DNA of 64,000 nt from Nitrospira sp. GTDB lineage: Bacteria > Nitrospirota > Nitrospiria > Nitrospirales > Nitrospiraceae. The stretch lies in NCBI GenBank assembly GCA_005116745.1, contig SWDS01000006.1, positions 5,223 through 69,222 of the forward strand, read 5' to 3'. Below the pieces are notes generated by a model, which was not told the origin of the DNA, made no database searches, and saw only the letters and a program-made list of their open reading frames with translations. Shown here piece after piece: positions 1 to 64,000 of this stretch. A program made the translations under genes and the position numbers. Numbering within the stretch: the first letter of the stretch is position 1; every line of letters begins with the position of its first letter.

Positions 1-247
1 TCTGGGAGAACGAATACCGGACAGATCATGTGCTACAAAAACCGGACAACTTAACCTGCTATCTACAGAGTCCCGTGTTGATCAGAGGGACAGAAAACGG
101 TGTGCTAAATTTGTGCTAAAAATCTGTAAAACAGACCGAATTCCTCAGAATCAATCGAATCAGTAGAAACCACTTAAGTCATTGCTTATAAAGATAAAAC
201 TGGGAAAACTTCGCAAAATCAAGCCATTGATATTATTCGTCTTTTCG
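1..247. other. Left edge without a recognisable gene, probably the end of an integrated element
   Basis: No convincing open reading frame is present. The stretch looks AT-richer by eye than the chromosome to its right. It contains a heptamer (CCGGACA) twice, near 17 and 44, and a short repeated GTGCTAAA word near 102-117. It ends at a tRNA-Lys 3' fragment. The most economical reading is the terminal part of an integrated element whose bulk lies to the left. That is an inference, because no integrase is inside the window. Confidence 0.3.
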
Positions 248-294
248 AACTTTTAAGGCGAGGGCCCTGGGTTCGAGTACCAGCCGGCTCACCA
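248..294 (+). other. tRNA-Lys 3' fragment, probable attachment (att) site
   Basis: The sequence runs from an anticodon loop (CTTTTAA, which would read lysine codons) through a T arm (GGGTTCGAGT) to an acceptor stem ending in CCGGCTCACCA. No 5' half (acceptor, D arm) precedes it, so this is not an intact tRNA gene. The T stem carries A where the universally conserved C61 is expected, consistent with decay after duplication. Site-specific integrases commonly recombine in the anticodon or T loop and leave such a 3' duplicate at the far end of the element. Confidence 0.65.
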
Positions 295-302
295 GATCGG
301 CC

Positions 303-549
303 GTTGAATGGTTGAAAGCGTTGGCCGTCGAGCATTCCGAAGACCCCATCGTCAAGGTATAGGTGAAGGGCGTGGATAACCTCGCGGCTGGCTTTCAGTA
401 TTACGCTGGAAGAGAAGGTTCAGCTGGACAACCACGAGCAGTCCATCGACGGTCGAATGGTGGCGATCCCCAACGCCTGTGCGAAGCGCATGGCCGGCAT
501 CACCATTCATCAGGACGATCTCCAGCTCCATCTCCTCAACTTGAACTGA
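303..549 (+). pseudogene. Decayed coding fragments next to the att-like site
   Basis: Two short stretches read like real protein but in different frames and without start signals. The first (303-362) gives VEWLKALAVEHSEDPIVKV and a stop. The second (about 400-549) encodes about 49 residues that include VQLDNHEQSIDGRM and end in LLNLN before TGA. They may be two pieces of one small gene separated by a frameshift, or the tails of two genes. I do not recognise the family. Confidence 0.3.
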
Positions 550-685
550 TCCAGAATTTATTCGGGGTTGGAGTCTCGGTCGGTTCATTCAGTTACTCTC
601 ATCGCTCCGTCACTTGTCCTCCTCTTTTGTGGTCCTGCCTTTGCAAACCTACTGGTTCGACGCACCAAACAGAGACAAACTGATG

Positions 686-724
686 CATAATGCGCCAGGC
701 AGTCTGGTTCGCTGGCGCATTATG
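686..724. promoter_or_regulatory. 13-bp perfect inverted repeat upstream of the NtrC-type regulator gene
   Basis: CATAATGCGCCAG at 686-698 is exactly complementary to 712-724, with a 13-nt spacer. It lies about 40 bp before the start codon at 766. No T-run follows, so an intrinsic terminator is unlikely. An operator or a 5'-UTR hairpin is more plausible. The function is not known. Confidence 0.45.
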
Positions 725-765
725 GGGCAGTCGAAGCCCTGTGCCTTGCTTAAGGGGAGAATGTC

Positions 766-2145
766 ATGACCGAAGAATGGGGCGCGATTCTCGTCGTCGA
801 TGATGATGCAGATATGCGGGAATTGGCCTATGACATGCTGAAAGATCGGGGTCATCAGGTCACGATGGCTGGAAGTGGAGAGGAAGCTCTGAAACGATTG
901 GCCGAAGAAGACCATGCGGTCGTCCTCACGGATCTTCGTATGAAAGGGATGCAGGGGCTTGAATTGCTAACCCAGATCAAACGAAACCATCCAGATATCA
1001 ACGTGATTCTCATGACCGCCTTTGGGTCGGTGGAGACGGCGGTCGAAGCGATGAAACACGGGGCGAGCGACTACCTCACCAAGCCGGTCAAGAAAGATGA
1101 GCTGATCCGCGTCGTCGAACGGGTGATCAGAGAAGCGGCGCTTCGGCGGGAGGTCAGACGGCTCAGGAAAGAGGTCCACAAGGAATACAGTTTTCATCAC
1201 ATCTTAGGTAAGAGCAAGGCGATCCAGGCGGTATTCGATTTGATTCGCCGGGTGGCTGATAGTCCGACCAACGTCCTGATCACGGGAGAAAGTGGAACAG
1301 GCAAAGAGTTGGTTGCCAAAGCCATTCACTACAACAGTGACAGAAAGGACGCTCCCTTTATTCCAGTGAACTGTGCGGCGATTCCAGAGCAACTCTTGGA
1401 GAGCGAACTGTTCGGGCATATGCGAGGCGCCTTTACCGATGCGAAGATGGATAAGCGGGGGCTGTTTGAAGAAGCGCAGAAAGGCACGCTGTTTCTCGAC
1501 GAGATCAGTGAGCTGCCACTCATGCTTCAGGCCAAAATTCTTCGCGCGATTCAGGAAAAGGAAATCCGGCGCGTGGGAGCGAACAGGCCGATTTCGGTGG
1601 ATGTGCGCATCATCGCGGCCACGAATCTGAACCTCACTGAGGAGGTTAAAAATAAGCGCTTTCGAGAAGATTTGTACTACCGGCTCAACGTCATTGAGCT
1701 GAAGTTGCCGCCGTTACGGGAACGACGCGAAGATATTCCACTCCTGGTCGAGGCCTTTCTTAAGAAGTGCGGCGAGGCCCGAGGGAAGGAGGTCAAGGGT
1801 GTCAGCGAGGCCACTTTGGCGATGTTGATGGATTATGTCTGGCCCGGGAACGTGCGTGAACTGGAGAATGTGATTGAACGGGCCGTGACGCTCAGTCGCA
1901 GTGAAAGAATTTCACCGGATGATCTGCCGGCAGCGGTGCAGGGAGCGCGAGGCGATCGGCGTGTGCTGGACGAAGCGGCTGAGCAGGCGTTGTCCTTGCA
2001 TGAGCTTGAAAAAGAGTACATTAAGAAGATCCTCGAAAAGACCGGCGGCAACAAATACCAGGCCGCTCATGCCCTTGGCATCGATCGCAAGACCCTGTAT
2101 CGTAAGCTCGCCGAGATCGAGGGTAAGCCTCATCCAGAGGAATAA
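766..2145 (+). CDS. Sigma-54-dependent response regulator, NtrC family
   Basis: This 459-residue protein has three domains in the classic order. A receiver domain (about 8-120) carries the phospho-acceptor aspartate near D56 in VVLTDLRMKG. An AAA+ domain (about 143-375) has Walker A GESGTGKE near 174-181 and Walker B GTLFLDEI. A Fis-type helix-turn-helix sits at the C-terminus (GGNKYQAAHALGIDRKTLYR). The loop that contacts sigma-54 reads GAFTDA instead of GAFTGA. The ATG at 766 is preceded by AAGGGGAG. The histidine kinase gene 68 bp downstream is the likely partner. Family assignment is firm; target genes are unknown. Confidence 0.95.
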   Translation: MTEEWGAILVVDDDADMRELAYDMLKDRGHQVTMAGSGEEALKRLAEEDHAVVLTDLRMKGMQGLELLTQIKRNHPDINVILMTAFGSVETAVEAMKHGASDYLTKPVKKDELIRVVERVIREAALRREVRRLRKEVHKEYSFHHILGKSKAIQAVFDLIRRVADSPTNVLITGESGTGKELVAKAIHYNSDRKDAPFIPVNCAAIPEQLLESELFGHMRGAFTDAKMDKRGLFEEAQKGTLFLDEISELPLMLQAKILRAIQEKEIRRVGANRPISVDVRIIAATNLNLTEEVKNKRFREDLYYRLNVIELKLPPLRERREDIPLLVEAFLKKCGEARGKEVKGVSEATLAMLMDYVWPGNVRELENVIERAVTLSRSERISPDDLPAAVQGARGDRRVLDEAAEQALSLHELEKEYIKKILEKTGGNKYQAAHALGIDRKTLYRKLAEIEGKPHPEE

Positions 2146-2213
2146 TTCCCACGTTCTGATCATCACGACAAGATCGTGAACTGACACTTCCGCTCTAGGC
2201 TGAGATCGATCAC

Positions 2214-4505
2214 ATGAAGGATGTTGACCGTCTTGCCATGCGCACTGTGTTTTGGATAACCCCCCTCCTTACGGTAGGAATTTTTGTTCTAGACCTGTTG
2301 ACGCCGGTCGGCGTGGCGGTGTCGATTCTGTATCTCGTTCCATTGCTGCTGACGTATCCATCTTTCCGAACAAAAGATCCGCTCTACGTCGCTGCTGTGG
2401 CCACGGTACTCACGTGGGCTGACGTTCTGCTGAAACCACCCGGTCTCCCAATTCCCTATGCACTGTTTAACCGTACCTTGGGTACGATGGTCATCTGGGT
2501 CATCGCCATCGGTCTGATTCGGTATAAGCGAACCCAGCACGAGTTGATGTCTTCGCTGGTTGAACAGGCCCATGCCGAAGGTCTGATGATGGAGGCGCAA
2601 GAGGCCCGCGACCATGCGGATAGGGAGGCGGTGCGTGCCGTGGTCGGTCGTGAAGTAGCTGAAGAGCAGCTCCTGGTCAGCCGGCTCACGCTGGAAAGCA
2701 TCATTGAATCCGCAATGGATGCGATCATCACCGTGGACGAAGATCAGAGAGTCCGGTTATTTAACCGCGCGGCCGAGGAGATGTTCGGCTGCTCCGTTCG
2801 AGAGGCCACTGGGCAGCCGCTTGATCGATTCTTACCGACACGCTTCCGAGACGCCCATCGTCATCATGTCCACGCGTTCGGGCAAGCCGGTGTCACGAGC
2901 CGGAAGATGGGCAAACTCGGTACCGTGATGGGGTTCCGCTCGAACGGAGAGGAGTTTCCGATTGAAGCCGCGATCTCGCATATCACAGTGGAGAGGAAGA
3001 CCTACTATACCGTCATTCTCAGAGACATCAGTGAGCGCAAGCGGGTTGAAGAAGACCTCCGAGAGAGCCAGCGGAAACTTCTTACGCTGATAGCCAATCT
3101 TCCGGGCTTCGCATATCGCTGCAAAAATGATCGCGACTGGACACTTGAGTATCTCAGTGAGGGAGTGTTCGATTTGACGGGGTATACCGCTGATGACTAT
3201 CTCGTTCAACGCAGCATCTCATACGGTGAGACAACGCATCCGGATGACAGAGAGCATGTGTGGCAAGAGGTCCAGATTGCCGTAGAGCACCATCACCCCT
3301 TCGAAATAACTTACCGAATCTTAACCAAATCGGGCGAAGTCAAATGGGTCTGGGAGCGGGGAGAAGGGATTTACGCACCGGATGGCACCCTCAGCTACCT
3401 CGAAGGGTTTGTCACCGATGTGACAGAACGCAAGCGTGCCGAACACTTGCTACGGCAGAGCGAAGAACGGTACAGGCGCCTCATAGCCGTCTCGCCCTAT
3501 GCGATCCTGGTGAATCGTGAGGACCGCGTCATTTTTGCGAACGATCAAGCGATCAAACTATTCGGAGTAGTGAAGGCCGACGAGCTACTCAGAAAGTCTC
3601 CCCTAGATCTGTTTCATCCTGATTATCATGCCACCGTGCAAGAGCGGGTTCATCAGTTACTGGAAGGCAGCTCGCTCGTTCCGGTGGTCGAGGAGAAAAT
3701 CGTCAGACTGGATGGAACATCCATCGATGTGGAGGTCAGCGCGGCGAGGTTCGTGGATGAAGAAGGTCCGGCTATCTTGGCTATGCTCCGAGACATCAGT
3801 GAGCGGAAACGACTGCAGGAACAATTGCGGAAGACCGAGCGGATCGCCGAACTGGGTACGCTAGCCTCCGGCATGGCCCACGAAATCGGGACACCGATGA
3901 ACGTCATTCTCGGCCGTGCCGAATATCTGATGGACCGTGTGACGGATGAGCCAGTGAAAAAAGGGCTTCAAACTATTGTCATGCAGGTTGAGCGGATTAC
4001 GAAGGTGATGAACCAGTTGCTGACGTTCGCGCGACGCAAAGTCCCGGAGCAGTGCCCCCTGGACCTTCGAGAAACGATAGAAGCCGGCATGGAGTTGTTT
4101 CAGGAACGTCTCGCACGAAATCAGATCCAGGTGGAGCTCGCATTGGCCGACGACTGTCCGAGGGCGCTGGCCGATCCGGATCAGATGAGCCAGGTCTTCA
4201 TCAATCTCGTGATGAACGCCGTGCATGCCATGCCGGACGGCGGAATGCTACGAATCGGCCTGGCGCCGGAAAAACACATGGTGAAACTCACGATAGCCGA
4301 TACGGGCCACGGAATTCCCCTGAATGTGGTCGAGAAAGTCTTCGAGCCGTTCTTCACGACGAAAGAATTCGGTCAGGGGACAGGATTGGGACTGACCGTG
4401 GTCAAGGGCATCATCGAAGAACATCAGGGTTCTATCATTGTTGAGAGTGAAGAAGGGAAGGGCACGGCGTTTACAATTTTGCTTCCGCAAGTTGACAGCC
4501 AGTGA
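2214..4505 (+). CDS. Membrane-bound multi-PAS sensor histidine kinase
   Basis: The 763-residue protein begins with several hydrophobic segments (about residues 14-105), followed by three PAS/PAC modules (about 160-285, 290-410 and 415-535). The PAC ends are marked by repeated DISERKR or DVTERKR motifs. The dimerisation/phospho-acceptor domain has GMAHEIGTPMNVILGRAE, with the histidine near H556. The ATPase domain ends with the GTGLGLTVVKGIIEEHQG box. It should autophosphorylate and pass phosphate to the NtrC-type regulator encoded just upstream. The ligand is unknown. No strong ribosome site precedes the ATG, so translation may depend on the upstream gene. Confidence 0.95.
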   Translation: MKDVDRLAMRTVFWITPLLTVGIFVLDLLTPVGVAVSILYLVPLLLTYPSFRTKDPLYVAAVATVLTWADVLLKPPGLPIPYALFNRTLGTMVIWVIAIGLIRYKRTQHELMSSLVEQAHAEGLMMEAQEARDHADREAVRAVVGREVAEEQLLVSRLTLESIIESAMDAIITVDEDQRVRLFNRAAEEMFGCSVREATGQPLDRFLPTRFRDAHRHHVHAFGQAGVTSRKMGKLGTVMGFRSNGEEFPIEAAISHITVERKTYYTVILRDISERKRVEEDLRESQRKLLTLIANLPGFAYRCKNDRDWTLEYLSEGVFDLTGYTADDYLVQRSISYGETTHPDDREHVWQEVQIAVEHHHPFEITYRILTKSGEVKWVWERGEGIYAPDGTLSYLEGFVTDVTERKRAEHLLRQSEERYRRLIAVSPYAILVNREDRVIFANDQAIKLFGVVKADELLRKSPLDLFHPDYHATVQERVHQLLEGSSLVPVVEEKIVRLDGTSIDVEVSAARFVDEEGPAILAMLRDISERKRLQEQLRKTERIAELGTLASGMAHEIGTPMNVILGRAEYLMDRVTDEPVKKGLQTIVMQVERITKVMNQLLTFARRKVPEQCPLDLRETIEAGMELFQERLARNQIQVELALADDCPRALADPDQMSQVFINLVMNAVHAMPDGGMLRIGLAPEKHMVKLTIADTGHGIPLNVVEKVFEPFFTTKEFGQGTGLGLTVVKGIIEEHQGSIIVESEEGKGTAFTILLPQVDSQ

Positions 4506-4713
4506 CGTCTATCTCCTGTGGCATCCTGCGACAGCTGATCCATCCTTGACTGTGGTTTTTCTCATCAGGTGAAGCATCGTTATTCCTCATCAGGGCGTGA
4601 TTTTCTTGGAATTACCCCCTCCTTCTGTTCCCCTTCTCATGGCATGCCCCTTGCCAGTTATCCAATCTAAGAGCTTGCGAAGACCGGAATGGGGGCCGGA
4701 GAGGATGTCGCGC

Positions 4714-5103
4714 ATGACGAATGGAAAAGCCGCTGTCTTGCTGATCGTCGAGGATGACCGCGAAATGCGCAGTCTGCTATGCGATGAATTTTGCGAAACA
4801 GGATATCAGCTGCGTGAAGCAAGGGATGGGGACGAAGCATTTCTGGCCGTGCTGCAGTCCGTGCCGGATCTGATTTTGACGGATCTACGGATGCCGGCGG
4901 GAGGAGATGACTACATCAGCCGGCTGAGGACCGTGGCACCCAGGTGTCCAATCGTCGTCATCACGGGATTCGGCGATCCGACATTGAAAACACAGGTACT
5001 GAAAGCAGGAGCGAATGCGTACTTTGACAAACCCGTCCGTCTTGCCGAGCTGAAGGCTTGTGTGCAACTATTGCTCGACTACAGACCCGGAGCTGATCGC
5101 TGA
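4714..5103 (+). CDS. Single-domain response regulator (receiver only)
   Basis: This is a stand-alone receiver domain of about 129 residues. It has an acidic pocket (IVEDDRE), a phospho-acceptor aspartate in [12 protein letters not shown], a conserved threonine in VVITGFGDP, and a lysine in YFDKPVR. GGAGAGG at 4698-4704 touches an ATG at 4705 but lies 9 nt before the ATG at 4714, so 4714 is the likelier start. The end of the gene overlaps or abuts the next activator, which lacks its own receiver. The two may act as a split NtrC-like system. Confidence 0.85.
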
Positions 5104-5116
5104 CGGTCTAGGCCTT

Positions 5117-6526
5117 ATGCTCTTCATCTCGAGAAATGAGCCCGCTTTGTGTGACTCAGAACGTCTTGACGGATCGCCGCAGACGGATCCCATCATTGCC
5201 GCGCGAATCGAAGCGATCAAGCAATTATCACAGGGCCTCTCGGACCGCGTGGCGGTGATGGACCCCGCATTCAATATTGTCTACGCGAACGAGGCAGCCT
5301 GGGCTGTCGACCAGACTCACGCACCTCGCCGACCTCATGCCAAATGCTATGAAGCGTTTGCGCATCGGACCGACCCTTGTGGGACCTGTCCGGCTATAAA
5401 GGTGTTTGAGGCACCAGAGATCCAGAGCGTATCTTGTTCCAGCGGAGGAGACGGCACGGCCTGCGGGATGCAACAAGCCTTTCCCTTAGCGGATGCGCAG
5501 GGAACGGTGGCCTCCATGTTGGTGCTCTTTCATCCCACACCGAAGTTGCATAGTCGAGCAACGCCAGAGAACGCCACCGGTCAGGCGGGAGGCGATGGTC
5601 TGGGGAATTTGATCGGTCGAAGTCCGGCCATGCGGCAGCTGTTCGACATGACTCGTCTTGTGGCGGACAGTTCGGCAACCGTCCTCATACAAGGGGAGAG
5701 CGGAACGGGTAAAGAAATCCTGGCGAGAACGATTCATGCGCTCAGCAACCGGAAAGATCGGCCATTCGTCGTCGTCGATTGTGGATCCCTGCCAGAAACA
5801 CTGCTCGAAAGTGAACTGTTTGGGCATGTGAAGGGCGCCTTCACCGGGGCGGTCGCCAATAAGCGTGGGCTCTTCGAAGAGGCAGATGGCGGGACCATCT
5901 TCCTCGACGAGATCGCCGATACCACGCCGACCTTTCAAGCGAAGCTGCTCCGCGTTCTGCAAGAGGGCGAGATCAAGCCCGTTGGTGGAACCAGGTCGTT
6001 GAAGATCCATGCGCGGGTCCTTTCTGCTTCGAACAAAGATCTGACCGAACTCGTGAAGGCCAAGACATTTCGGCAGGATTTGTACTATCGACTAGCCGTG
6101 TTGCCTCTCTATTTGCCAGCTCTCCGGGAACGGCGAGACGACATCCCACTGCTAGTCCACCACTTCGTCGCCGCTTCCTGTGCCCGACATCATCAACCGG
6201 TTCGGCAGGTCGATAGCAAAACGATGCGGGCGTTGCGCGACGCGCCATGGCCAGGCAACGTCCGACAATTGCAGCACTACATTGAGCGGGCCGTGGTGAC
6301 GACCGCCGGTCCGTGGCTCCGGTGCGAGGATCTCCTCGACGTTGGCATCGCTGACGAGCACGAGAGTTTACGCTCAACGTCGCGGGGGGTGGTTGCCCAG
6401 GCCGAGCGCATCCGGATCATGGACGCGCTGGAGAAGACCGCAGGAAACCGATTGAAAGCCGCCAAGTTGCTCAAGATCAGCCGAGCGAGTCTCTATAACA
6501 AGCTCCGAGCCTATAGCATCGAATAG
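5117..6526 (+). CDS. PAS-domain sigma-54 transcriptional activator without a receiver
   Basis: The order is an N-terminal PAS domain (about 25-140), an AAA+ domain with Walker [10 protein letters not shown] and a canonical GAFTGA loop, and a C-terminal Fis-type helix-turn-helix ([22 protein letters not shown]). The PAS domain contains a cysteine group, [18 protein letters not shown], which may bind a metal or sense redox state; that is an inference. A GTG at 5060 would extend the protein by 19 residues and overlap the receiver gene by 44 bp. I chose the ATG at 5117, without a decisive ribosome site. The activator probably drives a sigma-54 promoter elsewhere. Confidence 0.9.
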
Positions 6527-7054
6527 CCTGGTGGTTGCCCCCGTCCAACTCTTTCTTCAGGTCACTGCTCTCCACATATTTTCATAGCCTACTCCATTGA
6601 AACTCTGGATAACGGTCTGGATGCCTGCTGGAACCCTGTGAAACCTGCGCTTCAGCTTCTGTATCTGGCCGGACAGACCTGAAGATGAAGGGTGTTCCTC
6701 GTGTGTGCCTTTTCGCCCTTTCTCTGGCGGATGGACGTCTATCGTGATGGACAGCATAAGTGGATGATATCTGAACGATCGAGTGAGATCTCCTTTGCGA
6801 TTGTCCAAACTGATGGATTGCATTGAGCACAGGCAACAGACCCTGATACTCGATGTGAAACTCCCAATCAGCTCTTCTGGCACGCGAATGATTCGTTGTA
6901 GAGACCGCGAGCAGGCACGGCACAAACGTTGCGGTAGCCAGGAACATATACAGAGGTCCTGCTCTGTCGGAGTTGGCTAGTGATTCGCTTTGTCAGTAGT
7001 TAGCTCTGTTCGCTCGAACGCGAGCGGTTGTCCCGACCGCCACGGGTCAGCGAT
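6527..7054. other. About 530 bp without a recognisable gene
   Basis: Both strands carry open frames of about 120 codons on the minus strand (between 6557 and 6947). They overlap one another, have no ribosome site and match no family I know. A decayed gene is possible. The stretch ends at a strong plus-strand terminator-like hairpin, so a small transcript reading rightwards cannot be excluded. Confidence 0.3.
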
Positions 7055-7090
7055 GAGGGGGTCACAGGTGAGAGTGGCCCCCTCGTTTTC
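7055..7090 (+). terminator. Intrinsic terminator-like hairpin
   Basis: GAGGGGGTCAC (7055-7065) pairs with GTGGCCCCCTC (7074-7084), giving 11 pairs including one G-U, with an 8-nt loop. GTTTTC follows. This is the shape of a rho-independent terminator on the plus strand. The nearest annotated upstream gene ends more than 500 bp earlier. Confidence 0.6.
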
Positions 7091-7232
7091 TATTCAGGTA
7101 GGGCCAGTGGATGGCATACAGGGATTGAGTGCGACGCAGCATACAAGAGGAGGGGAAACCATCTCTTGTACGTGACGGTGGGTGGCGGTACGAACATGCT
7201 CTGAAGGTCGTCCTTTGGGAAAGAGGAGGCGC

Positions 7233-8096
7233 ATGCCGAGGGTCAGTCCTGTGGCCGAGATAGAAAGCAATCTTGTAGAAGCTGTCGAGGAGGTGGATCG
7301 ATCTCTCCTCCACCAAGCCTATTGCGATCAGAACGAGTTCCTGCTGCTGGAACGGTTTATCCCACCGTCGGTTGTCGAGCCCTGCCTGTGCGAGATCGAG
7401 CAGCTCAGCGGTGCAGTCCATCGTAATTATGTGCCGAGCCATAAACAGGGAGGCAGCGTTAGTTTTTACAGCATCCAGGAGAAGGCGCCGTCGCCGTCGA
7501 TTCTGGCCTTATATCGGTCGCCCGCGCTTCGGATGTTCCTCAGTCGGCTGGTCGACGCTCCCCTCATGCTCTGTTCAGAAGACGATCCGCATGCCTGCGC
7601 GTTGTATTACTACACCAAGCCAGGCGACCACATCGGCTTTCACTATGACACGTCCTATTACAAGGGGGCCCGCTATACGGTTCTCATTGGCCTGGTTGAG
7701 CAATCCGAGCATTGCCGGTTGGTGGCGCGGGGGCATAAGGGCAAGGCTCCCACCGAGATCAGCGAAACCCGTATTCCGATGGATCCTGGAACGATGGTGG
7801 TTTTCAACGGCGACAAACTCTGGCATGCCGTCACACCGCTTGGCGCTCACGAACGGCGGGTGATCTTGACGCTGCAATACGTGACGGATCAGCGGATGGG
7901 GCCGCTCAAGAAACTGTTCTCCAACATGAAGGATGCGTTTGCCTACTTCGGGCCGGCCGCACTGATGCACCGGCCCAAGGCGAAGCAGACCTCGATCAAC
8001 GACCGCGTGATGATCCGAGCCGACATGATGACCGATCATCCGACGCTGCAATTTCTCGCGAGAGTATGGAGTGCATCTCTCAATCGCGATTCCTGA
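7233..8096 (+). CDS. 2-oxoglutarate/Fe(II)-dependent oxygenase family protein
   Basis: The 287-residue protein has the iron triad of this superfamily: H137 and D139 in HIGFHYDTS, and H198 in DKLWHAVTP. An arginine at about 209 (ERRVILTL) is placed to bind 2-oxoglutarate. The ATG at 7233 follows AAGAGGAGG; an upstream ATG at 7182 has no such signal. Related proteins hydroxylate small molecules, lipids or protein side chains, and the substrate here cannot be read from sequence. No operon partner is evident, because the next gene is 236 bp away and encodes a secreted protein. Confidence 0.8.
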   Translation: MPRVSPVAEIESNLVEAVEEVDRSLLHQAYCDQNEFLLLERFIPPSVVEPCLCEIEQLSGAVHRNYVPSHKQGGSVSFYSIQEKAPSPSILALYRSPALRMFLSRLVDAPLMLCSEDDPHACALYYYTKPGDHIGFHYDTSYYKGARYTVLIGLVEQSEHCRLVARGHKGKAPTEISETRIPMDPGTMVVFNGDKLWHAVTPLGAHERRVILTLQYVTDQRMGPLKKLFSNMKDAFAYFGPAALMHRPKAKQTSINDRVMIRADMMTDHPTLQFLARVWSASLNRDS

Positions 8097-8247
8097 GGCG
8101 CAGGTGGTTGAAGCCCCGACTTTGCTACGCATAGCCCGGATGGCGCCGGCCTGCGATGTAGAGGCCGATGAATAGGGGGCGGCGTACGTCCATGGCTCTT
8201 GTGTTCAGGAGTCGATTGGGTAGGCGCAGAATCGATTATTCACCAAG

Positions 8248-8280
8248 CTGACACCTCTCGGGCCGACGGGAGTCTGTCAG
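8248..8280. promoter_or_regulatory. Hairpin in the leader of the SmbP-like gene
   Basis: CTGACA at 8248-8253 and TGTCAG at 8275-8280 are complementary, with a CTC/GAG inner pairing. The element lies about 50 bp before the start codon at 8333. It could terminate the preceding transcript or affect the leader. No T-run follows. Confidence 0.3.
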
Positions 8281-8332
8281 TTGACGCTTGAGGAGAGGCC
8301 GTACTCCTTGATGCATAACCAGAGGGGGTATC

Positions 8333-9277
8333 ATGCAGGTTCAGAAGAGCAGGAGGAACATCGGAGTCTGGTCTGTCGCGGCTTCGCTCGCTGGGGTGTT
8401 CGCACTTGGAGCACCGGGGCTGAGCAGCTCAGCGCTTGCCGCTGTCAGTCCACATGTGAGCGAAGCCGTCGAGCATGCGAAAGGTGCCGCGTCACATGGG
8501 AAGCAGGGACATGCCGACGCCTGTGTTCAGCGCGCGGAGGAAGGGCTTAAGCATGCACAAGCGGCTGGTGTGAAAAACCCGCATGTGGATATGGGCGTCA
8601 TACATCTGATGGAGGCGGTGCAACACGGCAAGGCAGGGCATGCGGATGCGTGCACCGAACATGCCGAGGGTGCGTCCACGCATTTGACTGAAGTCTTAGC
8701 TGAAGGTACGACGGCGACTGGGAACCGCGTGTTCTTTCGCGGAGGCTATGGCGCACTCACGAGCGATCGTGCCGGTGAGTTGATCACCGACGTCCATACC
8801 AAGGGGAATACCGGGACCGGCGGCTATTACATCGGCGGTGGAGCGGAACTCATGGTCACCAAGGACCTGTGGGGTATGATGCCAGGCGTTGCGCTCGTGG
8901 GCGAGATCGGATTGGAATTCAAAAGATGGAGTTCTAGCAGCGTCGTGAATGGGGAGGCCCTGGTCGGGAATACGGCTCCGGCCAAGGTGCAGATGACCAT
9001 GTTGACGGCGAGTGTGGCCCCCAAGATCAAGTTCAGGCAGGGGACCGATTTCCAACCCTGGATCATTCCGGTCGGGTTGGATTTCCATGTCATCAGTCCG
9101 ACATCAAGTCAGATCAATTATTTGGACATCGGGGTTCAGTTTGGTGGTGGCACGGAGTTTCGCGTGTGGAAAGAGTTGTGGCTTGGGCTCGACAGTCGAT
9201 TCCATCTGGCGTCCAATCAAACCAACACGGTGAATAATTTCTGGACCACCGGCATCTATGGGGCCATCGGATTCTAA
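8333..9277 (+). CDS. SmbP-like metal-binding domain fused to an outer-membrane beta-barrel
   Basis: A signal peptide (about 1-37, ending SSALAA) leads to a His-rich helical region (about 42-125). This region has two related repeats with the shared phrases HGKQGHADAC and HGKAGHADAC. It resembles the small periplasmic metal-binding protein SmbP of ammonia oxidisers. From about 130 to the end, the sequence has alternating amphipathic strands rich in Gly and aromatics and finishes in IGF, as outer-membrane barrels do. The protein is 314 residues, about three times a free SmbP. I infer a surface or periplasmic metal-binding porin-like protein. The metal is unknown; copper or nickel is plausible. 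Confidence 0.75.
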   Translation: MQVQKSRRNIGVWSVAASLAGVFALGAPGLSSSALAAVSPHVSEAVEHAKGAASHGKQGHADACVQRAEEGLKHAQAAGVKNPHVDMGVIHLMEAVQHGKAGHADACTEHAEGASTHLTEVLAEGTTATGNRVFFRGGYGALTSDRAGELITDVHTKGNTGTGGYYIGGGAELMVTKDLWGMMPGVALVGEIGLEFKRWSSSSVVNGEALVGNTAPAKVQMTMLTASVAPKIKFRQGTDFQPWIIPVGLDFHVISPTSSQINYLDIGVQFGGGTEFRVWKELWLGLDSRFHLASNQTNTVNNFWTTGIYGAIGF

Positions 9278-9340
9278 ACAGCCTGATGTTGCAGGACGTA
9301 CCCCCGTTCAGCCGTGGGCTGTGTTGTGTCGTGCTTTGCA

Positions 9341-9360
9341 GGGAGCCGCGATCGGCTCCC
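9341..9360 (+). terminator. Perfect 20-bp palindrome downstream of the SmbP-like gene
   Basis: GGGAGCCG-CGAT-CGGCTCCC forms an 8-bp GC-rich stem about 64 bp after the stop at 9277. Only a weak T-containing tail (TGCTCTT) follows. It may end the transcript, though termination efficiency is uncertain. Confidence 0.45.
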
Positions 9361-9478
9361 TGCTCTTACCCCCTACCCTTCCAGATTATGGGGACGGCTC
9401 GCTGGATTCGACGAGCGAGTGGCCACTGTGAACGAATAGGTCGGTCTTCTTCTCTGGAAGTTCTACAAAGGAGTTTCG

Positions 9479-10201
9479 ATGTCTATCCCTGAACAAGCCC
9501 CAGCGCTCCAGGCCCCCCCACGTCAATATGTCAATTTCGTCTTCTATCAAGTCGACCCAGCCTGGCGGCGTCTACCAGAGGATATCCGCACCCAGGGTAA
9601 ACAGGAGTTCCTGCGGGCCGTGGAGGACTATGCCGGCAAAGTCCTGGTGGTGCCGTATTCGACTATCGGCATTCGCGGCGACTGCGACTTTATGCTCTGG
9701 CGCATCAGCTACGATCTGGATCTCTTCCAGGATATGAGCACCAAGATACTCACCTCCGGCTTAGGACAATACCTCACGACCCCGTATTCCTATCTCGCGC
9801 TGACCAAACGGTCCGTCTACGTGGACCACCACACCCACGCGGGACAGGAAGGGAAACGGCTGACGGTGGTGCCGGGGAAGAGCAAATATAACTTCGTGTA
9901 TCCGTTCCTCAAGACACGCGAATGGTTCCTGCTCACGAAGGCGGCGCGACAGGGCATGATGGATGAGCATATCGAAGTGGGCCATCGGTTTCCGTCCGTG
10001 AAGCTGAATACGGCCTATTCGTTTGGGTTGGATGATCAGGAATGGGTGGTGGCGTTTGAAAGCGATAAGCCGGAAGACTTTCTGGAGCTCGTGATGGCGC
10101 TGCGCGAAACCGAGGGTTCACGCTACACGCTGCGTGACACGCCGATTTTCACCTGCGTTCGCAAGAGTCTCAAAGAAACGCTCGACACGCTCGGCGGCTA
10201 A
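9479..10201 (+). CDS. Coproheme decarboxylase-like protein (chlorite dismutase fold, ChdC/HemQ group)
   Basis: The 240-residue protein matches the chlorite dismutase/HemQ fold in length and motifs. The stretch KYNFVYPFLKTREWFLL carries Y141 where ChdC enzymes have the catalytic tyrosine. H164 in MMDEHIEVGH is placed as the proximal haem ligand. The arginine that true chlorite dismutases need in this region is not seen. The likely role is oxidative decarboxylation of coproheme III to haem b in the cytoplasm, which fits a genome rich in cytochromes. GGAG precedes the ATG, and a Rieske oxygenase gene follows after only 14 bp. An uncharacterised activity remains possible. Confidence 0.8.
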   Translation: MSIPEQAPALQAPPRQYVNFVFYQVDPAWRRLPEDIRTQGKQEFLRAVEDYAGKVLVVPYSTIGIRGDCDFMLWRISYDLDLFQDMSTKILTSGLGQYLTTPYSYLALTKRSVYVDHHTHAGQEGKRLTVVPGKSKYNFVYPFLKTREWFLLTKAARQGMMDEHIEVGHRFPSVKLNTAYSFGLDDQEWVVAFESDKPEDFLELVMALRETEGSRYTLRDTPIFTCVRKSLKETLDTLGG

Positions 10202-10215
10202 CGCCACAGAACTGC

Positions 10216-11256
10216 ATGCTCGAAGGTTTCTGGTACATTGCCGGGGAAAGTGCTGCGGTCAGGGCCGGGCGGCCATTCGCGTCGGTGCTCTGCAATCAGC
10301 CGTTGGTGCTGTTTCGGGATGGGCAGGGTCGCGTGCATGCGTTGGAAGATCGCTGTCCCCATAAGGGCGTGCCGCTCTCGTCGGCGCGGCAAGAAGGGGA
10401 TTCCTTGCGGTGCCCTTTTCACGGGTGGCGCTTTATCTCTTCCGGTGAATGTGTGGAAGTACCAGCCATCGGCAACGTAGCACATCCATCACTGGCCTCG
10501 GCCTGCGTGAAGACCTTTCCATCCGAGGAGCAGGATGGCTGGGTGTGGGTCTACATTGGTAGTGAGCAGTGCCCGAAACCCTCATCTCCACCACCATCGT
10601 TGCCGGTTCCAGCCGATGGCAGTCCGATGATTTCCGTGCGCGAGTCCGCAGAGGCGAAAGTCCGGTGGGATTTCGCAGTGGATAGTCTGATGGATCCCGC
10701 CCATGTCCCGTTCGTGCATCACAACTATTTCCGGCGGCGCGAGGCAGCCAGAAGAAAAGAAAAAGTGTTCACGCGGCTGCCGTTGGGGTTTCGCACGATC
10801 TCGCAGAATGTCGTGCTACCGGACACATTTATCTTTCGCGCCTTGTCTCCGAGGTTGAGCTCAGCCACGACCACGGTCGACTTCGTGCTGCCCGGCATCC
10901 ATCTGGAACGATGGGAGATCGGCACACGGTTCGCGTCTGTTATGTTGGTGGCCACACCGCTTACGGATGAACGAAGCCGGTTCGACATTTGCGTCGGGTG
11001 GAACTTCTTGCACGGGCTACCCGTGGGATGGCTCGTCCGCCGGACTTTACGCACCATTCTTCGCCAGGACCGGGACATCCTGGAATTGCAGGAACAGGGG
11101 TTCGGCCAGAAGGGAAGTATGTTATTGAACTTAGAATCAGACACATTGGCCGTGTGGTACCGTCGGCTGAAGAGATACCGTTTGGATCAATTGGCCGGTG
11201 TGCCGGACCCACAACATCCGGTTCCTGAGAAGACCACGCTCAGCTGGACCACGTGA
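10216..11256 (+). CDS. Rieske non-haem iron oxygenase
   Basis: The 346-residue protein has an N-terminal Rieske [2Fe-2S] domain with C47-P-H49 and C66-P-F-H69. A catalytic domain follows whose iron site is readable as MDPAHVPFVH (D160, H163, H168). The architecture matches terminal oxygenases of the vanillate demethylase/pheophorbide oxygenase type, which hydroxylate or demethylate aromatic or tetrapyrrole substrates. The 14-bp spacing from the ChdC-like gene implies co-transcription and suggests, without proving, a tetrapyrrole substrate. No dedicated reductase gene is nearby. Confidence 0.85.
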   Translation: MLEGFWYIAGESAAVRAGRPFASVLCNQPLVLFRDGQGRVHALEDRCPHKGVPLSSARQEGDSLRCPFHGWRFISSGECVEVPAIGNVAHPSLASACVKTFPSEEQDGWVWVYIGSEQCPKPSSPPPSLPVPADGSPMISVRESAEAKVRWDFAVDSLMDPAHVPFVHHNYFRRREAARRKEKVFTRLPLGFRTISQNVVLPDTFIFRALSPRLSSATTTVDFVLPGIHLERWEIGTRFASVMLVATPLTDERSRFDICVGWNFLHGLPVGWLVRRTLRTILRQDRDILELQEQGFGQKGSMLLNLESDTLAVWYRRLKRYRLDQLAGVPDPQHPVPEKTTLSWTT

Positions 11257-11365
11257 TACCTACGGTCCACTGCAACCGCACATACTGAAGAACAAGACGG
11301 CGTAGAGGATTCAGTCTTGGCTCGCGCCGAATGTGCTCAATGTCTCAGACCGGTCCGTCGGACTG

Positions 11366-11650
11366 ATGAAGGGTGATACCCGTCTGCCTGTGAGCACAGA
11401 ACTCACCATCTTGGATGAACTTCAGGACGGCGATCGGCGATCCGTCGGTCGCTCCAATCAGGTGGTGGAGACCATACGCCGGCAGCCGGTGCTGTTTCCT
11501 GCCCTCATAGACGGTATGCATCATGACGACGAGGTGGTCCGCATGCGTGCCGCCGATGCGCTAGAAAAACTCATCGTGACAAATCCTGAGTGGCTCCAGC
11601 CTTTCAAAGTTCAGCTCATCAAGCATGTTTCGACTTTGCGAACAAGGTAG
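11366..11650 (+). CDS. Short HEAT-repeat protein, probably truncated
   Basis: About 94 residues are encoded. The middle, MHHDDEVVRMRAADALEKLI, is a typical HEAT helix pair, followed by a second helix set (NPEWLQPFKVQLIKH). The stop comes soon after, in STLRTR, where related proteins would be expected to continue with at least one more repeat. The ATG at 11366 is chosen; one at 11333 would add 11 residues. Such repeats mediate protein contacts, and no partner can be named. Confidence 0.5.
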   Translation: MKGDTRLPVSTELTILDELQDGDRRSVGRSNQVVETIRRQPVLFPALIDGMHHDDEVVRMRAADALEKLIVTNPEWLQPFKVQLIKHVSTLRTR

Positions 11651-11689
11651 GACGATTTTCCTCCCCCAGATCGATTATGATAGCGCGGT

Positions 11690-12166
11690 ATGTATTCCAC
11701 TCTGGTCGTCCTGCATATTCTTGCCGCGGTCAGTTGGGTCGGTGGCATGATCTTTCTCTCCTTGGTTTTAGCTCCCTTGGTCAGGGGGCGAAAAGCTGCG
11801 CCGGAGTTTATGGCGCTGTTTCGCTCTGCGGCACTAAGGTTTCGCCCTGTCGTCTGGATCGCGATGGCGATCCTCTTGATCACTGGGCCGATGTTACTCT
11901 CACACCGTGGCCTCAGTGTCATGGCACCGGCTTCGTGGCCGGGAATCGTGACCATGAAACTGACGTTGGTTGCCCTGTTGTTGTTCCTGACCCTACTCCA
12001 TGATCTTGTCTTCGGCCCTCAGGTCAGTCGGGTGAGCACTATCGCAGAATCTCAGCGAACCACCGGAGAACAAGTCATCTTCAAATCTGCTCGCTGGTTG
12101 CCACGTCTTTCGTTGCTCCTTGCACTGGCCGTTATAGTTGCGGCGACGGTGCTGGCACGGTCATAG
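11690..12166 (+). CDS. CopD-like integral membrane protein
   Basis: The 158-residue protein has four hydrophobic helices: around 1-27, 50-68, 83-105 and 135-156. The first begins STLVVLHILAAVSWVGGMIF, with histidine and tryptophan placed as in CopD/DUF4149-type proteins. A histidine also follows helix 3 (LLHDLVFGP). CopD relatives act in copper uptake, and the same fold includes haem-binding membrane proteins. Neighbouring haem genes would suit either role. Copper transport is only an inference. Confidence 0.6.
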   Translation: MYSTLVVLHILAAVSWVGGMIFLSLVLAPLVRGRKAAPEFMALFRSAALRFRPVVWIAMAILLITGPMLLSHRGLSVMAPASWPGIVTMKLTLVALLLFLTLLHDLVFGPQVSRVSTIAESQRTTGEQVIFKSARWLPRLSLLLALAVIVAATVLARS

Positions 12167-12300
12167 CCGAGCCAGGCGTTTGTGCGGTTCAGGGTTTCCC
12201 CCAGCTGTGCGCTCCCCTTCTCAAGGCGATGAGTCTGCTCGACTTCCGCGCCTCCGGCTAGTTATGCCGAAATCTAAGATCAAATTCTTTTTGTGACCCT

Positions 12301-12770
12301 AGGGCCCACCTTGGCCATGCGGCAGAACATCGGGAAGGGTCAATCTGTCGGGATGGATATTGAACTGCGGAGTCGTCTGGGTAGGCTGTACATGACGGTC
12401 GGATACTCGTTCGTCGATTCGATGATCATGACTTTTTCCCGCTAATCCATCGTGTGAGGGTCTACCCATCCCGAATGTTTCTCAGCACCAAGTCACCGCC
12501 GCTCTCACCATCGGCCGTCCGGACTTCGCGCAACTGACGATTCAGGCTCGATACTTGTCTCGGCAGTTCGCTGATGATTTGAATAGGCAACCGATCGCGG
12601 ATTTCAGCATCCTTGATGCATCGCTGCGAAAACGAATCGCCTCATGGGCAGAGCTCTTCATCAATGGCGAGAATTTCACCGACCGTCAGTACATCGCCAC
12701 GCAAACAGGGAGCACCAAAACTCTCGGCCAGCCGCTGCTCATTATCGGCGGCCTGCGGATCGATCTCTAG
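12301..12770 (+). pseudogene. Frameshifted remnant of a TonB-dependent receptor (C-terminal barrel)
   Basis: One frame (about 12310-12445) encodes MRQNIGKGQSVGMDIELRSR and VGYSFVDSMI, which is typical late barrel strand sequence, and then stops. The reading continues in the next frame from about 12447 with EGLPIPNVSQHQVTAALTIG, ARYLSRQFADD and LFINGENFTDRQYIATQTGS, and ends at 12770 in GGLRIDL. No N-terminal plug or signal peptide is present. This is the last quarter of an outer-membrane receptor, inactivated by 5' loss and a frameshift. Confidence 0.8.
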
Positions 12771-12840
12771 CAGTAGAACTCACCGTAATCTGTCACCTTC
12801 TCTGACAGGACTTCTAGCTCCTTGTAGCAGAGGGTCGCTT

Positions 12841-12875
12841 AGCACGCTCATAATCTGGGGTAATATGAGCGTGCT
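12841..12875. terminator. 12-bp hairpin between convergent features
   Basis: AGCACGCTCATA (12841-12852) pairs perfectly with TATGAGCGTGCT (12864-12875) around an 11-nt loop. It lies between the receptor remnant on the plus strand and the minus-strand protease gene ending at 12923. It may be a bidirectional transcription barrier. There is no clear T-run on either side. Confidence 0.5.
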
Positions 12876-12922
12876 CCAAACATGGGCCTCCAGACCGTTC
12901 TGTTAGATCAGACTCGACCGTT

Positions 12923-15184
12923 TTACTGCGACCGTCGTCCTCCGACGATGATGATCGCTCGCTTCGACAGTACACCACCGAGCCCGTCTGGCGCGGTAGC
13001 AATGACCTCATGTCGCCCTTCGCTCAGATGAGGTGTCAATGCATATCCGAATCCTAGTTCCCCGTCGAGGCTGGAGGACCAGCGGATTTCTTGAGGTTGA
13101 ATGGCGCCAAGCCCGCGAGTGTCCACCATCACCGCAAGTGCCACTGGCCCCGGTGCAATAACGCATTTGTTCGACGGCAGGGTGAGATAGAGCTGCCGCG
13201 GCGTACGTTGCAGATCAAACGGCTGAGTGACCGCCGTCGCCGACTGTAGCTCTGCGGTGCCAATGGCCCTGAAGATACAGCGGTTTCCACCTGGTAAACG
13301 ATCAGCCTCGATCGTCACTTCACCATTCGAAGGGTCGAATGCAACCGGCTGCCAAGTCACGCCGTCGTCCGCACTGAAGAGCACGACCACCGACACACGC
13401 TCGCGCGGATGGCTCGCGCTGACACGTACCATGAGGTGCGTCTCACTGCGTTTAGGCCCTTCAATCGATACGAGCGGTGGTTCACCCACGCTGATCGTGT
13501 GTAAGGCTTCCTCACCGCGATGGAACGCGATGCTTGCAACGCCGGCAGGCCAGTCCACTACCTCTTGAAAGTCAAGCCAAGGCTCACGCTCGAGGGGCAC
13601 GGAGCCTCCACTACAGCCACATTGGCCACCCCCGTGCGCCGGCGCCCATGTGCAATGATGGGTGGCCAGAACTTGACCGTTGCCATCGAGCAAATCCAAT
13701 GACAGTGGCGAGAACGCGCCGACCGGGCGAGGCGGCACCATTCCCGCTGCTTCAATACATACCGACTTGCGAATTTCGACACGAGTCGTGTTTCGCACCG
13801 CGCGGTAGATACGGACGTCGAGCACGAGTAAAGGCCGCAGCAGCCGAGGATTGATCGGCTCGGACTGATACGTGCCGCGCCGATCAAAGATATTCTGATA
13901 GGTGTAAGGCGAGATCCATTGGTTCTTACCGTACGACATAATATCGTCGCTGCTCGACGGATCGAACAGCGTGGGCGGCGACGTTCCCGTGTCGATCCCG
14001 ACCTCACCGATCGACCTCGCGCTGCCGCCATAGTTCGGATAGCCGAGGTCATTTGTCGTATCGCCCGGGACAGCCACGTGGCTGCGGTCATATAGATGAC
14101 CGATCTCATGGGCGAAGGTTGAATCGAGTCCGACGAAGCCCCCCCCCGCCCCTCTGCCACAACCGGAATTAATTTTTTCGCTGCCTGCTGGAATCGCCGC
14201 CTGCGGTACCATCCCGTAGACAATGTCGCCCAGCTGGAAGAGGGCGGTGAAGATACGCGTCATATTGAGCTCTGTCACAAGACTCAACCACGCGTTGTTA
14301 CACCCACCGGGCTCGGGCGAAACCATCGCGAAGGCCGCACTGCTCGTGATTTCTGCGGTAAGAATCGTTGACTCGAAGTAGGGAAATGGGAGCATCCGTT
14401 CTGCAAGTCCCAGAGTGGCGAGCATCGCGGCGTCTGTGGGTTTGTTGACGTTGCCCGCGTTATCTGTCCAATTGACTCGTACCAAGCAGACTTTTGGCGC
14501 CGGAACATCAATGAATTGTAGGTACTGCGTAGCAGTAGCAGACCTCCCTGACATTACGCCGTCGGTTACGGGCCAGAGTCGCACTGTTATGTGGATGCGG
14601 CCGCGTCGGCAGTAATATGCTGGGACGATGAAGTTGAGCGGGCAGTTGACATTAATGAGGGTTGTAGAAGGCCGTACAACAAGGCCTCCACCTCCGCCCG
14701 AGAATGTGAATTCCTGATCCCAAAGCCCGCGGTCGAGATCCGAGGTGGAACCGATGCGCGCTCCGTCGGAACGTGTCGGCCCTGTTTGATAGATAACGCG
14801 ATTGCCAATGGAAAAGATTAACTCCCCCGTGACGCGTTGCCCGGTGAGCGTATCAGCACCAAGCATGCCGCGTCGCACGAAGGGGTAGACGCGCGCAACC
14901 ATCGTTTTGTATGCGACCAACGACACGGCATTGTCATCGCCATGACTAGCACCAGTGCTTCCATTGTATTGGATCGACTGAGTGAACTCCATGCCGGCAA
15001 TCTCAACTCTCGAACCCGCACGAAGGTCGCGAAGCGGATCATCATTCTGCGGGCGAATCTCCAAGTCCAGAGGTATTCGGGCCTCTGGCTCGCCCGTTGG
15101 ACCTAAAGAGACGCGTCCTGAGAGACGTGCTGCAATGGCATCGGCAAGAGCATCGAGCGTGGGAATGCCGGATGGGTTCTGCAT
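12923..15184 (-). CDS. Large metzincin-like zinc metalloprotease with C-terminal Ig-like domains
   Basis: About 753 residues. The zinc site is HEIGHLYDRSH at 359-369, an HExxHxxDxxH variant of the metzincin signature. A Met-turn candidate, DDIMSYG, follows about 55 residues later. The last 300 residues look like beta-sandwich modules, for example VVLFSADDGVTWQPVAF. The ATG at 15184 is preceded on the minus strand by GGAGG with good spacing; a frame opening further upstream has no signal. No export signal is visible at MQNPSGIPTLDALADAIAAR, so it may leave by a non-Sec route or act inside. Substrate unknown. Confidence 0.75.
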   Translation of the reverse strand: MQNPSGIPTLDALADAIAARLSGRVSLGPTGEPEARIPLDLEIRPQNDDPLRDLRAGSRVEIAGMEFTQSIQYNGSTGASHGDDNAVSLVAYKTMVARVYPFVRRGMLGADTLTGQRVTGELIFSIGNRVIYQTGPTRSDGARIGSTSDLDRGLWDQEFTFSGGGGGLVVRPSTTLINVNCPLNFIVPAYYCRRGRIHITVRLWPVTDGVMSGRSATATQYLQFIDVPAPKVCLVRVNWTDNAGNVNKPTDAAMLATLGLAERMLPFPYFESTILTAEITSSAAFAMVSPEPGGCNNAWLSLVTELNMTRIFTALFQLGDIVYGMVPQAAIPAGSEKINSGCGRGAGGGFVGLDSTFAHEIGHLYDRSHVAVPGDTTNDLGYPNYGGSARSIGEVGIDTGTSPPTLFDPSSSDDIMSYGKNQWISPYTYQNIFDRRGTYQSEPINPRLLRPLLVLDVRIYRAVRNTTRVEIRKSVCIEAAGMVPPRPVGAFSPLSLDLLDGNGQVLATHHCTWAPAHGGGQCGCSGGSVPLEREPWLDFQEVVDWPAGVASIAFHRGEEALHTISVGEPPLVSIEGPKRSETHLMVRVSASHPRERVSVVVLFSADDGVTWQPVAFDPSNGEVTIEADRLPGGNRCIFRAIGTAELQSATAVTQPFDLQRTPRQLYLTLPSNKCVIAPGPVALAVMVDTRGLGAIQPQEIRWSSSLDGELGFGYALTPHLSEGRHEVIATAPDGLGGVLSKRAIIIVGGRRSQ

Positions 15185-15474
15185 GGTTGTTCCTCCGTGT
15201 GTCGAAATGAAGAATCCTCTTGCATGGCATACACCTCGATCAAGGCAATGGTGAAAATCCGTCCATAGGCTAAAACGAACACGTGTATCATCAGCGCTGC
15301 TGGACGAGAAGAAGCAAGGCAGGCCATTTGCCGAGATATGCCTCAAAACATGGAAATTGAAATTTAGATAAATTCATCACTCTCCAAAGGGTGCATCGAA
15401 GATGTCTGTCATCAATCAATGAAGTTCAATGAAGTACTTCTGTGATGGTCCAAGAATTTAGAGGTCCAATGTAA

Positions 15475-16785
15475 TTAGGATGCTGTGCGAAAGCGCCAGT
15501 CACGTGACGGATCACCGTCACATAGGTATTGAACGGCTGCGGTGTTTTTGACGGTCCCTCCGCCCGCAATGGTTAGACAAAGGCTACTATTCACATTCAC
15601 GAGTCTGAACGTGCGATCGTCGACTTTGGTGTAGCGCCAGCGATATGAAGGACCATCGTCGCAGGTGGATTGAATGACAGTGTTGTTTTTATCTTTGCCT
15701 GCCCCAGCGATGGTTAGGCACAGCCCACTATGCACGTTTGTAATCTTCAGGGTGTCGGCCCCCTCCAAGGGGGTCATACTCCAGGAACGTGACGGATCAC
15801 TGTCGCATAGGTATTGGACGGCTGTGGTATTTGTGGCAGTTCCTCCTCCCGCAACGGTTAGGCATAAATTGCTATGCGCATTCACGATTACTCCTTTTCC
15901 TTTAGGGGAGGTAGCGATCAGTGAGTTCTTAATGAGCGAAGTTTTCGGAGGAACTTCAACAGTAGCAGTAAAGGAGCTTGTTGGACCGCCTCCGGAGTTT
16001 TTGATGGTACCATTGACAGTTACCTGGAATCCTTCGTCACATGGTTTTTGACACGTGACTGCGAAGTTACGGCCACTACCCATGGCAATGTGTTCCTGTG
16101 ATTTCGCATGAATCTTTATACCTTCCTTTTCCGCGCCTTCGGTCACAAAACTAATGGAAATGGAGGGCACGCTACCGGCCAATACTCCAGGAACCCACAT
16201 AACGTTTACGTAGGATTTTCCTGCTTTGTCGCGGCTCGCAAACGCGTAGAGATCAGTCTCTTTCGTTCGAGAGATGCAATCTTTCCAGGCATTAACGGTT
16301 CCAGGATCGCGCACGTAGCTTGCATAAGTAGTCACCAAATTTTGGCTCGCCGACGAATTTGAAGTTTTTGATCCCCCACGCTTTTCCTTGGCCGAATTAA
16401 ACTTCTGCTTAAATTCTGACTCGGATACCTTATTTTCAGAAGTTACATCTATTCCTAATTCCCCACCAATAGGGCCATAGTGAAATTCGGCCTCAATTGT
16501 CGTTCCATTCTTCTTGGCTTCGTCGAACTTCTTCGAATAGGTCTCGAAGGCCTCTGTGTCCTTTTGACTGAAAAAGGTCTCGGTGGCTGCTGCAGCAGAT
16601 GCCGAATTGCTAGAATCACTCTTATTAATCTTATTGAATATGTCCTGCGAGAGAATTTGGTTACATTCTGCATACCCATCTGCCTGAGCTTCGGGGGCTA
16701 AGAACAAGACGCATCCCAATGCTAAACTCAGGGGTAAAGTGAACGGCCTAGTTGATCTGTTAACGCTCGAAGAATTAGTTTTCAC
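15475..16785 (-). CDS. Secreted protein with a ricin-type beta-trefoil lectin domain
   Basis: The 436-residue protein starts with a signal peptide (hydrophobic LPLSLALGCVLFLA, cleavage near AQA-D). The middle part (about 40-290) is Ser/Lys-rich and unfamiliar. The C-terminal 140 residues hold three trefoil repeats, each with SLCLTIAGGG-like and QYLCDGDPSRDWRF-like phrases, the QxW signature of ricin B lectins. The start codon is GTG at 16785, preceded by GGAGGAAAC. It probably binds carbohydrate outside the cell. Base composition looks lower in GC than the flanking chromosome, suggesting acquisition together with its neighbours. Confidence 0.8.
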   Translation of the reverse strand: MKTNSSSVNRSTRPFTLPLSLALGCVLFLAPEAQADGYAECNQILSQDIFNKINKSDSSNSASAAAATETFFSQKDTEAFETYSKKFDEAKKNGTTIEAEFHYGPIGGELGIDVTSENKVSESEFKQKFNSAKEKRGGSKTSNSSASQNLVTTYASYVRDPGTVNAWKDCISRTKETDLYAFASRDKAGKSYVNVMWVPGVLAGSVPSISISFVTEGAEKEGIKIHAKSQEHIAMGSGRNFAVTCQKPCDEGFQVTVNGTIKNSGGGPTSSFTATVEVPPKTSLIKNSLIATSPKGKGVIVNAHSNLCLTVAGGGTATNTTAVQYLCDSDPSRSWSMTPLEGADTLKITNVHSGLCLTIAGAGKDKNNTVIQSTCDDGPSYRWRYTKVDDRTFRLVNVNSSLCLTIAGGGTVKNTAAVQYLCDGDPSRDWRFRTAS

Positions 16786-16910
16786 GTTTCCTCCATATTG
16801 TAAAACTAGGACCCTAGTACTTAGCTCTCCTTATGCGCCAGTGCCTGCGGTTGTTCAGGGAAGGCGAGTAGCCATTTCCTGGCGATTTGATTCATTTCCG
16901 GCATACATCA

Positions 16911-17855
16911 CTACTGATCATGATTTCGGCGAGAGTATCCTGCGTAACATGAGTAGACATGATTTGGATCGCTCATGCGACCCTGAATGTCTGCAAGGAC
17001 GAGCCTGTCAAAGACGCTCGTTGCAGCCCCAGCATTCATCTGCGAAGCAAAATCATTGATGTTGCGACCCACGGTATCGTCGAGGCTTCGCAAACTGTTC
17101 GAGAATTCTAATTCCGAACGGCTGCCTTCATCGGATCCACGGATATCTTGTCGCATATGATGCACCATCGAGCTCACTGCTATAGCCAAATCATGTGGTG
17201 AGAGGTTAGCGAGTGCCGGTAATTGTTGGCGAGCACGGAAATCATAGTGGCTATCTTGAACGTGAGGCGACTGTTGAAGGAATTTATTGCAAGCGCACGT
17301 CATTCTACGGACAGGCCCTGGTGGAGCGCCTCCCATCAACGCTTTCACGCACCGCGCAAAACTTGTTTCCGATGCTACGGGTAAGGGGGGCGCTACCAAG
17401 AACGTAAAATCTACGCGACGATTCGCCATACGCTCATTCTCAGTGGCTGGCGTCGAAAATTGAGAATGGGCCGTCCCAAGACCCACGGAACTATAATGCA
17501 CAGATTGAAGGCGGGAGACCGGCAACCCCACATTTGCCGATTCTTCTTTGACAAGATCTTCTAGCGCAGCTTGTGCACCTAAGGCTCGCTTACGGCTTAC
17601 ATCAATCTCGAAGTCTCGACCTTTAGCATCGAAATCGGCATGACCGATCACGGATACACTCACGTCAGCGCCCGTGACCAATGCCCCTGTAATGCCTTTT
17701 GCCACTCTACGTAACTCTTCTCGTTGTGCCGGTTTCAATTTAATGCCATATCTTGGGTAATCATCTATGGTTAGAAAGAGCACGTTTTGGCCGTATGCTG
17801 GAGTAAGCGTAAATGTTGCTAGAAGCACGAATACCAATCGACGTGTTACGTCCAT
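16911..17855 (-). CDS. OmpA-like domain protein, secreted
   Basis: The 314-residue protein has a signal peptide (ending AYG). Residues 25-155 resemble the OmpA C-terminal peptidoglycan-binding fold, with VIGHADFDAKG, SRKRALGAQAAL and MANRRVDFTF. The second half (about 160-314) is helical and unfamiliar, and contains CVKALMGG and RMTCACNKFL. AGGGAAG precedes the ATG. It lies in tandem with the lectin and small secreted genes on the same strand, so joint expression is possible. A cell-wall anchoring role is inferred from the domain only. Confidence 0.75.
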   Translation of the reverse strand: MDVTRRLVFVLLATFTLTPAYGQNVLFLTIDDYPRYGIKLKPAQREELRRVAKGITGALVTGADVSVSVIGHADFDAKGRDFEIDVSRKRALGAQAALEDLVKEESANVGLPVSRLQSVHYSSVGLGTAHSQFSTPATENERMANRRVDFTFLVAPPLPVASETSFARCVKALMGGAPPGPVRRMTCACNKFLQQSPHVQDSHYDFRARQQLPALANLSPHDLAIAVSSMVHHMRQDIRGSDEGSRSELEFSNSLRSLDDTVGRNINDFASQMNAGAATSVFDRLVLADIQGRMSDPNHVYSCYAGYSRRNHDQ

Positions 17856-17949
17856 GGTCTTCCCTATTGCTCAGTCAACCGATTCGCCTTATGCATTGGG
17901 CGCGACAGGCTAATAGTGCTGCAAACTATAAGTCTGGAGCATAGGTTGC

Positions 17950-18420
17950 CTACCTCACCCCACGTCCCGGTACTACGATGGGGATCCTCGCAGTCTCTTC
18001 TACTTCTGTGTGCGGCATATGTTTATGGAATATGGCTTCCAACTGCTCGCGGTACTGCCGTTCAAGCTCATCGTATCGCTCCCCACGGATACCTGGTTCT
18101 ATTGTAGGCAAGGTCTCAAACTGTTTCCTGAACTGGGCAGACAGCGACATGTTGGCTTTCTGCCCCTGTTTCCAACCATCAATGAAAGCGTCTGCGCGAT
18201 CTTTGCTTAGCACCACTGACCTTTCTGGCTTGGAATTGGGCCTACTGTAACCGGCAACAAAGCCTTCTTTCCGGTAATCGTCAGTGGTTTCTGGTGATTT
18301 GTCCCAAAATTGATCAATTGATAATCCCGGCAGCTTCTCAGCGAACAGATCGCCTTCACAACTGAGAAATATTGCCATATAGAATACGAGTGATAGCCGA
18401 TGCGCTCGACGTGTTCCCAT
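17950..18420 (-). CDS. Small exported protein of unknown function
   Basis: The 156-residue product has an N-terminal hydrophobic stretch (LSLVFYMAIFLSC) that could be a signal peptide or, via the cysteine, a lipoprotein signal. A charged, mostly helical body follows with YDELERQYREQLEAIFHKH near the C-terminus. I do not recognise the family. AGGAAGG precedes the ATG. It is the first gene of a same-strand run with the OmpA-like gene (94-bp gap) and may be functionally linked to it. Confidence 0.55.
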   Translation of the reverse strand: MGTRRAHRLSLVFYMAIFLSCEGDLFAEKLPGLSIDQFWDKSPETTDDYRKEGFVAGYSRPNSKPERSVVLSKDRADAFIDGWKQGQKANMSLSAQFRKQFETLPTIEPGIRGERYDELERQYREQLEAIFHKHMPHTEVEETARIPIVVPGRGVR

Positions 18421-18802
18421 ATGTGTTTCCTTCCTAAGAGAATGGTTAGTATTGCCGTAGTTTAGTCAATGCGGCGAGGCAGCGGCTGATCCGTCAGCGC
18501 ACCTATCCCTTGTAACCTTTTGTAAGGTCATCTCCTCTCCTGCTTCTTGATGCCCCAGACGCCTTTCGAATCGACTACATATGTCAAAACGATTTATTTC
18601 AGAGAACGTTCATACTTGTTTGTCATCACGTGGCCAGCGTACCAGCGTGGACGTTACAGATGCGTGACGGATTGAAAGATTTATCCTGGATTAGGGGAGG
18701 GTGTACCGACATTCCCGCAGTACTCGACGGGGGATCAAGGGATGAATGCTTTAACCTCACCTGCCGGAAAGGTTTCCGAGCGAGGACGAGAACTCGGCAA
18801 GC
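18421..18802. other. About 380 bp without a recognisable gene
   Basis: The stretch lies between the small secreted gene and the 3' end of the large regulator. I see no coding pattern, tRNA or strong hairpin. AT-rich sequence near 18585-18610 could hold a promoter for the minus-strand secreted genes. Confidence 0.3.
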
Positions 18803-21800
18803 TCAGTTTTTAGACAATGCCTGATAGAGAGCTTGGGTTTCTTGCGTGGGATTCATGCCCAAGCGAGATCGGAGGGATTGACCGAATCGCTGGTAGATGG
18901 CCACCGCTTCAGCACGTCGGCCAAGCCGAGCATATATAATCATGATCCGGCGACAGAAGGTTTCAGCCACTGGTTCTAATTCAAAAGCCCGATGATAGCA
19001 ATCGACGGCGCTCGTCAAGTCGCCATTCTGCTCGAAGGTTCCGCCAAGCCGTTCTGCCAGGCTCATATAATGCGCGCGTAACCGTTCGCGAAAGGTCAAG
19101 GCCCAGGGCACCGAGTCACCCTGAAGGAAATGGCCTTTATACAGGCTCATCGCACGTTCCAACGACGCTCGATCAGCCGTTCCAACCTGCGTTACAGCGT
19201 GTTCGAAGGCCAAACAATCGACCCAGATGTAGCCAGGGTCTAAAGATACCTGCCGGTCCTCGAGCCGAACCGCTTGCTCATGTTGCAAGAGTTTGCGCAA
19301 GCGATGCAGCGTCGTCCTAAGAGCCTGTGCCGCGGTATCGCCATCGGCTTCTGGCCACAGGGCATCGGTCAGACGGTCCTGATGCACGGCTTGTCCTCCA
19401 AAGGCACACAAGCATTGAAGCAATTCAAGCGGCTTGCGTTGAGACTTTCCCGAAGAGTGGAGCGGCTTGTCGTCGCACAGCACTTCGAATCGTCCCAGTG
19501 TGTACACCTTGACAGGCCACGGCCAGGTTTCTATGCCAGGCGATTCACCAGTAATATTACGACGCCGAATGACACTTTTGACGTATACGACTTCGATTTC
19601 GGACTGGAGTGCTTGTGAAAGCAGACGCACCATGACATGCGGGCGCCACCATGGATCCAGAACGAGGTAATCGTTTTGCCGCGCAATCTGCAGCCCCTCG
19701 CGCAATGGTGTCAGTGCCTTGTGTTTTTCGCCTTGTTTGAGCCATGAGTACGCTTCCACGAGCAGGCCTTGATGTTCTATCAGTGAACTTCTCATCGTGC
19801 GGGCATAATGAATTGCCTTCTCAAGGTGGCAGCGAGCTTTTTCCACATCGCCGGACTCAATCAAGATCTGAGCCAAGCCTACGCGGTTGATCGCTATTAA
19901 AAATGGTCTCCCTAGCGCTTTGTGCCCCTCCATTGCCTCTGATGCGTTGGCAAGGGCACTTGGTAAATCATTTTGGAGTAATGCAATGCCGGCTCTGAGA
20001 AAACAGAACTGTGCAATCGCATGCTTAAGCTGAAAGTTGTTGGATGCTTCCGCCTTATCCAGATATGCTTGCGCCATTCTTGAGTCCCCACCAGCCAGTG
20101 CGCTATAGGTGTTGAGCCCGTACAACATGCAATCCAAAAGCGGCATTCCGGCTTGTTGCGCGATCTGGAGTCCTTCGCGAAACTTTTCCTCGGCAAGCAG
20201 ATGGGATGCTGTGTTCCAGGCATAATTTCCCTCCGTCACCCGCCAGAGGACGAGCAATATCGGTGGCATGGGCCCAGTCCCTAACAATGGATTCATTTCG
20301 GCCATGATCCGCCGTGCTTTGCAGAAATCGCCACGCCATAAAATAAGTTGCAAAAACGTATAGGCGACTCCAATTCGACTTAGCGGATCGGCGGCGGATC
20401 GCAGAAAATCCTCAGCTCGCTTTTCCAGGGAGACAAGCAGTGGATGATGTGGCGCCGCATACATCAGCCCTTGGAGGCTGCCCAGTACCTTCCCCTCGGT
20501 TTGGATCGATAGAAGTCCTTCATGGCGAGCCAGGAGCTGTTGGAGCTTTTCCGCCCATGCTAGCACTGGTGTCATCTCAGCCTCTGCGTAGAAATAAGCT
20601 TCCATGATCGCCCCACACGTAAGGAACAATCCCGTACTATCGTCCCCGATCTCAAACTCGCCGTAGGCCAACTCAAGGTCTGTTTTCGCTGCGCGCGGGT
20701 CGAAATTCATACGGCTGAGGCCTCGCCAGTAGAGCAACCAGGGCGCACACTGCACCACCGGGAGAGGGCACATGGCAATTAGCCCACCAAGGGCCTGATG
20801 CCGACCCTGAGCGATCAAGGCGGCGGCGTGGTCGCAGATCAGCCGGGTGAGCTCGCCCCATTCTTCCGCTTCGGCAAGCAGGGTGGCAGCGGCTTCCGTT
20901 TGGCCATTTTGCGCGGCGAGGTCCGCTCCCAGACGTCTGATTGCACATAGTTGCGACAGGGACCAACAGTGGCGAGCTCGCTCCAATAGGAATTCACGAA
21001 ACAAACCGTGGTACTGATACTCGATCTCCTCACCACCTCGACGGTTGATAAACAGCCGACGGCGATACAGGTCTTTAAGCAAGTCACTCGCCTGGGGATT
21101 AGCACTGATCTCCATCGCCATGCTCACCGTCATCTGCGGCAGAATAGCAGTGCGCATCAGAAATTCTCGCAACTCCACGGTCGCTTGATCGAACATCTGT
21201 CCGGCAAAGTAGTTGAACACGGATTCCATAGTTTCGGACTGGGTAGAATGGTTGATCAGCCTCGTTCGCTTGAATCGATCCAGCATGAGCATCAATCCGG
21301 CAACCCACCCATTAGTTTGATTATGTAGTGAATGAAGCAGTTTCTCGTCACTAGGCCCCTTAACGGCGCCGGCGATAGCGGTCGTTTCTTCAAGCGTTAA
21401 GCGCAGCTCGTCCCAACTAATGTGCCCAACGAAGTTGTTAGCGAGAATCCGTGCATACTGAGGCGGCGGTGGGATGTGGCTGATGACGATGAGGTCGATT
21501 CCGGTAGGAAGCTCTAGCACTGCTCCTTGGATGACGCTGTGAAAAGGAGACTCTGAGTTGACTTCTTGGTAGTTGTCTAGAACCAGTGTTGTAGTTGTTC
21601 GCAGGCCGGTAAAGAGTTCGCGGAAGAAGCGCCTTGTGAATCCTGAGAGGTCGGACGCAAACTCAGGCGTCAAAACCGGCAACTGTAGGCGCTTTCTGCC
21701 TGCCGCCGTGCGACCAGCCAGCGCTAGATAGTGAAAAAATGTTGCAGGATCGGCATCACCACCGTCAACCTGATACCAAATACCCGGCAGCTTGCGCGTT

Positions 21801-21973
21801 TCAAGATAGCTCGCTGTCAGCGCGGTCTTTCCTGCGCCTGGTGGGCCGGCAATCCATACGACCGAACGGTTACGGCGCTCTTCATCTAACAGCCCAAATA
21901 ATCGGTCACGAGGAACGACACCGAAGAGTTTCGGGCGGGTCAGCTTCGCAAGGGTTGTCGGTTGTCTTGGCAT
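18803..21973 (-). CDS. MalT-like ATPase/TPR regulator with a C-terminal BTAD-type DNA-binding region
   Basis: The 1056-residue protein has a P-loop near residues 42-50 (AGPPGAGKT) in an N-terminal STAND-type ATPase region. A long helical TPR-like middle follows (about 330-800). A winged-helix domain (about 825-920) contains YTLGRFEVLCDDKPLHSSGK, and the bacterial transcriptional activator domain runs to the end (WPEADGDTAAQALRTTLHRL, then further TPRs). Such proteins couple nucleotide and inducer binding to activation. An inverted repeat touches its start codon. No downstream operon shares its strand closely, and the secreted genes at 15-18 kb are candidate targets. Confidence 0.85.
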   Translation of the reverse strand: MPRQPTTLAKLTRPKLFGVVPRDRLFGLLDEERRNRSVVWIAGPPGAGKTALTASYLETRKLPGIWYQVDGGDADPATFFHYLALAGRTAAGRKRLQLPVLTPEFASDLSGFTRRFFRELFTGLRTTTTLVLDNYQEVNSESPFHSVIQGAVLELPTGIDLIVISHIPPPPQYARILANNFVGHISWDELRLTLEETTAIAGAVKGPSDEKLLHSLHNQTNGWVAGLMLMLDRFKRTRLINHSTQSETMESVFNYFAGQMFDQATVELREFLMRTAILPQMTVSMAMEISANPQASDLLKDLYRRRLFINRRGGEEIEYQYHGLFREFLLERARHCWSLSQLCAIRRLGADLAAQNGQTEAAATLLAEAEEWGELTRLICDHAAALIAQGRHQALGGLIAMCPLPVVQCAPWLLYWRGLSRMNFDPRAAKTDLELAYGEFEIGDDSTGLFLTCGAIMEAYFYAEAEMTPVLAWAEKLQQLLARHEGLLSIQTEGKVLGSLQGLMYAAPHHPLLVSLEKRAEDFLRSAADPLSRIGVAYTFLQLILWRGDFCKARRIMAEMNPLLGTGPMPPILLVLWRVTEGNYAWNTASHLLAEEKFREGLQIAQQAGMPLLDCMLYGLNTYSALAGGDSRMAQAYLDKAEASNNFQLKHAIAQFCFLRAGIALLQNDLPSALANASEAMEGHKALGRPFLIAINRVGLAQILIESGDVEKARCHLEKAIHYARTMRSSLIEHQGLLVEAYSWLKQGEKHKALTPLREGLQIARQNDYLVLDPWWRPHVMVRLLSQALQSEIEVVYVKSVIRRRNITGESPGIETWPWPVKVYTLGRFEVLCDDKPLHSSGKSQRKPLELLQCLCAFGGQAVHQDRLTDALWPEADGDTAAQALRTTLHRLRKLLQHEQAVRLEDRQVSLDPGYIWVDCLAFEHAVTQVGTADRASLERAMSLYKGHFLQGDSVPWALTFRERLRAHYMSLAERLGGTFEQNGDLTSAVDCYHRAFELEPVAETFCRRIMIIYARLGRRAEAVAIYQRFGQSLRSRLGMNPTQETQALYQALSKN

Positions 21974-21996
21974 TTCCGCGTCACTTTCTGCGGAAA
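21973..21996. promoter_or_regulatory. Inverted repeat overlapping the start of the BTAD regulator
   Basis: TTTCCGC (21973-21979) and GCGGAAA (21990-21996) are complementary around a 10-nt spacer. The repeat begins at the first base of the regulator's start codon. In RNA it would fold over the ribosome-binding region; in DNA it could be an autoregulatory operator. Either role is inference. Confidence 0.35.
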
Positions 21997-22391
21997 ATTC
22001 TTGATGTCTATGAAATTAATTAGATCTCAGGCTACAGCTACCTGAGCATTAGGTGGACCGGATCGCGTTTCCTTTGCCCTGGCTTCAGCATGTCCGATCT
22101 GGTGCACAGCTCGCTGTTATCTGTGTGATGACGATGCAATGTTTTTCTCAATTTATCGCGGTCGACGTCTCCTAGGTGAGTATGTTGTACCGTTCAATTC
22201 AACTCTTATGTTCAACACTTGCCTCTTGGGTGCCCTGATAAGGCATCATTGCATTCCTAGCCTCCTACAACGCCTATTGTTACTCACTATTAGTATTTCA
22301 ATCAACATCGAACTCGCGTAAGGTGCCTCGCTTCCATTCGAGACCCCCAGTGCATTCCACTTCACGCAGCGTGTTCGGAACTGGCAGGACT
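21997..22391. other. About 395 bp without a recognisable gene
   Basis: No coding pattern, RNA gene or strong hairpin is visible. The segment leads on its right side into a relic of an RND transporter gene. The lower-GC stretch at 22140-22320 may include the regulator's promoter. Confidence 0.3.
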
Positions 22392-22545
22392 GTCGCGAAG
22401 CAGGACGGGACACCCATATTCATGAAATCCCAAGAGGATTTGTCCGCCGGTGCAAGAGATCCGTGGTTTACGAAGCCAACGTGAGGATCGTCGAAGTGCG
22501 GCCCGGCGCCGCCTGTCCAATCAGTTCTGGGGTGCTGGAGAAACC
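22392..22545 (+). pseudogene. Decayed fragment of an RND efflux permease gene
   Basis: The plus strand aligns by eye with the intact RND permease gene at about 28650-28800. Matching blocks include TCGCGAAGCAGGAC, TCATGAAATC, CCGCCGGTGCAAGAGATC, ATCGTCGAAGTGC and GCCGCCTGTCCAATCAGT. Single-base gaps break the frame. A readable piece is YEANVRIVEVRPGAA, against YGANVKIVEVPPGPP in the intact protein. Roughly three quarters of positions agree. The fragment is isolated and cannot encode a pump. Confidence 0.75.
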
Positions 22546-22604
22546 AGGGAATGGCGTCCCTCATCGCGAGCAGATGGGATGCCTCGATCGAGACCATCAA
22601 AAAG

Positions 22605-23879
22605 CTATGGAGTCTTTGCGCAGCGAAACCCGTAGCCGAATTGCCGACCAGATGGATCGGCATTGAAACGGAACGAGGAACGCAGAGACTCCTGAACATA
22701 CAGCCAGTTACCGCCCCGTACGACTTTAGACTTGCCCGTTGTCGGTCCTTGAGGATTCTTCGTTGGGCTCTTTCTGTAATAGTCATGGTCATACCAGTCG
22801 TTGACCCATTCCCAGACATTTCCGGCCATGTCGTAGATACCGTAGGGGCTCTTGCCTAATTCGAACATCCCCACCGGAACTAAGGCCATATGATAAGCCC
22901 ATTCCTTCTTGCCGAAATTGGCGTGAAGCCTGGTGGGTGGCTCGTTGCCCCAGGGATAGAGGCGGCCATCCGTTCCTCGTGCCGCCTTTTCCCACTCGGC
23001 TTCGGTCGGCAGACGCTTGCCGGCCCATTTGCAGTACGTGGCTGCATCCGACCAGCTGACGTTCACGACTGGCCGCTTCTGATGTTGGGGCTGGTGCATG
23101 ATGTCCCATTCCGGTGGTGCCTCCACGTCCGTCGCCTCCAAATACTTGGCATACTGTCCCACCGTTACCGCATACTTGTCCATGGAGAAGGCGTTGAGGT
23201 AGACGCGATGCACGGGCTTTTCGTCCGCTTTCAGGGTACTCCCCATCGTGAATTCCCCTGCTGGCACCAGCGCCATCGGTACGCTGCGGGGATCGGTTGG
23301 GAACGCCTCTCCTGCTGACCTGTCTGGTTTCAGACTATCCGGCGAGGTAGTCGACCGTCGCCCAGGGAATTTCGCTTGTAATTGTTGATAGACGGCCTGT
23401 TGCTCGTTATTGAGGCCCAGCTCATGAGCGCCGTCCAGGGCCTCCTCCGCCTGCTTCCTCTTGTCGGGCTGAGCCTGCCCACCGGCCAGCAGACTCTTCG
23501 CTTTCTCCAGCAAGCGCCACGCTGTCACTTCCTCCAGCGACTGCCACACCTTCATTTTACTTAACCGTGGTTCCCTCGTCCCCGTGATCCTGGATTTCGC
23601 ATCCAGATGTAACGCGGTCTCGTAATGTTCTTCCGCGCAGTCCCAGGCTGCTAATCCCCGGCAGGCCTCAGCCAGGTTGAAATGAGCCTGCACATGAGAC
23701 GAATTCTTGATGAGCCCTGCCTCCAACGTCGCGCGCGCTTCGGCATACTGTTTGTTCTTTAGGAGATTTTCCCCTTTGGCGAAGTCCTGCTCACCAGTCT
23801 CGGCCGCCGGCGCCGCCATGGAGTTGGCGGTCATGTTCAAACATATGACAAAACCCAGCACCCCTAGCGTCTGTCTCAT
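22605..23879 (-). CDS. TPR plus SUMF1/FGE-fold secreted protein
   Basis: The 424-residue product has a signal peptide (MRQTLGVLGFVICLN, cleavage near MAA). TPR-like repeats (about 28-100) and a linker precede a formylglycine-generating-enzyme-like domain (about 200-424) marked by VPAGEFTMGS, KRLPTEAEWEKAARG, YPWGN, GIYDMAGNVWEWVNDWYD and VVRGGNW. The cysteine pair that catalytic FGE uses near RGGSW is replaced (NWLYVQESLR), so sulfatase activation is unlikely. AGGAGGG lies 8 nt before the ATG at 23879. The fold is also used for sugar, haem or protein binding, and the role here is open. Confidence 0.8.
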   Translation of the reverse strand: MRQTLGVLGFVICLNMTANSMAAPAAETGEQDFAKGENLLKNKQYAEARATLEAGLIKNSSHVQAHFNLAEACRGLAAWDCAEEHYETALHLDAKSRITGTREPRLSKMKVWQSLEEVTAWRLLEKAKSLLAGGQAQPDKRKQAEEALDGAHELGLNNEQQAVYQQLQAKFPGRRSTTSPDSLKPDRSAGEAFPTDPRSVPMALVPAGEFTMGSTLKADEKPVHRVYLNAFSMDKYAVTVGQYAKYLEATDVEAPPEWDIMHQPQHQKRPVVNVSWSDAATYCKWAGKRLPTEAEWEKAARGTDGRLYPWGNEPPTRLHANFGKKEWAYHMALVPVGMFELGKSPYGIYDMAGNVWEWVNDWYDHDYYRKSPTKNPQGPTTGKSKVVRGGNWLYVQESLRSSFRFNADPSGRQFGYGFRCAKTP

Positions 23880-23926
23880 CAACGCGTCCCTCCTACTTGT
23901 GACTGCTTTATGGCAGTGGGCCTTGC

Positions 23927-24181
23927 CTATTGGTACAGAGCACCGACCGTCGTCGTGAATACAGCCTTCATGGTCGGAAAGATACCATAACGTGACCTAA
24001 GCATAAAGAAGACTGAGCGAACGACCACATTTTGCAGGTTGATGGTTGATGAATGTGGGTTCGCTATAGGGCTTCGGCGAGTATAGAGAGTCTCTCCCGG
24101 TTGGTCTGCAGCATGAAGGGAACCAATCACCCTGAGACGGAACACCATGCCGGCTATGAGAGCCTTATCTCTGTTCCTCAT
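23927..24181 (-). pseudogene. Possible truncated cytochrome-c-type gene start
   Basis: On the minus strand GGAGGAGG lies 10 nt before an ATG at 24181. It opens an 84-codon frame beginning MRNRDKALIAGMVFRLRVIG, then SLHAADQPGETLYTRR. This resembles the signal peptide and first helix of small c-type cytochromes, but the expected CxxCH never comes and the remainder looks random. I read it as the 5' stub of a lost cytochrome gene. A short unrelated secreted peptide is the alternative. Confidence 0.35.
24017..24064. repeat. Imperfect inverted repeat inside the cytochrome-like stub
   Basis: GCGAAC-GA-CCACATT (24017-24031) pairs with AATGTGG-GTTCGC (24052-24064), giving 13 pairs with a 2-nt bulge and a 20-nt loop. 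Its position where the stub loses its cytochrome character suggests a small mobile or repetitive element, or the end of a deletion. No second copy was noticed in this window. Confidence 0.4.
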
Positions 24182-24450
24182 ATCTGGCCTTCCTCCTCCA
24201 AACTCAGACTGTCGCCTTCTGGGACAAAGGTTCGGCGGCTCCTGTCGCAAAGGGCGACTCTTGTCGATCATTGCTGGTATCGTTCTGCGGAACTGGTCAA
24301 TTTCAAAGGCTGAATGTTAGGTGCTCTTGACCCACCCCACGGTTCCCTCCTTGCAATCTACACGAACTGACTGGTCGAAGAGCTGGCTTAATTGTGTAGA
24401 GAGATGGCGGGTATTGCTCCGACAATGAGCAGAAAGGCAAAGCAACAGAC

Positions 24451-24918
24451 ATGAAATCGCGCTGGTGCATGGTGGCCGTTGTTCTCTGGATCATGACCAT
24501 CGCTGTTCTGGGATGGTTCTTTGTTAAGGGTTTGACGGCGAAGGGAAGCGACGGCCGCACGGAAATACTGCTGGCAGCCGCTGAACGCGATCACATCCTT
24601 GCGGAAATGCGACACCTTTTGAAAGCCGTGGACGGCGTCGTCAGGGAACTGGGAGAGCCGAAGCCTGATCTGAAGCAAATGGAAGCAGCGGCCAGGGCCG
24701 TCGGAATGCACATGGCTGCGGATACGGAGCCGGCCATCATGGCCAAGCTGCCGCTGCCGTTTAAGCAGATGGGCATGTCGATCCACAAAGACATGGATGC
24801 GTTGGCCGATGCAATTATACAGAATGAGACACCCCAACAGATTTTACAACGGCTGTCGAGCATGATGGCCCGCTGTACGACCTGTCATGACATGTATAGA
24901 TTCAAAGCGAGCGAGTAG
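24451..24918 (+). CDS. Cytochrome c'-like membrane-anchored monohaem protein
   Basis: The 155-residue protein has an N-terminal transmembrane or signal segment (about 5-28) and a helical body. Its single haem motif, CTTCHDMYR, is close to the C-terminus, which is the arrangement of cytochrome c'/c556-type four-helix proteins. The likely location is the periplasmic face. No adjacent oxidoreductase shares an operon, since the next gene is 170 bp away and encodes a two-helix membrane protein. Partner and ligand (electron, NO or metal) are unknown. Confidence 0.7.
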   Translation: MKSRWCMVAVVLWIMTIAVLGWFFVKGLTAKGSDGRTEILLAAAERDHILAEMRHLLKAVDGVVRELGEPKPDLKQMEAAARAVGMHMAADTEPAIMAKLPLPFKQMGMSIHKDMDALADAIIQNETPQQILQRLSSMMARCTTCHDMYRFKASE

Positions 24919-25088
24919 CTGTCAACGATGGACAACCAGGAAGAGAGGAGAAGAGCCAAAATTTTGAGAAGGCGACTCTCGATGCAATCACAATGGGGAA
25001 GCGAGAAGTCATTGGGTTAAGGCCCCTCCCAGCCTGAATCCTTTCCTCAACCGGTGCCTCACATAGGCGAGAGGAAAGGAGGACGCTG

Positions 25089-25277
25089 ATGAAACTCAAC
25101 GAACGTTTACGGTTGATTGCCGGTGTCTTTGTGCTGGCCTCGGTCATTTTGGGCGCGACCGTCCACCCCTACTGGAATTATTTCGCTGCCTTTGTGGCGG
25201 TGAATCTCATCCAATCGGCCTTTACCGGCTGGTGTCCGATGATGGCCTTCCTGCGCAAGCTCGGCGTGCAAGAATAA
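25089..25277 (+). CDS. Two-helix membrane protein, DUF2892/YgaP-like
   Basis: This 62-residue protein consists of two hydrophobic helices, with GWCPMMAFLRKLG at the end, matching the DUF2892 pattern in which a GxCP motif follows the second helix. A GAAAGGAGG ribosome site precedes the ATG. Members are often linked to rhodanese-type sulfur chemistry or metal resistance. A second member lies at 50713-50931 in the redox island. The function is not established. Confidence 0.75.
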   Translation: MKLNERLRLIAGVFVLASVILGATVHPYWNYFAAFVAVNLIQSAFTGWCPMMAFLRKLGVQE

Positions 25278-25347
25278 GCGTGACTTTCTGGTGAGTTGTC
25301 TTATTCTTGAATGATGGGTACGCCGTTCCGGATCTGGTGCAATACAC

Positions 25348-26550
25348 ATGACAATCCCTTTGGATCTGAAAGACGCGTTCGAGACTGAGCAGACCCTTCG
25401 GAACATGATTGAGACTCGAAAGGTCTACTTCGATCACAATCCCTTCTATGTGAGAGATGGATCAGGGAGTATCGTCCAAATAAGGTTCAGTCCAGGGAAG
25501 CAGATACTCGTTGTACTGTTGCTGCTGTTGGCTGGCTGCGGATCCAAAGAAGAGCCGGCCACCACGGTGGTGTCAGCTGCTCCACAGAAGACTATTCAGG
25601 CTGTGGTATTCGAGGTCCAACAGACTTCGGTGCCGATTCGCGTTGAAGTGACCGGCCAAGTTGCTCCGATCTTCCAAGCCACGCTCTCCAGTCGTATCCA
25701 AGGAACCATCGATACCTTACTGGTTCGGGAAGGCTCGAAGGTCTCCAAGGGGCAGCTCTTGATCCAGCTGGACAGCAGAGACCTCCAGGCAGATTTGGCC
25801 CGTGCCAATGCGGAGGTCGACAATGCAAAGGCGCACCTCGACCGTATGAACCAGCTGTATGCTCAAGATGCGGTCTCGAAGCAGGAAATGGAAAATGCAA
25901 CCAGAGGGAATAGCGTGGCGGACGCCAATTGCAGAACGGTGGAGGCTCAACTGAGCTATACGATGGTAAGAGCTCCATTCAATGGCATTATCACCGAGAA
26001 AAAAGTGGAGGCAGGAGAATTAGCTTCACCAGGTCAGCCTCTACTCAAAATGGAAGATCCTCTACATCTTCGTCTGGAAGCCACGGTAGCGGAAGGAGAT
26101 CTGAAGTCGGTTTCTCGCGGGAACAATATTCCGGTCGTCATTGATGCCTTGGGAGGCCAAGCCTTGGCCGGTCTTGTCAGTCAAATTCTGCCTGCCGGCG
26201 ACCCGCACACGCACACCTTTATGGTCAAGGTTGATTTGCCGAGGACAGTCGGACTGAAGACCGGCATGTTCGGTCGGTTCCAGCTTGATACAGGCGCAAC
26301 TCAAACCATGCTCATCCCATCAACAGCCGTCGTCGAGCGGGGTGAACTCACCAGCCTCTTTGTTGTTGGGGAGGATCGGATTGCGCGACTCCGGTGGGTC
26401 AAAATCGGACGGCACTTCGAGAAGGATGTGGAGATTCTCTCTGGCGTCAACGTGGGTGAACGAGTGTTGGTGGGCGGACATCAGGGAGTTGATGGAGTCA
26501 CGGTGGAGATTGTAGAGACGGCGGCCTCTCTGTTGGGACGAACCCCGTGA
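25348..26550 (+). CDS. RND efflux periplasmic adaptor subunit (membrane fusion protein)
   Basis: The 400-residue frame contains a lipoprotein signal, VVLLLLLAGC, with the lipid-acceptor cysteine at about residue 64. The true start is therefore probably later than the ATG at 25348; a GTG at 25450 is a candidate. After it come the usual adaptor parts: a barrel-sandwich half (IQGTIDTLLVREGSKVSKGQ), a helical hairpin (about 140-195), the returning lipoyl half (VRAPFNGIITEKKVEAGELA) and a beta-barrel. It would link the inner-membrane RND pump encoded 92 bp downstream to an outer-membrane channel. No TolC-like gene is adjacent. Confidence 0.85.
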   Translation: MTIPLDLKDAFETEQTLRNMIETRKVYFDHNPFYVRDGSGSIVQIRFSPGKQILVVLLLLLAGCGSKEEPATTVVSAAPQKTIQAVVFEVQQTSVPIRVEVTGQVAPIFQATLSSRIQGTIDTLLVREGSKVSKGQLLIQLDSRDLQADLARANAEVDNAKAHLDRMNQLYAQDAVSKQEMENATRGNSVADANCRTVEAQLSYTMVRAPFNGIITEKKVEAGELASPGQPLLKMEDPLHLRLEATVAEGDLKSVSRGNNIPVVIDALGGQALAGLVSQILPAGDPHTHTFMVKVDLPRTVGLKTGMFGRFQLDTGATQTMLIPSTAVVERGELTSLFVVGEDRIARLRWVKIGRHFEKDVEILSGVNVGERVLVGGHQGVDGVTVEIVETAASLLGRTP

Positions 26551-26642
26551 TGCGTATCTTCTCCTTCAGCATGGTGGGGTTCAGCAAACCTATCTAGCCA
26601 CGATCCGTCCTGCACGTCGGAGATACGAACGACGGTTGACCA

Positions 26643-29600
26643 ATGACAGACTACCGACCAGGCCTTTCAGGCCGCATCGCGGCCCTCTTTATCCATAGCA
26701 AGCTCACGCCGCTCATCATTCTTGGCGTGTTGTTGCTGGGTCTCTTTGCTGTGGCCGTCACGCCTCGTGAGGAGGAACCGCAGATCGTGGTTCCGATGGC
26801 CGATGTCTGGCTGCCGTTTCCCGGCGCGTCCGCCAAGGTCGTTGAAGAACAACTGACGAAACCATTCGAGCGCAAACTCTCCGAGATCAAAGGCGTCGAG
26901 TATGTCTACTCGATCTCGCGTCCCGGTGGCGCGTTGATTATAGTTCGCTTCTATGTCGGCCAGCCGATGGAACAGAGCCTGGTCGATCTCTACGACAAGT
27001 TGATGTCGAACCAAGATCTCTTGCCGCCTGGTGCCGAACCCTTTCTGGTCAAGCCTAAGGATGTCAACGACGTGCCGATCGTCACCCTCACGTTCTCCAG
27101 TGCTCGCTACGGAGAATTCGAGCTTCATCGCCTGGCCGAACAGGTATTGGAGGAGGTCAAGAAGGTGTCTGGTACCTCGGCCGGGTTCATCGTCGGCGGA
27201 CGGCCGCGCGAGCTACGCATCCAGATCGATCCGGCCAGATTGAAGGCCTACGGACTGACGCCTCTGCGGATTGCGACCGTTGTGCGCGGAGAGAATCGGG
27301 CCTTGTCGACCGGCCGCTTCGAGAGCCGCAATCAAAGTTTGCTCGTGGAGACTGGCCGATTCATCCGGTCACGCGAAGATCTGGAGAGATTGGTGGTCGG
27401 TGTCAGTGAGCAGCGCCCGGTATATCTACGCCAAGTGGCGGATGTGACAGATGGTTCGGCGGAAGCGACGAGCTATGTCTGGTTCGGTTTGGGTGCCGGA
27501 AGCGCCGGTGAAACGTCACACGTCAAACGTGAGGCGGAACTGACAGACGACGCTTCACGAGATAGGCTTCGCGAATTTCCCGCAGTCACCGTGGCTATCG
27601 CCAAGCAGGCCAGCATGAACGCAGTGACCGTTGCCGCGGACGTGATCCGCAAAGTCAAGGATATGAAAGGCGTGACCATTCCATCGGACGTGCGGGTGAC
27701 GGTCACCCGTGATTACGGAGAAACGGCACAGGAGAAGTCGAATGAACTCTTGTGGCATTTGCTCATCGCCGTCGTCGCCGTGGTGATCTTTCTTGGAGTT
27801 GCCTTGGGACCGAGACCGGCTCTTGTCGTGTCCCTTGCGATTCCGCTCACCCTCGCGTTGACGTTGTTCACGTCGATGCTGATCGGCTACACGATTAACC
27901 GCGTGACGCTCTTTGCCCTCATCTTTTCAATCGGCATCCTCGTGGATGACGCGATCGTGGTGGTCGAGAATACCTACCGGCATCTGAAGATGCGTCTCAG
28001 GCCCCATGACGAAGCCTCTATCCATGCCGTCGACGAAGTTGGCAATCCCACGATCCTGGCGACATTTACCGTCATCGCCGCCCTCCTGCCCATGGCGTTC
28101 GTGTCCGGGTTGATGGGACCCTATATGAGACCGATTCCAGTCAACGCCTCCATTGCCATGTTCTTCTCGCTACTGGTCGCGTTCGTCGTGATTCCTTGGT
28201 TTTGCCAGACCTGCTATCGCCCGGGAGTCGTCGTTTCGGGTGTCGATCATGAAGGCGACGAACATGGAATAACGGCCCGAATCTATCGACGAGTCCTTTC
28301 TCCGTTACTGGCCCATCCGATGCTTGCGTATGCCTTTCTAGGGATTATTGGACTGTTGCTCGTGGCGTCGACCCTGTTGTTCTACACCCGTCATGTCGTG
28401 GTGAAAATGCTCCCCTTCGATAACAAGAGTGAACTCCAACTGGTGATCGACATGCCGGAAGGGACGACACTTGAAGAGACCGCACGGGTCACGCAGGCGC
28501 TGGGACGATATGTGAAGACGATACCGGAAGTGCGGGATTATCAGGCCTATGTCGGCACGGCGTCGCCCTTTAACTTCAGCGGCTTGATACGCCACTACTA
28601 TTTGAGGGAACAGCCTCACGAGGCCGACATTCAGCTCAATCTGGTCGCGAAACAGGACCGAGCCTCCCAAAGTCATGAGATCGCTCAACGGATTCGCCCA
28701 CCGGTGCAACAGATCGCTCGTGAATACGGAGCGAACGTGAAGATCGTCGAAGTGCCGCCGGGGCCGCCTGTGCAATCAGTGCTGGTGGCCGAAGTCTACG
28801 GTCCCGATTACGGGAGGCAACTCGCTGTCGCTCGCGAGATTCGAACGCTGTTCGAATCCACGCCAGGAGTGGTCGATGTGGATGATTATATTGAGGCGGA
28901 TCAAGTGAAATACGTCTTCGCGGTCGATCGGGCGAAAGCGGCCCTCGCCGGTATTCCATCCGAGGATATTGTGAACACGCTGCGTATGGCGCTCCAGGGG
29001 ACGAAGGTCGGGCTGGTCCATATCCCTCAGGAGAAGAGTCCAGTTCACATCGTACTCCGCCTGCCGCTCGCCGAGCGAACCGGCCTAGAGCATCTGGGTG
29101 AGATCGGGCTGCGGACGAGTGGCGGCAGCATCGTCCAACTGTCAGAATTGCTCAAGCTTGAGCAAACAGTCCAAGACAAAGCAATTTATCACAAGAACCA
29201 AAAGCCGGTGGTCTACGTGGTCGCGGATGTCGGCGGCCCAGGAGCAGAGCAAGCAGAAAGTCCCGTGTACGGTGTTCTCGGAGTGGGGAAAAAGCTGGAA
29301 GAGTTTCGACCGGCAGAAGGATATCAGATCGAGCAGTCCTATGCCTCGCAGCCGTGGTCGGAAGAGAAGATCGCCATGAAGTGGGATGGCGAATGGCACA
29401 TCACGTATGAAACATTCCGCGACATGGGGATTGCGTTTGCCGTGGCGATGTTGCTGATCTATCTCCTGATCGTTGGGCAGTTCCAATCGTTCATGACTCC
29501 GTTGATCATCATGGCTCCTATCCCGCTCACGCTGATCGGCATTCTGCCTGGGCATTGGTTGACCGGTTCGTACTTCACCGCCACGTCCATGATCGGCTTC

Positions 29601-29969
29601 ATCGCGCTCGCCGGCATCATTGTGAGGAACTCCATCCTCCTGGTCGATTTCATTCAGCTGCAAGAACGGGCGGGGGTTGCATTGTCAGAAGCCGTCATCA
29701 AGGCGGGCGCGATTCGGACGCGTCCCATCGTACTGACTGCGGCGGCATTGATGGTAGGGGCCTTCGTCATCATTCTCGATCCCATCTTCCAAGGGCTGGC
29801 TGTCTCGCTGCTCTTTGGTGTCGGCGCTTCGACATTGCTGACCCTCGTCGTGATTCCGGTGCTGTACTACCATGTGATGGGGAGGCCACGAGGGTCAAGT
29901 CCTGAGGGTAATCATGCGACGCTGGGAAACGGAGAGATACCGTCTCTCGCTTCGAACGGTCACGGGTAG
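26643..29969 (+). CDS. RND-family efflux transporter permease
   Basis: The 1108-residue inner-membrane pump has the RND layout: an N-terminal helix (residues 20-40), a large periplasmic loop, helices 2-6, a second periplasmic loop from about 590, and helices 8-12. The helix-4 motif GILVDDAIVVVENTYRH, with two aspartates, carries the proton relay and matches HAE-type rather than the usual heavy-metal type. SMIGFIALAGIIVRNSILLV marks the matching C-terminal helices. It acts with the upstream adaptor. Substrate unknown. A decayed relative of this gene survives at 22392-22545. Confidence 0.92.
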   Translation: MTDYRPGLSGRIAALFIHSKLTPLIILGVLLLGLFAVAVTPREEEPQIVVPMADVWLPFPGASAKVVEEQLTKPFERKLSEIKGVEYVYSISRPGGALIIVRFYVGQPMEQSLVDLYDKLMSNQDLLPPGAEPFLVKPKDVNDVPIVTLTFSSARYGEFELHRLAEQVLEEVKKVSGTSAGFIVGGRPRELRIQIDPARLKAYGLTPLRIATVVRGENRALSTGRFESRNQSLLVETGRFIRSREDLERLVVGVSEQRPVYLRQVADVTDGSAEATSYVWFGLGAGSAGETSHVKREAELTDDASRDRLREFPAVTVAIAKQASMNAVTVAADVIRKVKDMKGVTIPSDVRVTVTRDYGETAQEKSNELLWHLLIAVVAVVIFLGVALGPRPALVVSLAIPLTLALTLFTSMLIGYTINRVTLFALIFSIGILVDDAIVVVENTYRHLKMRLRPHDEASIHAVDEVGNPTILATFTVIAALLPMAFVSGLMGPYMRPIPVNASIAMFFSLLVAFVVIPWFCQTCYRPGVVVSGVDHEGDEHGITARIYRRVLSPLLAHPMLAYAFLGIIGLLLVASTLLFYTRHVVVKMLPFDNKSELQLVIDMPEGTTLEETARVTQALGRYVKTIPEVRDYQAYVGTASPFNFSGLIRHYYLREQPHEADIQLNLVAKQDRASQSHEIAQRIRPPVQQIAREYGANVKIVEVPPGPPVQSVLVAEVYGPDYGRQLAVAREIRTLFESTPGVVDVDDYIEADQVKYVFAVDRAKAALAGIPSEDIVNTLRMALQGTKVGLVHIPQEKSPVHIVLRLPLAERTGLEHLGEIGLRTSGGSIVQLSELLKLEQTVQDKAIYHKNQKPVVYVVADVGGPGAEQAESPVYGVLGVGKKLEEFRPAEGYQIEQSYASQPWSEEKIAMKWDGEWHITYETFRDMGIAFAVAMLLIYLLIVGQFQSFMTPLIIMAPIPLTLIGILPGHWLTGSYFTATSMIGFIALAGIIVRNSILLVDFIQLQERAGVALSEAVIKAGAIRTRPIVLTAAALMVGAFVIILDPIFQGLAVSLLFGVGASTLLTLVVIPVLYYHVMGRPRGSSPEGNHATLGNGEIPSLASNGHG

Positions 29970-30153
29970 TTCCAGCCGTGTATAGCGCTTAGAATTGGAG
30001 AGAGGCAGCTGCGATCGGGACCCGACTGTGAGGAAGCTAGGGATTGGCCTTGGTTTGGTCGATTCTCCTACTAGGAACGAGAGTTGTTTTTCATGATGAG
30101 CGTCCACGCTCTTGTTCGGCCGTGACTCCAGGCCTAGAATTGGAGGCTGGCCT

Positions 30154-31716
30154 ATGCCCTCCAAATCCACAAAGAACAGTCCGAGCCGACGAGCTGTGCG
30201 TGGGCGAACCAGCACGCGCCCGCACTCCGGTAAGATCGAGCCGAAAGAAGACCTCTTCGACAAGGCCTTTCGTTTAAGTCCACACCCGATCGGCATCACG
30301 GAACTGGACACCGGGCGCTGTCTTGCTATCAACGATGCCTGCCTCCAGATCTATGGATTTCAGCGACACGAGGTGATTGGGAAGACGACGCTGATGTTGG
30401 GGATCTGGCCTGATCCTCAAGAACGGGCCAAGTTGATCGCTCGACTTCGATCAGAAGGTTCGGTCAGGAATGCTGAAGTGTCGATGCGGATGAAGAATAA
30501 AGACCTGCGTCACTTCCTCATCTCAACCGATCTGATCACCCTCAACGGAAAACGATGTTTGCTGACGATCGGCAGTGACATCACCGAACGCAAACAAGCC
30601 GAGGGAGCACTGCGTGAGCTCAACGAGCTGCTCGAACAGCGAGTCGCCGAACGCACGGCGGCCTTGTGCACTGTGCAGGCGAGACAACAGCTACTATTAC
30701 AATCCACCCCGATGGTACTCTATGCACGTCGAACCACCGGTGACTTCAGCACGACATTCATCAGCGAGAACGTCGTCGAGCAACTTGGCTACAGCCCACA
30801 TGATTTTGTGGAACATTCGGACTTTTGGGTCACCCGTCTTCATCCCGACGATCGCTCGCAGGTGCTTGCCAATTTATCAACCGTTCTTAAACAGGGGCGG
30901 CATGTCTATGAATACCGATTTCGTCATCGAGACGGGAGGTATCGCTGGTTGCACGATGAGGTGCGCATCCTTCACGATCAGGCCGACGCACCGGTTGAGC
31001 TCATCGGTTTCCAGATCGACGTCACCAGGCGCAAGCGAGCCGAGGAGGAATTGCGCCGACATCAGACGAAACTGGAGAAGCTGACCTCGAAACTGCTCAC
31101 GGCGCAAGAGCTCGAACGACAACGCATTGCGCGCGACCTGCATGACGATATCACGCAACGGCTTGCCAGTCTTGCGGTCGATGCCGGCTCGCTCGAACGA
31201 TTGTGTCAGTCTACGCCGGACCTGTTGCCGTACTGTCGGAATGTTCGAGAGGCGGCCGAACGGCTTGCGGATGACGTCCACACCTTCGCCTACCGGCTCC
31301 ACCCCTCCAGTCTGGAACATCTAGGCCTCGAAGCGGCGATTCAGGATCATACCCACGAGTTTGCACAGCGCACGGTGCTTGCCGTTCGGTACGTCTCGCG
31401 AAACGTGTCGAAAGCGATTCCCATCGAGATGGCCACCTGCCTCTATCGCGTGACGCAAGAATCCCTCCAAAATGTGCTGAAGCATGCCGAGGCCTCGACA
31501 GTTGTGGTGCGATTGCTTGGGACGTCCAAAGGAGTCGGGGTCTGTATCCTCGATAATGGGAAAGGATTTGACGGGAAGGAAGCCCGCAGTCGTGGGCTCG
31601 GACTCCTCAGCATGGAAGAGCGGGTTCGTTTGGCGGAGGGCACGTTCCACATCAGGACGCGCCCAGGTGACGGGACGGAAGTGCATGCATGGGTCCCGCT
31701 TCCCGATGTCCGATAG
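30154..31716 (+). CDS. PAS-domain NarL-type sensor histidine kinase, soluble
   Basis: About 520 residues with no transmembrane segments. Two PAS modules (about 30-160 and 185-310, the second with the PAC phrase GFQIDVTRRKRAEEEL) lead to a HisKA_3 dimerisation domain, ERQRIARDLHDDITQRLASL. A short ATPase domain ends with RGLGLLSMEERVRLAEGTF. TTGGAGGC lies 6 nt before the ATG at 30154, so the TTG at 30112 is not preferred. The LuxR-type response regulator gene 68 bp downstream is the natural partner. The sensed signal is cytoplasmic and unknown. Confidence 0.9.
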   Translation: MPSKSTKNSPSRRAVRGRTSTRPHSGKIEPKEDLFDKAFRLSPHPIGITELDTGRCLAINDACLQIYGFQRHEVIGKTTLMLGIWPDPQERAKLIARLRSEGSVRNAEVSMRMKNKDLRHFLISTDLITLNGKRCLLTIGSDITERKQAEGALRELNELLEQRVAERTAALCTVQARQQLLLQSTPMVLYARRTTGDFSTTFISENVVEQLGYSPHDFVEHSDFWVTRLHPDDRSQVLANLSTVLKQGRHVYEYRFRHRDGRYRWLHDEVRILHDQADAPVELIGFQIDVTRRKRAEEELRRHQTKLEKLTSKLLTAQELERQRIARDLHDDITQRLASLAVDAGSLERLCQSTPDLLPYCRNVREAAERLADDVHTFAYRLHPSSLEHLGLEAAIQDHTHEFAQRTVLAVRYVSRNVSKAIPIEMATCLYRVTQESLQNVLKHAEASTVVVRLLGTSKGVGVCILDNGKGFDGKEARSRGLGLLSMEERVRLAEGTFHIRTRPGDGTEVHAWVPLPDVR

Positions 31717-31784
31717 GAGATCGCGTCCATAGACGCGTGGACTCCGAGCGAGCAACCGATGCTGATCCAGATGTGAGCACAACA

Positions 31785-32450
31785 ATGAATGGAGTGACGC
31801 CGAGGCCGAGGGTGCTCTTAGCCGACGACCACAGCTTGATGCTCGCCGGTCTTCGTCGGCTGGTCGAAGAGACCTGCGAGGTCGTCGGTGCGGTAGAAGA
31901 CGGCCGGGCACTGGTAGAAGCGGCTCAGCGCTTGGAGCCAGACCTGATCCTTCTGGATATCAGCATGCCGTTGCTCAATGGTATTGACGCCGCGCGTCAG
32001 ATCCAGAAGCTCCATCACTCGGCCAAGCTCATTTTTCTGACCATGCATACGAGCCCGAGCTATGTGACGGAGGCGTTCCACGTCGGCGCGAGCGGCTATC
32101 TCCTGAAGCGGTCGGCCCCCATGGAGCTGCCGCTGGCGATTGAGGCCGTGCTGAAGGGGCAGCAATATTTGACGCCCTCGATCACCAAGCCGGTGCTTGC
32201 GCAGACGCTGGAGCGAGAAGAGGCACCAGCGCTCAAAGGTTCCGCAGTAGCACTCACTCCGAGGCAGCGTGAAGTCTTACAGTTAATCGGCGAAGGCAAG
32301 GGGACTAAAGCGATCGCCGCACTACTCCATGTGTCGGTCAAAACGGTAGAATTTCACAAGACCTGCCTCATGAGGCAACTAAATCTGCACACGACAGCGG
32401 AATTGATGCGCTACGCCATCACGCAGGGTCTCGCGAGTGATCAACTGTAA
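31785..32450 (+). CDS. NarL/LuxR-family response regulator
   Basis: The 221-residue protein has a receiver domain with phospho-acceptor aspartate in LILLDISMPLLNGID and a lysine in GYLLKRSAP. It is joined to a LuxR-type helix-turn-helix, LTPRQREVLQLIGEGKGTKA, followed by VSVKTVEFHKTCLMRQL. The ATG at 31785 is placed just before the receiver; an earlier frame opening inside the kinase gene lacks a signal. It forms a two-component pair with the kinase upstream. The acetate kinase/phosphoketolase genes 0.9-2 kb downstream are possible targets, by position only. Confidence 0.9.
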   Translation: MNGVTPRPRVLLADDHSLMLAGLRRLVEETCEVVGAVEDGRALVEAAQRLEPDLILLDISMPLLNGIDAARQIQKLHHSAKLIFLTMHTSPSYVTEAFHVGASGYLLKRSAPMELPLAIEAVLKGQQYLTPSITKPVLAQTLEREEAPALKGSAVALTPRQREVLQLIGEGKGTKAIAALLHVSVKTVEFHKTCLMRQLNLHTTAELMRYAITQGLASDQL

Positions 32451-32674
32451 CCTCTCCCGTCTGGGATGTCTCTAACTCAGACTCTGGCAAGGTTCTCATC
32501 GAAAGCTGGGCCATTGCCTAGTTCATAAGAAGTCTTCTTTCTTCTAGATTAGTCACTAGTAGTAAGAAAGTAAGAAGGAGAATCCATTAGAGGCCCATCC
32601 ATGAGCACAATCGTTCAGGCTCAGGCTTCAAACCGTTTTCATGTCTTAGCCTGATGAGCCAATAGGAGAGCCGT

Positions 32675-33139
32675 ATGCCGACATATGCAGTCTCCCATGC
32701 GCAGAGTTCCATCGCTGACCGGACGAAGATGAAATCTATTCGCGTGCTTCTGGTGGACGACCACTTCCTCGTCCGACAAGGATTACGGAACTATTTGAGC
32801 CATCATCTCGACATTGAATTGGTGGGTGAGGCCAGGGATGGGGAAGAGGCAGTGAAGCTGATAGACCTGCTCAAGCCCGATGTCGTGGTGATGGACATTC
32901 ACATGCCGAGAATGAACGGTATTGAAGCGACAGAATCCATCATGCGAAAGCATCCACACCTACAGGTCATTGGCCTCTCATTTTACGTCGGAAATGGAAA
33001 TCGAGAAGCATTCTTGGATGCCGGTGCCTGCCTGTTGCTCGACAAGGGAACGGCGCATGCACACCTGCCCCATGCGATTTATCAGGCGGTCGACAAGAGC
33101 CTCGATGTTGGCTCGCCCGGTCGCTGTTCCCTCGCATAG
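32675..33139 (+). CDS. Receiver-only response regulator of the NarL type
   Basis: The 154-residue product holds one receiver domain (about 20-140), with the aspartate in VVVMDIHMPRMNGIE and a lysine near LLLDKGTAH. It resembles NarL receivers but ends without a helix-turn-helix. AATAGGAGAG precedes the ATG at 32675. It may act as a phosphate sink or connector for the kinase at 30154. Alternatively it is a NarL-type regulator that has lost its DNA-binding half: no remnant of one is visible after the stop. Confidence 0.85.
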   Translation: MPTYAVSHAQSSIADRTKMKSIRVLLVDDHFLVRQGLRNYLSHHLDIELVGEARDGEEAVKLIDLLKPDVVVMDIHMPRMNGIEATESIMRKHPHLQVIGLSFYVGNGNREAFLDAGACLLLDKGTAHAHLPHAIYQAVDKSLDVGSPGRCSLA

Positions 33140-33363
33140 TGGAAGAGCAGCCAAAAGGGCGCGCACAGTTCTCCTCAAACTACACACACCTAATCCCCTG
33201 ACCTGTTGCCTTCTGCGACAGTGGTGGTGTTCTCTCTGTCCCAAGTTTCCCCTGCGCGCAGGCCTCCCACGCTACCATCGACAATAATGTTATCTGTGGG
33301 TGTTAGGAGTATCGATATCGCAGTTGAAGCAGATACTGTATAGACTAGGCATCAAGGATAACC

Positions 33364-34566
33364 ATGACACAGCTTGATCCTATCGGCTCGATTTTGGTGA
33401 TCAATGGAGGATCGTCGACGCTCAAGTTTGCGCTCTTTCGCATCGGGACGGCTCCAGTTCGTGAGCTGACGGGTTCGATCGATCGCATCGGATCACCGGA
33501 AGCAACACTGAGCTGGGCGCCTGAGGGAGCCGGCACCATCGGGCCTCAGTCGGTCGACGCTCCGAACCATGCTGCCTGCATTCAGCTCCTGCTAACTTGT
33601 ATCGCCGACCGGTTGAGACACTGTCCAGTGGTCGCGATCGGACATCGGGTCGTGCATGGTGGCCAGCACTATCGTGCTCCACAACCACTGACGTCGGCTG
33701 TGATGGACGAGCTGCAGAGGTTGAGTTCCAGCGATCCAGAACATCTCCCGGGTGAGATCGAATTAATCCAGTGGTTTGCGCAACGGTACCCGCATCTCCC
33801 GCAAGTCGCCTGCTTCGACACGGCATTTCACCGCGACATGCCGCGTGTGGCTCGTCTCTTCTCGATTCCCCGACGGTATGAAAAGTTGGGCCTTCAACGA
33901 TACGGATTTCATGGCCTGTCCTATGCCTTTCTCATGAGAGAACTAGAGCGGGTCGGTGCGCCACACGAAGTCAGCGGTCGCGTCATCATGGCTCATCTTG
34001 GCAATGGCGCGAGCATGGCGGCGGTCAAAAATGGACGAGCGGTCGACACGACCATGGGTTTTACGCCGACCTCCGGCCTGCCGATGAGCCGCCGATCGGG
34101 GGATCTCGACCCTGGCCTTGTGTCCTATCTGGCTCGTACGGAAGGCATGACCGTGGATCGGTTCCATCGGATGGTCAACGCCGAGTCTGGCTTGCTCGGG
34201 GTCTCGGAGACCAGTTCCGATATGCGCGATCTCCTTAAGGAGGAACGGAACGATGCCAGAGCAGCCGAGGCGGTCGCGCTGTTTTGTTATCACGCGAAAA
34301 AAGCCATCGGTTCGTTGGCTGCGGCCTTGGGCGGGTTGGATACACTGGTCTTCAGTGCGGGTATTGGAGAACACTCGCCGATCGTACGAGCGAGGATCTG
34401 TGAAGGATTGGAATTTCTCGGTATCGCCATCGATTCTACGCGCAACGAGGCCGATGAGGCCGTGATTTCTAGCGAAGGCAGTAGGGTGACCGTGCGAGTC
34501 ATTCATACGGATGAAGAAAGTGAGATTGCCCGGTCCGTGCTAGAGATGATCAGCGCCGAGTCGTGA
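33364..34566 (+). CDS. ackA: Acetate kinase
   Basis: The 400-residue protein has the family's full length and motifs: an N-terminal phosphate loop, VINGGSSTLKFALF; GHRVVHGGQHY; the active-site region CFDTAFHRDMP; YGFHGLSYAFL; and the adenosine loop HLGNGASMAAVKNGR with TMGFTPTSGLPMSRRSGDLD. It interconverts acetyl phosphate plus ADP with acetate plus ATP in the cytoplasm. The phosphoketolase gene begins 20 bp after its stop, so the two are almost certainly one operon forming an ATP-yielding acetate branch. AAGGATAACC precedes the ATG. Confidence 0.95.
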   Translation: MTQLDPIGSILVINGGSSTLKFALFRIGTAPVRELTGSIDRIGSPEATLSWAPEGAGTIGPQSVDAPNHAACIQLLLTCIADRLRHCPVVAIGHRVVHGGQHYRAPQPLTSAVMDELQRLSSSDPEHLPGEIELIQWFAQRYPHLPQVACFDTAFHRDMPRVARLFSIPRRYEKLGLQRYGFHGLSYAFLMRELERVGAPHEVSGRVIMAHLGNGASMAAVKNGRAVDTTMGFTPTSGLPMSRRSGDLDPGLVSYLARTEGMTVDRFHRMVNAESGLLGVSETSSDMRDLLKEERNDARAAEAVALFCYHAKKAIGSLAAALGGLDTLVFSAGIGEHSPIVRARICEGLEFLGIAIDSTRNEADEAVISSEGSRVTVRVIHTDEESEIARSVLEMISAES

Positions 34567-34586
34567 CGAAGCAGTAGGAGGGGACG

Positions 34587-36986
34587 ATGCCACGAACAAA
34601 GCCGAAGATGTTGAATCAGGACCAACTAAAGAAATTGGACGCCTATTGGCGAGCGGCCAATTATCTGTCGGTCGGACAGATCTATCTCTACGACAACCCG
34701 TTACTCAAGAAATCGCTCGCGCGGACTCATATCAAGCCACGTCTGCTCGGCCATTGGGGCACGACGCCGGGCCTGAATTTTATCTATGTGCATCTGAACC
34801 GCATCATCACGCAACACGATCTCAATATGATCTATATCGCCGGTCCCGGCCACGGCGGACCTGGGTTGGTCGCAAACGCCTACCTCGAAGGGACCTACAG
34901 CGAAGTCTATCCGGATGTCTCGCAAGACGAGCAAGGCATGAAACGATTGTTCAAACAGTTTTCGTTTCCCGGTGGCATTCCCAGCCATGTGGCGCCGGAG
35001 ACGCCTGGTTCCATACACGAGGGTGGTGAATTGGGCTACTCTCTTTCCCACGCCTATGGCGCGGTGTTCGACAATCCAGATCTGATTGCCGCCTGTGTGG
35101 TGGGCGACGGTGAGGCGGAGACCGGCCCACTGGCGACGAGTTGGCATTCCAATAAGTTTCTCAACCCAGTCACCGATGGGGTGGTCCTGCCGATTCTTCA
35201 TCTGAACGGGTACAAAATTGCCAATCCCACAGTCTTGGCCCGTATCAGCCATGACGAGCTCGATCACCTTTTCCGCGGCTACGGCTATCAACCCTATTTT
35301 GTCGAAGGACGCGATCCTCTGGCCATGCATCGGCTCATGGTGGCGACGCTCGATGCGGTCGTGAAGGACATTCAACGGATTAAGGCTGACGCGCGCAGAG
35401 CGACGGCTGTGCAGCGCCCGCTCTGGCCCATGATTGTGCTCCGCACGCCAAAGGGCTGGACCTGTCCTCCGCAGATCGACGGCAAGCGGACGGAAGACTC
35501 CTGGCGATCCCATCAAGTCCCGATGGGTGACATGGGCAAACTGGCACACGTCAAGATTCTTGAGCAATGGATGAAAAGCTACAAGCCTCAGGACCTGTTC
35601 GACAAGTCGGGGCGATTCAAGTCTGAGCTAGCCGCATTCGCCCCTAAGGGACATCGACGCATGAGCGCCAATCCTCATGCGAACGGCGGACTGCTGTTGA
35701 AAGATCTGCGCTTGCCGGATTTCCGCAGGTATGCCGTCGCCGTGAAGAAGCCTGGTGCCGTTGAAGCCGAGGCGACCCGCATCATGGGAGCGTTTCTACG
35801 GGACACGATGAAGATCAATATGGAGCACCGGAACTTCCGCCTCTTTAGCCCGGATGAGAACAATTCCAACCGCTGGCAGGATGTCTTGGACGTCACCAAT
35901 CGTGCTTGGATGGCAGAACGCCATTCCTACGATGATCACCTAGCGCCGGACGGACGGGTGATGGAGATGCTGAGTGAGCACCAGTGCCAGGGATGGTTGG
36001 AAGGCTATCTGTTGACGGGCCGGCACGGCTTCTTTTCCTGCTATGAAGCCTTCATCCACATTATCGACTCGATGTTCAACCAACATGCCAAGTGGCTCAA
36101 GGTCTGTAACCACATTCCATGGCGACGACCTATTGCCTCACTGAATTATTTGTTGTCCTCCCATGTCTGGCGGCAGGATCACAATGGGTTCAGCCATCAA
36201 GATCCTGGGTTTATCGATCACGTGGTCAACAAGAAAGCCGAGGTGATCCGGGTCTATTTGCCACCCGATGCCAATACGTTGCTGTCTGTCACCGACCACT
36301 GTCTACGCAGTCGCAACCATGTGAACGTCATCGTGGCCGGCAAGCAGTCGGCACCACAATGGCTCGACATGGATGCTGCGGTGAAACACTGCATAGCCGG
36401 GATCGGCATTTGGGAATGGGCCAGCAACGATCGGAACGGTGAACCGGACGTGGTCATGGCCTGTTGCGGCGATGTACCGACGATGGAAACGCTGGCGGCC
36501 GTCTCCTTACTGCGGTCCTATCTGCCAGGCGTGAAAGCGCGAGTGGTCAACGTGGTGGATCTCATGAAGCTGCAACCTTCCACTGAACATCCGAACGGAT
36601 TGTCCGACAAAGATTTCGATGCGCTGTTTACGACGGACAAGCCGATTATCTTCGCGTTCCACGGCTATCCCTGGCTGATCCACCGATTGACCTATCGGCG
36701 AACCAATCACAAGAACCTGCATGTGCGAGGGTACAAAGAAGAAGGGACTACGTCGACCCCGTTCGATATGGTGGTGATGAACGATCTGGATCGCTTTCAT
36801 CTCGTTGCTGATGTCATCGACCGGATCCCGCTGCGTGGCTCTCGGGCCGACTATGCCAAGCAGGCGCTTCGTGACAAACGCATCGAACACAAACAGTACA
36901 TTGCGGAGCATGGCGAAGACATGCCGGAGATCAGCCAGTGGAAGTGGAGTGGGAGCCGAACGTCTGTTCAGAAGACAACTCGATAA
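34587..36986 (+). CDS. xfp: Phosphoketolase (xylulose-5-phosphate/fructose-6-phosphate type)
   Basis: The 799-residue length is that of full phosphoketolases. Diagnostic stretches are [39 protein letters not shown], and the thiamine diphosphate/Mg site [20 protein letters not shown]. The enzyme cleaves xylulose 5-phosphate, and often fructose 6-phosphate, with phosphate. The products are acetyl phosphate plus glyceraldehyde 3-phosphate or erythrose 4-phosphate. AckA, encoded 20 bp upstream, then makes ATP and acetate. A TAGGAGGGGACG ribosome site precedes the ATG. Which sugar phosphate is preferred cannot be judged here. Confidence 0.95.
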
Positions 36987-37153
36987 ACATCACAGAGGGT
37001 GGTCTCATCCGAGGTCTGTTCAACCAGGCCTTGTGAATTCAGCCAACCACCCTCCAAAAACACATGAATGTCTTCTCGTAAATATGCTATCGAAAAGAGC
37101 TGTGTACAGCGTACAGTGTGCCTCTTTTAAGAATATCACAGTGGAGGAAAGGA

Positions 37154-38122
37154 ATGGGCCGGAGGGTGCTGTCTTGCGATCGATGGATTGTTGGAATACT
37201 TTCTCTTATGTGTCTGCTGGTAGGACCAGCCTATGCGGATGATTCAAATAACAAGAAGCCGGATGATCTGAAGCCGAAGGAGCTGCTTGATTGTCGGTAT
37301 GGGCAGAGCTATGAGAAAACTGATGGGGAAACTATAGGGGAAGCGTTTCCTTCCGACGATGTCTTTCGCCCGCTCATGGCGGATCCCAAGCAACCGCAGT
37401 TCTTTGCGAACTGGCGATCAACGCGATCGCGCACCGACCGCACCAACTCCAACATCGGGTCGGTGGCGATTGGAGAAAACTTTGGCTTTTATACAAGGCG
37501 GGAAGGATGCAATGGGTGGCAGATCAGCCTGCTCACCGGAATTTTTGCTCAATTCGACTTAGATGAAAAGAACGCCCAATTGATCAACACGGACTTTAAT
37601 GTCGGGATCCCGATTACATGGCGCTCTGGAAATTGGTCCGCACGACTGCGCTATTATCACCAAAGCAGCCACATCGGCGATGAGTTTTTGGCGGCCAACC
37701 CAGGATTCAAGGCGATCACGTTTATTCTTGAGGAGGTGGACGCGATCCTTTCCTACGACTACCGATGGCTGCGCCTCTACGGAGGAGGAGGGTATTTGGT
37801 CCATCGCGAACCGACCATCATCGACCGCGGGAAGATCCAGTGGGGATTCGAAGCACGGGCTCCTTCGATGCGAACGCGGATTTTGGAACCGTTCCTCAAC
37901 CAGGTGATCGTGACACCCGTGCTATCGGCGGATTTCAAGTCGATACAAACACACGAGTGGATCATCGACACCAATGTGCTCGGGGGGGTTGAATGGTCCC
38001 GGACGGGTTCCCACCGTCGTTTCCGGATCATGGCGACCTATTTCCACGGCCATAATCCATATGGACAATTCTTCAACCAGAAGATCGAATCGATAGGACT
38101 TGGGGCCTACTTCATGTTTTAG
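37154..38122 (+). CDS. DUF1207-type outer-membrane protein
   Basis: The 322-residue protein has a signal peptide (IVGILSLMCLLVG, cleavage after AYA). Its body is rich in aromatic, amphipathic strands such as ARLRYYHQSSHIGDEFL and YDYRWLRLYGGGGYLVHREP, and it ends in F (GAYFMF), as outer-membrane barrels do. The pattern fits DUF1207. GGAGGAAAGG directly precedes the ATG at 37154, so the earlier GTG at 37118 is not used. It lies 47 bp before ftsH. The function of DUF1207 is not established. Confidence 0.75.
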   Translation: MGRRVLSCDRWIVGILSLMCLLVGPAYADDSNNKKPDDLKPKELLDCRYGQSYEKTDGETIGEAFPSDDVFRPLMADPKQPQFFANWRSTRSRTDRTNSNIGSVAIGENFGFYTRREGCNGWQISLLTGIFAQFDLDEKNAQLINTDFNVGIPITWRSGNWSARLRYYHQSSHIGDEFLAANPGFKAITFILEEVDAILSYDYRWLRLYGGGGYLVHREPTIIDRGKIQWGFEARAPSMRTRILEPFLNQVIVTPVLSADFKSIQTHEWIIDTNVLGGVEWSRTGSHRRFRIMATYFHGHNPYGQFFNQKIESIGLGAYFMF

Positions 38123-38169
38123 CGGCTCTCAGGTCGCGACCCCCGTATTCTTGAAAAGGATTCAGAACG

Positions 38170-39996
38170 ATGAATAAAACAACCTCCTTTTCCATTTGGT
38201 ACGTGCTCCTCGCCATCATGGCCGTGGTGCTCGTACATGATTTCATCCTTGCCCTGAATAAGGTCGAGGAGCTTCCCTACAGTCAGTTTAAGAGTTTGGT
38301 AGTGACTGGGAAAGTGGCGGAAGTCTCCGTGACCAGCCGCATCCTGACCGGCAAGTTGAAGGCCGAAGGCGAATCCAAAGAGCAGAAAGCCTTTACGACC
38401 GTGCGCGTCGACGATCCAGACCTGGTCCGCGAACTCAACCAACACGGGGTTACGTTCACCGGTGTCATTGAATCCACGTTTTGGCGTGATGTTTTATCCT
38501 GGGTGATCCCGGTTGCTCTCTTCGTCGGTATCTGGTTCTTCATTCTAAAACGATTTGGACAGGCTCAGGGTGGCTTCATGCAGGTGGGGCAATCCAAAGC
38601 GAAGATCTACGTCGAGAAGGACATTAAGGTCACGTTCGCGGATGTTGCCGGGGTGGACGAAGCCAAAGAAGAACTGGGTGAGGTGATCGAGTTCCTGAAG
38701 ACGCCGGAGAAGTTCACCAAACTTGGCGGCAAGATTCCCAAGGGCATACTCCTTGTCGGTCCACCCGGGACCGGCAAGACGTTGCTGGCTCGTGCGGTGG
38801 CCGGTGAGGCTGGGGTGACGTTCTTTAGCATCAGCGGCTCGGAGTTCGTCGAAATGTTCGTCGGGGTCGGGGCGGCCCGGGTCCGTGATCTCTTCGATCA
38901 GGCCAAGCTGAAAGCCCCCTGCATTATTTTCATTGATGAGTTGGATGCGCTCGGAAAAGCCCGTGGCGCGGGGCCCATGGGGCATGAGGAGCGGGAACAA
39001 ACGCTCAATCAGCTGCTGGTCGAGATGGACGGCTTTGATCCTCGCATCGGCGTCATTCTCATGGCCGCGACCAATCGCCCCGAGATTCTTGATCCTGCGT
39101 TGCTGCGGGCCGGCCGATTCGATCGTCATGTGGTGGTGGACCGTCCGGACAAGATCGGTCGCCTTGCCATTCTTCGTGTGCATGCCAAACAGGTGACACT
39201 GGGCCCCGACGCGGATCTGGAAAACATCGCTGCGATGACGCCCGGGTTCTCCGGAGCAGATTTGGCGAACATCATCAATGAGGCGGCGTTGCTGGCGGTG
39301 CGGCGCGGCAAGGATCAGGTCGGTTTTTCAGAATTGCAGGAGGCGGTCGAGCGAGTCATTGCCGGCTTGGAGAAGAAGAATCGCGTCCTGAATAAGATGG
39401 AGAAAGAGCGGGTGGCTTACCATGAGACGGGTCATGCCCTCGTCGCCATGTCCTTGCCAGGGATGGATCAGGTACAGAAGATCTCGATCATTCCGCGCGG
39501 CGTGGCGGCTCTTGGCTATACCTTGCAACTTCCGACAGAAGACCGGTTTCTGATGACGAAATCGGAATTGGAGAATAAGGTTGCCGTGCTACTCGGTGGG
39601 AGGATCGCTGAAGAAACAATTTTTGGGGAAGCCTCCACGGGGGCGCAGAATGATCTGCTCAAGGCTACCGACATTGCGAAAAGTATGGTGAAGGTTTATG
39701 GAATGAGCGAGAAGCTCGGTGCGATCACCTTGGAGCGAGAACGACAGTCTCAATTCCTCCAACTTCCGGTTGCGTCGGAACGAGGGGACTACTCCGAAGA
39801 GACTGCGCGTGAAATCGATTGTGAAGTGAGGCGGATCATTGACGAGCAGTACGGACGGGTGAAGTCCTTGCTGGAGGAGAACAAAGCCGCTCTGCAACAG
39901 GGGGCCACACTGTTGTTGGAACGCGAGGTGATTACGGGCGCGGAACTGAAGGTCGTTATGGAGAATCTCTCAGCCCAGCGCCAACCGACGGAGTGA
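38170..39996 (+). CDS. ftsH: ATP-dependent zinc metalloprotease FtsH
   Basis: The 608-residue membrane protease has two N-terminal transmembrane helices (about 8-28 and 100-122) flanking a small periplasmic domain. The AAA+ domain has Walker A GPPGTGKT near 197-204, Walker [13 protein letters not shown] and the SRH arginine region. The protease domain has the zinc motif HETGH at 418-422. It degrades unassembled membrane proteins and some regulators. The last bases overlap the start of the lipid-transport permease gene (GTGA), implying translational coupling with the Mla-type operon. Confidence 0.95.
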
Positions 39997-41111
39997 AACC
40001 CGTGAATCAGCAGGCAACCATCTCTGTCGAGGGCAATGTCATCCACTGCCGAGGGCCGTGGACGCTCCCACACTTGGCCCAGCTTGAGCGGCGAGGTCAA
40101 ACGCTTCAATGGCCCACAGCACCAACGATTGTGTACGATGCTGAGGAGGTGACCGCCATGGATACAGGCGGCGCGCTCTTATTACAACGCTACTTGAATG
40201 GGGTGCGTCGTAAGGGTCAGCAGACCTTTCAGCAAGGATTAAAACCGGCATTTGCCGAGTTGCTACAGCTGATGGAGGCGCAATGGCCTCAGATTGAGCG
40301 AGATCCCACCCCTGACGTGGGATGGATGGAATGGTTGACCGGTATTCTGCGTTCTCGACAGGCATCCGCCATTCATGCCCTCGCATTCATCGGGGAAAGC
40401 ACCATCGCCTTTGGCCGATCACTGATACGGCCCGGCTCCATTCGATGGCGGGCGCTCTTGCGGATCGTGGAAGTGGATGGTGTGCGGGCCTTGCCGATCA
40501 CAGGCCTCCTGATGTTTCTGGTCGGTGTTGTGTTTGCCTATCAGGGTGCAGAACAACTCCGTAAGTTCGGCACGAACATTTTCATCGTGGATCTGGTCGG
40601 TATCTCGCTGTTGCGAGAGATTGCGCCATTGATCGTGGCGATCCTCATCGCCGGCCGTTCCGGGTCAGCCTATGCGGCGGAGATCGGTACGATGAAGGTC
40701 ACGGAAGAATTGGATGCGGTGCGGACGCTGGGTATTTCACCCATGAACTTGCTCGTGCTGCCGCGAGCGTTTGGCCTGGTCATCGCGCTCCCTCTGTTAA
40801 CGGTGTATGCGGATGTCGTAGGCGTATTCGGCGGCATGTTGATCGCGTTGGGGGAACTCAATGTGAGTTTCGTCGAGTTTGTCGCTCGATTCCAGGAAGC
40901 GGTTTCGATGCGACATTTTCTGATTGGGTTAGGGAAGGCGCCATTCTTTGCAGCGATCATCGCCTTGGTGGGCTGTTATCAAGGATTTCAGATCAGAGGT
41001 GGTGTCGACGACGTCGGCCGACACACCACCATCAGTGTCGTGCAGGGGATTTTTCTCGTAATCGTCTTCGATGCACTCTGCAGTATCTTGCTCAATTGGT
41101 GGGATCTCTAG
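39993..41111 (+). CDS. mlaE: MlaE-type lipid ABC transporter permease with an N-terminal STAS domain
   Basis: The 372-residue protein starts with a STAS-like domain (about 1-105: TIVYDAEEVTAMDTGGALLL), corresponding to what is MlaB in enterics. The MlaE/YrbE permease follows (about 135-372), with IAGRSGSAYAAEIGTMKVTE and TLGISPMNLLVLPRAFGL. GTG at 39993 overlaps the ftsH stop by 4 bp. With MlaF, MlaD and the lipoprotein downstream it should move phospholipids between inner and outer membranes. Fusion of the STAS partner to the permease is common outside enterics. Confidence 0.9.
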   Translation: MKPVNQQATISVEGNVIHCRGPWTLPHLAQLERRGQTLQWPTAPTIVYDAEEVTAMDTGGALLLQRYLNGVRRKGQQTFQQGLKPAFAELLQLMEAQWPQIERDPTPDVGWMEWLTGILRSRQASAIHALAFIGESTIAFGRSLIRPGSIRWRALLRIVEVDGVRALPITGLLMFLVGVVFAYQGAEQLRKFGTNIFIVDLVGISLLREIAPLIVAILIAGRSGSAYAAEIGTMKVTEELDAVRTLGISPMNLLVLPRAFGLVIALPLLTVYADVVGVFGGMLIALGELNVSFVEFVARFQEAVSMRHFLIGLGKAPFFAAIIALVGCYQGFQIRGGVDDVGRHTTISVVQGIFLVIVFDALCSILLNWWDL

Positions 41112-41175
41112 CAGGATGTTGAAAAGCCCGCCAGCGGCGTTCTCGCCTTGCTGGACGGTCTTTTTGAACATCCTG
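41112..41175. repeat. Palindromic repeat element between mlaE and mlaF
   Basis: CAGGATGTT (41112-41120) pairs with AACATCCTG (41167-41175). Between them lie GAAAAGCCCGCCAGC and GCTGGACGGTCTTTTT-like complementary arms, so nearly the whole 64 bp can fold into one long hairpin. It starts directly after the mlaE stop. It resembles REP-like or miniature elements seen in intergenic regions of related genomes (a recollection, not checked here). It may attenuate transcription within the operon. Confidence 0.6.
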
Positions 41176-41227
41176 GGTCTCTAAGTTTGTAGCGATCTGC
41201 GAGCAACGTGATAAGAGGTAGTTTCTG

Positions 41228-42034
41228 ATGCCGTCGGTTACGAACATTGAGATACCGGTGATCGACGTGAGCCACGTCGCGACGACGTTTGGACAGACCG
41301 TCGTGCATGAGGACGTCAGTCTGTCCATACAACGGGGAGAAATCTTCGCGATTGCCGGAGGCAACGGGTGCGGCAAGACCACGCTCTTGCGGGAGATCAT
41401 CGGCCTGATCACGCCCTCGGCCGGAACGATACGGCTGTTTGGATTAGATAGCCGACAATTGGAAGGTGGTGACGGTCACCCAATCTACCGCCGCTTCGGT
41501 GTGATGTTTCAGCAGGGGGGATTGTTCAGCTCATTGACGCTGGCAGAGAATGTCGCGGTGCCGTTGCGTGAACGGACGACGCTGAGTGAAGAGCTGATCC
41601 ATGATATTGTGGCTGCGAAAATTGCGATGGTGGATTTGCCACCGGATAGCGCAGGAAAGTTCCCCAACCAGCTCAGCGGGGGCATGAAACGGCGGGCCGC
41701 GCTCGCCCGAGCGATTGTCATGGATCCCGAGTTGCTGTTTCTTGATGAACCGACAGCCGGGCTTGATCCCATCATTGCGGCGGGCTTCGATGATCTCGTA
41801 CTCTCATTGAAGAAATTCTTGGGGCTCACGGTGGTCATGGTCACGCACGATTTGGATTCCCTGTGGCGGATCACGAATCGCGTCGCAGTGTTGGGTTGTG
41901 GGAAAGTGCTGGGGGTCGGAACGATGCAGGAGCTCTCCCAATCAGCCGACCCCGTTATTCGTGAATACTTTCATGGTCCTCGTGGGCGTGCGGCCAGTGA
42001 ACAGGCGGCCTGGAATGAGGGCGCGAGGGGTTGA
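41228..42034 (+). CDS. mlaF: MlaF-type lipid ABC transporter ATP-binding protein
   Basis: The 268-residue ATPase has Walker A GGNGCGKTT, a Q-loop (FGVMFQQGG), the signature LSGGMKRRAALARAI, Walker B LLFLDEPTAGLDP and the switch histidine in VTHDLDS. It energises the MlaE permease. The gene lies 116 bp after mlaE, a gap filled mostly by a palindromic repeat, so expression relative to mlaE may differ. The C-terminal extension (GPRGRAASEQAAWNEGARG) is not part of the core fold. Confidence 0.92.
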   Translation: MPSVTNIEIPVIDVSHVATTFGQTVVHEDVSLSIQRGEIFAIAGGNGCGKTTLLREIIGLITPSAGTIRLFGLDSRQLEGGDGHPIYRRFGVMFQQGGLFSSLTLAENVAVPLRERTTLSEELIHDIVAAKIAMVDLPPDSAGKFPNQLSGGMKRRAALARAIVMDPELLFLDEPTAGLDPIIAAGFDDLVLSLKKFLGLTVVMVTHDLDSLWRITNRVAVLGCGKVLGVGTMQELSQSADPVIREYFHGPRGRAASEQAAWNEGARG

Positions 42035-42138
42035 GCGGTAAGCAAAACAGGTTGGACACCTCCCACGTGATTGACGAATGAGGCATGTCGAATGACGAAT
42101 AGAACCACAGATCGGGTAGCTCCAGCGACGGACTGACG

Positions 42139-43101
42139 ATGGAACCAAAGGTCAATTACATTCTCGTCGGCTCGTTTGTGCTCTTTCTGGGAGCGGCTGT
42201 CCTAACCGGCATTTTGTGGTTAGGGAAGACGGACTATCGAGGTTCGTACGACCGGTATTCGGCCCATATGCAGGAGTCAGTCGCAGGGTTAAGCGTCGAT
42301 TCGACTGTCAAATATCGGGGTGTCGATGTGGGCCGGGTGAAGGCCATCGCCTTGAAGTCCGACAATCCGGAGGAAGTGCTGCTGACGCTGGATATTGTGC
42401 GCGGGACACCGATCAAAACCGATACGATTGCCGTACTCGAGACCCAAGGACTCACCGGTCTGGCCACCATCAATCTAAAAGGAGGAAGTCGAGACGCTCC
42501 GCCCTTAACGGTCCTGGAAGGGCAAGACTATCCAGTGATCAAGACCGGTCCCTCTCTCTTCTTCAGATTGGACGATGCGGTTTCTCGCCTGCTGTCGGAG
42601 AAGGGTCTGAACAAGCTCCTTGCCGATATGGACTTGGCAGCAAAGGGGGCGGCAGATGTGCTCGATGAGGAGAATCGGACGGCCTTGAAGCGAACGATCA
42701 AAGACCTCTCAGATGTCGCCCAGACCGTTGTGGCTCATAAGACTCAGATCGAGCAGAGCTTGAATGGTGCAGCAAAAAGCGCTGACAATCTGGTCAAGCT
42801 GACGGCATCGTTGAATGAGCAGGTTCCTGCCTTGCTCGCGGGAATCAACAAAAGTGTCGCGGCGCTCGGTACGGCGACGGACGAACTAGCTCGCACCAGC
42901 AAGACCGTGGGAATGGTCGTCAATGAAGCCAGACCCGAGCTCCAGCAATTCACGCGGCGAACTCTGCCTGAAGCCGGTTTATTAGTGACGGAGCTCAGAC
43001 AACTCACGAGTACGTTGACTCGTGTGGCCCGAGAGGTGGAGCGAGAGCCGAGCTCGTTAGTGTTTGGAAAAAAACCGTCTGTACGCGGCCCAGGCGAATA
43101 A
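42139..43101 (+). CDS. mlaD: MCE-domain lipid-binding protein, MlaD type
   Basis: The 320-residue protein has one N-terminal transmembrane anchor (about 8-30: ILVGSFVLFLGAAVLTGILW). An MCE domain follows (about 38-120: SVAGLSVDSTVKYRGVDVG). A long C-terminal helical region (about 150-300) could form a coiled coil or tube. It projects into the periplasm and binds lipid. It is longer than E. coli MlaD (about 180 residues) because of this helical tail, a form common in other phyla. It is co-transcribed with mlaF and the lipoprotein gene 21 bp downstream. Confidence 0.9.
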   Translation: MEPKVNYILVGSFVLFLGAAVLTGILWLGKTDYRGSYDRYSAHMQESVAGLSVDSTVKYRGVDVGRVKAIALKSDNPEEVLLTLDIVRGTPIKTDTIAVLETQGLTGLATINLKGGSRDAPPLTVLEGQDYPVIKTGPSLFFRLDDAVSRLLSEKGLNKLLADMDLAAKGAADVLDEENRTALKRTIKDLSDVAQTVVAHKTQIEQSLNGAAKSADNLVKLTASLNEQVPALLAGINKSVAALGTATDELARTSKTVGMVVNEARPELQQFTRRTLPEAGLLVTELRQLTSTLTRVAREVEREPSSLVFGKKPSVRGPGE

Positions 43102-43122
43102 TATCGAGAAGCGTTGGGTGCT

Positions 43123-43764
43123 ATGGCGATGATGATAGATCGGTTGAGACAAGTAGCGTGCGCGGTCTTGGTTGTGACCGCAACCGGTTGCCTGTCGCTC
43201 CGTACGGATTCTCCAGAAATCCACACGTATCAGTTGAGCCTTGACGGCTGGAACCGCGAGGCTCGCCATGATGGGATTGCGGAGTCGGTGTTGCTTGTGA
43301 GTCCGCCTCAGGCAGAGCCCGGATTTGAGACGCAGCGCATGGTGTACATGAAGCGCCCATATCAATTGGAAGCGTTTGCCGTCAATCAGTGGGCCGATAG
43401 CCCGGTGCAGATGCTTAGTCCTTTGATGATCCAGGGGCTCAATCACAGTGGGGTATGGCGGGCCGTGATTCCCCTGCCGAGCTCGATTCGAGGGGACTAT
43501 CGCCTGGACTCCTCAGGATTTGTCGTACAGCAGGAGTTTCTCCAGCAACCGAGCCGCGTCAGAGTGACGATCCGTGCGCAATTCGTCGACCTGAAAGAGT
43601 CCATGATTGTGGGAGCGCGGGCCTTTGAAGTGGTCGAGAATGCTCCGAGCGAGAATGCCTACGGAGGTGTGCTGGCCGCCAACCGCGCCGTGGCTGGATT
43701 GCTCGACCAGATCGTGGCATGGCTTCGGCAATGTGTAGAACATTCGCCCGAGTGCAGTCGTTAA
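43123..43764 (+). CDS. ABC-type transport auxiliary lipoprotein (PqiC-like)
   Basis: The 213-residue protein has a short hydrophobic signal (VACAVLVVTATGC) with a lipobox cysteine near residue 22. The body shows the ABC-transport-auxiliary pattern: VLLVSPPQAEPGFETQRMVY with YMKRPYQLEAFAVNQWADSP. Such lipoproteins sit on the outer membrane and receive lipid from MCE proteins, as PqiC does. Its position immediately after mlaD supports that role. The ATG at 43123 is the first in a run and fits the expected signal length. Confidence 0.85.
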   Translation: MAMMIDRLRQVACAVLVVTATGCLSLRTDSPEIHTYQLSLDGWNREARHDGIAESVLLVSPPQAEPGFETQRMVYMKRPYQLEAFAVNQWADSPVQMLSPLMIQGLNHSGVWRAVIPLPSSIRGDYRLDSSGFVVQQEFLQQPSRVRVTIRAQFVDLKESMIVGARAFEVVENAPSENAYGGVLAANRAVAGLLDQIVAWLRQCVEHSPECSR

Positions 43765-43796
43765 AAGGGTGGAGGCGGAATGACGAGGCACCGCCG

Positions 43797-44261
43797 GTGA
43801 GTGAGAATATTTCGTGGAAATGGGTCCTGCTCTCGATCGCGTGCTGTGCCTGCCTGATGTTTGAGCGACAGGCCTGGGGGGTGGAGCCGGTATCGGAACA
43901 TTCAGCAAATCAGCAGCACCGTGTCGTCATGCATCTCAATTCAGGCGACGACAAAGTCCAACGGGGCGCGCTGAATAATATCAGGAACCTCTACCAGGAA
44001 TTAGGGACACACAACCTCACACTTGAGCTAGTCGTGCATGGGGCAGGCCTCCCGTTACTGCTCAAGAAGGGCACGGCATTTGCTGTTGAATTGGCTGATT
44101 TAAAGAAGACATACGGCGTGAACTATACGGCCTGTTCCAATACCATGAAGACGATGCAGGTGATGCGGGAAGATTTAATCAGCGAAGTAGGCGAGACGGT
44201 GCCGGCGATAGTCAGGCTTCTCGAACGACAAGAACAAGGCTGGGCCTATATCAAACCCTAG
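43797..44261 (+). CDS. DsrE-fold protein, exported
   Basis: About 154 residues. From the GTG at 43797 the product begins with a probable signal peptide (KWVLLSIACCACLMF, cleavage near AWG). The mature part has the DsrE/DsrF layout, with VVMHLNSGDDKVQRGALNNI, LTLELVVHGAGLPLLLKKG and a cysteine in NYTACSNTMK. Relatives carry or relay sulfur or act in thiol chemistry. An exported form at the end of the lipid operon is unusual. An OsmC-type gene follows. A cytoplasmic DsrE protein lies at 56083. Confidence 0.7.
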   Translation: MSENISWKWVLLSIACCACLMFERQAWGVEPVSEHSANQQHRVVMHLNSGDDKVQRGALNNIRNLYQELGTHNLTLELVVHGAGLPLLLKKGTAFAVELADLKKTYGVNYTACSNTMKTMQVMREDLISEVGETVPAIVRLLERQEQGWAYIKP

Positions 44262-44301
44262 CCAAGAGCGGGCAGTCGGTATCCTCAGCAGAGGAGCGCA
44301 C

Positions 44302-44736
44302 ATGGACCAGAAGAGCAAAGTGTACATCTATCACACTGCGGTGAAGTGGACCGAGCAACGTAAAGGGGTCATCTCCTGTGAAGGGAAACCTGATGTGGAA
44401 GTGGCGACTCCGCCGGAGTTCAAGGGGCATGAGGGCATTTGGTCTCCTGAAGATCTCTTTGTGGCCTCCGCGAACATCTGTTTGATGACGACGTTTCTAG
44501 CCGTGGCGGAGCGAGCTGGACTCGCCTTCTCTGCCTATGAAAGCGCGGCGGAAGGTCGATTGGAGTTGGTGGAGGGGAAATTTCAATTCACCACCATCAC
44601 GATCAGGCCTTCCATCACTTTGAAGTCTGGGGAGGATGCGGGTAAAGCCAAGGAGCTGATTGAAAAAGCCGAGCGGAATTGTTTGATTTCCAACTCGATG
44701 AAAGCCGCAGTAATCGTGGAGCCGGTCATTCACTAG
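44302..44736 (+). CDS. OsmC-family peroxiredoxin-like protein
   Basis: The 144-residue protein has OsmC/YhfA features: GHEGIWSPEDLFVASANICLM with a cysteine, and AERNCLISNSMKAAV with the second cysteine. These two cysteines reduce organic hydroperoxides in active members. It starts 40 bp after the DsrE-type gene and probably shares its transcript. A second OsmC-type gene lies at 52969-53385. Substrate unknown. Confidence 0.85.
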   Translation: MDQKSKVYIYHTAVKWTEQRKGVISCEGKPDVEVATPPEFKGHEGIWSPEDLFVASANICLMTTFLAVAERAGLAFSAYESAAEGRLELVEGKFQFTTITIRPSITLKSGEDAGKAKELIEKAERNCLISNSMKAAVIVEPVIH

Positions 44737-44816
44737 CACTGCAGAACTCCTTGTCACTGAGGCTTGTGTTGGTGAGCACGAAAGTGGAGTTGGAGGTTAC
44801 AGTCAACGGAGAGCGT

Positions 44817-45596
44817 TTACTCCTGCTCCAGATCGAACTGTATAACCGAGTCTAAGCTCTGGGCAGCCACCGCTGCTTCCCATCCTTTTTCACAAGGGAG
44901 AAGGCGAACTCGGAACGTATCCGTGAACTGTGCACCCAATCGGGCTTGAATTTCTGTGTTGGCTCCGTCGGTCTCAAGAAGTATTTCGCAGTCGGGCAGT
45001 CCCCGGAGACCGATACCTTGCGCCTTGAGCAGTGCCTCTTTCGCAACCCAGTAGCGGAAGAATCTCGCGGCGCGTTGTTCCTCAGGAGCCTCCATGATCG
45101 CCATGTGTTCGGAATGAGTAAAATAGCGCTTGGATAATTTTGCAACCTCGACTTCTGGACGAACACATTCAAGATCCACTCCAACTTCCTGCACCTGTGA
45201 GACTGCGATGAGCGCACGGCCATAGGCATGAGACAAATTGAACGTGATCGCTGACCGATCTCGTAGTTCCCTCATCAGAAAGGGCTTGCCTGTTGCACTG
45301 CGCTCCAGCGCGACCACATCCGGAGTGATTCCAAGGTACCTACTCAGCACTACTCTCAAGCCTCCGTGAGCCAGCACGTAACGCTGCCGGATATCGTCCC
45401 GAACAAGGCGCGCCGCTTGGTGCCGCTCGCTTTCATTCAACCAGCTGGTGCATTGCTCCAGACAGCGCTGCGATCCGTCGAGCTCGATCCCCCACAGATG
45501 AACGGTGTTCGATGAAAGATAGATATGATTTCGCCGACGTGTATCGGCTAGGCGCTCAAGTGATTGGAACGAGATCAGCATCTTGCAGTTCCACAT
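44817..45596 (-). CDS. 4'-phosphopantetheinyl transferase, Sfp type
   Basis: The 259-residue protein has the Sfp motifs VGVDLECVRPEVEV (Mg/CoA site) and FRYWVAKEALLKAQGIGLRG. It transfers the phosphopantetheine arm of CoA to carrier proteins, here presumably the peptidyl carrier domain encoded at 47322-48952. It begins about 15 bp after the exporter gene on the same strand. The ATG at 45596 is chosen among closely spaced starts (45602 GTG, 45581 ATG). Length is normal for Sfp-type enzymes, so this part of the cluster looks intact. Confidence 0.9.
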   Translation of the reverse strand: MWNCKMLISFQSLERLADTRRRNHIYLSSNTVHLWGIELDGSQRCLEQCTSWLNESERHQAARLVRDDIRQRYVLAHGGLRVVLSRYLGITPDVVALERSATGKPFLMRELRDRSAITFNLSHAYGRALIAVSQVQEVGVDLECVRPEVEVAKLSKRYFTHSEHMAIMEAPEEQRAARFFRYWVAKEALLKAQGIGLRGLPDCEILLETDGANTEIQARLGAQFTDTFRVRLLPCEKGWEAAVAAQSLDSVIQFDLEQE

Positions 45597-45611
45597 GTAC
45601 ACGTCCCGACA

Positions 45612-47273
45612 TCATGTTGTCATCCTTGCGTCGCTGTCCTTCACATGCTCCACAATCTTCCCGTCATCCAATTTAATGACCTGGTTGCCGAGATGGAAAT
45701 ACCGGTCATCGTGAGTAATCACGATGACCGTTTTCCCTCGCGCGCGTAGGTCTGGAAGCAATGTCTTGTAAAACACCTCCTTGTACTGCGGATCTTGATC
45801 CGCCGCCCATTCATCAAACACGTAGATCGAGCGATCCTCCAGGTAGGCCGTAATAAGCGCCAACCGTTTGCGTTGTCCTTGAGAGAGATCAAGGGTTGAG
45901 AAGGTGCGATCGCGTACAGTGACTTTGTGATCCAAATGCAGCAATCGCAAGTATTGAGGCGTGAGGCTATGGACCTGAGAATCCGAATGACCAAGGAGTT
46001 TCTTGAAGAGGTAAAAGTCTGAAAATATGACTGAGAAGTGTTCGCGGTACCACTCTCGATTGGCATCAGTGATCATCGTACCAGCCAGTTTCACGTCTCC
46101 TCGTAGCGGCTGATACAACCCCGAAAGAACTTTTACGAGTGTGGATTTCCCGCTTCCATTCCCTCCGATGATGAACACCAATTCGCCTGGACATAACTCG
46201 AGGCTGATGGGACCCAGCGTGAAGGGCGTTTCGGCATCAGTATCTTGCCCGTAAGAAAACACGACATCGGTCCATTGCACGATGGGAGAGCTCTCAGGCT
46301 CGAGACCTATCAGGTGTCTCGTCTGGACGTCCTCTGGACAGACATCCAGCGATATGCCCAATCGTTCAATATTTTCCAATGCCACTTGACCTCGTTCGAG
46401 AGTTGGTGCCGTACTGATGATGCTCGAAATGGGGCCCATCATATAGATCATGGCGACAATGTATCCAGTCAGTGCCTCTGAAGAGATAAGCCCAAAAGAT
46501 GGAAATAGGAAAATGATGAAACCGATGAGGGAGTAGAGGGAGACCGCATTCCAGGCTCCAAGCAGCGCTTGTATCCGCGTTGCTTCCAGATTCGTCTTTC
46601 TATAGAGTTCTGCCGCTCCTCGCACTTCCTCATCGACAAACTCCTGTCGCCGCGCCCGATGCATCAACAGCTCCTTTAGCCCGTCGGTGAGTGAGCGAAA
46701 TCGCTGAAACAACTCAGCTCTGGCATCACGGGATGCGGCAATGATGTCGCGGACACTGGTGTGTAACCACTGATGTACTACGACGCTCACGACAGCAACT
46801 CCGAGCACTGCTAGAAATACGCTCCATGACAACCAAGCAAGGAAGATTCCGCAGCCCAACACAAGTGCGCCATTCATGAGAAAACTAGGGAAACATTGGA
46901 TTGCCCAGGTAACCCAACTCACGTCATCCGTTAAGGTGACTAGAATATGGTTGGCCCCTCGTTGCTCGGAACGAAGTAGCGGAGCCCGCAGGATCTTTGC
47001 GCAGAGAGACAACGAGAGGTCCAGGATTGTGTCTTGTGAAAAGCGGACGAGCAGAACCTGGGATCCAAGGTTTGCCAGAATCTTGCTGGCGACAAGGCCG
47101 ACAAACCCTAGCAGTACAAGAAGGGAATGGTCAGAGGGATGATGAACCACATAATTGATGAGGGCTAAGACTCCGGCGCTCAATAGCCCAGACAGGACGC
47201 CGACACAGAGCATGAGCCAGGCCATGGAGCTCGACCGTTGCACGATAAAGCGGAAAAATCGTCCAAAGGGCAT
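45612..47273 (-). CDS. Cyclic-peptide-export-type ABC transporter (PvdE/SyrD-like)
   Basis: The 553-residue fused transporter has six predicted helices in the first 330 residues. The ATPase domain has Walker A FIIGGNGSGKST, the signature LSQGQRKRLALITAYLEDRS and Walker B IYVFDEWAADQDP, a wording typical of PvdE-like siderophore and lipopeptide exporters. It would move the NRPS product, or its precursor, into the periplasm. It lies between the NRPS remnant (48 bp) and the Sfp gene on the same strand. The reading frame is complete. Confidence 0.9.
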   Translation of the reverse strand: MPFGRFFRFIVQRSSSMAWLMLCVGVLSGLLSAGVLALINYVVHHPSDHSLLVLLGFVGLVASKILANLGSQVLLVRFSQDTILDLSLSLCAKILRAPLLRSEQRGANHILVTLTDDVSWVTWAIQCFPSFLMNGALVLGCGIFLAWLSWSVFLAVLGVAVVSVVVHQWLHTSVRDIIAASRDARAELFQRFRSLTDGLKELLMHRARRQEFVDEEVRGAAELYRKTNLEATRIQALLGAWNAVSLYSLIGFIIFLFPSFGLISSEALTGYIVAMIYMMGPISSIISTAPTLERGQVALENIERLGISLDVCPEDVQTRHLIGLEPESSPIVQWTDVVFSYGQDTDAETPFTLGPISLELCPGELVFIIGGNGSGKSTLVKVLSGLYQPLRGDVKLAGTMITDANREWYREHFSVIFSDFYLFKKLLGHSDSQVHSLTPQYLRLLHLDHKVTVRDRTFSTLDLSQGQRKRLALITAYLEDRSIYVFDEWAADQDPQYKEVFYKTLLPDLRARGKTVIVITHDDRYFHLGNQVIKLDDGKIVEHVKDSDARMTT

Positions 47274-47321
47274 CGTTGACTAGCCTCACTGCCACCAGGA
47301 AAGGAGAGTGGATGTGCACAC

Positions 47322-48952
47322 CTAAATGACGTTGGCCAAAGGGGTTGGCTTGCTTTGAGTATCCTCGCCAAGGAAAGCCTCGAGATGCTTTGTCACTTCT
47401 TCCACATGTGGCGCGACAAGGAGCTGTCCTGAATTGCTAGCTGCAACCTGCACGGTCTTGCTCCCTTCGCCACCAAAGTCTGACCAGATACGTCTGGTAT
47501 CCGTTACCGACTGAGCGACATACCGTTTTGATGCCATCATATTGAGAATATGCCCAGGGTATTTGCGAACGTCGTAGCGAGCCACAGCCTGGAGCGTGGC
47601 TCGGGTCACTTGTCCGACTTGGAACTCGACAAGCAGCTCATCCTTAGCGACATTGGTTTGCGATAACGACATGAGTCTCTTGCATTTAGGTTGGAGAAAT
47701 GAAACCCAGTCTTTGACCGGCAAACGAACGAGGCTGGGAATAGTACGCATTATCCTCCACAGTAGATACAGGGGCAGCCCAAATGTCATCGGCAACTTAT
47801 AACGATGTGGGCGATATGTGGATGGATGCCATGTGTCCATTACCACAAGTGTGACGGCCTGTCCCTGCTCGACCAGTTGCTGAGCCATTTCATACGCGAT
47901 CAGTCCGCCGGTGCAGCTGCCAAGGACGGTATACGGCCCGTTCGGGCGAAAGCGACGGATCTGTGCAACATAATGACTCGCCATCTCCGGCACCGATGTA
48001 AACGGCGCCTCTTTTCCGTCTAGTCCTCGTGCCTGTAATCCGTAGGAGGGTTGATTCGGCCCCAGCAGCTTTGCTAGCTGAGCAAAGACCAAGACATTAC
48101 CCCCAACTCCGGGCACCATGAAAATCGGTACTGCAGCCCCGCTGGGCTGAATGGCGACGAGGGATTGCCACGGCGGGACCCACTGGTTTTGTGTCAGCAC
48201 CGCTGTGAGGGTGGCAATGGTCGGGGCTTGAAACAGAGTGGCCAGAGGCAGATGGCGTCCATACACTTGTTCAATGAGATAGAACAACTGGGCGGCTTTG
48301 AGTGAGTGGCCGCCGAGATCAAAGAAGTTGTCGTGAATTCCGATCGGATTGATGCTGAATACCTGCTGCCACAAGGCCGCCATTTGGACGTCGAGATGAT
48401 TGCTCGGTGGGACATGCACGACAGCGGGTGAGGGAGCGAGCGTAGGAGCGGGTAATGCGTTCCGGTCGACTTTGTTATTGGCCGTCAAGGGCATTTCCGT
48501 CAGAAACATGAAGAGCGACGGAATCATGTAATCAGGAATCTGTGCGTGGAGAAATGAACGCAGGTCTGCCTGGCTTGGCATGAGGCCGTCATGGCCGACC
48601 AGATACGCCACCAACTGCTTGCCTCCTTGCTGATCGTCCCGTGCCGTGACGGCCGCCTGACGGACCGCGTGATGACGGCTCAGCGCAGTCTCGATCTCAC
48701 CCAATTCGATCCGATACCCTCGGATCTTGACCTGGTGATCCATCCGACCGAGATGGACGATGCGTCCATCTGAGCGATACCGTGCCACGTCTCCCGTTCG
48801 ATAGAGTCTGGCGAGGGGCTCTGGAGAACATGGATGCGGGATGAACCGCTCCGCTGTTAAGTCAGGCTGCCCCCGATAGCCTCGGGCTAATCCATGGCCG
48901 CCGATATACAGCTCACCGGAGACTCCGATTGGGGCCGGCTGCAGGAATGGAT
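47322..48952 (-). CDS. NRPS remnant: C-terminal half of adenylation domain, carrier domain and thioesterase
   Basis: About 540 meaningful residues. They begin inside an adenylation domain at DPFLQPAPIGVSGELYIGG and continue through RTGDVARYRSDG and the core lysine region (LTANNKVDRNALP). The carrier domain has FFDLGGHSLKAAQ, and a type-I thioesterase follows whose nucleophile elbow is GSCTGG. The frame stays open upstream to 49397, but that part is an out-of-frame shadow of the FAAL-like gene and makes no sense as protein. Condensation and N-terminal adenylation parts are missing. As it stands the gene cannot make an assembly-line enzyme. Confidence 0.8.
48139..48194 (-). repeat. 56-bp exact direct repeat, copy 1 (start of thioesterase domain)
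   Basis: The 56 bases at 48139-48194 recur exactly at 48993-49048, 854 bp apart and in the same orientation. On the minus strand they encode QNQWVPPWQSLVAIQPSG, the linker into the thioesterase. This copy sits in its proper context between carrier and thioesterase domains. Confidence 0.9.
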
Positions 48953-49831
48953 CCCACCCACTCCCGGAACCAAAAACACGGGGATGCCTGATCCGCTGGG
49001 CTGAATGGCGACGAGGGATTGCCACGGCGGGACCCACTGGTTTTGTGTAATCTCCAATCGAGACACCGCCTCCAGCCAACGCAAGGGTCGCCGGAGAAAC
49101 GTGACGGGGGACATCAAATAGGACGGAATCCCGGCATAAAACGGGACGAGGATGCCATGCAGCAATCCATAGTCGTGAAAATACGGCAGCCAGGAGAGCA
49201 TCCGGCTCCCGTCGGATAATCCGCCGGCCCGCTTCAAGGCCTTGCAATGCGCGAGCACGTTTCCATGACTGACCATGGCGCCACGAGGGGTGGCCGTCGA
49301 TCCTGAGGTATATTGCAAATACGCGAGAGAGCTGTTGGCAGGCCGTGAGAACTCGACTGACTCGGCAGCACTGTCGGCCTGATCGGTTGCCATCCACTTG
49401 ATGGGATCTGCAGCTCTTGTGAGTGAAAGCTCCGAAGACAGGGCGTGAATACCTGAGGTTGTGAGTACGAGCGCTGCGTCAGCATCGTCGATAATGGCGC
49501 GCAGTCTCTGCAGACTATGCTTCCGTCTGATGGGGTCGGGAGCCGGAGCAGGAACGGCGATGAGCCCGGCACAAGCACAGGCCCAAAAGGCGCAGGCGAC
49601 GTCGATCCCCTGTGGGTAGAGCAGAAGAATTCTGGTTCCTTGTGGAACCGCCTGGGCGAGATGGCTTGCTAGGGCACGGACTCTCTGCTCAAGCTGGCCA
49701 TAGGTCAGCTGGCTCTCAATCTCGAGGTTGTCACGAATCAGGGCATAGGCCAGCTCATCCGGCTGTTGCCGGCATCGATGCTCGAAGAAATCTGGAAGGT
49801 TGTGGATCGCCCGAGGTGGAAGTTTAGCCAT
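48887..49831 (-). CDS. Truncated fatty-acyl-AMP ligase (FAAL)-like starter domain
   Basis: The first 260 residues match the N-terminal part of FAAL/long-chain acyl-AMP ligases: LLLYPQGIDVACAFWACA, LQYTSGSTATPRGAMVSHGN and WLPYFHDYGLLHGILVPFYA. Instead of the expected FAAL continuation, the sequence jumps at the 56-bp repeat into about 30 residues of a thioesterase start. After the next junction it runs out of frame to a stop. It was probably the lipid-loading starter of a lipopeptide synthetase; the present product lacks the C-terminal half. No good ribosome site precedes the ATG at 49831. Confidence 0.75.
   Translation of the reverse strand: MAKLPPRAIHNLPDFFEHRCRQQPDELAYALIRDNLEIESQLTYGQLEQRVRALASHLAQAVPQGTRILLLYPQGIDVACAFWACACAGLIAVPAPAPDPIRRKHSLQRLRAIIDDADAALVLTTSGIHALSSELSLTRAADPIKWMATDQADSAAESVEFSRPANSSLAYLQYTSGSTATPRGAMVSHGNVLAHCKALKRAGGLSDGSRMLSWLPYFHDYGLLHGILVPFYAGIPSYLMSPVTFLRRPLRWLEAVSRLEITQNQWVPPWQSLVAIQPSGSGIPVFLVPGVGGIHSCSRPQSESPVSCISAAMD
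48993..49048 (-). repeat. 56-bp exact direct repeat, copy 2 (junction in FAAL-like gene)
   Basis: This copy is identical to 48139-48194. It sits abruptly after fatty-acyl-AMP-ligase sequence (LRWLEAVSRLEI) and leads into a second, slightly different thioesterase start (IPVFLVPGVGG). That start is cut at about 48952, where adenylation sequence begins in another frame. Confidence 0.9.
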
Positions 49832-50236
49832 GGATGCGAGACGCAGGCTGCCCTTGAATCGCTAAGAATAACAGCAATCAACTATCTGTCTAACGACGAG
49901 TACAAACTTAGAATAATTGATCATAAATGGGAAGACTTTCTCGTTTTGAAACCGGTTCAGAAATTGACTACCGTGTAGTGTGGCGAGCCCTCTTGCCTGG
50001 AGGAGAAACCCTTTCCGCAAACTGATGCACAGGTCACGCTCTGTTGTGAAGGCTGTAGCATCTTGCGCCAGTGGGCGAGAAGGTCCTGGGGTATTTGTCG
50101 TCAGTTCAGGCCCTAATTCCCAGAACCATCGTAGCAAAACCATATAAATGCTTGACGAATAAGGAGAAAACTCCCTAGATCTCTTGAGAGACAATGGCAC
50201 ATTGATCGCAAGGTTTGGCCCTCGAAGGGAGTGCAA
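49832..50236. promoter_or_regulatory. Divergent intergenic region with a sigma-54-like promoter candidate (50194-50209)
   Basis: This 405-bp gap separates the minus-strand NRPS locus from the plus-strand redox island, so it should hold promoters for both. TGGCACATTGATCGCA at 50194-50209 has the GG-N10-GC spacing of sigma-54 promoters, with one mismatch in the TTGC box. It lies about 28 bp before the start at 50237. The left half is AT-rich. No gene is convincing in it. Confidence 0.4.
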
Positions 50237-50626
50237 ATGCAGATCACACGACGACTGGTAGTCTGTTGCGCAATGTTAGCCGGTCTGTTCGGGCTGGGGT
50301 TCAGCAATCTTGGCGTGAAAGAACTTGCTGTCTCGGCCAAGGGCGGTGATCCAGTCAGTGGACGCGAAATCTACGTGAACACCTGCATCCGCTGCCACGG
50401 AATCGACGGGAAAGGTGCACTCGGAATTAAACTCGTTCCACCTCCGGCGGATCTGACCTCGCTCACCGTTCAAAGTCGCCTCGACGGGACCTTGTTTCGA
50501 CGAATTCATGGAGGAAAACCCAATACCGCCATGGGTGCGTGGAAACATGCGCTCTCCGATGAGGAAATTTGGGATGTCCTGGCCTATGTGCGCACATTCG
50601 GGGTGGAGTCCGGTGGGCAACCATAA
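50237..50626 (+). CDS. Small monohaem cytochrome c
   Basis: The 129-residue protein has a signal peptide (MLAGLFGLGFSNLG region) and one class-I cytochrome domain: haem motif CIRCHGIDG, PPPADLTSL, and the C-terminal helix EEIWDVLAYVRTFG. GGAG lies at the right distance for the ATG at 50237; a GTG at 50231 is too close. It is the first of a run of similar cytochromes and probably carries electrons in the periplasm. The Met ligand may be in the GGKPNTAMGAWK segment. Confidence 0.88.
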   Translation: MQITRRLVVCCAMLAGLFGLGFSNLGVKELAVSAKGGDPVSGREIYVNTCIRCHGIDGKGALGIKLVPPPADLTSLTVQSRLDGTLFRRIHGGKPNTAMGAWKHALSDEEIWDVLAYVRTFGVESGGQP

Positions 50627-50712
50627 AGTTGAATCTAATGGGTAGGATTTGTCTCATACGAGGGTGTCAGGAAAATACGATCAACTCCATTGTTTGATGA
50701 GGAGGTAATGCC

Positions 50713-50931
50713 ATGACGTGCAATGTTGGAGGGATTGAGAGACCTATACGAATTGGAGCAGGGCTGCTGGTCATCATGATCGGCATCTTTGCTGGGCTTT
50801 CGACGGCAGTAGCGGGAACAGCACTTGCGGTGGGGGCCATACTGCTGCTCACGGGAGCGCTGGGATATTGTCCGCTGTTTACGTTGTTCGGAATTAGCAC
50901 CTGCTCTCGGGCGTCCGGTATGAAGAAATGA
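50713..50931 (+). CDS. Two-helix membrane protein, DUF2892-like
   Basis: The 72-residue protein begins MTCNVGGIERPIRIGAG and has two hydrophobic helices with GYCPLFTLFGISTC after the second. This is the DUF2892 pattern with the conserved CP motif. GAGGAGG precedes the ATG. It overlaps or abuts the TsdA-like gene (1-bp gap), so they are co-transcribed. Family members recur beside sulfur-handling genes, and a role in sulfur transfer is possible but unproven. Confidence 0.8.
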   Translation: MTCNVGGIERPIRIGAGLLVIMIGIFAGLSTAVAGTALAVGAILLLTGALGYCPLFTLFGISTCSRASGMKK

Positions 50932-50932
50932 G

Positions 50933-51796
50933 GTGAATGCTGTGAGCCGACCGGTCATTGCAGGCGTCGTGTTGGTGAGTATGTTAGTGGGGACGATCAG
51001 TTGTGTCCCACCTCCACGAGTGACGGAGAGTGAGGAGGGGGTTGTTCGTCGGATCGTGGGGTCGCCAGTCGATGCGCTGTTTGTCCCGCCATCGCCCGAA
51101 ACGATTCCAGGTGATCTGAGAGGCGAGCAGATTCGCCTGGGCTACAAGATGATCGTCGACACGCAGGAATATGGGAAACGGTATGTTGGAAACGCGCTCA
51201 ACTGCACCAATTGTCATTTAGATGCGGGACTCAACCCGAATTCTGCATCCTTCGTCGGTATCGCCACTCTTTACCCACAGTATCGTGAACGAGCCGGCCG
51301 ACAGATGACGCTAGCCGATCGAATCAACGAGTGTTTCGAACGTAGTATGAATGGAAAACCTCTGCCGCCCGACAGCGTAAAGCTCACGGCCATTGTCGCG
51401 TACGTCACATGGTTATCACAGAATATGCCGCCCGGCGTTGAGGTCCCATGGCGAGGAATCCCACGCCTCATCTCGACCCATCAGCCTGACCCTCTCAACG
51501 GCAAAAAGGTCTATGAGAAAAAGTGTGTCTTCTGCCACGGTTCCGATGGGCAAGGCACCATGACGGCACCGCCTGTGTGGGGGCCTCGTTCGTACAACAT
51601 TGGTGCAGGCATGGCACGAATCAGCGTAGCCGCTGCATTTATCAAGGCCAACATGCCGCGAGGCTGGGGCTGGACAGTGACCGATGACGAAGCCATCGAT
51701 GCTGCAGTCTATATCAACACACAGCCTCGACCGGACTTTCCCGACAAGATTCACGATTGGCCGAAGGGCGGCAAGCCGGCGGATGCACCCTATTGA
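50933..51796 (+). CDS. Dihaem cytochrome c, thiosulfate dehydrogenase (TsdA)-like
   Basis: The 287-residue protein has a lipoprotein-like signal (VLVSMLVGTISC). Two cytochrome domains follow: the first with CTNCHLDAG (about residue 90), the second with CVFCHGSDGQG. The NCTNCHLDAGLNPN phrase and the domain order fit the TsdA/SoxA-related family, which oxidises thiosulfate to tetrathionate or reverses that reaction. Whether the special axial ligand is present cannot be told safely. The YeeE/YedE transporter pair and OsmC gene downstream support a sulfur role. Confidence 0.7.
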   Translation: MNAVSRPVIAGVVLVSMLVGTISCVPPPRVTESEEGVVRRIVGSPVDALFVPPSPETIPGDLRGEQIRLGYKMIVDTQEYGKRYVGNALNCTNCHLDAGLNPNSASFVGIATLYPQYRERAGRQMTLADRINECFERSMNGKPLPPDSVKLTAIVAYVTWLSQNMPPGVEVPWRGIPRLISTHQPDPLNGKKVYEKKCVFCHGSDGQGTMTAPPVWGPRSYNIGAGMARISVAAAFIKANMPRGWGWTVTDDEAIDAAVYINTQPRPDFPDKIHDWPKGGKPADAPY

Positions 51797-51905
51797 GATC
51801 GGGAGAGTCGCCTAGGTGACTGTTGAGTTGTGAATGGTGAGCTCACATGAAACACAACATTGTGGCTTTCATACGATATGAACACCGAAGGACGGGAAGA
51901 GGAAG

Positions 51906-52445
51906 ATGATCAATCCTGACACGCACGTTGTTCCAATTTTGCCCTGGTGGGCCGGGGGTCTCGGAATCGGGATTGTTCTGCTCATCGCCGTGGCACTCGT
52001 GCAACCGATCGGAGTCTCGACGCAGTATGTGGTGTTAGACGGTGTGCTGTTGCATGCGCTGAGTCCAGACCTTGCCGATGACAGCCCATATCTCAAGGAA
52101 GCCAGCAAGGGATGGACCTTGGCCACCTACGAATTCTTCTTCGTCATTGGGATCCCCATCGGTGCGTTTCTGGCTGCAGCGATCACGAAACGATTCAGTA
52201 CCCGAGTGGTGCCTCCGCTGTGGGCCTATCGATTTGGACAGGCGCCGGGAAAGCGTCTGGCGTGGTCGTTTATCGGAGGTTTTCTTCTGCTGTTCGGAGC
52301 TCGGTTTGGAGGGGGATGCACATCCGGCCACATGATCAGCGGGGTCTCGCAGTTGGCCGTGAGTTCATTCATTTTTTCAGCCGCGTTGTTTGCCAGTGCA
52401 ATTGTTACGGCCCGCTGGTTGTACCCTGAGCAGGTGAAACAGTGA
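51906..52445 (+). CDS. YeeE/YedE-family membrane protein, N-terminal half type
   Basis: The 179-residue membrane protein has about four helices and carries the signature GARFGGGCTSGHMISGVSQL of YeeE/YedE transporters, in which the cysteine participates in thiosulfate passage. Full-length family members have two such halves in one chain; here the halves are separate genes overlapping by 4 bp (this and the next). It is likely an importer of thiosulfate or another sulfur species across the inner membrane. GGAAGAGGAAG precedes the ATG. Confidence 0.85.
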   Translation: MINPDTHVVPILPWWAGGLGIGIVLLIAVALVQPIGVSTQYVVLDGVLLHALSPDLADDSPYLKEASKGWTLATYEFFFVIGIPIGAFLAAAITKRFSTRVVPPLWAYRFGQAPGKRLAWSFIGGFLLLFGARFGGGCTSGHMISGVSQLAVSSFIFSAALFASAIVTARWLYPEQVKQ

Positions 52446-52972
52446 ACTTGCTTCTAGGGCTCCTTCTTGGAGCGGCTTTTGGCGCGGTCCTCCAACTCTC
52501 CGGGGCGTCGAGCTATACAAAGATCCTCAACACCTTGCGGCTCAAAGACTTGACGATCATGAAGGTCATCATGACAGCCATCGGTGTCGGGTTGATCGGG
52601 GTTCATGGATTGGATGCGTTGGGTGTCGCTCATCTGAAGGTCAAGGATCTCTATCTCCCGGGGATCCTCATCGCAGGCGTGATCTTCGGCGTGGGATTTG
52701 CCGTCACGGGCTATTGTCCAGGGACAGCGCTCGCGGCGGCGGCTGAAGGGAAGCTCGATGCGTGGATGACGATGCTCGGCGGCTTGCTCGGCGCATTGAC
52801 GTTTGCCTTCCTATTTCCGGATCTCGAGTCGTCTTTAGCCGCATTGGGGGGATTCGGTCCGGTGACGATTCATGACTCGATTGGGATAAGCGGGCTATTT
52901 GTGGCAGGGCCATTGGGCCTGCTGTGTTTGTGGGGAGCAGCGAAACTCCCAGAACCACGAGGGACACGATGA
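52442..52972 (+). CDS. YeeE/YedE-family membrane protein, C-terminal half type
   Basis: The 176-residue membrane protein is the partner of the preceding gene, starting at a GTG that overlaps its stop (GTGA). The signature here is FAVTGYCPGTALAAAAEGK, the second conserved cysteine motif of the YeeE/YedE fold. Together the two would form one transporter. Its stop overlaps the start of the OsmC gene (ATGA), so the three genes are translationally coupled. Confidence 0.85.
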   Translation: MNLLLGLLLGAAFGAVLQLSGASSYTKILNTLRLKDLTIMKVIMTAIGVGLIGVHGLDALGVAHLKVKDLYLPGILIAGVIFGVGFAVTGYCPGTALAAAAEGKLDAWMTMLGGLLGALTFAFLFPDLESSLAALGGFGPVTIHDSIGISGLFVAGPLGLLCLWGAAKLPEPRGTR

Positions 52973-53385
52973 AACTCACGGCGACCTTTCACGGCGGGAC
53001 ACGCTACGACGTTGTGAGTGGCAAGCATCGAATTATTACCGACCAGGCGGTGGAGGATGGAGGGCAGGATGCCGGAATGGGTCCGGTCGAACTCTTTGTC
53101 GGGTCCGTCGCGAGTTGTGTGGCGTACTTCGTCGGGCAATTCTGTGGGCGGCACGGCATTTCCCGAGAGGGCTTGATGGTCGATGCGGAATGGACGATGG
53201 CCGAAGTTCCACACCGTGTTGGTCGCATCGACATCGGGATTCATCTACCCCATCGCATCAACGCAGAACAAAAAGAACGCCTCTTGAAGGTCGCGCATGG
53301 CTGCACTGTGCATCAATCCCTCGCGGTGCCTGCCGGCGTGGCGATCGAACTCAATCCTCATCCTCGTGGTGAGAAATCCTCGTGA
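52969..53385 (+). CDS. OsmC-family protein coupled to the YeeE/YedE pair
   Basis: The 138-residue protein has OsmC features: GMGPVELFVGSVASCVAYFV and KVAHGCTVHQSLAVP, each with a cysteine. The ATG at 52969 overlaps the upstream stop. OsmC-type proteins reduce hydroperoxides, and some relatives act on persulfides. Coupling to a putative sulfur importer suggests handling of reactive sulfur rather than general peroxide defence; that is inference. Confidence 0.85.
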   Translation: MKLTATFHGGTRYDVVSGKHRIITDQAVEDGGQDAGMGPVELFVGSVASCVAYFVGQFCGRHGISREGLMVDAEWTMAEVPHRVGRIDIGIHLPHRINAEQKERLLKVAHGCTVHQSLAVPAGVAIELNPHPRGEKSS

Positions 53386-53396
53386 AAGGAGCAGCG

Positions 53397-54806
53397 ATGT
53401 TGAATGTGAGAATTCGGATGGTCGTTGGAAGCGCTGCGCTCATGTTGGTGGGACTCATGTCGTCCCCGCAATTGTCATTTGGGAGCGATCACACGCGCGC
53501 GAAGGAGCTGATCCAACAGACCTGTGTGCAATGTCACCGGCTGGAAGGTCAGCCGGATTCGCGCTTCAAGCTTCACGCGCCTGACTTGATGTGGGCCGGC
53601 AGCAAGTACCAACGGTCGTGGCTCATCCGTTGGTTGACCGGTAAGGAAGCTCCGCTCTATGCGAAGGGATATATGTGGGACCTGACCACCGTTCCGTCCA
53701 AGCACCCGATGGTCACGGAGTCGGAGGCGAACGCACTCGCGGATTACTTTGCCGAACACAACAAAGATCCGCGCGTCACCATCGGCGCGTTCGATCTCTC
53801 GAAAGTCACCAAATTCGACGTGAAGTTTGGTGCGGCGGCTTTTAAAGCCCACGCCTGTCTTGGCTGCCACACGATCGAGGAGAACGGCAAGTTGATCGGA
53901 GGGCCACAGAGCGCGGCATTGCAGAAGTCTGGTCAACGGTACGACAAGGACTGGCTGTTTCGGTTCGGATTGAACCCGCAAGACTTCACGCCACACAGCG
54001 GCGAGTTTTTAGCAGATGCCACGGAGCCGCAACTGCGTGCCGTGATCGGCTATCTCATGGTTCAAGGAGTCCCGGACTTTCAGTACTACGAGCCATGGAC
54101 AAGCCGTGAATTCGAGATGGCCAGCGTGGATCGAGGGAAGGTGGTTTATAGAGAGTATTGTTCGCAGTGTCACGGTCCAACGGGCAAAGGCGACGGACCA
54201 GCAGCTTCCGGTCTGGAACCAAAACCGGCGATACATGCCAACATTCCATTCGAAAAGCTCCCGATCGAATACCTCTACAACGTCATCAATCATGGCGGAC
54301 CGGCAGTAGGCAAATCGCCGAACATGCCCTATTGGAATTTGACGATCGGTCAACAGGGCGTGGCGGATGTGATTGCCTATTTGAAAGTGACATTCAAGGG
54401 TGTGCCGGATCTCGCCACTGCACCAGGAGATGGTCAGGGCAGTGCGTGCGTGCAACCGAGAAAGACAGCCAAGGCGCCGGGCGATTCCCTGAGCAAAGCG
54501 AATCCAGTTCCAGCTTCTGCCGGTTCAATCCAGGCGGGCAAAGAGCTCTTCCTGAAAACGGCCCAGCCGGTCGCCTGTGTCATGTGCCATGGTGAGCAAG
54601 GTGATGGCAAAGGGGTGATGGGCGCAGCCCTGATGCCGCCACCACGAAATTTTACCTGTGGCGCGATGATGAAAGACTTACCCGATGGGCAACTGTTCTG
54701 GATCATCAAGAATGGTTCTCCAGGAACAGGCATGATGCCGTTTGGCACATTGCCGGATGAGCAGGTGTGGCAACTCATCCATTACATCAGAAGTCTAGCT
54801 AAGTAG
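53397..54806 (+). CDS. Tetrahaem c-type cytochrome made of tandem monohaem domains
   Basis: The 469-residue exported protein has a signal peptide (ending SFG) and four haem motifs: CVQCH, CLGCH, CSQCH and CVMCH. Each sits in its own cytochrome domain. The last domain (from about 375) closely resembles the cytochrome at 57568: both have PPPRNF- or PSPRNF-like and NGSPGTGMMPFG-like phrases, and a helix ending LIHYIRS. AGGAG lies 5 nt before the ATG at 53397; an earlier GTG at 53382 overlaps the preceding stop. It probably gathers electrons in the periplasm. The donor is unknown. Confidence 0.88.
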   Translation: MLNVRIRMVVGSAALMLVGLMSSPQLSFGSDHTRAKELIQQTCVQCHRLEGQPDSRFKLHAPDLMWAGSKYQRSWLIRWLTGKEAPLYAKGYMWDLTTVPSKHPMVTESEANALADYFAEHNKDPRVTIGAFDLSKVTKFDVKFGAAAFKAHACLGCHTIEENGKLIGGPQSAALQKSGQRYDKDWLFRFGLNPQDFTPHSGEFLADATEPQLRAVIGYLMVQGVPDFQYYEPWTSREFEMASVDRGKVVYREYCSQCHGPTGKGDGPAASGLEPKPAIHANIPFEKLPIEYLYNVINHGGPAVGKSPNMPYWNLTIGQQGVADVIAYLKVTFKGVPDLATAPGDGQGSACVQPRKTAKAPGDSLSKANPVPASAGSIQAGKELFLKTAQPVACVMCHGEQGDGKGVMGAALMPPPRNFTCGAMMKDLPDGQLFWIIKNGSPGTGMMPFGTLPDEQVWQLIHYIRSLAK

Positions 54807-54850
54807 AAGTGAGAAGAGTGCAGGTATATCTATCAACAAGGAGGCAGATT

Positions 54851-55345
54851 ATGAGAGTGCATCGATCTGGGGCGGCGAAGTCAGCCGTGGTGCTTGCTGT
54901 CGCTGCGTGGGCGGTATTGGCTGGTAGTCATGATCGTGCCTATGCACAGGCTGCGGGGATGGCAGCGCCGCCCTCCAAGGTGGAGATCATCATCAAGGAT
55001 CGTCAGCATGGCTATGAGACTGCCGGGTTCACGATGCCGTCGCAGGAGACGATCATCGTTGTCCGAAACCAGGATTCCGTCACGCACGGGTTGGCGTCCG
55101 CGTTGTTCAAGAATATTCCCGTGAAGGTGGAAGGTGGTCTCGAAGTGCGAGGAAAACAGTTCAAGGCCTTTCATGTCGATGCGGGAAAGACCATGACACT
55201 CCGTTTTGCCACGGCGCCCACGAACTTCGATCCGATGACAGGTGGAGCCGAAAGTGTGCGACACGCCCTATGGTGCGACATCCATCCTGAAGTGAAAGGA
55301 GAACTGTTTGTCATTGAAACCCGAGGGGATGTCGGAGGGGGCTGA
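54851..55345 (+). CDS. Periplasmic cupredoxin-like protein
   Basis: The 164-residue product has a signal peptide (VVLAVAAWAVLAGSHDRAYAQ) and a single beta-sandwich domain. The candidate copper ligands are a histidine in SVTHGLASA and the Cys/His of HALWCDIHPEVKGEL near the C-terminus; the usual fourth ligand methionine is not obvious. AAGGAGG lies 7 nt before the ATG at 54851. It could shuttle electrons between cytochromes or bind copper. A second cupredoxin follows at 55544. Confidence 0.75.
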   Translation: MRVHRSGAAKSAVVLAVAAWAVLAGSHDRAYAQAAGMAAPPSKVEIIIKDRQHGYETAGFTMPSQETIIVVRNQDSVTHGLASALFKNIPVKVEGGLEVRGKQFKAFHVDAGKTMTLRFATAPTNFDPMTGGAESVRHALWCDIHPEVKGELFVIETRGDVGGG

Positions 55346-55420
55346 GTCGCATCCCTGTCTCGCTCTGAAACGCGCTCACTGCACGTGTGGAAGCGGGCAT
55401 CTCCCCTGTGAGAGGGCAAG

Positions 55421-55481
55421 AGCTCCAGTCCTGGCCGGCGAAGATCTGCCGAAGTGAGCCAGGACTGGCGGAGCTGTTTTT
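55421..55481 (+). terminator. Intrinsic terminator between the two cupredoxin genes
   Basis: AGCTCC plus AGTCCTGGC (55421-55435) pairs with GCCAGGACT plus GGCGGAGCT (55458-55475), with a small bulge. GTTTTTG follows. This is a typical rho-independent terminator and should separate the upstream cytochrome operon from the genes after 55544. Confidence 0.75.
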
Positions 55482-55543
55482 GTGATAGGTAACGCTGGGG
55501 TGAGCGGCTGTGCCGGTCCTGCAGTGGATGAAGGAGACCCCAC

Positions 55544-56011
55544 ATGAACTGGGTCAGGAGACGCTCCGCTCATCTCGCGGTCATATATCTTGGACTGGTG
55601 GTCAGTACAGGTTCGCTTGTCATGCCGCTCACCGGATGGGCGAAGGAGATTGCCTTTGTGGCACGTGATGTGGAAGATCAGCAAGCGGTGTGGCTTCCCA
55701 GTGAAATCATCATTCACCGCAGCACGGATTTCAGGGAGCCGTTGATTTTTCGGTTTGATAATCCAACTGTACGGACTCATGTGTTCGAAGCCCCGGGGTT
55801 GTTTGAGTCGGTAGAGGAAAACGGTGCTCGGATCACCAGGCCGGTTCGGATTACTATTGCGCCAGAGGGGACCGAGCAGAGCGTAATCGACAGGGACCGG
55901 ATGGCGAGCGATGTGATCGCTGCCGAGGGGGAGACGGTGACCTATCGATTCTACTGTCCTCTCCATCGAGCCGATGTAGATCTAGGGGGCAGAGTTATTG
56001 TGGGGCAATAG
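55544..56011 (+). CDS. Second cupredoxin-like exported protein
   Basis: The 155-residue protein has a signal peptide (LGLVVSTGSLVMPLTGWA). Its cupredoxin-like domain has a histidine in VRTHVFEAPG and Cys/His in FYCPLHRADVDLGG, the type-1 copper arrangement without an evident methionine ligand. AAGGAGACC precedes the ATG. It follows a strong terminator, so it probably starts a new transcript leading into the DsrE and PPK2 genes. Confidence 0.7.
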   Translation: MNWVRRRSAHLAVIYLGLVVSTGSLVMPLTGWAKEIAFVARDVEDQQAVWLPSEIIIHRSTDFREPLIFRFDNPTVRTHVFEAPGLFESVEENGARITRPVRITIAPEGTEQSVIDRDRMASDVIAAEGETVTYRFYCPLHRADVDLGGRVIVGQ

Positions 56012-56082
56012 CCAGAGCGCAGCACCGTTTCGTGGCAAAGATCTACGTTGTGTAGAATCTACAGCTATTCAAGGAGTCATTC

Positions 56083-56442
56083 ATGGCAACGTTCATTATT
56101 TCAGGTAGTCGAGGAACGGACGACCCCACAATGGCAACATTGCCGTTCATGGCGGCGAAGACGGCGAAAGAGCAGGGGCATGATGTCGTGCTCTGGCTGT
56201 GGAACGAAGCCGTCACCTTGGGTCGGAAAGGTGTCGCTGATCATATCACCGGTGTAAACCTGACTCCGTTGAAAGAACTGCTTGCCGCCATCCAGGCGGC
56301 AGGTGTGCCGGTCTGGGTTTGTGGTGCCTGTGCCGTGGCTAGACAGGTTAGTGCGACTGATCTCGTGGCCGGCGCATCCATCAAGGGGATGCCGGACTAT
56401 ATCAAAGCTGTGGCCGAGCGCGATCGAAACGTGATGTTCTGA
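56083..56442 (+). CDS. Cytoplasmic DsrE-family protein
   Basis: The 119-residue protein lacks a signal peptide. It has the DsrE fold pattern: FIISGSRGTDDPTMATLPFM, VVLWLWNEAVTLG and a cysteine pair in VWVCGACAVARQV. Such proteins accept or transfer sulfane sulfur, like TusD/DsrE and peroxiredoxin-like DsrE proteins. AAGGAG precedes the ATG. The gene lies 27 bp before ppk2. In context with the TsdA-like and YeeE/YedE genes, it supports a sulfur-handling programme in this island. Confidence 0.85.
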   Translation: MATFIISGSRGTDDPTMATLPFMAAKTAKEQGHDVVLWLWNEAVTLGRKGVADHITGVNLTPLKELLAAIQAAGVPVWVCGACAVARQVSATDLVAGASIKGMPDYIKAVAERDRNVMF

Positions 56443-56469
56443 TCGAAGACGCAATGAAGGAGTCCTCGC

Positions 56470-57525
56470 ATGGCAGCTGATGGCGAATCGGCCGGGAAGT
56501 CTAAAGAACGGAAAGAGCGGAGAGCTCCAGCAAATGTCGACGAAGAGAAGCAGGTCGACGAAGATATGAATGGGCTGGAGACGATTCCCACGAGGGTGCC
56601 GCGGGAGGGGGACGGGTACCAGGTCCCGCGTAGCACCTTGATCGCCCAGGGGCTCGGACGTATTGGTGAGCCGGGCTACGCCTTGACTGCGGATGATCTC
56701 CGAAGGGTCAACACAAGGAAAGGGTTTCTGAAGCTCCTCGCAAACAAAGCCGTCGATGTCGAAGAAGTGCGCAAGACCCTGTTGTACGAGCAGGAGTTGA
56801 GGCAACTACAAGTTGAACTGGTCAGGCTGCAACGGTGGGTGCAGAGCAGTGGGGAGCGTATCGCCATTTTGGTGGAAGGACGGGATGCGGCCGGGAAGGG
56901 TGGCACGATCCGCCGGTTCACCGAGCATCTGAATCCTCGCGCGATGCGCGTCGTGGCGCTGCCGAAGCCGACCGATGCAGAACGGGGCCAATGGTATTTC
57001 CAGCGCTATATTCACCAGCTCCCCAACAGGGGTGAAATCGTCTTCTTCGACCGGAGTTGGTACAACCGTGCCGTGGTCGAACCGGTGATGGGATTCTGTA
57101 CAAAAAAGGAACACCAGCGATTTCTGCAACAGGTACCGGAATTCGAGCACATGCTCTATGAAGACGGTGTGACCATCATCAAGTTCTGGTTCTCCATCTC
57201 CAAGGACGAACAAGCCAAGCGATTCGAAGCGAGGCGGCAGAATCCGCTCAAGCAGTGGAAGCTGAGTCCGGTCGATGAGAAGGCGCAGGAGCTGTGGGAC
57301 GCGTATACCCGCTGCAAAGAGGAAATGTTCAGCAAAACGCACTCGACCTTTAGCCCATGGATCATCGTGCAGGCGAACGACAAGCAGGCTGCGCGACTGG
57401 AAAGCTTGCGCTATGTCCTGAACCTGCTCCCCTACAAAGGAAAGGACGAAGCGCAGATCAGGCTGACGCCCGATCCGAACGTGATCGTCCGATTCCACCG
57501 AAAAATGGTGGAACTGGATCTGTAA
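56470..57525 (+). CDS. ppk2: Polyphosphate kinase 2 family protein
   Basis: The 351-residue protein has a PPK2 domain (about 95-345): a P-loop in VEGRDAAGKGGTIRRFTEHL, lid and active-site phrases DRSWYNRAVVEPVMGFCT, and FWFSISKDEQAKRFEARRQN. It uses polyphosphate to phosphorylate nucleoside mono- or diphosphates. The first 90 residues are a charged, low-complexity extension (KSKERKERRAPANVDEEKQ) absent from minimal members. The motif wording suggests a class I enzyme, which favours ADP or GDP, but that is uncertain. Confidence 0.92.
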   Translation: MAADGESAGKSKERKERRAPANVDEEKQVDEDMNGLETIPTRVPREGDGYQVPRSTLIAQGLGRIGEPGYALTADDLRRVNTRKGFLKLLANKAVDVEEVRKTLLYEQELRQLQVELVRLQRWVQSSGERIAILVEGRDAAGKGGTIRRFTEHLNPRAMRVVALPKPTDAERGQWYFQRYIHQLPNRGEIVFFDRSWYNRAVVEPVMGFCTKKEHQRFLQQVPEFEHMLYEDGVTIIKFWFSISKDEQAKRFEARRQNPLKQWKLSPVDEKAQELWDAYTRCKEEMFSKTHSTFSPWIIVQANDKQAARLESLRYVLNLLPYKGKDEAQIRLTPDPNVIVRFHRKMVELDL

Positions 57526-57567
57526 TGTCGGAAGGTAGTTGGCACCGACGACGAAAGGAACGAGAGG

Positions 57568-58125
57568 ATGAAGACGAGTCTGTCGATGTTCATGGTCGCT
57601 GCGCTGTGCTGTGCGGTCCCTGCCGGTGCGGCAGAGCGCCACATGATGCAGCCGATCGTACCTGCCGATAAATTGGCTGAAGCGAAGGCGCTCAAGAATC
57701 CCTTGTCGAATTCTCCCGAGGTCATTGCGCAGGGCAAGACGGTGTACAACGGCAAAGGCGGCTGCGTCACCTGTCATGGAATAGACGGAGACGGCAAGGG
57801 GCCGGCGGCTGCGAGTATGAATCCCTCACCTCGCAACTTCCAGCACCACGGTTTCTGGCGGCATCGCACCGAGGGAGAAGTCTTCTGGGCCATCAAGTAT
57901 GGATCACCCGGGACCGCCATGATCGCATTCGGGTCGGTCTTATCCGACAACGAAATTTGGTCCCTCATTCACTATGAGCAAACCTTCGCGGGGAGGCATG
58001 GGATGATGGGGCACGGAGAAGGGATGGGGCCGGGTATGGGTGGTGGGAGAGCCGGGATGGGGCATCGCGGGCAAAAGGGAAAAGGTGGAATGAGTGAGTG
58101 TGAAGGTGAGTCCTGTGCACGGTAA
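57568..58125 (+). CDS. Monohaem cytochrome c with a Met/His/Gly-rich tail
   Basis: The 185-residue exported protein has a signal peptide (ending AGA). Its cytochrome domain has CVTCHGIDGDGKG, NPSPRNFQHHGF and KYGSPGTAMIAFG, the last with the likely Met ligand, and resembles domain 4 of the tetrahaem protein at 53397. After about residue 142 the chain becomes a flexible tail, MMGHGEGMGPGMGGGR and onward, rich in Met, His and Gly, which would suit copper binding. Ribosome signal GAACGAGAGG precedes the ATG. Confidence 0.88.
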   Translation: MKTSLSMFMVAALCCAVPAGAAERHMMQPIVPADKLAEAKALKNPLSNSPEVIAQGKTVYNGKGGCVTCHGIDGDGKGPAAASMNPSPRNFQHHGFWRHRTEGEVFWAIKYGSPGTAMIAFGSVLSDNEIWSLIHYEQTFAGRHGMMGHGEGMGPGMGGGRAGMGHRGQKGKGGMSECEGESCAR

Positions 58126-58423
58126 GTGACCAAACGACTATGCGCCAGATCCATCGAGGAAGGATGCGCGAGTTGTTGCGTTTCCCCCCATATGACTGTC
58201 TCGCTCTGAGTATTTCTGCATCACATCGGTACCAGCTGCATGTGATCGAACCCCTCGTAAGCCATTGTTTCGCCGAGTATCCCTCTCACTTGTCTCGAAG
58301 CGAATGGCAGCATCAGAATCGCGATCAGCCCTCTCTGAATCTAATTGTTCAAAGAAGGGCTCTCACCAACCAGAGAAGAGTGGTCAATATTTCATGAAAG
58401 AATTAAACCTTGGAGGTATTGTC
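58126..58423. other. Intergenic region, no gene seen
   Basis: About 300 bp between the tailed cytochrome and the Spy-like gene. A frame opens upstream of 58424 in phase with the next gene (from 58265), but its Ser/Arg-rich sequence and lack of a ribosome site argue against translation. A promoter for the Spy-like gene probably lies here. Confidence 0.35.
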
Positions 58424-59038
58424 ATGACCAAGTTGAAAAAGCAGTGGTTGTGTAGGATTGGGGGAGCCGCGTTGATCATCGCGCTAGCTGCGTTCCCGAG
58501 TTATGCCGATGAAGGCCATGGGAAGATGGGGCATGGTGGCCACGATCAGGAAGACCAGGATGATCATAGCGGGCACTACCTGAAGCATCTTCTGAAACAT
58601 GCGAAAGAGATCGGGCTGACGCCAGAACAAGTCAGCAAGGTCAAGGCCATACAGCTGGATTTCAAACGTTCAGAAGCTAAGTTGGAGGCCGATTTCAAAA
58701 TTGCAAAACTCGACCTGCAGGCGCTTATGGAAGATGAGAAGGCCGATCTCAATGCAATTCAGGCCAAAGTCGAGCAATTGAAAAAAGCGGAAGGGGCCTG
58801 TCTGTTCGCGGCCATCAAAAGTAAGCGCACCGCTACGGCTCTGTTGACTCCTGACCAACGGGAAAAAGACCGTACCGTTCATGAACAAATGAAGAGCGCG
58901 GGTGGCGAGCAACACGGAGGCGGCATGGGAGGTGGAAGCAGTCATGGAGGCGGTCAGGCCGGTGGTGGACAAGGAGGGCATGACGGGGGGGATCACGGGA
59001 GTGGAGGATCCAGCGGAAGTCAGCAACACCAGCATTGA
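58424..59038 (+). CDS. Spy/CpxP-like periplasmic protein with His-rich ends
   Basis: About 204 residues. A signal peptide (GGAALIIALAAFPSYA) is followed by a His/Asp-rich stretch (EGHGKMGHGGHDQEDQDDHS). A helical core carries two LTxxQ motifs (IGLTPEQVSKV and LLTPDQREKD) of the Spy/CpxP/CnrX family. The Gly/His-rich tail ends QQHQH. TTGGAGG lies 7 nt before the ATG at 58424. Members act as periplasmic chaperones or metal sensors. The His-rich ends suggest copper, nickel or zinc binding, consistent with neighbouring metal and cytochrome genes. Confidence 0.8.
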   Translation: MTKLKKQWLCRIGGAALIIALAAFPSYADEGHGKMGHGGHDQEDQDDHSGHYLKHLLKHAKEIGLTPEQVSKVKAIQLDFKRSEAKLEADFKIAKLDLQALMEDEKADLNAIQAKVEQLKKAEGACLFAAIKSKRTATALLTPDQREKDRTVHEQMKSAGGEQHGGGMGGGSSHGGGQAGGGQGGHDGGDHGSGGSSGSQQHQH

Positions 59039-59081
59039 GCATCGAGAGTCGTTGTCCGTCCTTGAAAGAAGGGGAGCGCAC

Positions 59082-59441
59082 ATGTCCTTACGTATTGTGG
59101 TTAGCCTCATCGTGGTGGCGTTGACTGCTTCGTGGGCTCTGGCTCAGAGCCATTATGGAAACACGAAGAACGGAGAGAGAATCTTTCAACAACACTGTGC
59201 CGGATGCCACGGTACCACCGGTGATGGGCTTGGGCCTGAGATCAAGGAATTAATCGTGCCACCGGCGAATTTTCGGGCGCCGAAATCACGCACGAAGACC
59301 GATATGGAACTGTATCTTGCGGTCAAGCAGGGAGTGCTCTTCAGTCCAATGCACGGCTGGGCGGATCGGCTCTCTAATCAGGATATGTGGGACGTCCTGA
59401 GCTACATTCGCACATTGGCTCCGTTCAACCCACTCGGCTAG
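59082..59441 (+). CDS. Small monohaem cytochrome c
   Basis: The 119-residue protein has a signal peptide (VVALTASWALA) and one haem domain: CAGCHGTTGDGLGP, a Met ligand likely in GVLFSPMHGWADRL, and a final helix DMWDVLSYIRTLAP. It is a close paralogue of the cytochrome at 61233-61592, sharing GVLFSPMHG and the DVLSYIR helix. AAGGGGAG precedes the ATG at 59082. Probably a soluble periplasmic electron carrier. Confidence 0.88.
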   Translation: MSLRIVVSLIVVALTASWALAQSHYGNTKNGERIFQQHCAGCHGTTGDGLGPEIKELIVPPANFRAPKSRTKTDMELYLAVKQGVLFSPMHGWADRLSNQDMWDVLSYIRTLAPFNPLG

Positions 59442-59640
59442 GTCAATCATTGCCTTGTGAATTTTTCGTAACAGACTCCAAACATGCTCTGTCCTCGTCT
59501 CGCAAGGTCTCCACTACACCTTATGCAAGGTATAGAATTTCGGCATGTCTCACTATCGTCTCATGCGATATGATACTGGATGGGCATGAGCGTAGTCTTT
59601 TCATCGGGAATACATCTGTCCTATGACTGGAGGATCTGCC

Positions 59641-59952
59641 ATGAATGATCAGAGAACAGACGACACGGGCCTGGTTGCGACCCTTGCGTTTCTTGGAGGA
59701 GCCGCAGCGGGGATCATGATAGGTCTGTTGCTTGCGCCCAAGTCGGGCGAGGAGACACGACGCGATCTCAAAGGCTACACCAAAAGGACTGAAGAAGAGG
59801 TCATCGAGAAGGCCAAGGAAGCACGAGCTGCCCTTGACGAGGTAATCGAACGAGGCAAGCAGTTCGCGAAAGAGCGACGGACTGATGTTCAAGCGGCGTT
59901 GCAAGCCGGGAAAGAGGCGATTCAAGAAGCACAAGAGAAGTACCGTAGCTAG
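59641..59952 (+). CDS. YtxH-domain protein
   Basis: The 103-residue product has one hydrophobic, glycine-rich segment (about 12-34: LAFLGGAAAGIMIGLLLAPK) followed by the YtxH phrase SGEETRRDLKGY and a charged helical tail with coiled-coil character. CTGGAGG lies 7 nt before the ATG at 59641, so the ATG at 59623 is not preferred. YtxH proteins are stress-associated membrane proteins without a defined activity. The gene stands alone between cytochrome and hemerythrin genes. Confidence 0.8.
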   Translation: MNDQRTDDTGLVATLAFLGGAAAGIMIGLLLAPKSGEETRRDLKGYTKRTEEEVIEKAKEARAALDEVIERGKQFAKERRTDVQAALQAGKEAIQEAQEKYRS

Positions 59953-60153
59953 TGCGAGGACTCTTGAGTGAGAGGGGTGATGGCACTGCTCGAGAAGGGA
60001 CTGCATTGTGCTATGGTAACGTCTGTTGCGTGAGGAGTGGGCGGCTCTACCAAGGAGCACGGCTCTGTTTCACCATGGTCCTAGACTGTGAGTAGGCTCT
60101 TCGTTCGTCGGCTGAAACCATCCATGAATCAATAGTTTCACAGAGGTGTTCTC

Positions 60154-60633
60154 ATGAGTGAGCAGAAGACAATTACAGCGTTTTATGAAGAGGATCACGA
60201 TCGGCTGGATGAATTGTTCAAGACCTTTCAAATGTCGAAACGGTTGGACTTTGCCAAGGCCAAGGAAGCCTTCAAGGAATTCAAGGTTGGCCTCCAGCGG
60301 CATATTGTATGGGAGGAAGAACTGCTGTTCCCGATATGGGAAGAGAAAACCGGCATGGTCGAGGACGGGCCGACGCCCATGATGCGACATGAGCATAGCC
60401 AGATCAAACAGCTGCTTGACGCGATTCACAAAAAGGTGGAAGAGAACAATCTTGAGTCCGACCAGGACGAACAGGCATTGTTAACTCTCTTGGGCTCTCA
60501 TAATCGAAAAGAAGAACGGGCGCTCTATCCCGCAATCGATAACGTGACCAATGCGGAAGAACGCGCAACCATCTTCAGCAGCATGAATACTATTCCGGAA
60601 GATCGCTACAACGCCTGTTGCAGCGGGTACTGA
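60154..60633 (+). CDS. Hemerythrin HHE-domain protein
   Basis: The 159-residue protein is a four-helix bundle with the His/Glu iron ligands readable in FYEEDHDRLDELF, LQRHIVWEEELLFPIWEE, MMRHEHSQIKQLL and LGSHNRKEERALYPAID. It would bind oxygen, NO or iron in the cytoplasm. The final CCSGY is like that of bacterial HHE proteins in redox clusters. The next gene, a cytochrome, starts 10 bp after its stop, so they share a transcript. Confidence 0.9.
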   Translation: MSEQKTITAFYEEDHDRLDELFKTFQMSKRLDFAKAKEAFKEFKVGLQRHIVWEEELLFPIWEEKTGMVEDGPTPMMRHEHSQIKQLLDAIHKKVEENNLESDQDEQALLTLLGSHNRKEERALYPAIDNVTNAEERATIFSSMNTIPEDRYNACCSGY

Positions 60634-60643
60634 GGTAAGCGAA

Positions 60644-61156
60644 ATGGAACAATGCGATGTAGTCATAGAACAGACTGAGGCTAAGGTTAAGGGAAGACAT
60701 CTCGTTAATTTTTTGAGGCACCGCCTCAATCTTGGCCTGATTCTCCTCATGGGCTGCTTGGGGGTAGTATTTGCACCGGGCTTCGACCGAAATGTCTGGG
60801 CCGAGTCGTCCAGCTCACAATCGGGTGTGAAGCACAAGGCTAATGTTGAACGAGGCCGGAATATCTTCAACGGCTCCTGCTACTACTGCCATGGAATGGA
60901 CGGCTATCTCGATCGATTGCCACAAATGAAAGAGGACATCGCCGCGCGCATTGCGCGACTGAATCCACCTCCGACGGATCTGCGTGATCCTGGCGTGCTT
61001 CGCCTGAAGACGAACAAAGAACGAGCCCGCGCCATCCGGGAAGGCCATCCTAGCACCGGCAGGTTTGGAGATTTCACCATGACCGATCGGGACATGGCCG
61101 ATACCTTGTTCTATCTGGCGTTCATCAGAAAAGACCCCAACCCGGAAAAGGACTGA
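60644..61156 (+). CDS. Membrane-anchored or exported monohaem cytochrome c
   Basis: The 170-residue protein has an N-terminal charged region, a hydrophobic segment (about 31-48: LGLILLMGCLGVVFAPGF) and a haem domain with CYYCHGMDGYLDRL, NPPPTDLRDPGVLR and a final helix DMADTLFYLAFIRK. The hydrophobic segment starts unusually late (about residue 30), which suggests an uncleaved anchor or a start further in. It is 10 bp after the hemerythrin gene. Redox partner unknown. Confidence 0.82.
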   Translation: MEQCDVVIEQTEAKVKGRHLVNFLRHRLNLGLILLMGCLGVVFAPGFDRNVWAESSSSQSGVKHKANVERGRNIFNGSCYYCHGMDGYLDRLPQMKEDIAARIARLNPPPTDLRDPGVLRLKTNKERARAIREGHPSTGRFGDFTMTDRDMADTLFYLAFIRKDPNPEKD

Positions 61157-61232
61157 ATGTTGCGGAAATCAGGAGATACGCAGAAGGACCCTTTCAATCG
61201 CCTTGATTTGAGCTGTAAATAGCTGCCCTCCG

Positions 61233-61592
61233 TTAACTGACGACCTCAGGTGGCGAGATGGACCGGATGTACGACAGCACATCCAACATCTGTTCGTCTG
61301 TCAGCTTGCCGCGAAAGCCGTGCATCGGGCTGAACAACACGCCATTCGAGATGGCCACGAGCAGCTCCCAATCCGTCTTCGAACGACTGATCTGAGATCG
61401 CAAATCGGCTGGTCGGACGATTAAATCTCGGCTGTCCGGTCCGTTCCCGTCCAGTTTGGACCCATGACAACGGAGGCACTGTTGCTCATACACCCCTTGT
61501 CCGGCCTTTGGGTTCCCGCGGATCACTTGTGCAGAAACCAAGGATGTTGTGGCGAAGAGGAAGATGACGGCGACGGTCAGCATCGGTTTCAT
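61233..61592 (-). CDS. Small monohaem cytochrome c at the end of the stress operon
   Basis: The 119-residue protein has a signal peptide (LTVAVIFLFATTSLVSA) and a haem domain with CLRCHGSKLDGNGP, a probable Met ligand in GVLFSPMHGFRGKL and helix MLDVLSYIRSI. It is a paralogue of the cytochrome at 59082. It follows the universal stress protein gene by 11 bp on the minus strand and converges with the plus-strand cytochrome gene ending at 61156. Placement of a cytochrome in a stress operon is noteworthy. Confidence 0.88.
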   Translation of the reverse strand: MKPMLTVAVIFLFATTSLVSAQVIRGNPKAGQGVYEQQCLRCHGSKLDGNGPDSRDLIVRPADLRSQISRSKTDWELLVAISNGVLFSPMHGFRGKLTDEQMLDVLSYIRSISPPEVVS

Positions 61593-61603
61593 GTTCGATC
61601 CTT

Positions 61604-62461
61604 TCAGCGTAGGACAAGTATCGGACAGCTTACGTGATGGACGACGGCGTGGGAGACACTACCCAAGAGGAAGCGGGACAAGCCCTTGCGCCCATGAGAG
61701 GTCACGACCACCAAGTCCATATCCTTGGCCTCCTGTTCGATCACCGCTGCCGGATTGCCTTGAGCGACTTTCGTGCGGACTGTATAACGAGGGTTCAAGA
61801 GCTTGCCGGCGGTCGATTGCACGAGTTCTTCCGCATAATGCTGCACATCCTCCAACCAGGCGCTGATTTCCGGCCCAACATAGGGCTCAATGACCCCGAT
61901 CGGGACGACGGCGTGGACCACACGGAGTTCTACCGGATCAGCGAGCGGATGCTCCGTCAACCATTTCACGATTCGATCCGCATCGTTTCGCTCCTCGATG
62001 GCGATGAGGACCCGTTGCACTTTCCGCGCGGCTCCCCTGACGATCAACGTCGGTCGGGAGCCGTGCAGGAGCACCCGATGGGACACGCTCCCGAGGACCA
62101 TCTCGGACAGCCGGCTTCGCCCACGCACGCCGACGACAATGAGATCGGCCGCGAGATTTTCAGCGCTGTCGAGAATGAGCTGAGCGGGACTGCCGATTTC
62201 GCTCACCTTCCTGATCGATGCCACCTCAGGGGGGATCATGGCGGCGGCGCGCTCCAGTAGCTGGTGCCCCGAATCGACCATCGCCTTGCGGAAATCATCG
62301 TATCCTTGCACGTTGCCCGCTTGGGCCATGAACGGATGCTCTAGAATCCCTAATTCGATGCCGTGGACCAGGGTGACATCAGTGGGATGATAGAGTTGGA
62401 ACGTTTGGGTGACAGCGGCGAATGCCTGATCTGACCAATCAACACCGATGACGACTCTCAT
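61604..62461 (-). CDS. Tandem-domain universal stress protein
   Basis: The 285-residue protein has two Usp domains (about 1-145 and 150-285). Each ends in the nucleotide-binding phrase: GVRGRSRLSEMVLGSVSHRV and VTSHGRKGLSRFLLGSVSHA. The G-2x-G-9x-G(S) spacing implies ATP binding. The ATG at 62461 is chosen over one 21 bp upstream because MRVVIGVDWSDQ is the canonical domain start. It is co-transcribed with the phosphoribosyltransferase gene before it and the cytochrome gene after it. Confidence 0.92.
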   Translation of the reverse strand: MRVVIGVDWSDQAFAAVTQTFQLYHPTDVTLVHGIELGILEHPFMAQAGNVQGYDDFRKAMVDSGHQLLERAAAMIPPEVASIRKVSEIGSPAQLILDSAENLAADLIVVGVRGRSRLSEMVLGSVSHRVLLHGSRPTLIVRGAARKVQRVLIAIEERNDADRIVKWLTEHPLADPVELRVVHAVVPIGVIEPYVGPEISAWLEDVQHYAEELVQSTAGKLLNPRYTVRTKVAQGNPAAVIEQEAKDMDLVVVTSHGRKGLSRFLLGSVSHAVVHHVSCPILVLR

Positions 62462-62536
62462 CTCACAACCTTTCCCACCCACACATCAGAAGAGTGGATG
62501 TGGCGCGGTCCCGAACGGAAGCACGCGCGGTGATTC

Positions 62537-63229
62537 TTATCCCGGCGGTGAGGCTGTTGAAGAGCAAGATCGCTCCTTCCATCCCAACAGCGACTCTTCC
62601 GCCAAGTTCAAATACTCCACCACATCGTGATCGCTGACTTGTGCAAAATCGATATAGTGGTGACCCACAGCCAAGAATGGGTCCGGTGTGGCAAGCACTA
62701 TAAATTCGTCCACCTGCATGCACGCCTCCCGAATGGTCTCCATTGGGCCAACCGGAATAGCCGCAATCAGGCGACGCGGTTTGAGGTGTCTGATGGACTG
62801 GACGGCTGAGAAGAACGTGGAGCCGGTGGCGATCCCATCATCCACGAGAATGACGATGCGGTCGGTGAGCGTGGGAAACTGCCGACCTTGGCGGTAGAGG
62901 TCTTGCCGTCGAGCGATCTCTCGCCGTTGCACCTGAACCAGCTCTTCAATATCCGTCCGAAAGCGACTGTAGGCTGCCATTGCATCAGGATTCAGATAGA
63001 TCGTTCCTGTTTCACTCACTGCGCCCAGTGCATACTCGGGGTTATCCGGCGCGCCCAGCTTACGGGTGATACATACGTCCAGCGGTAGGTGCAGTCCTAG
63101 GCTCAGCTGATAGCCCACTACGACCCCACCACGTGGCAGCGCCACGATCAGAGCTGCCTGATCCTCACGATATCGGATCAGGCGCTCCACGAGTCGACGG
63201 CCAGCCTCTTCGCGATTCCTGAACGTCAC
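62537..63229 (-). CDS. Phosphoribosyltransferase-domain protein
   Basis: The 230-residue protein has the type-I PRT fold: a PRPP-binding loop, VILVDDGIATGSTFFSAVQS, and an N-terminal ALPRGGVVVGYQLSLGL. Proteins of this shape next to Usp and Hsp20 genes are widespread, but their nucleobase substrate is usually unknown. GTG at 63229 with GGAAGGGAAG upstream is the likely start. It belongs to the minus-strand stress operon. Confidence 0.88.
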   Translation of the reverse strand: MTFRNREEAGRRLVERLIRYREDQAALIVALPRGGVVVGYQLSLGLHLPLDVCITRKLGAPDNPEYALGAVSETGTIYLNPDAMAAYSRFRTDIEELVQVQRREIARRQDLYRQGRQFPTLTDRIVILVDDGIATGSTFFSAVQSIRHLKPRRLIAAIPVGPMETIREACMQVDEFIVLATPDPFLAVGHHYIDFAQVSDHDVVEYLNLAEESLLGWKERSCSSTASPPG

Positions 63230-63261
63230 GCTCTTCCCTTCCGGCCACTGGACTCATGGGT

Positions 63262-63414
63262 CTACATCAGGTCGCTTGTCACACTAACGCCGATCAAAAG
63301 CATCACCATGAGAACCAGAATGACCATCAACAACAGATGATGGTGCAGCCCGCCCTCGTTTCGATCCCAATGCATCTCCCAGGGAATTTCGAGGTAGCGA
63401 GGATGGCGAAACAT
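63262..63414 (-). CDS. 50-residue single-pass membrane protein
   Basis: A short minus-strand gene opens at the ATG at 63414, preceded by AAGGAGGACACC, and stops at 63262. The product begins MFRHPRYLEIPWEMHWDR, has a HHH segment and then one hydrophobic helix, LLLMVILVLMVMLLIGVSV. It sits between hsp20 (53-bp gap) and the phosphoribosyltransferase gene (32-bp gap) on the same strand. The excellent ribosome site and tight placement support it as real. Function unknown. Confidence 0.7.
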   Translation of the reverse strand: MFRHPRYLEIPWEMHWDRNEGGLHHHLLLMVILVLMVMLLIGVSVTSDLM

Positions 63415-63467
63415 GGTGTCCTCCTTCTCGTTGAACTGGAGCTACACGCGACCTCTGGCCTGTTTCT

Positions 63468-63941
63468 TCAGGCAATTTTCACCTCAATCGCTTTAGGCTT
63501 GGCCTTCTCTGCCTTTGGTAGATAGACTTTCAGTATGCCGTCCTTGTACTCGGCGTTGACCTTGGAACCATCGGCATCTTCGGGAAGGGTAAAGCTCCGC
63601 ATAAAGCTACCGTAGGCTCTCTCCACGCGGTGATATTTCTTGTCCTTCTCTTCCTTTTCGTACTTTCGTTCGCCCGTGATCATGAGGACATCGTCGTGCA
63701 CATTCAATTTGATGTCTTCTTTCTTCATCTCTGGAATTTCAGCCTTGATCAGGTATTCCTTGTCGTCCTCCGAGATATCCACCAACGGCGACCATTCGGC
63801 AACGGTAATGGCCTCCTGCTTATCGGTACCGCTGGGGGCCAGCGTACGACCGAAGTAGCTTGACAGTCGTTTCTCCATTTCTTCGAGTTCCTTGACCGGA
63901 TTCCATCGTGTTGTCGGTTCCCATCGTGTCAATGCGCTCAT
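63468..63941 (-). CDS. Hsp20/alpha-crystallin small heat-shock protein
   Basis: The 157-residue chaperone starts MSALTRWEPTTRWNPVKELE and contains an alpha-crystallin domain (about 45-140): SPLVDISEDDKEYLIKAEIP, LNVHDDVLMITGERK, and the conserved YGSFMRSFTLPEDADG and YKDGILKVYLPK. The ATG at 63941 has AAGGAGG 8 nt upstream; an earlier frame opening would add 16 residues without support. It binds unfolding proteins in the cytoplasm. It is probably the first gene of the operon with the small membrane protein, PRT, Usp and cytochrome genes. Confidence 0.93.
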   Translation of the reverse strand: MSALTRWEPTTRWNPVKELEEMEKRLSSYFGRTLAPSGTDKQEAITVAEWSPLVDISEDDKEYLIKAEIPEMKKEDIKLNVHDDVLMITGERKYEKEEKDKKYHRVERAYGSFMRSFTLPEDADGSKVNAEYKDGILKVYLPKAEKAKPKAIEVKIA

Positions 63942-64000
63942 GACCATTGCCTCCTTGTGTGATTGATGAGGGGCTGGATGCCTCGCCACTGAACCAGTGC

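Follow-up and report, generated by a model that had tools for sequence, protein, structure and literature searches.

The genus Nitrospira includes major nitrite oxidisers as well as the known comammox bacteria. The locus described here is a putative sulfur gene cluster of such an organism, built around a TsdA-family protein. It lies in a stretch of 64,000 nucleotides (the window) of a Nitrospira contig, in which five consecutive genes had been predicted to form a compact module for the oxidation, uptake and safe handling of reduced sulfur.

Gene content of the cluster and its host

All five ORFs were found at positions 50713-53385 on the plus strand, each with a Pfam match above the cut-off that backs its predicted family. 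The last three are joined by overlaps of 4 bp (GTGA between PmpA and PmpB, ATGA between PmpB and OsmC), whereas the first three are merely adjacent, with gaps of 1 bp and 109 bp. The series had been taken to end at 53385, but the unit runs on, with conserved linkage to a DsrE-family gene at 56083-56442. The genes are as follows.

50231-50626, plus strand: monohaem cytochrome c (Pfam Cytochrome_CBB3, 47 bits; one CXXCH)
50713-50931, plus strand: DUF2892 / YgaP-like_TM protein of 72 aa (PF11127, 66 bits)
50933-51796, plus strand: TsdA (SoxA-TsdA_cyt-c, 54 bits, plus Cytochrome_CBB3; 4wq7, E 2e-56)
51906-52445, plus strand: PmpA, the YeeE_C half (Sulf_transp, 77 bits)
52442-52972, plus strand: PmpB, the YeeE_N half (Sulf_transp, 59 bits)
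52969-53385, plus strand: OsmC-family protein (PF02566, 43.6 bits)
53397-54806, plus strand: tetrahaem cytochrome c (four CXXCH; Cytochrom_C, 110 bits)
54851-55345, plus strand: exported cupredoxin-like protein (without Pfam or NCBIfam match)
55544-56011, plus strand: second exported cupredoxin-like protein (without Pfam or NCBIfam match)
56083-56442, plus strand: DsrE-family protein (PF02635, 73 bits)

The monohaem cytochrome is a possible electron carrier. The DUF2892 protein has three conserved cysteines: among 55 relatives, Cys3 and Cys64 are each present in 53 and Cys53 in 54. The tetrahaem cytochrome gene has a possible GTG start at 53382, which the OsmC stop codon overlaps; the ATG at 53397, with its good ribosome-binding site, is likelier. 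Both exported proteins look like cupredoxins from a His/Cys pattern read by eye. No RNA families were found within the window, and a scan of it for promoters and terminators gave a result about equal to that for shuffled sequence.

Two features lie upstream of the cluster. An exported DsrE-family protein is encoded at 43719-44261, 6.5 kb away, and its homologue sits between tsdA and pmpA in four related loci (L091, L144, L157 and L158). An NRPS-like region on the minus strand (47322-49831) looks rearranged: a repeat of ∼56 bp, starting at 48139 and again at 48993, is identical in two of its ORFs, and the similarity of the upper one to relatives is limited to its N-terminal 264 residues. The region may be recombined or a collapsed assembly.

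The host had been taken for a Nitrospira-like nitrite oxidiser. Its 3.86-Mb genome (99.96% complete) encodes AmoA (PF02461, 332 bits) and AmoB (PF04744, 494 bits), preceded by a partly masked ORF at the position expected for AmoC. The organism is therefore a comammox Nitrospira, and the amo genes rule out a purely nitrite-oxidising host. The NarH C-terminal model PF14711, used as a proxy for NXR, gave no match and is uninformative for Nitrospira NXR. The named sequences closest to its TsdA come from Nitrospira MAGs, among them CG24B. SoxB had no match in the source genome, which argues that TsdA is not a Sox accessory; SoxY likewise gave no match, as did the control set for that search. Three tusA homologues are present, all away from pmpAB, and DsrA yielded only a weak match, below the cut-off, in a sulfite-reductase-like ORF. 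In an unusual 836-aa ORF (L121:1717-4227, G000:C6), a part resembling sulfite/nitrite reductases is fused to a TusA domain at the C terminus.

Identity and active site of TsdA

In phmmer comparisons the dihaem protein matched solved TsdA over residues 45-275, nearly the entire exported part (E 2e-56), as against residues 91-171 for SoxA (E 4e-7). Score, coverage and residues exclude SoxA or another dihaem cytochrome. The protein has an N-terminal export signal, and the TsdA of relatives is probably a lipoprotein, as judged by eye.

Ligands were counted after aligning 81 Nitrospiraceae TsdA sequences with that of Allochromatium vinosum. The cysteines and histidines of the two CXXCH motifs (Cys49, Cys52, His53, Cys160, Cys163 and His164) are invariant in all 81, as are Cys96, the axial ligand of the catalytic haem 1, and Met209, the distal ligand of haem 2. 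Arg99 is likewise kept in 81 of 81 and Arg82 in 80, while Arg92 is kept in 75 (Gln in six) and Ser100 in 72 (Asn or Gly in nine). The window protein has Arg82, Arg92, Ser100, Gly194 and Arg197, whose equivalents in the A. vinosum enzyme touch the bound thiosulfate or lie beside it (PMC4423706). Arg82, Arg92, Cys96 and Ser100 would correspond to Arg109, Arg119, Cys123 and Ser127 of the precursor in that paper, given an inferred offset of 27 from the positions used here. The Gln found in six relatives stands at Arg92, a residue called invariant in TsdA and SoxA; the activity of relatives with Gln92 or with Asn or Gly at 100 may differ.

The protein thus resembles A. vinosum TsdA (4wq7, 4v2k) in its full-length homology, two c haems, haem 1 Cys, Arg82/Arg92/Ser100 and Met209. 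In contrast, Lys208 of the A. vinosum enzyme, a haem 2 ligand in the oxidised state, is Asn in the window protein and at that position in 79 of the 81 Nitrospiraceae sequences. The resulting Lys-x-Asn-Met haem 2 pocket and the haem 1 Cys are shared, by published description, with Campylobacter jejuni TsdA, which belongs to another organism and context and probably has another acceptor.

A 62-row tree unites the Nitrospirota TsdA proteins (SH-aLRT 98) and places the window sequence inside the genus. Two long-branched sequences, from a Nitrospirota MAG (L181) and from Aneurinibacillus (L199), nest inside this group, and one origin of the Nitrospirota proteins appears likely. An A. vinosum plasmid match was left out of the references as a broken paralogue. 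Phylogeny and axial ligands, both among the checks proposed with the original prediction, place the protein inside TsdA with its ligands present, and the refuting outcome named there, a protein outside TsdA that lacks its ligands, did not arise; on these sequence grounds it is a bona fide member of the family, as the “TsdA-like” label had suggested. One genome has an additional, incomplete tsdA-like sequence that is interrupted by a stop codon (G042:C8:321874-322287) and is likely a decaying copy.

Transporter, OsmC and the conserved neighbourhood

The predicted thiosulfate-type importer is indeed a two-gene YeeE/YedE system, of the split PmpB/PmpA type as far as its sequence indicates. PmpA (179 aa) and PmpB (176 aa), for which crude hydropathy gives three and five segments, align to residues 240-325 and 4-118, respectively, of Spirochaeta thermophila TsuA (6leo, 8j4c). 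PmpA Cys138, the equivalent of TsuA Cys293, and PmpB Cys92, that of TsuA Cys91, are kept in 24 of 24 loci. Inspection of the TsuA alignment revealed no equivalent in PmpB of the third cysteine, Cys22, which in TsuA sits at the TsuB interface. Unlike TsuA, a single chain of 330-350 aa with Cys22 and TsuB, the window system is split and lacks both: no tusA or tsuB adjoins pmpAB. The two halves score 44 and 40 bits against the NCBIfam TsuA model, far below its cut-off of 400. For these reasons thiosulfate is a possible cargo, but a guess, and the thiosulfate-specific part of the claim is weakened. The closer parallel is the PmpA/PmpB pair of Serratia and the short YeeE/YedE proteins (PMC11582611), for which the cargo under discussion is sulfur-containing ions or zero-valent sulfur; the layout of adjacent genes for C- and N-terminal halves, with one shared Cys each, is the same, although those proteins measure ∼130 aa with four transmembrane helices each.

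Where found (24 loci), pmpAB always lies between tsdA and osmC. An NTGA stop/start overlap within the pair occurs in all 24, and the pair overlaps osmC by 4 bp in 19, a regularity that goes beyond chance. PmpA was detected at orthologue level in 25 genomes, all of them with tsdA. Presence of PmpAB switches 14 times on the TsdA tree, and the identities of PmpA and PmpB track that of TsdA (Spearman 0.63 and 0.70), a combination that fits mostly vertical descent with repeated loss. Import appears dispensable, since close relatives with TsdA 90-97% identical (L034-L036) lack PmpAB.

For the downstream gene, predicted to encode a thiol peroxidase-like protein, membership of the OsmC family is supported by the Pfam match and by Cys50, Cys59 and Cys112, invariant in 76 of 76 sequences; the nearest solved chains are weak matches and partly uncharacterised. 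Cys50 and Cys112 are presumably the redox pair, as in the family at large.

In total, TsdA occurs in 100 of 147 Nitrospiraceae genomes (81 of the 109 good ones) and in 39 of the 46 with amoA; amoA-bearing genomes with tsdA belong to two genera. The tetrahaem cytochrome is present in 108 genomes. Among the 81 loci, osmC follows tsdA in 76, the tetrahaem cytochrome gene is linked to tsdA in 76, with the linkage spanning several genera, and a DsrE-family gene lies downstream in 69. Upstream of tsdA, the monohaem cytochrome gene is linked in 45 loci and the DUF2892 gene adjoins in 39. The cupredoxin-like gene at 54851-55345 is optional (14 of 81 loci), and that at 55544-56011 is similarly confined to a minority. 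The arrangement of PmpAB, OsmC and tetrahaem cytochrome was absent from the sampled tsdA loci outside the Nitrospirota. These counts describe a real, conserved sulfur locus made of known families.

In many relatives (L148, L042, L049 and others), genes for a molybdoenzyme and a dihaem cytochrome lie between osmC and the tetrahaem cytochrome gene. The molybdoenzyme is a close homologue of SorA (2blf, E 8.6e-72). SorAB is missing from the window and from nearly all amoA-bearing relatives: a SorA orthologue was found in 70 of 101 genomes without amoA versus one of 46 with it (Fisher p 7e-16 on raw genomes, relatedness ignored). Relatedness leaves few independent events, so this contrast is only a pattern; of the independent pairs five are well supported, with 0 going the same way and a mean of 2.6 the opposite way, and the sign test is not significant. 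Mutual exclusion as an evolutionary rule was accordingly dropped. The fullest version of the cluster belongs to the cultured nitrite oxidiser N. moscoviensis (L148), in the order DsrE-like, DUF2892, TsdA, PmpA, PmpB, OsmC, SorA, SorB, cytochrome, DsrE and PPK2. A 2025 comparison of the Nitrospirales describes SorAB as confined for the most part to lineage IV; whether the SorA homologue of N. moscoviensis and other genomes falls under the definitions used there is worth checking.

Proposed direction and benefit of thiosulfate conversion

On the best reading, the cluster would turn thiosulfate into tetrathionate in the periplasm, either to gain supplementary electrons or for detoxification. We favour, with moderate confidence, a fuller scheme of a periplasmic sulfur-oxidation module in Nitrospira, which starts from the observed family identities, ligands and conserved linkage and adds a direction, an electron acceptor, a cargo and a benefit that we infer. 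TsdA would convert two thiosulfate into one tetrathionate at the Cys/His-ligated haem 1, via a cysteine S-thiosulfonate, and the electrons would pass from haem 1 to haem 2 (His/Met), then to the tetrahaem and monohaem cytochromes c and on to a terminal oxidase, the tetrahaem protein being the probable acceptor within the cluster. Import into the cytoplasm, of thiosulfate or of sulfane sulfur, would fall to PmpA/PmpB, and reactive sulfur and thiols would be dealt with by OsmC, DUF2892 and DsrE. Where SorAB is present, as in many relatives that oxidise nitrite, it would then oxidise sulfite; the comammox lineage of the window has TsdA without SorAB. The thiosulfate/tetrathionate couple, given as +198 mV in passages of PMC9562282 and PMC5146829, suits donation at the level of cytochrome c. 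No enzyme for further use of tetrathionate was recognised in the cluster, and the Asn before the haem 2 Met, as in C. jejuni TsdA, counts against oxidation. From the predicted oxidation, uptake and handling of sulfur, TsdA and the sulfur or thiol families of its neighbours are retained, while importer type and extent of the unit are revised. The sequence is compatible with energy gain as well as detoxification, and with either direction of TsdA.

The cluster might instead chiefly clear forms of reactive sulfur that inhibit nitrification (thiosulfate, persulfides and products of sulfide), with a minor energy gain. OsmC with its invariant cysteines and the PmpAB and DsrE families would suit such a role, and thiosulfate is in use as a nitrification inhibitor (PMC6091914). 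However, these families take part in energy metabolism in other settings, the several cytochromes c of the cluster suggest respiratory coupling, and the inhibitor may be tetrathionate itself, which TsdA would produce. We consider this explanation unlikely.

Somewhat less probable again is a reversed TsdA: when oxygen is low, tetrathionate would serve as an electron sink and be reduced to thiosulfate, with quinol or cytochrome c as the donor. TsdA enzymes work in both directions, and the Lys-x-Asn-Met pocket is that of the C. jejuni protein, which acts as a tetrathionate reductase in vivo (PMC5146829). Yet the Asn is common, occurring before the haem 2 Met in 23 of 29 non-Nitrospira TsdA sampled, for which reason the haem 2 ligand was discarded as an indicator of direction, and exchange of the Asn in the C. 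jejuni enzyme set direction in no simple way (PMC5146829). Moreover, the SorAB and cytochrome genes that share the cluster suggest an oxidative role, and +198 mV fits poorly with electrons from nitrite oxidation. That the genes are adjacent by history alone, without forming a functional unit, is very improbable: the cupredoxins, DUF2892 and PmpAB do come and go, but the tsdA-osmC and tsdA-cytochrome linkages hold in 76 of 81 loci across several genera and the NTGA overlap in 24 of 24.

Extending the oxidation scheme to the family as a whole, we put forward a distinctly more tentative proposal: thiosulfate oxidation could be an ancestral, widely kept accessory lithotrophy of the Nitrospiraceae, comammox members included, encoded in one locus (TsdA, PmpAB, OsmC, SorAB and the tetrahaem cytochrome), of which comammox lineages dropped the sulfite branch and kept TsdA. 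If so, aerobic nitrification would be tied directly to the sulfur cycle. Should TsdA work as proposed, most Nitrospiraceae genomes would encode a source of electrons that could tide cells over a shortage of ammonia or nitrite, as well as a means of acting directly on thiosulfate, which is also applied in farming to inhibit nitrification. The locus suggests that an ammonia-to-nitrate oxidiser and most of its relatives can draw electrons from, or resist, reduced sulfur. The question is testable at once, since N. moscoviensis, with the fullest cluster, is in culture.

All parts of the cluster belong to known families; its setting and breadth in Nitrospira are what has been little noticed. No description of TsdA in Nitrospira, or of the arrangement or breadth of the cluster, was found in the open-access literature searched. 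The 2025 comparison of the order gives SQR and SorAB as sulfur genes and leaves TsdA unmentioned in its main text. One paper reports thiosulfate oxidation “via the sox pathway”, and there only for clade B among groundwater comammox MAGs (PMC10504367); here TsdA occurs without SoxB in the source genome, and also in amoA-bearing genomes of two genera. A precedent among nitrite oxidisers is Ca. Nitrotoga of Lake Erie (PMC9239080), which carries tsdA with sulfur transport genes; it is a Betaproteobacterium, however, and its tsdA region is ecotype-specific rather than family-wide.
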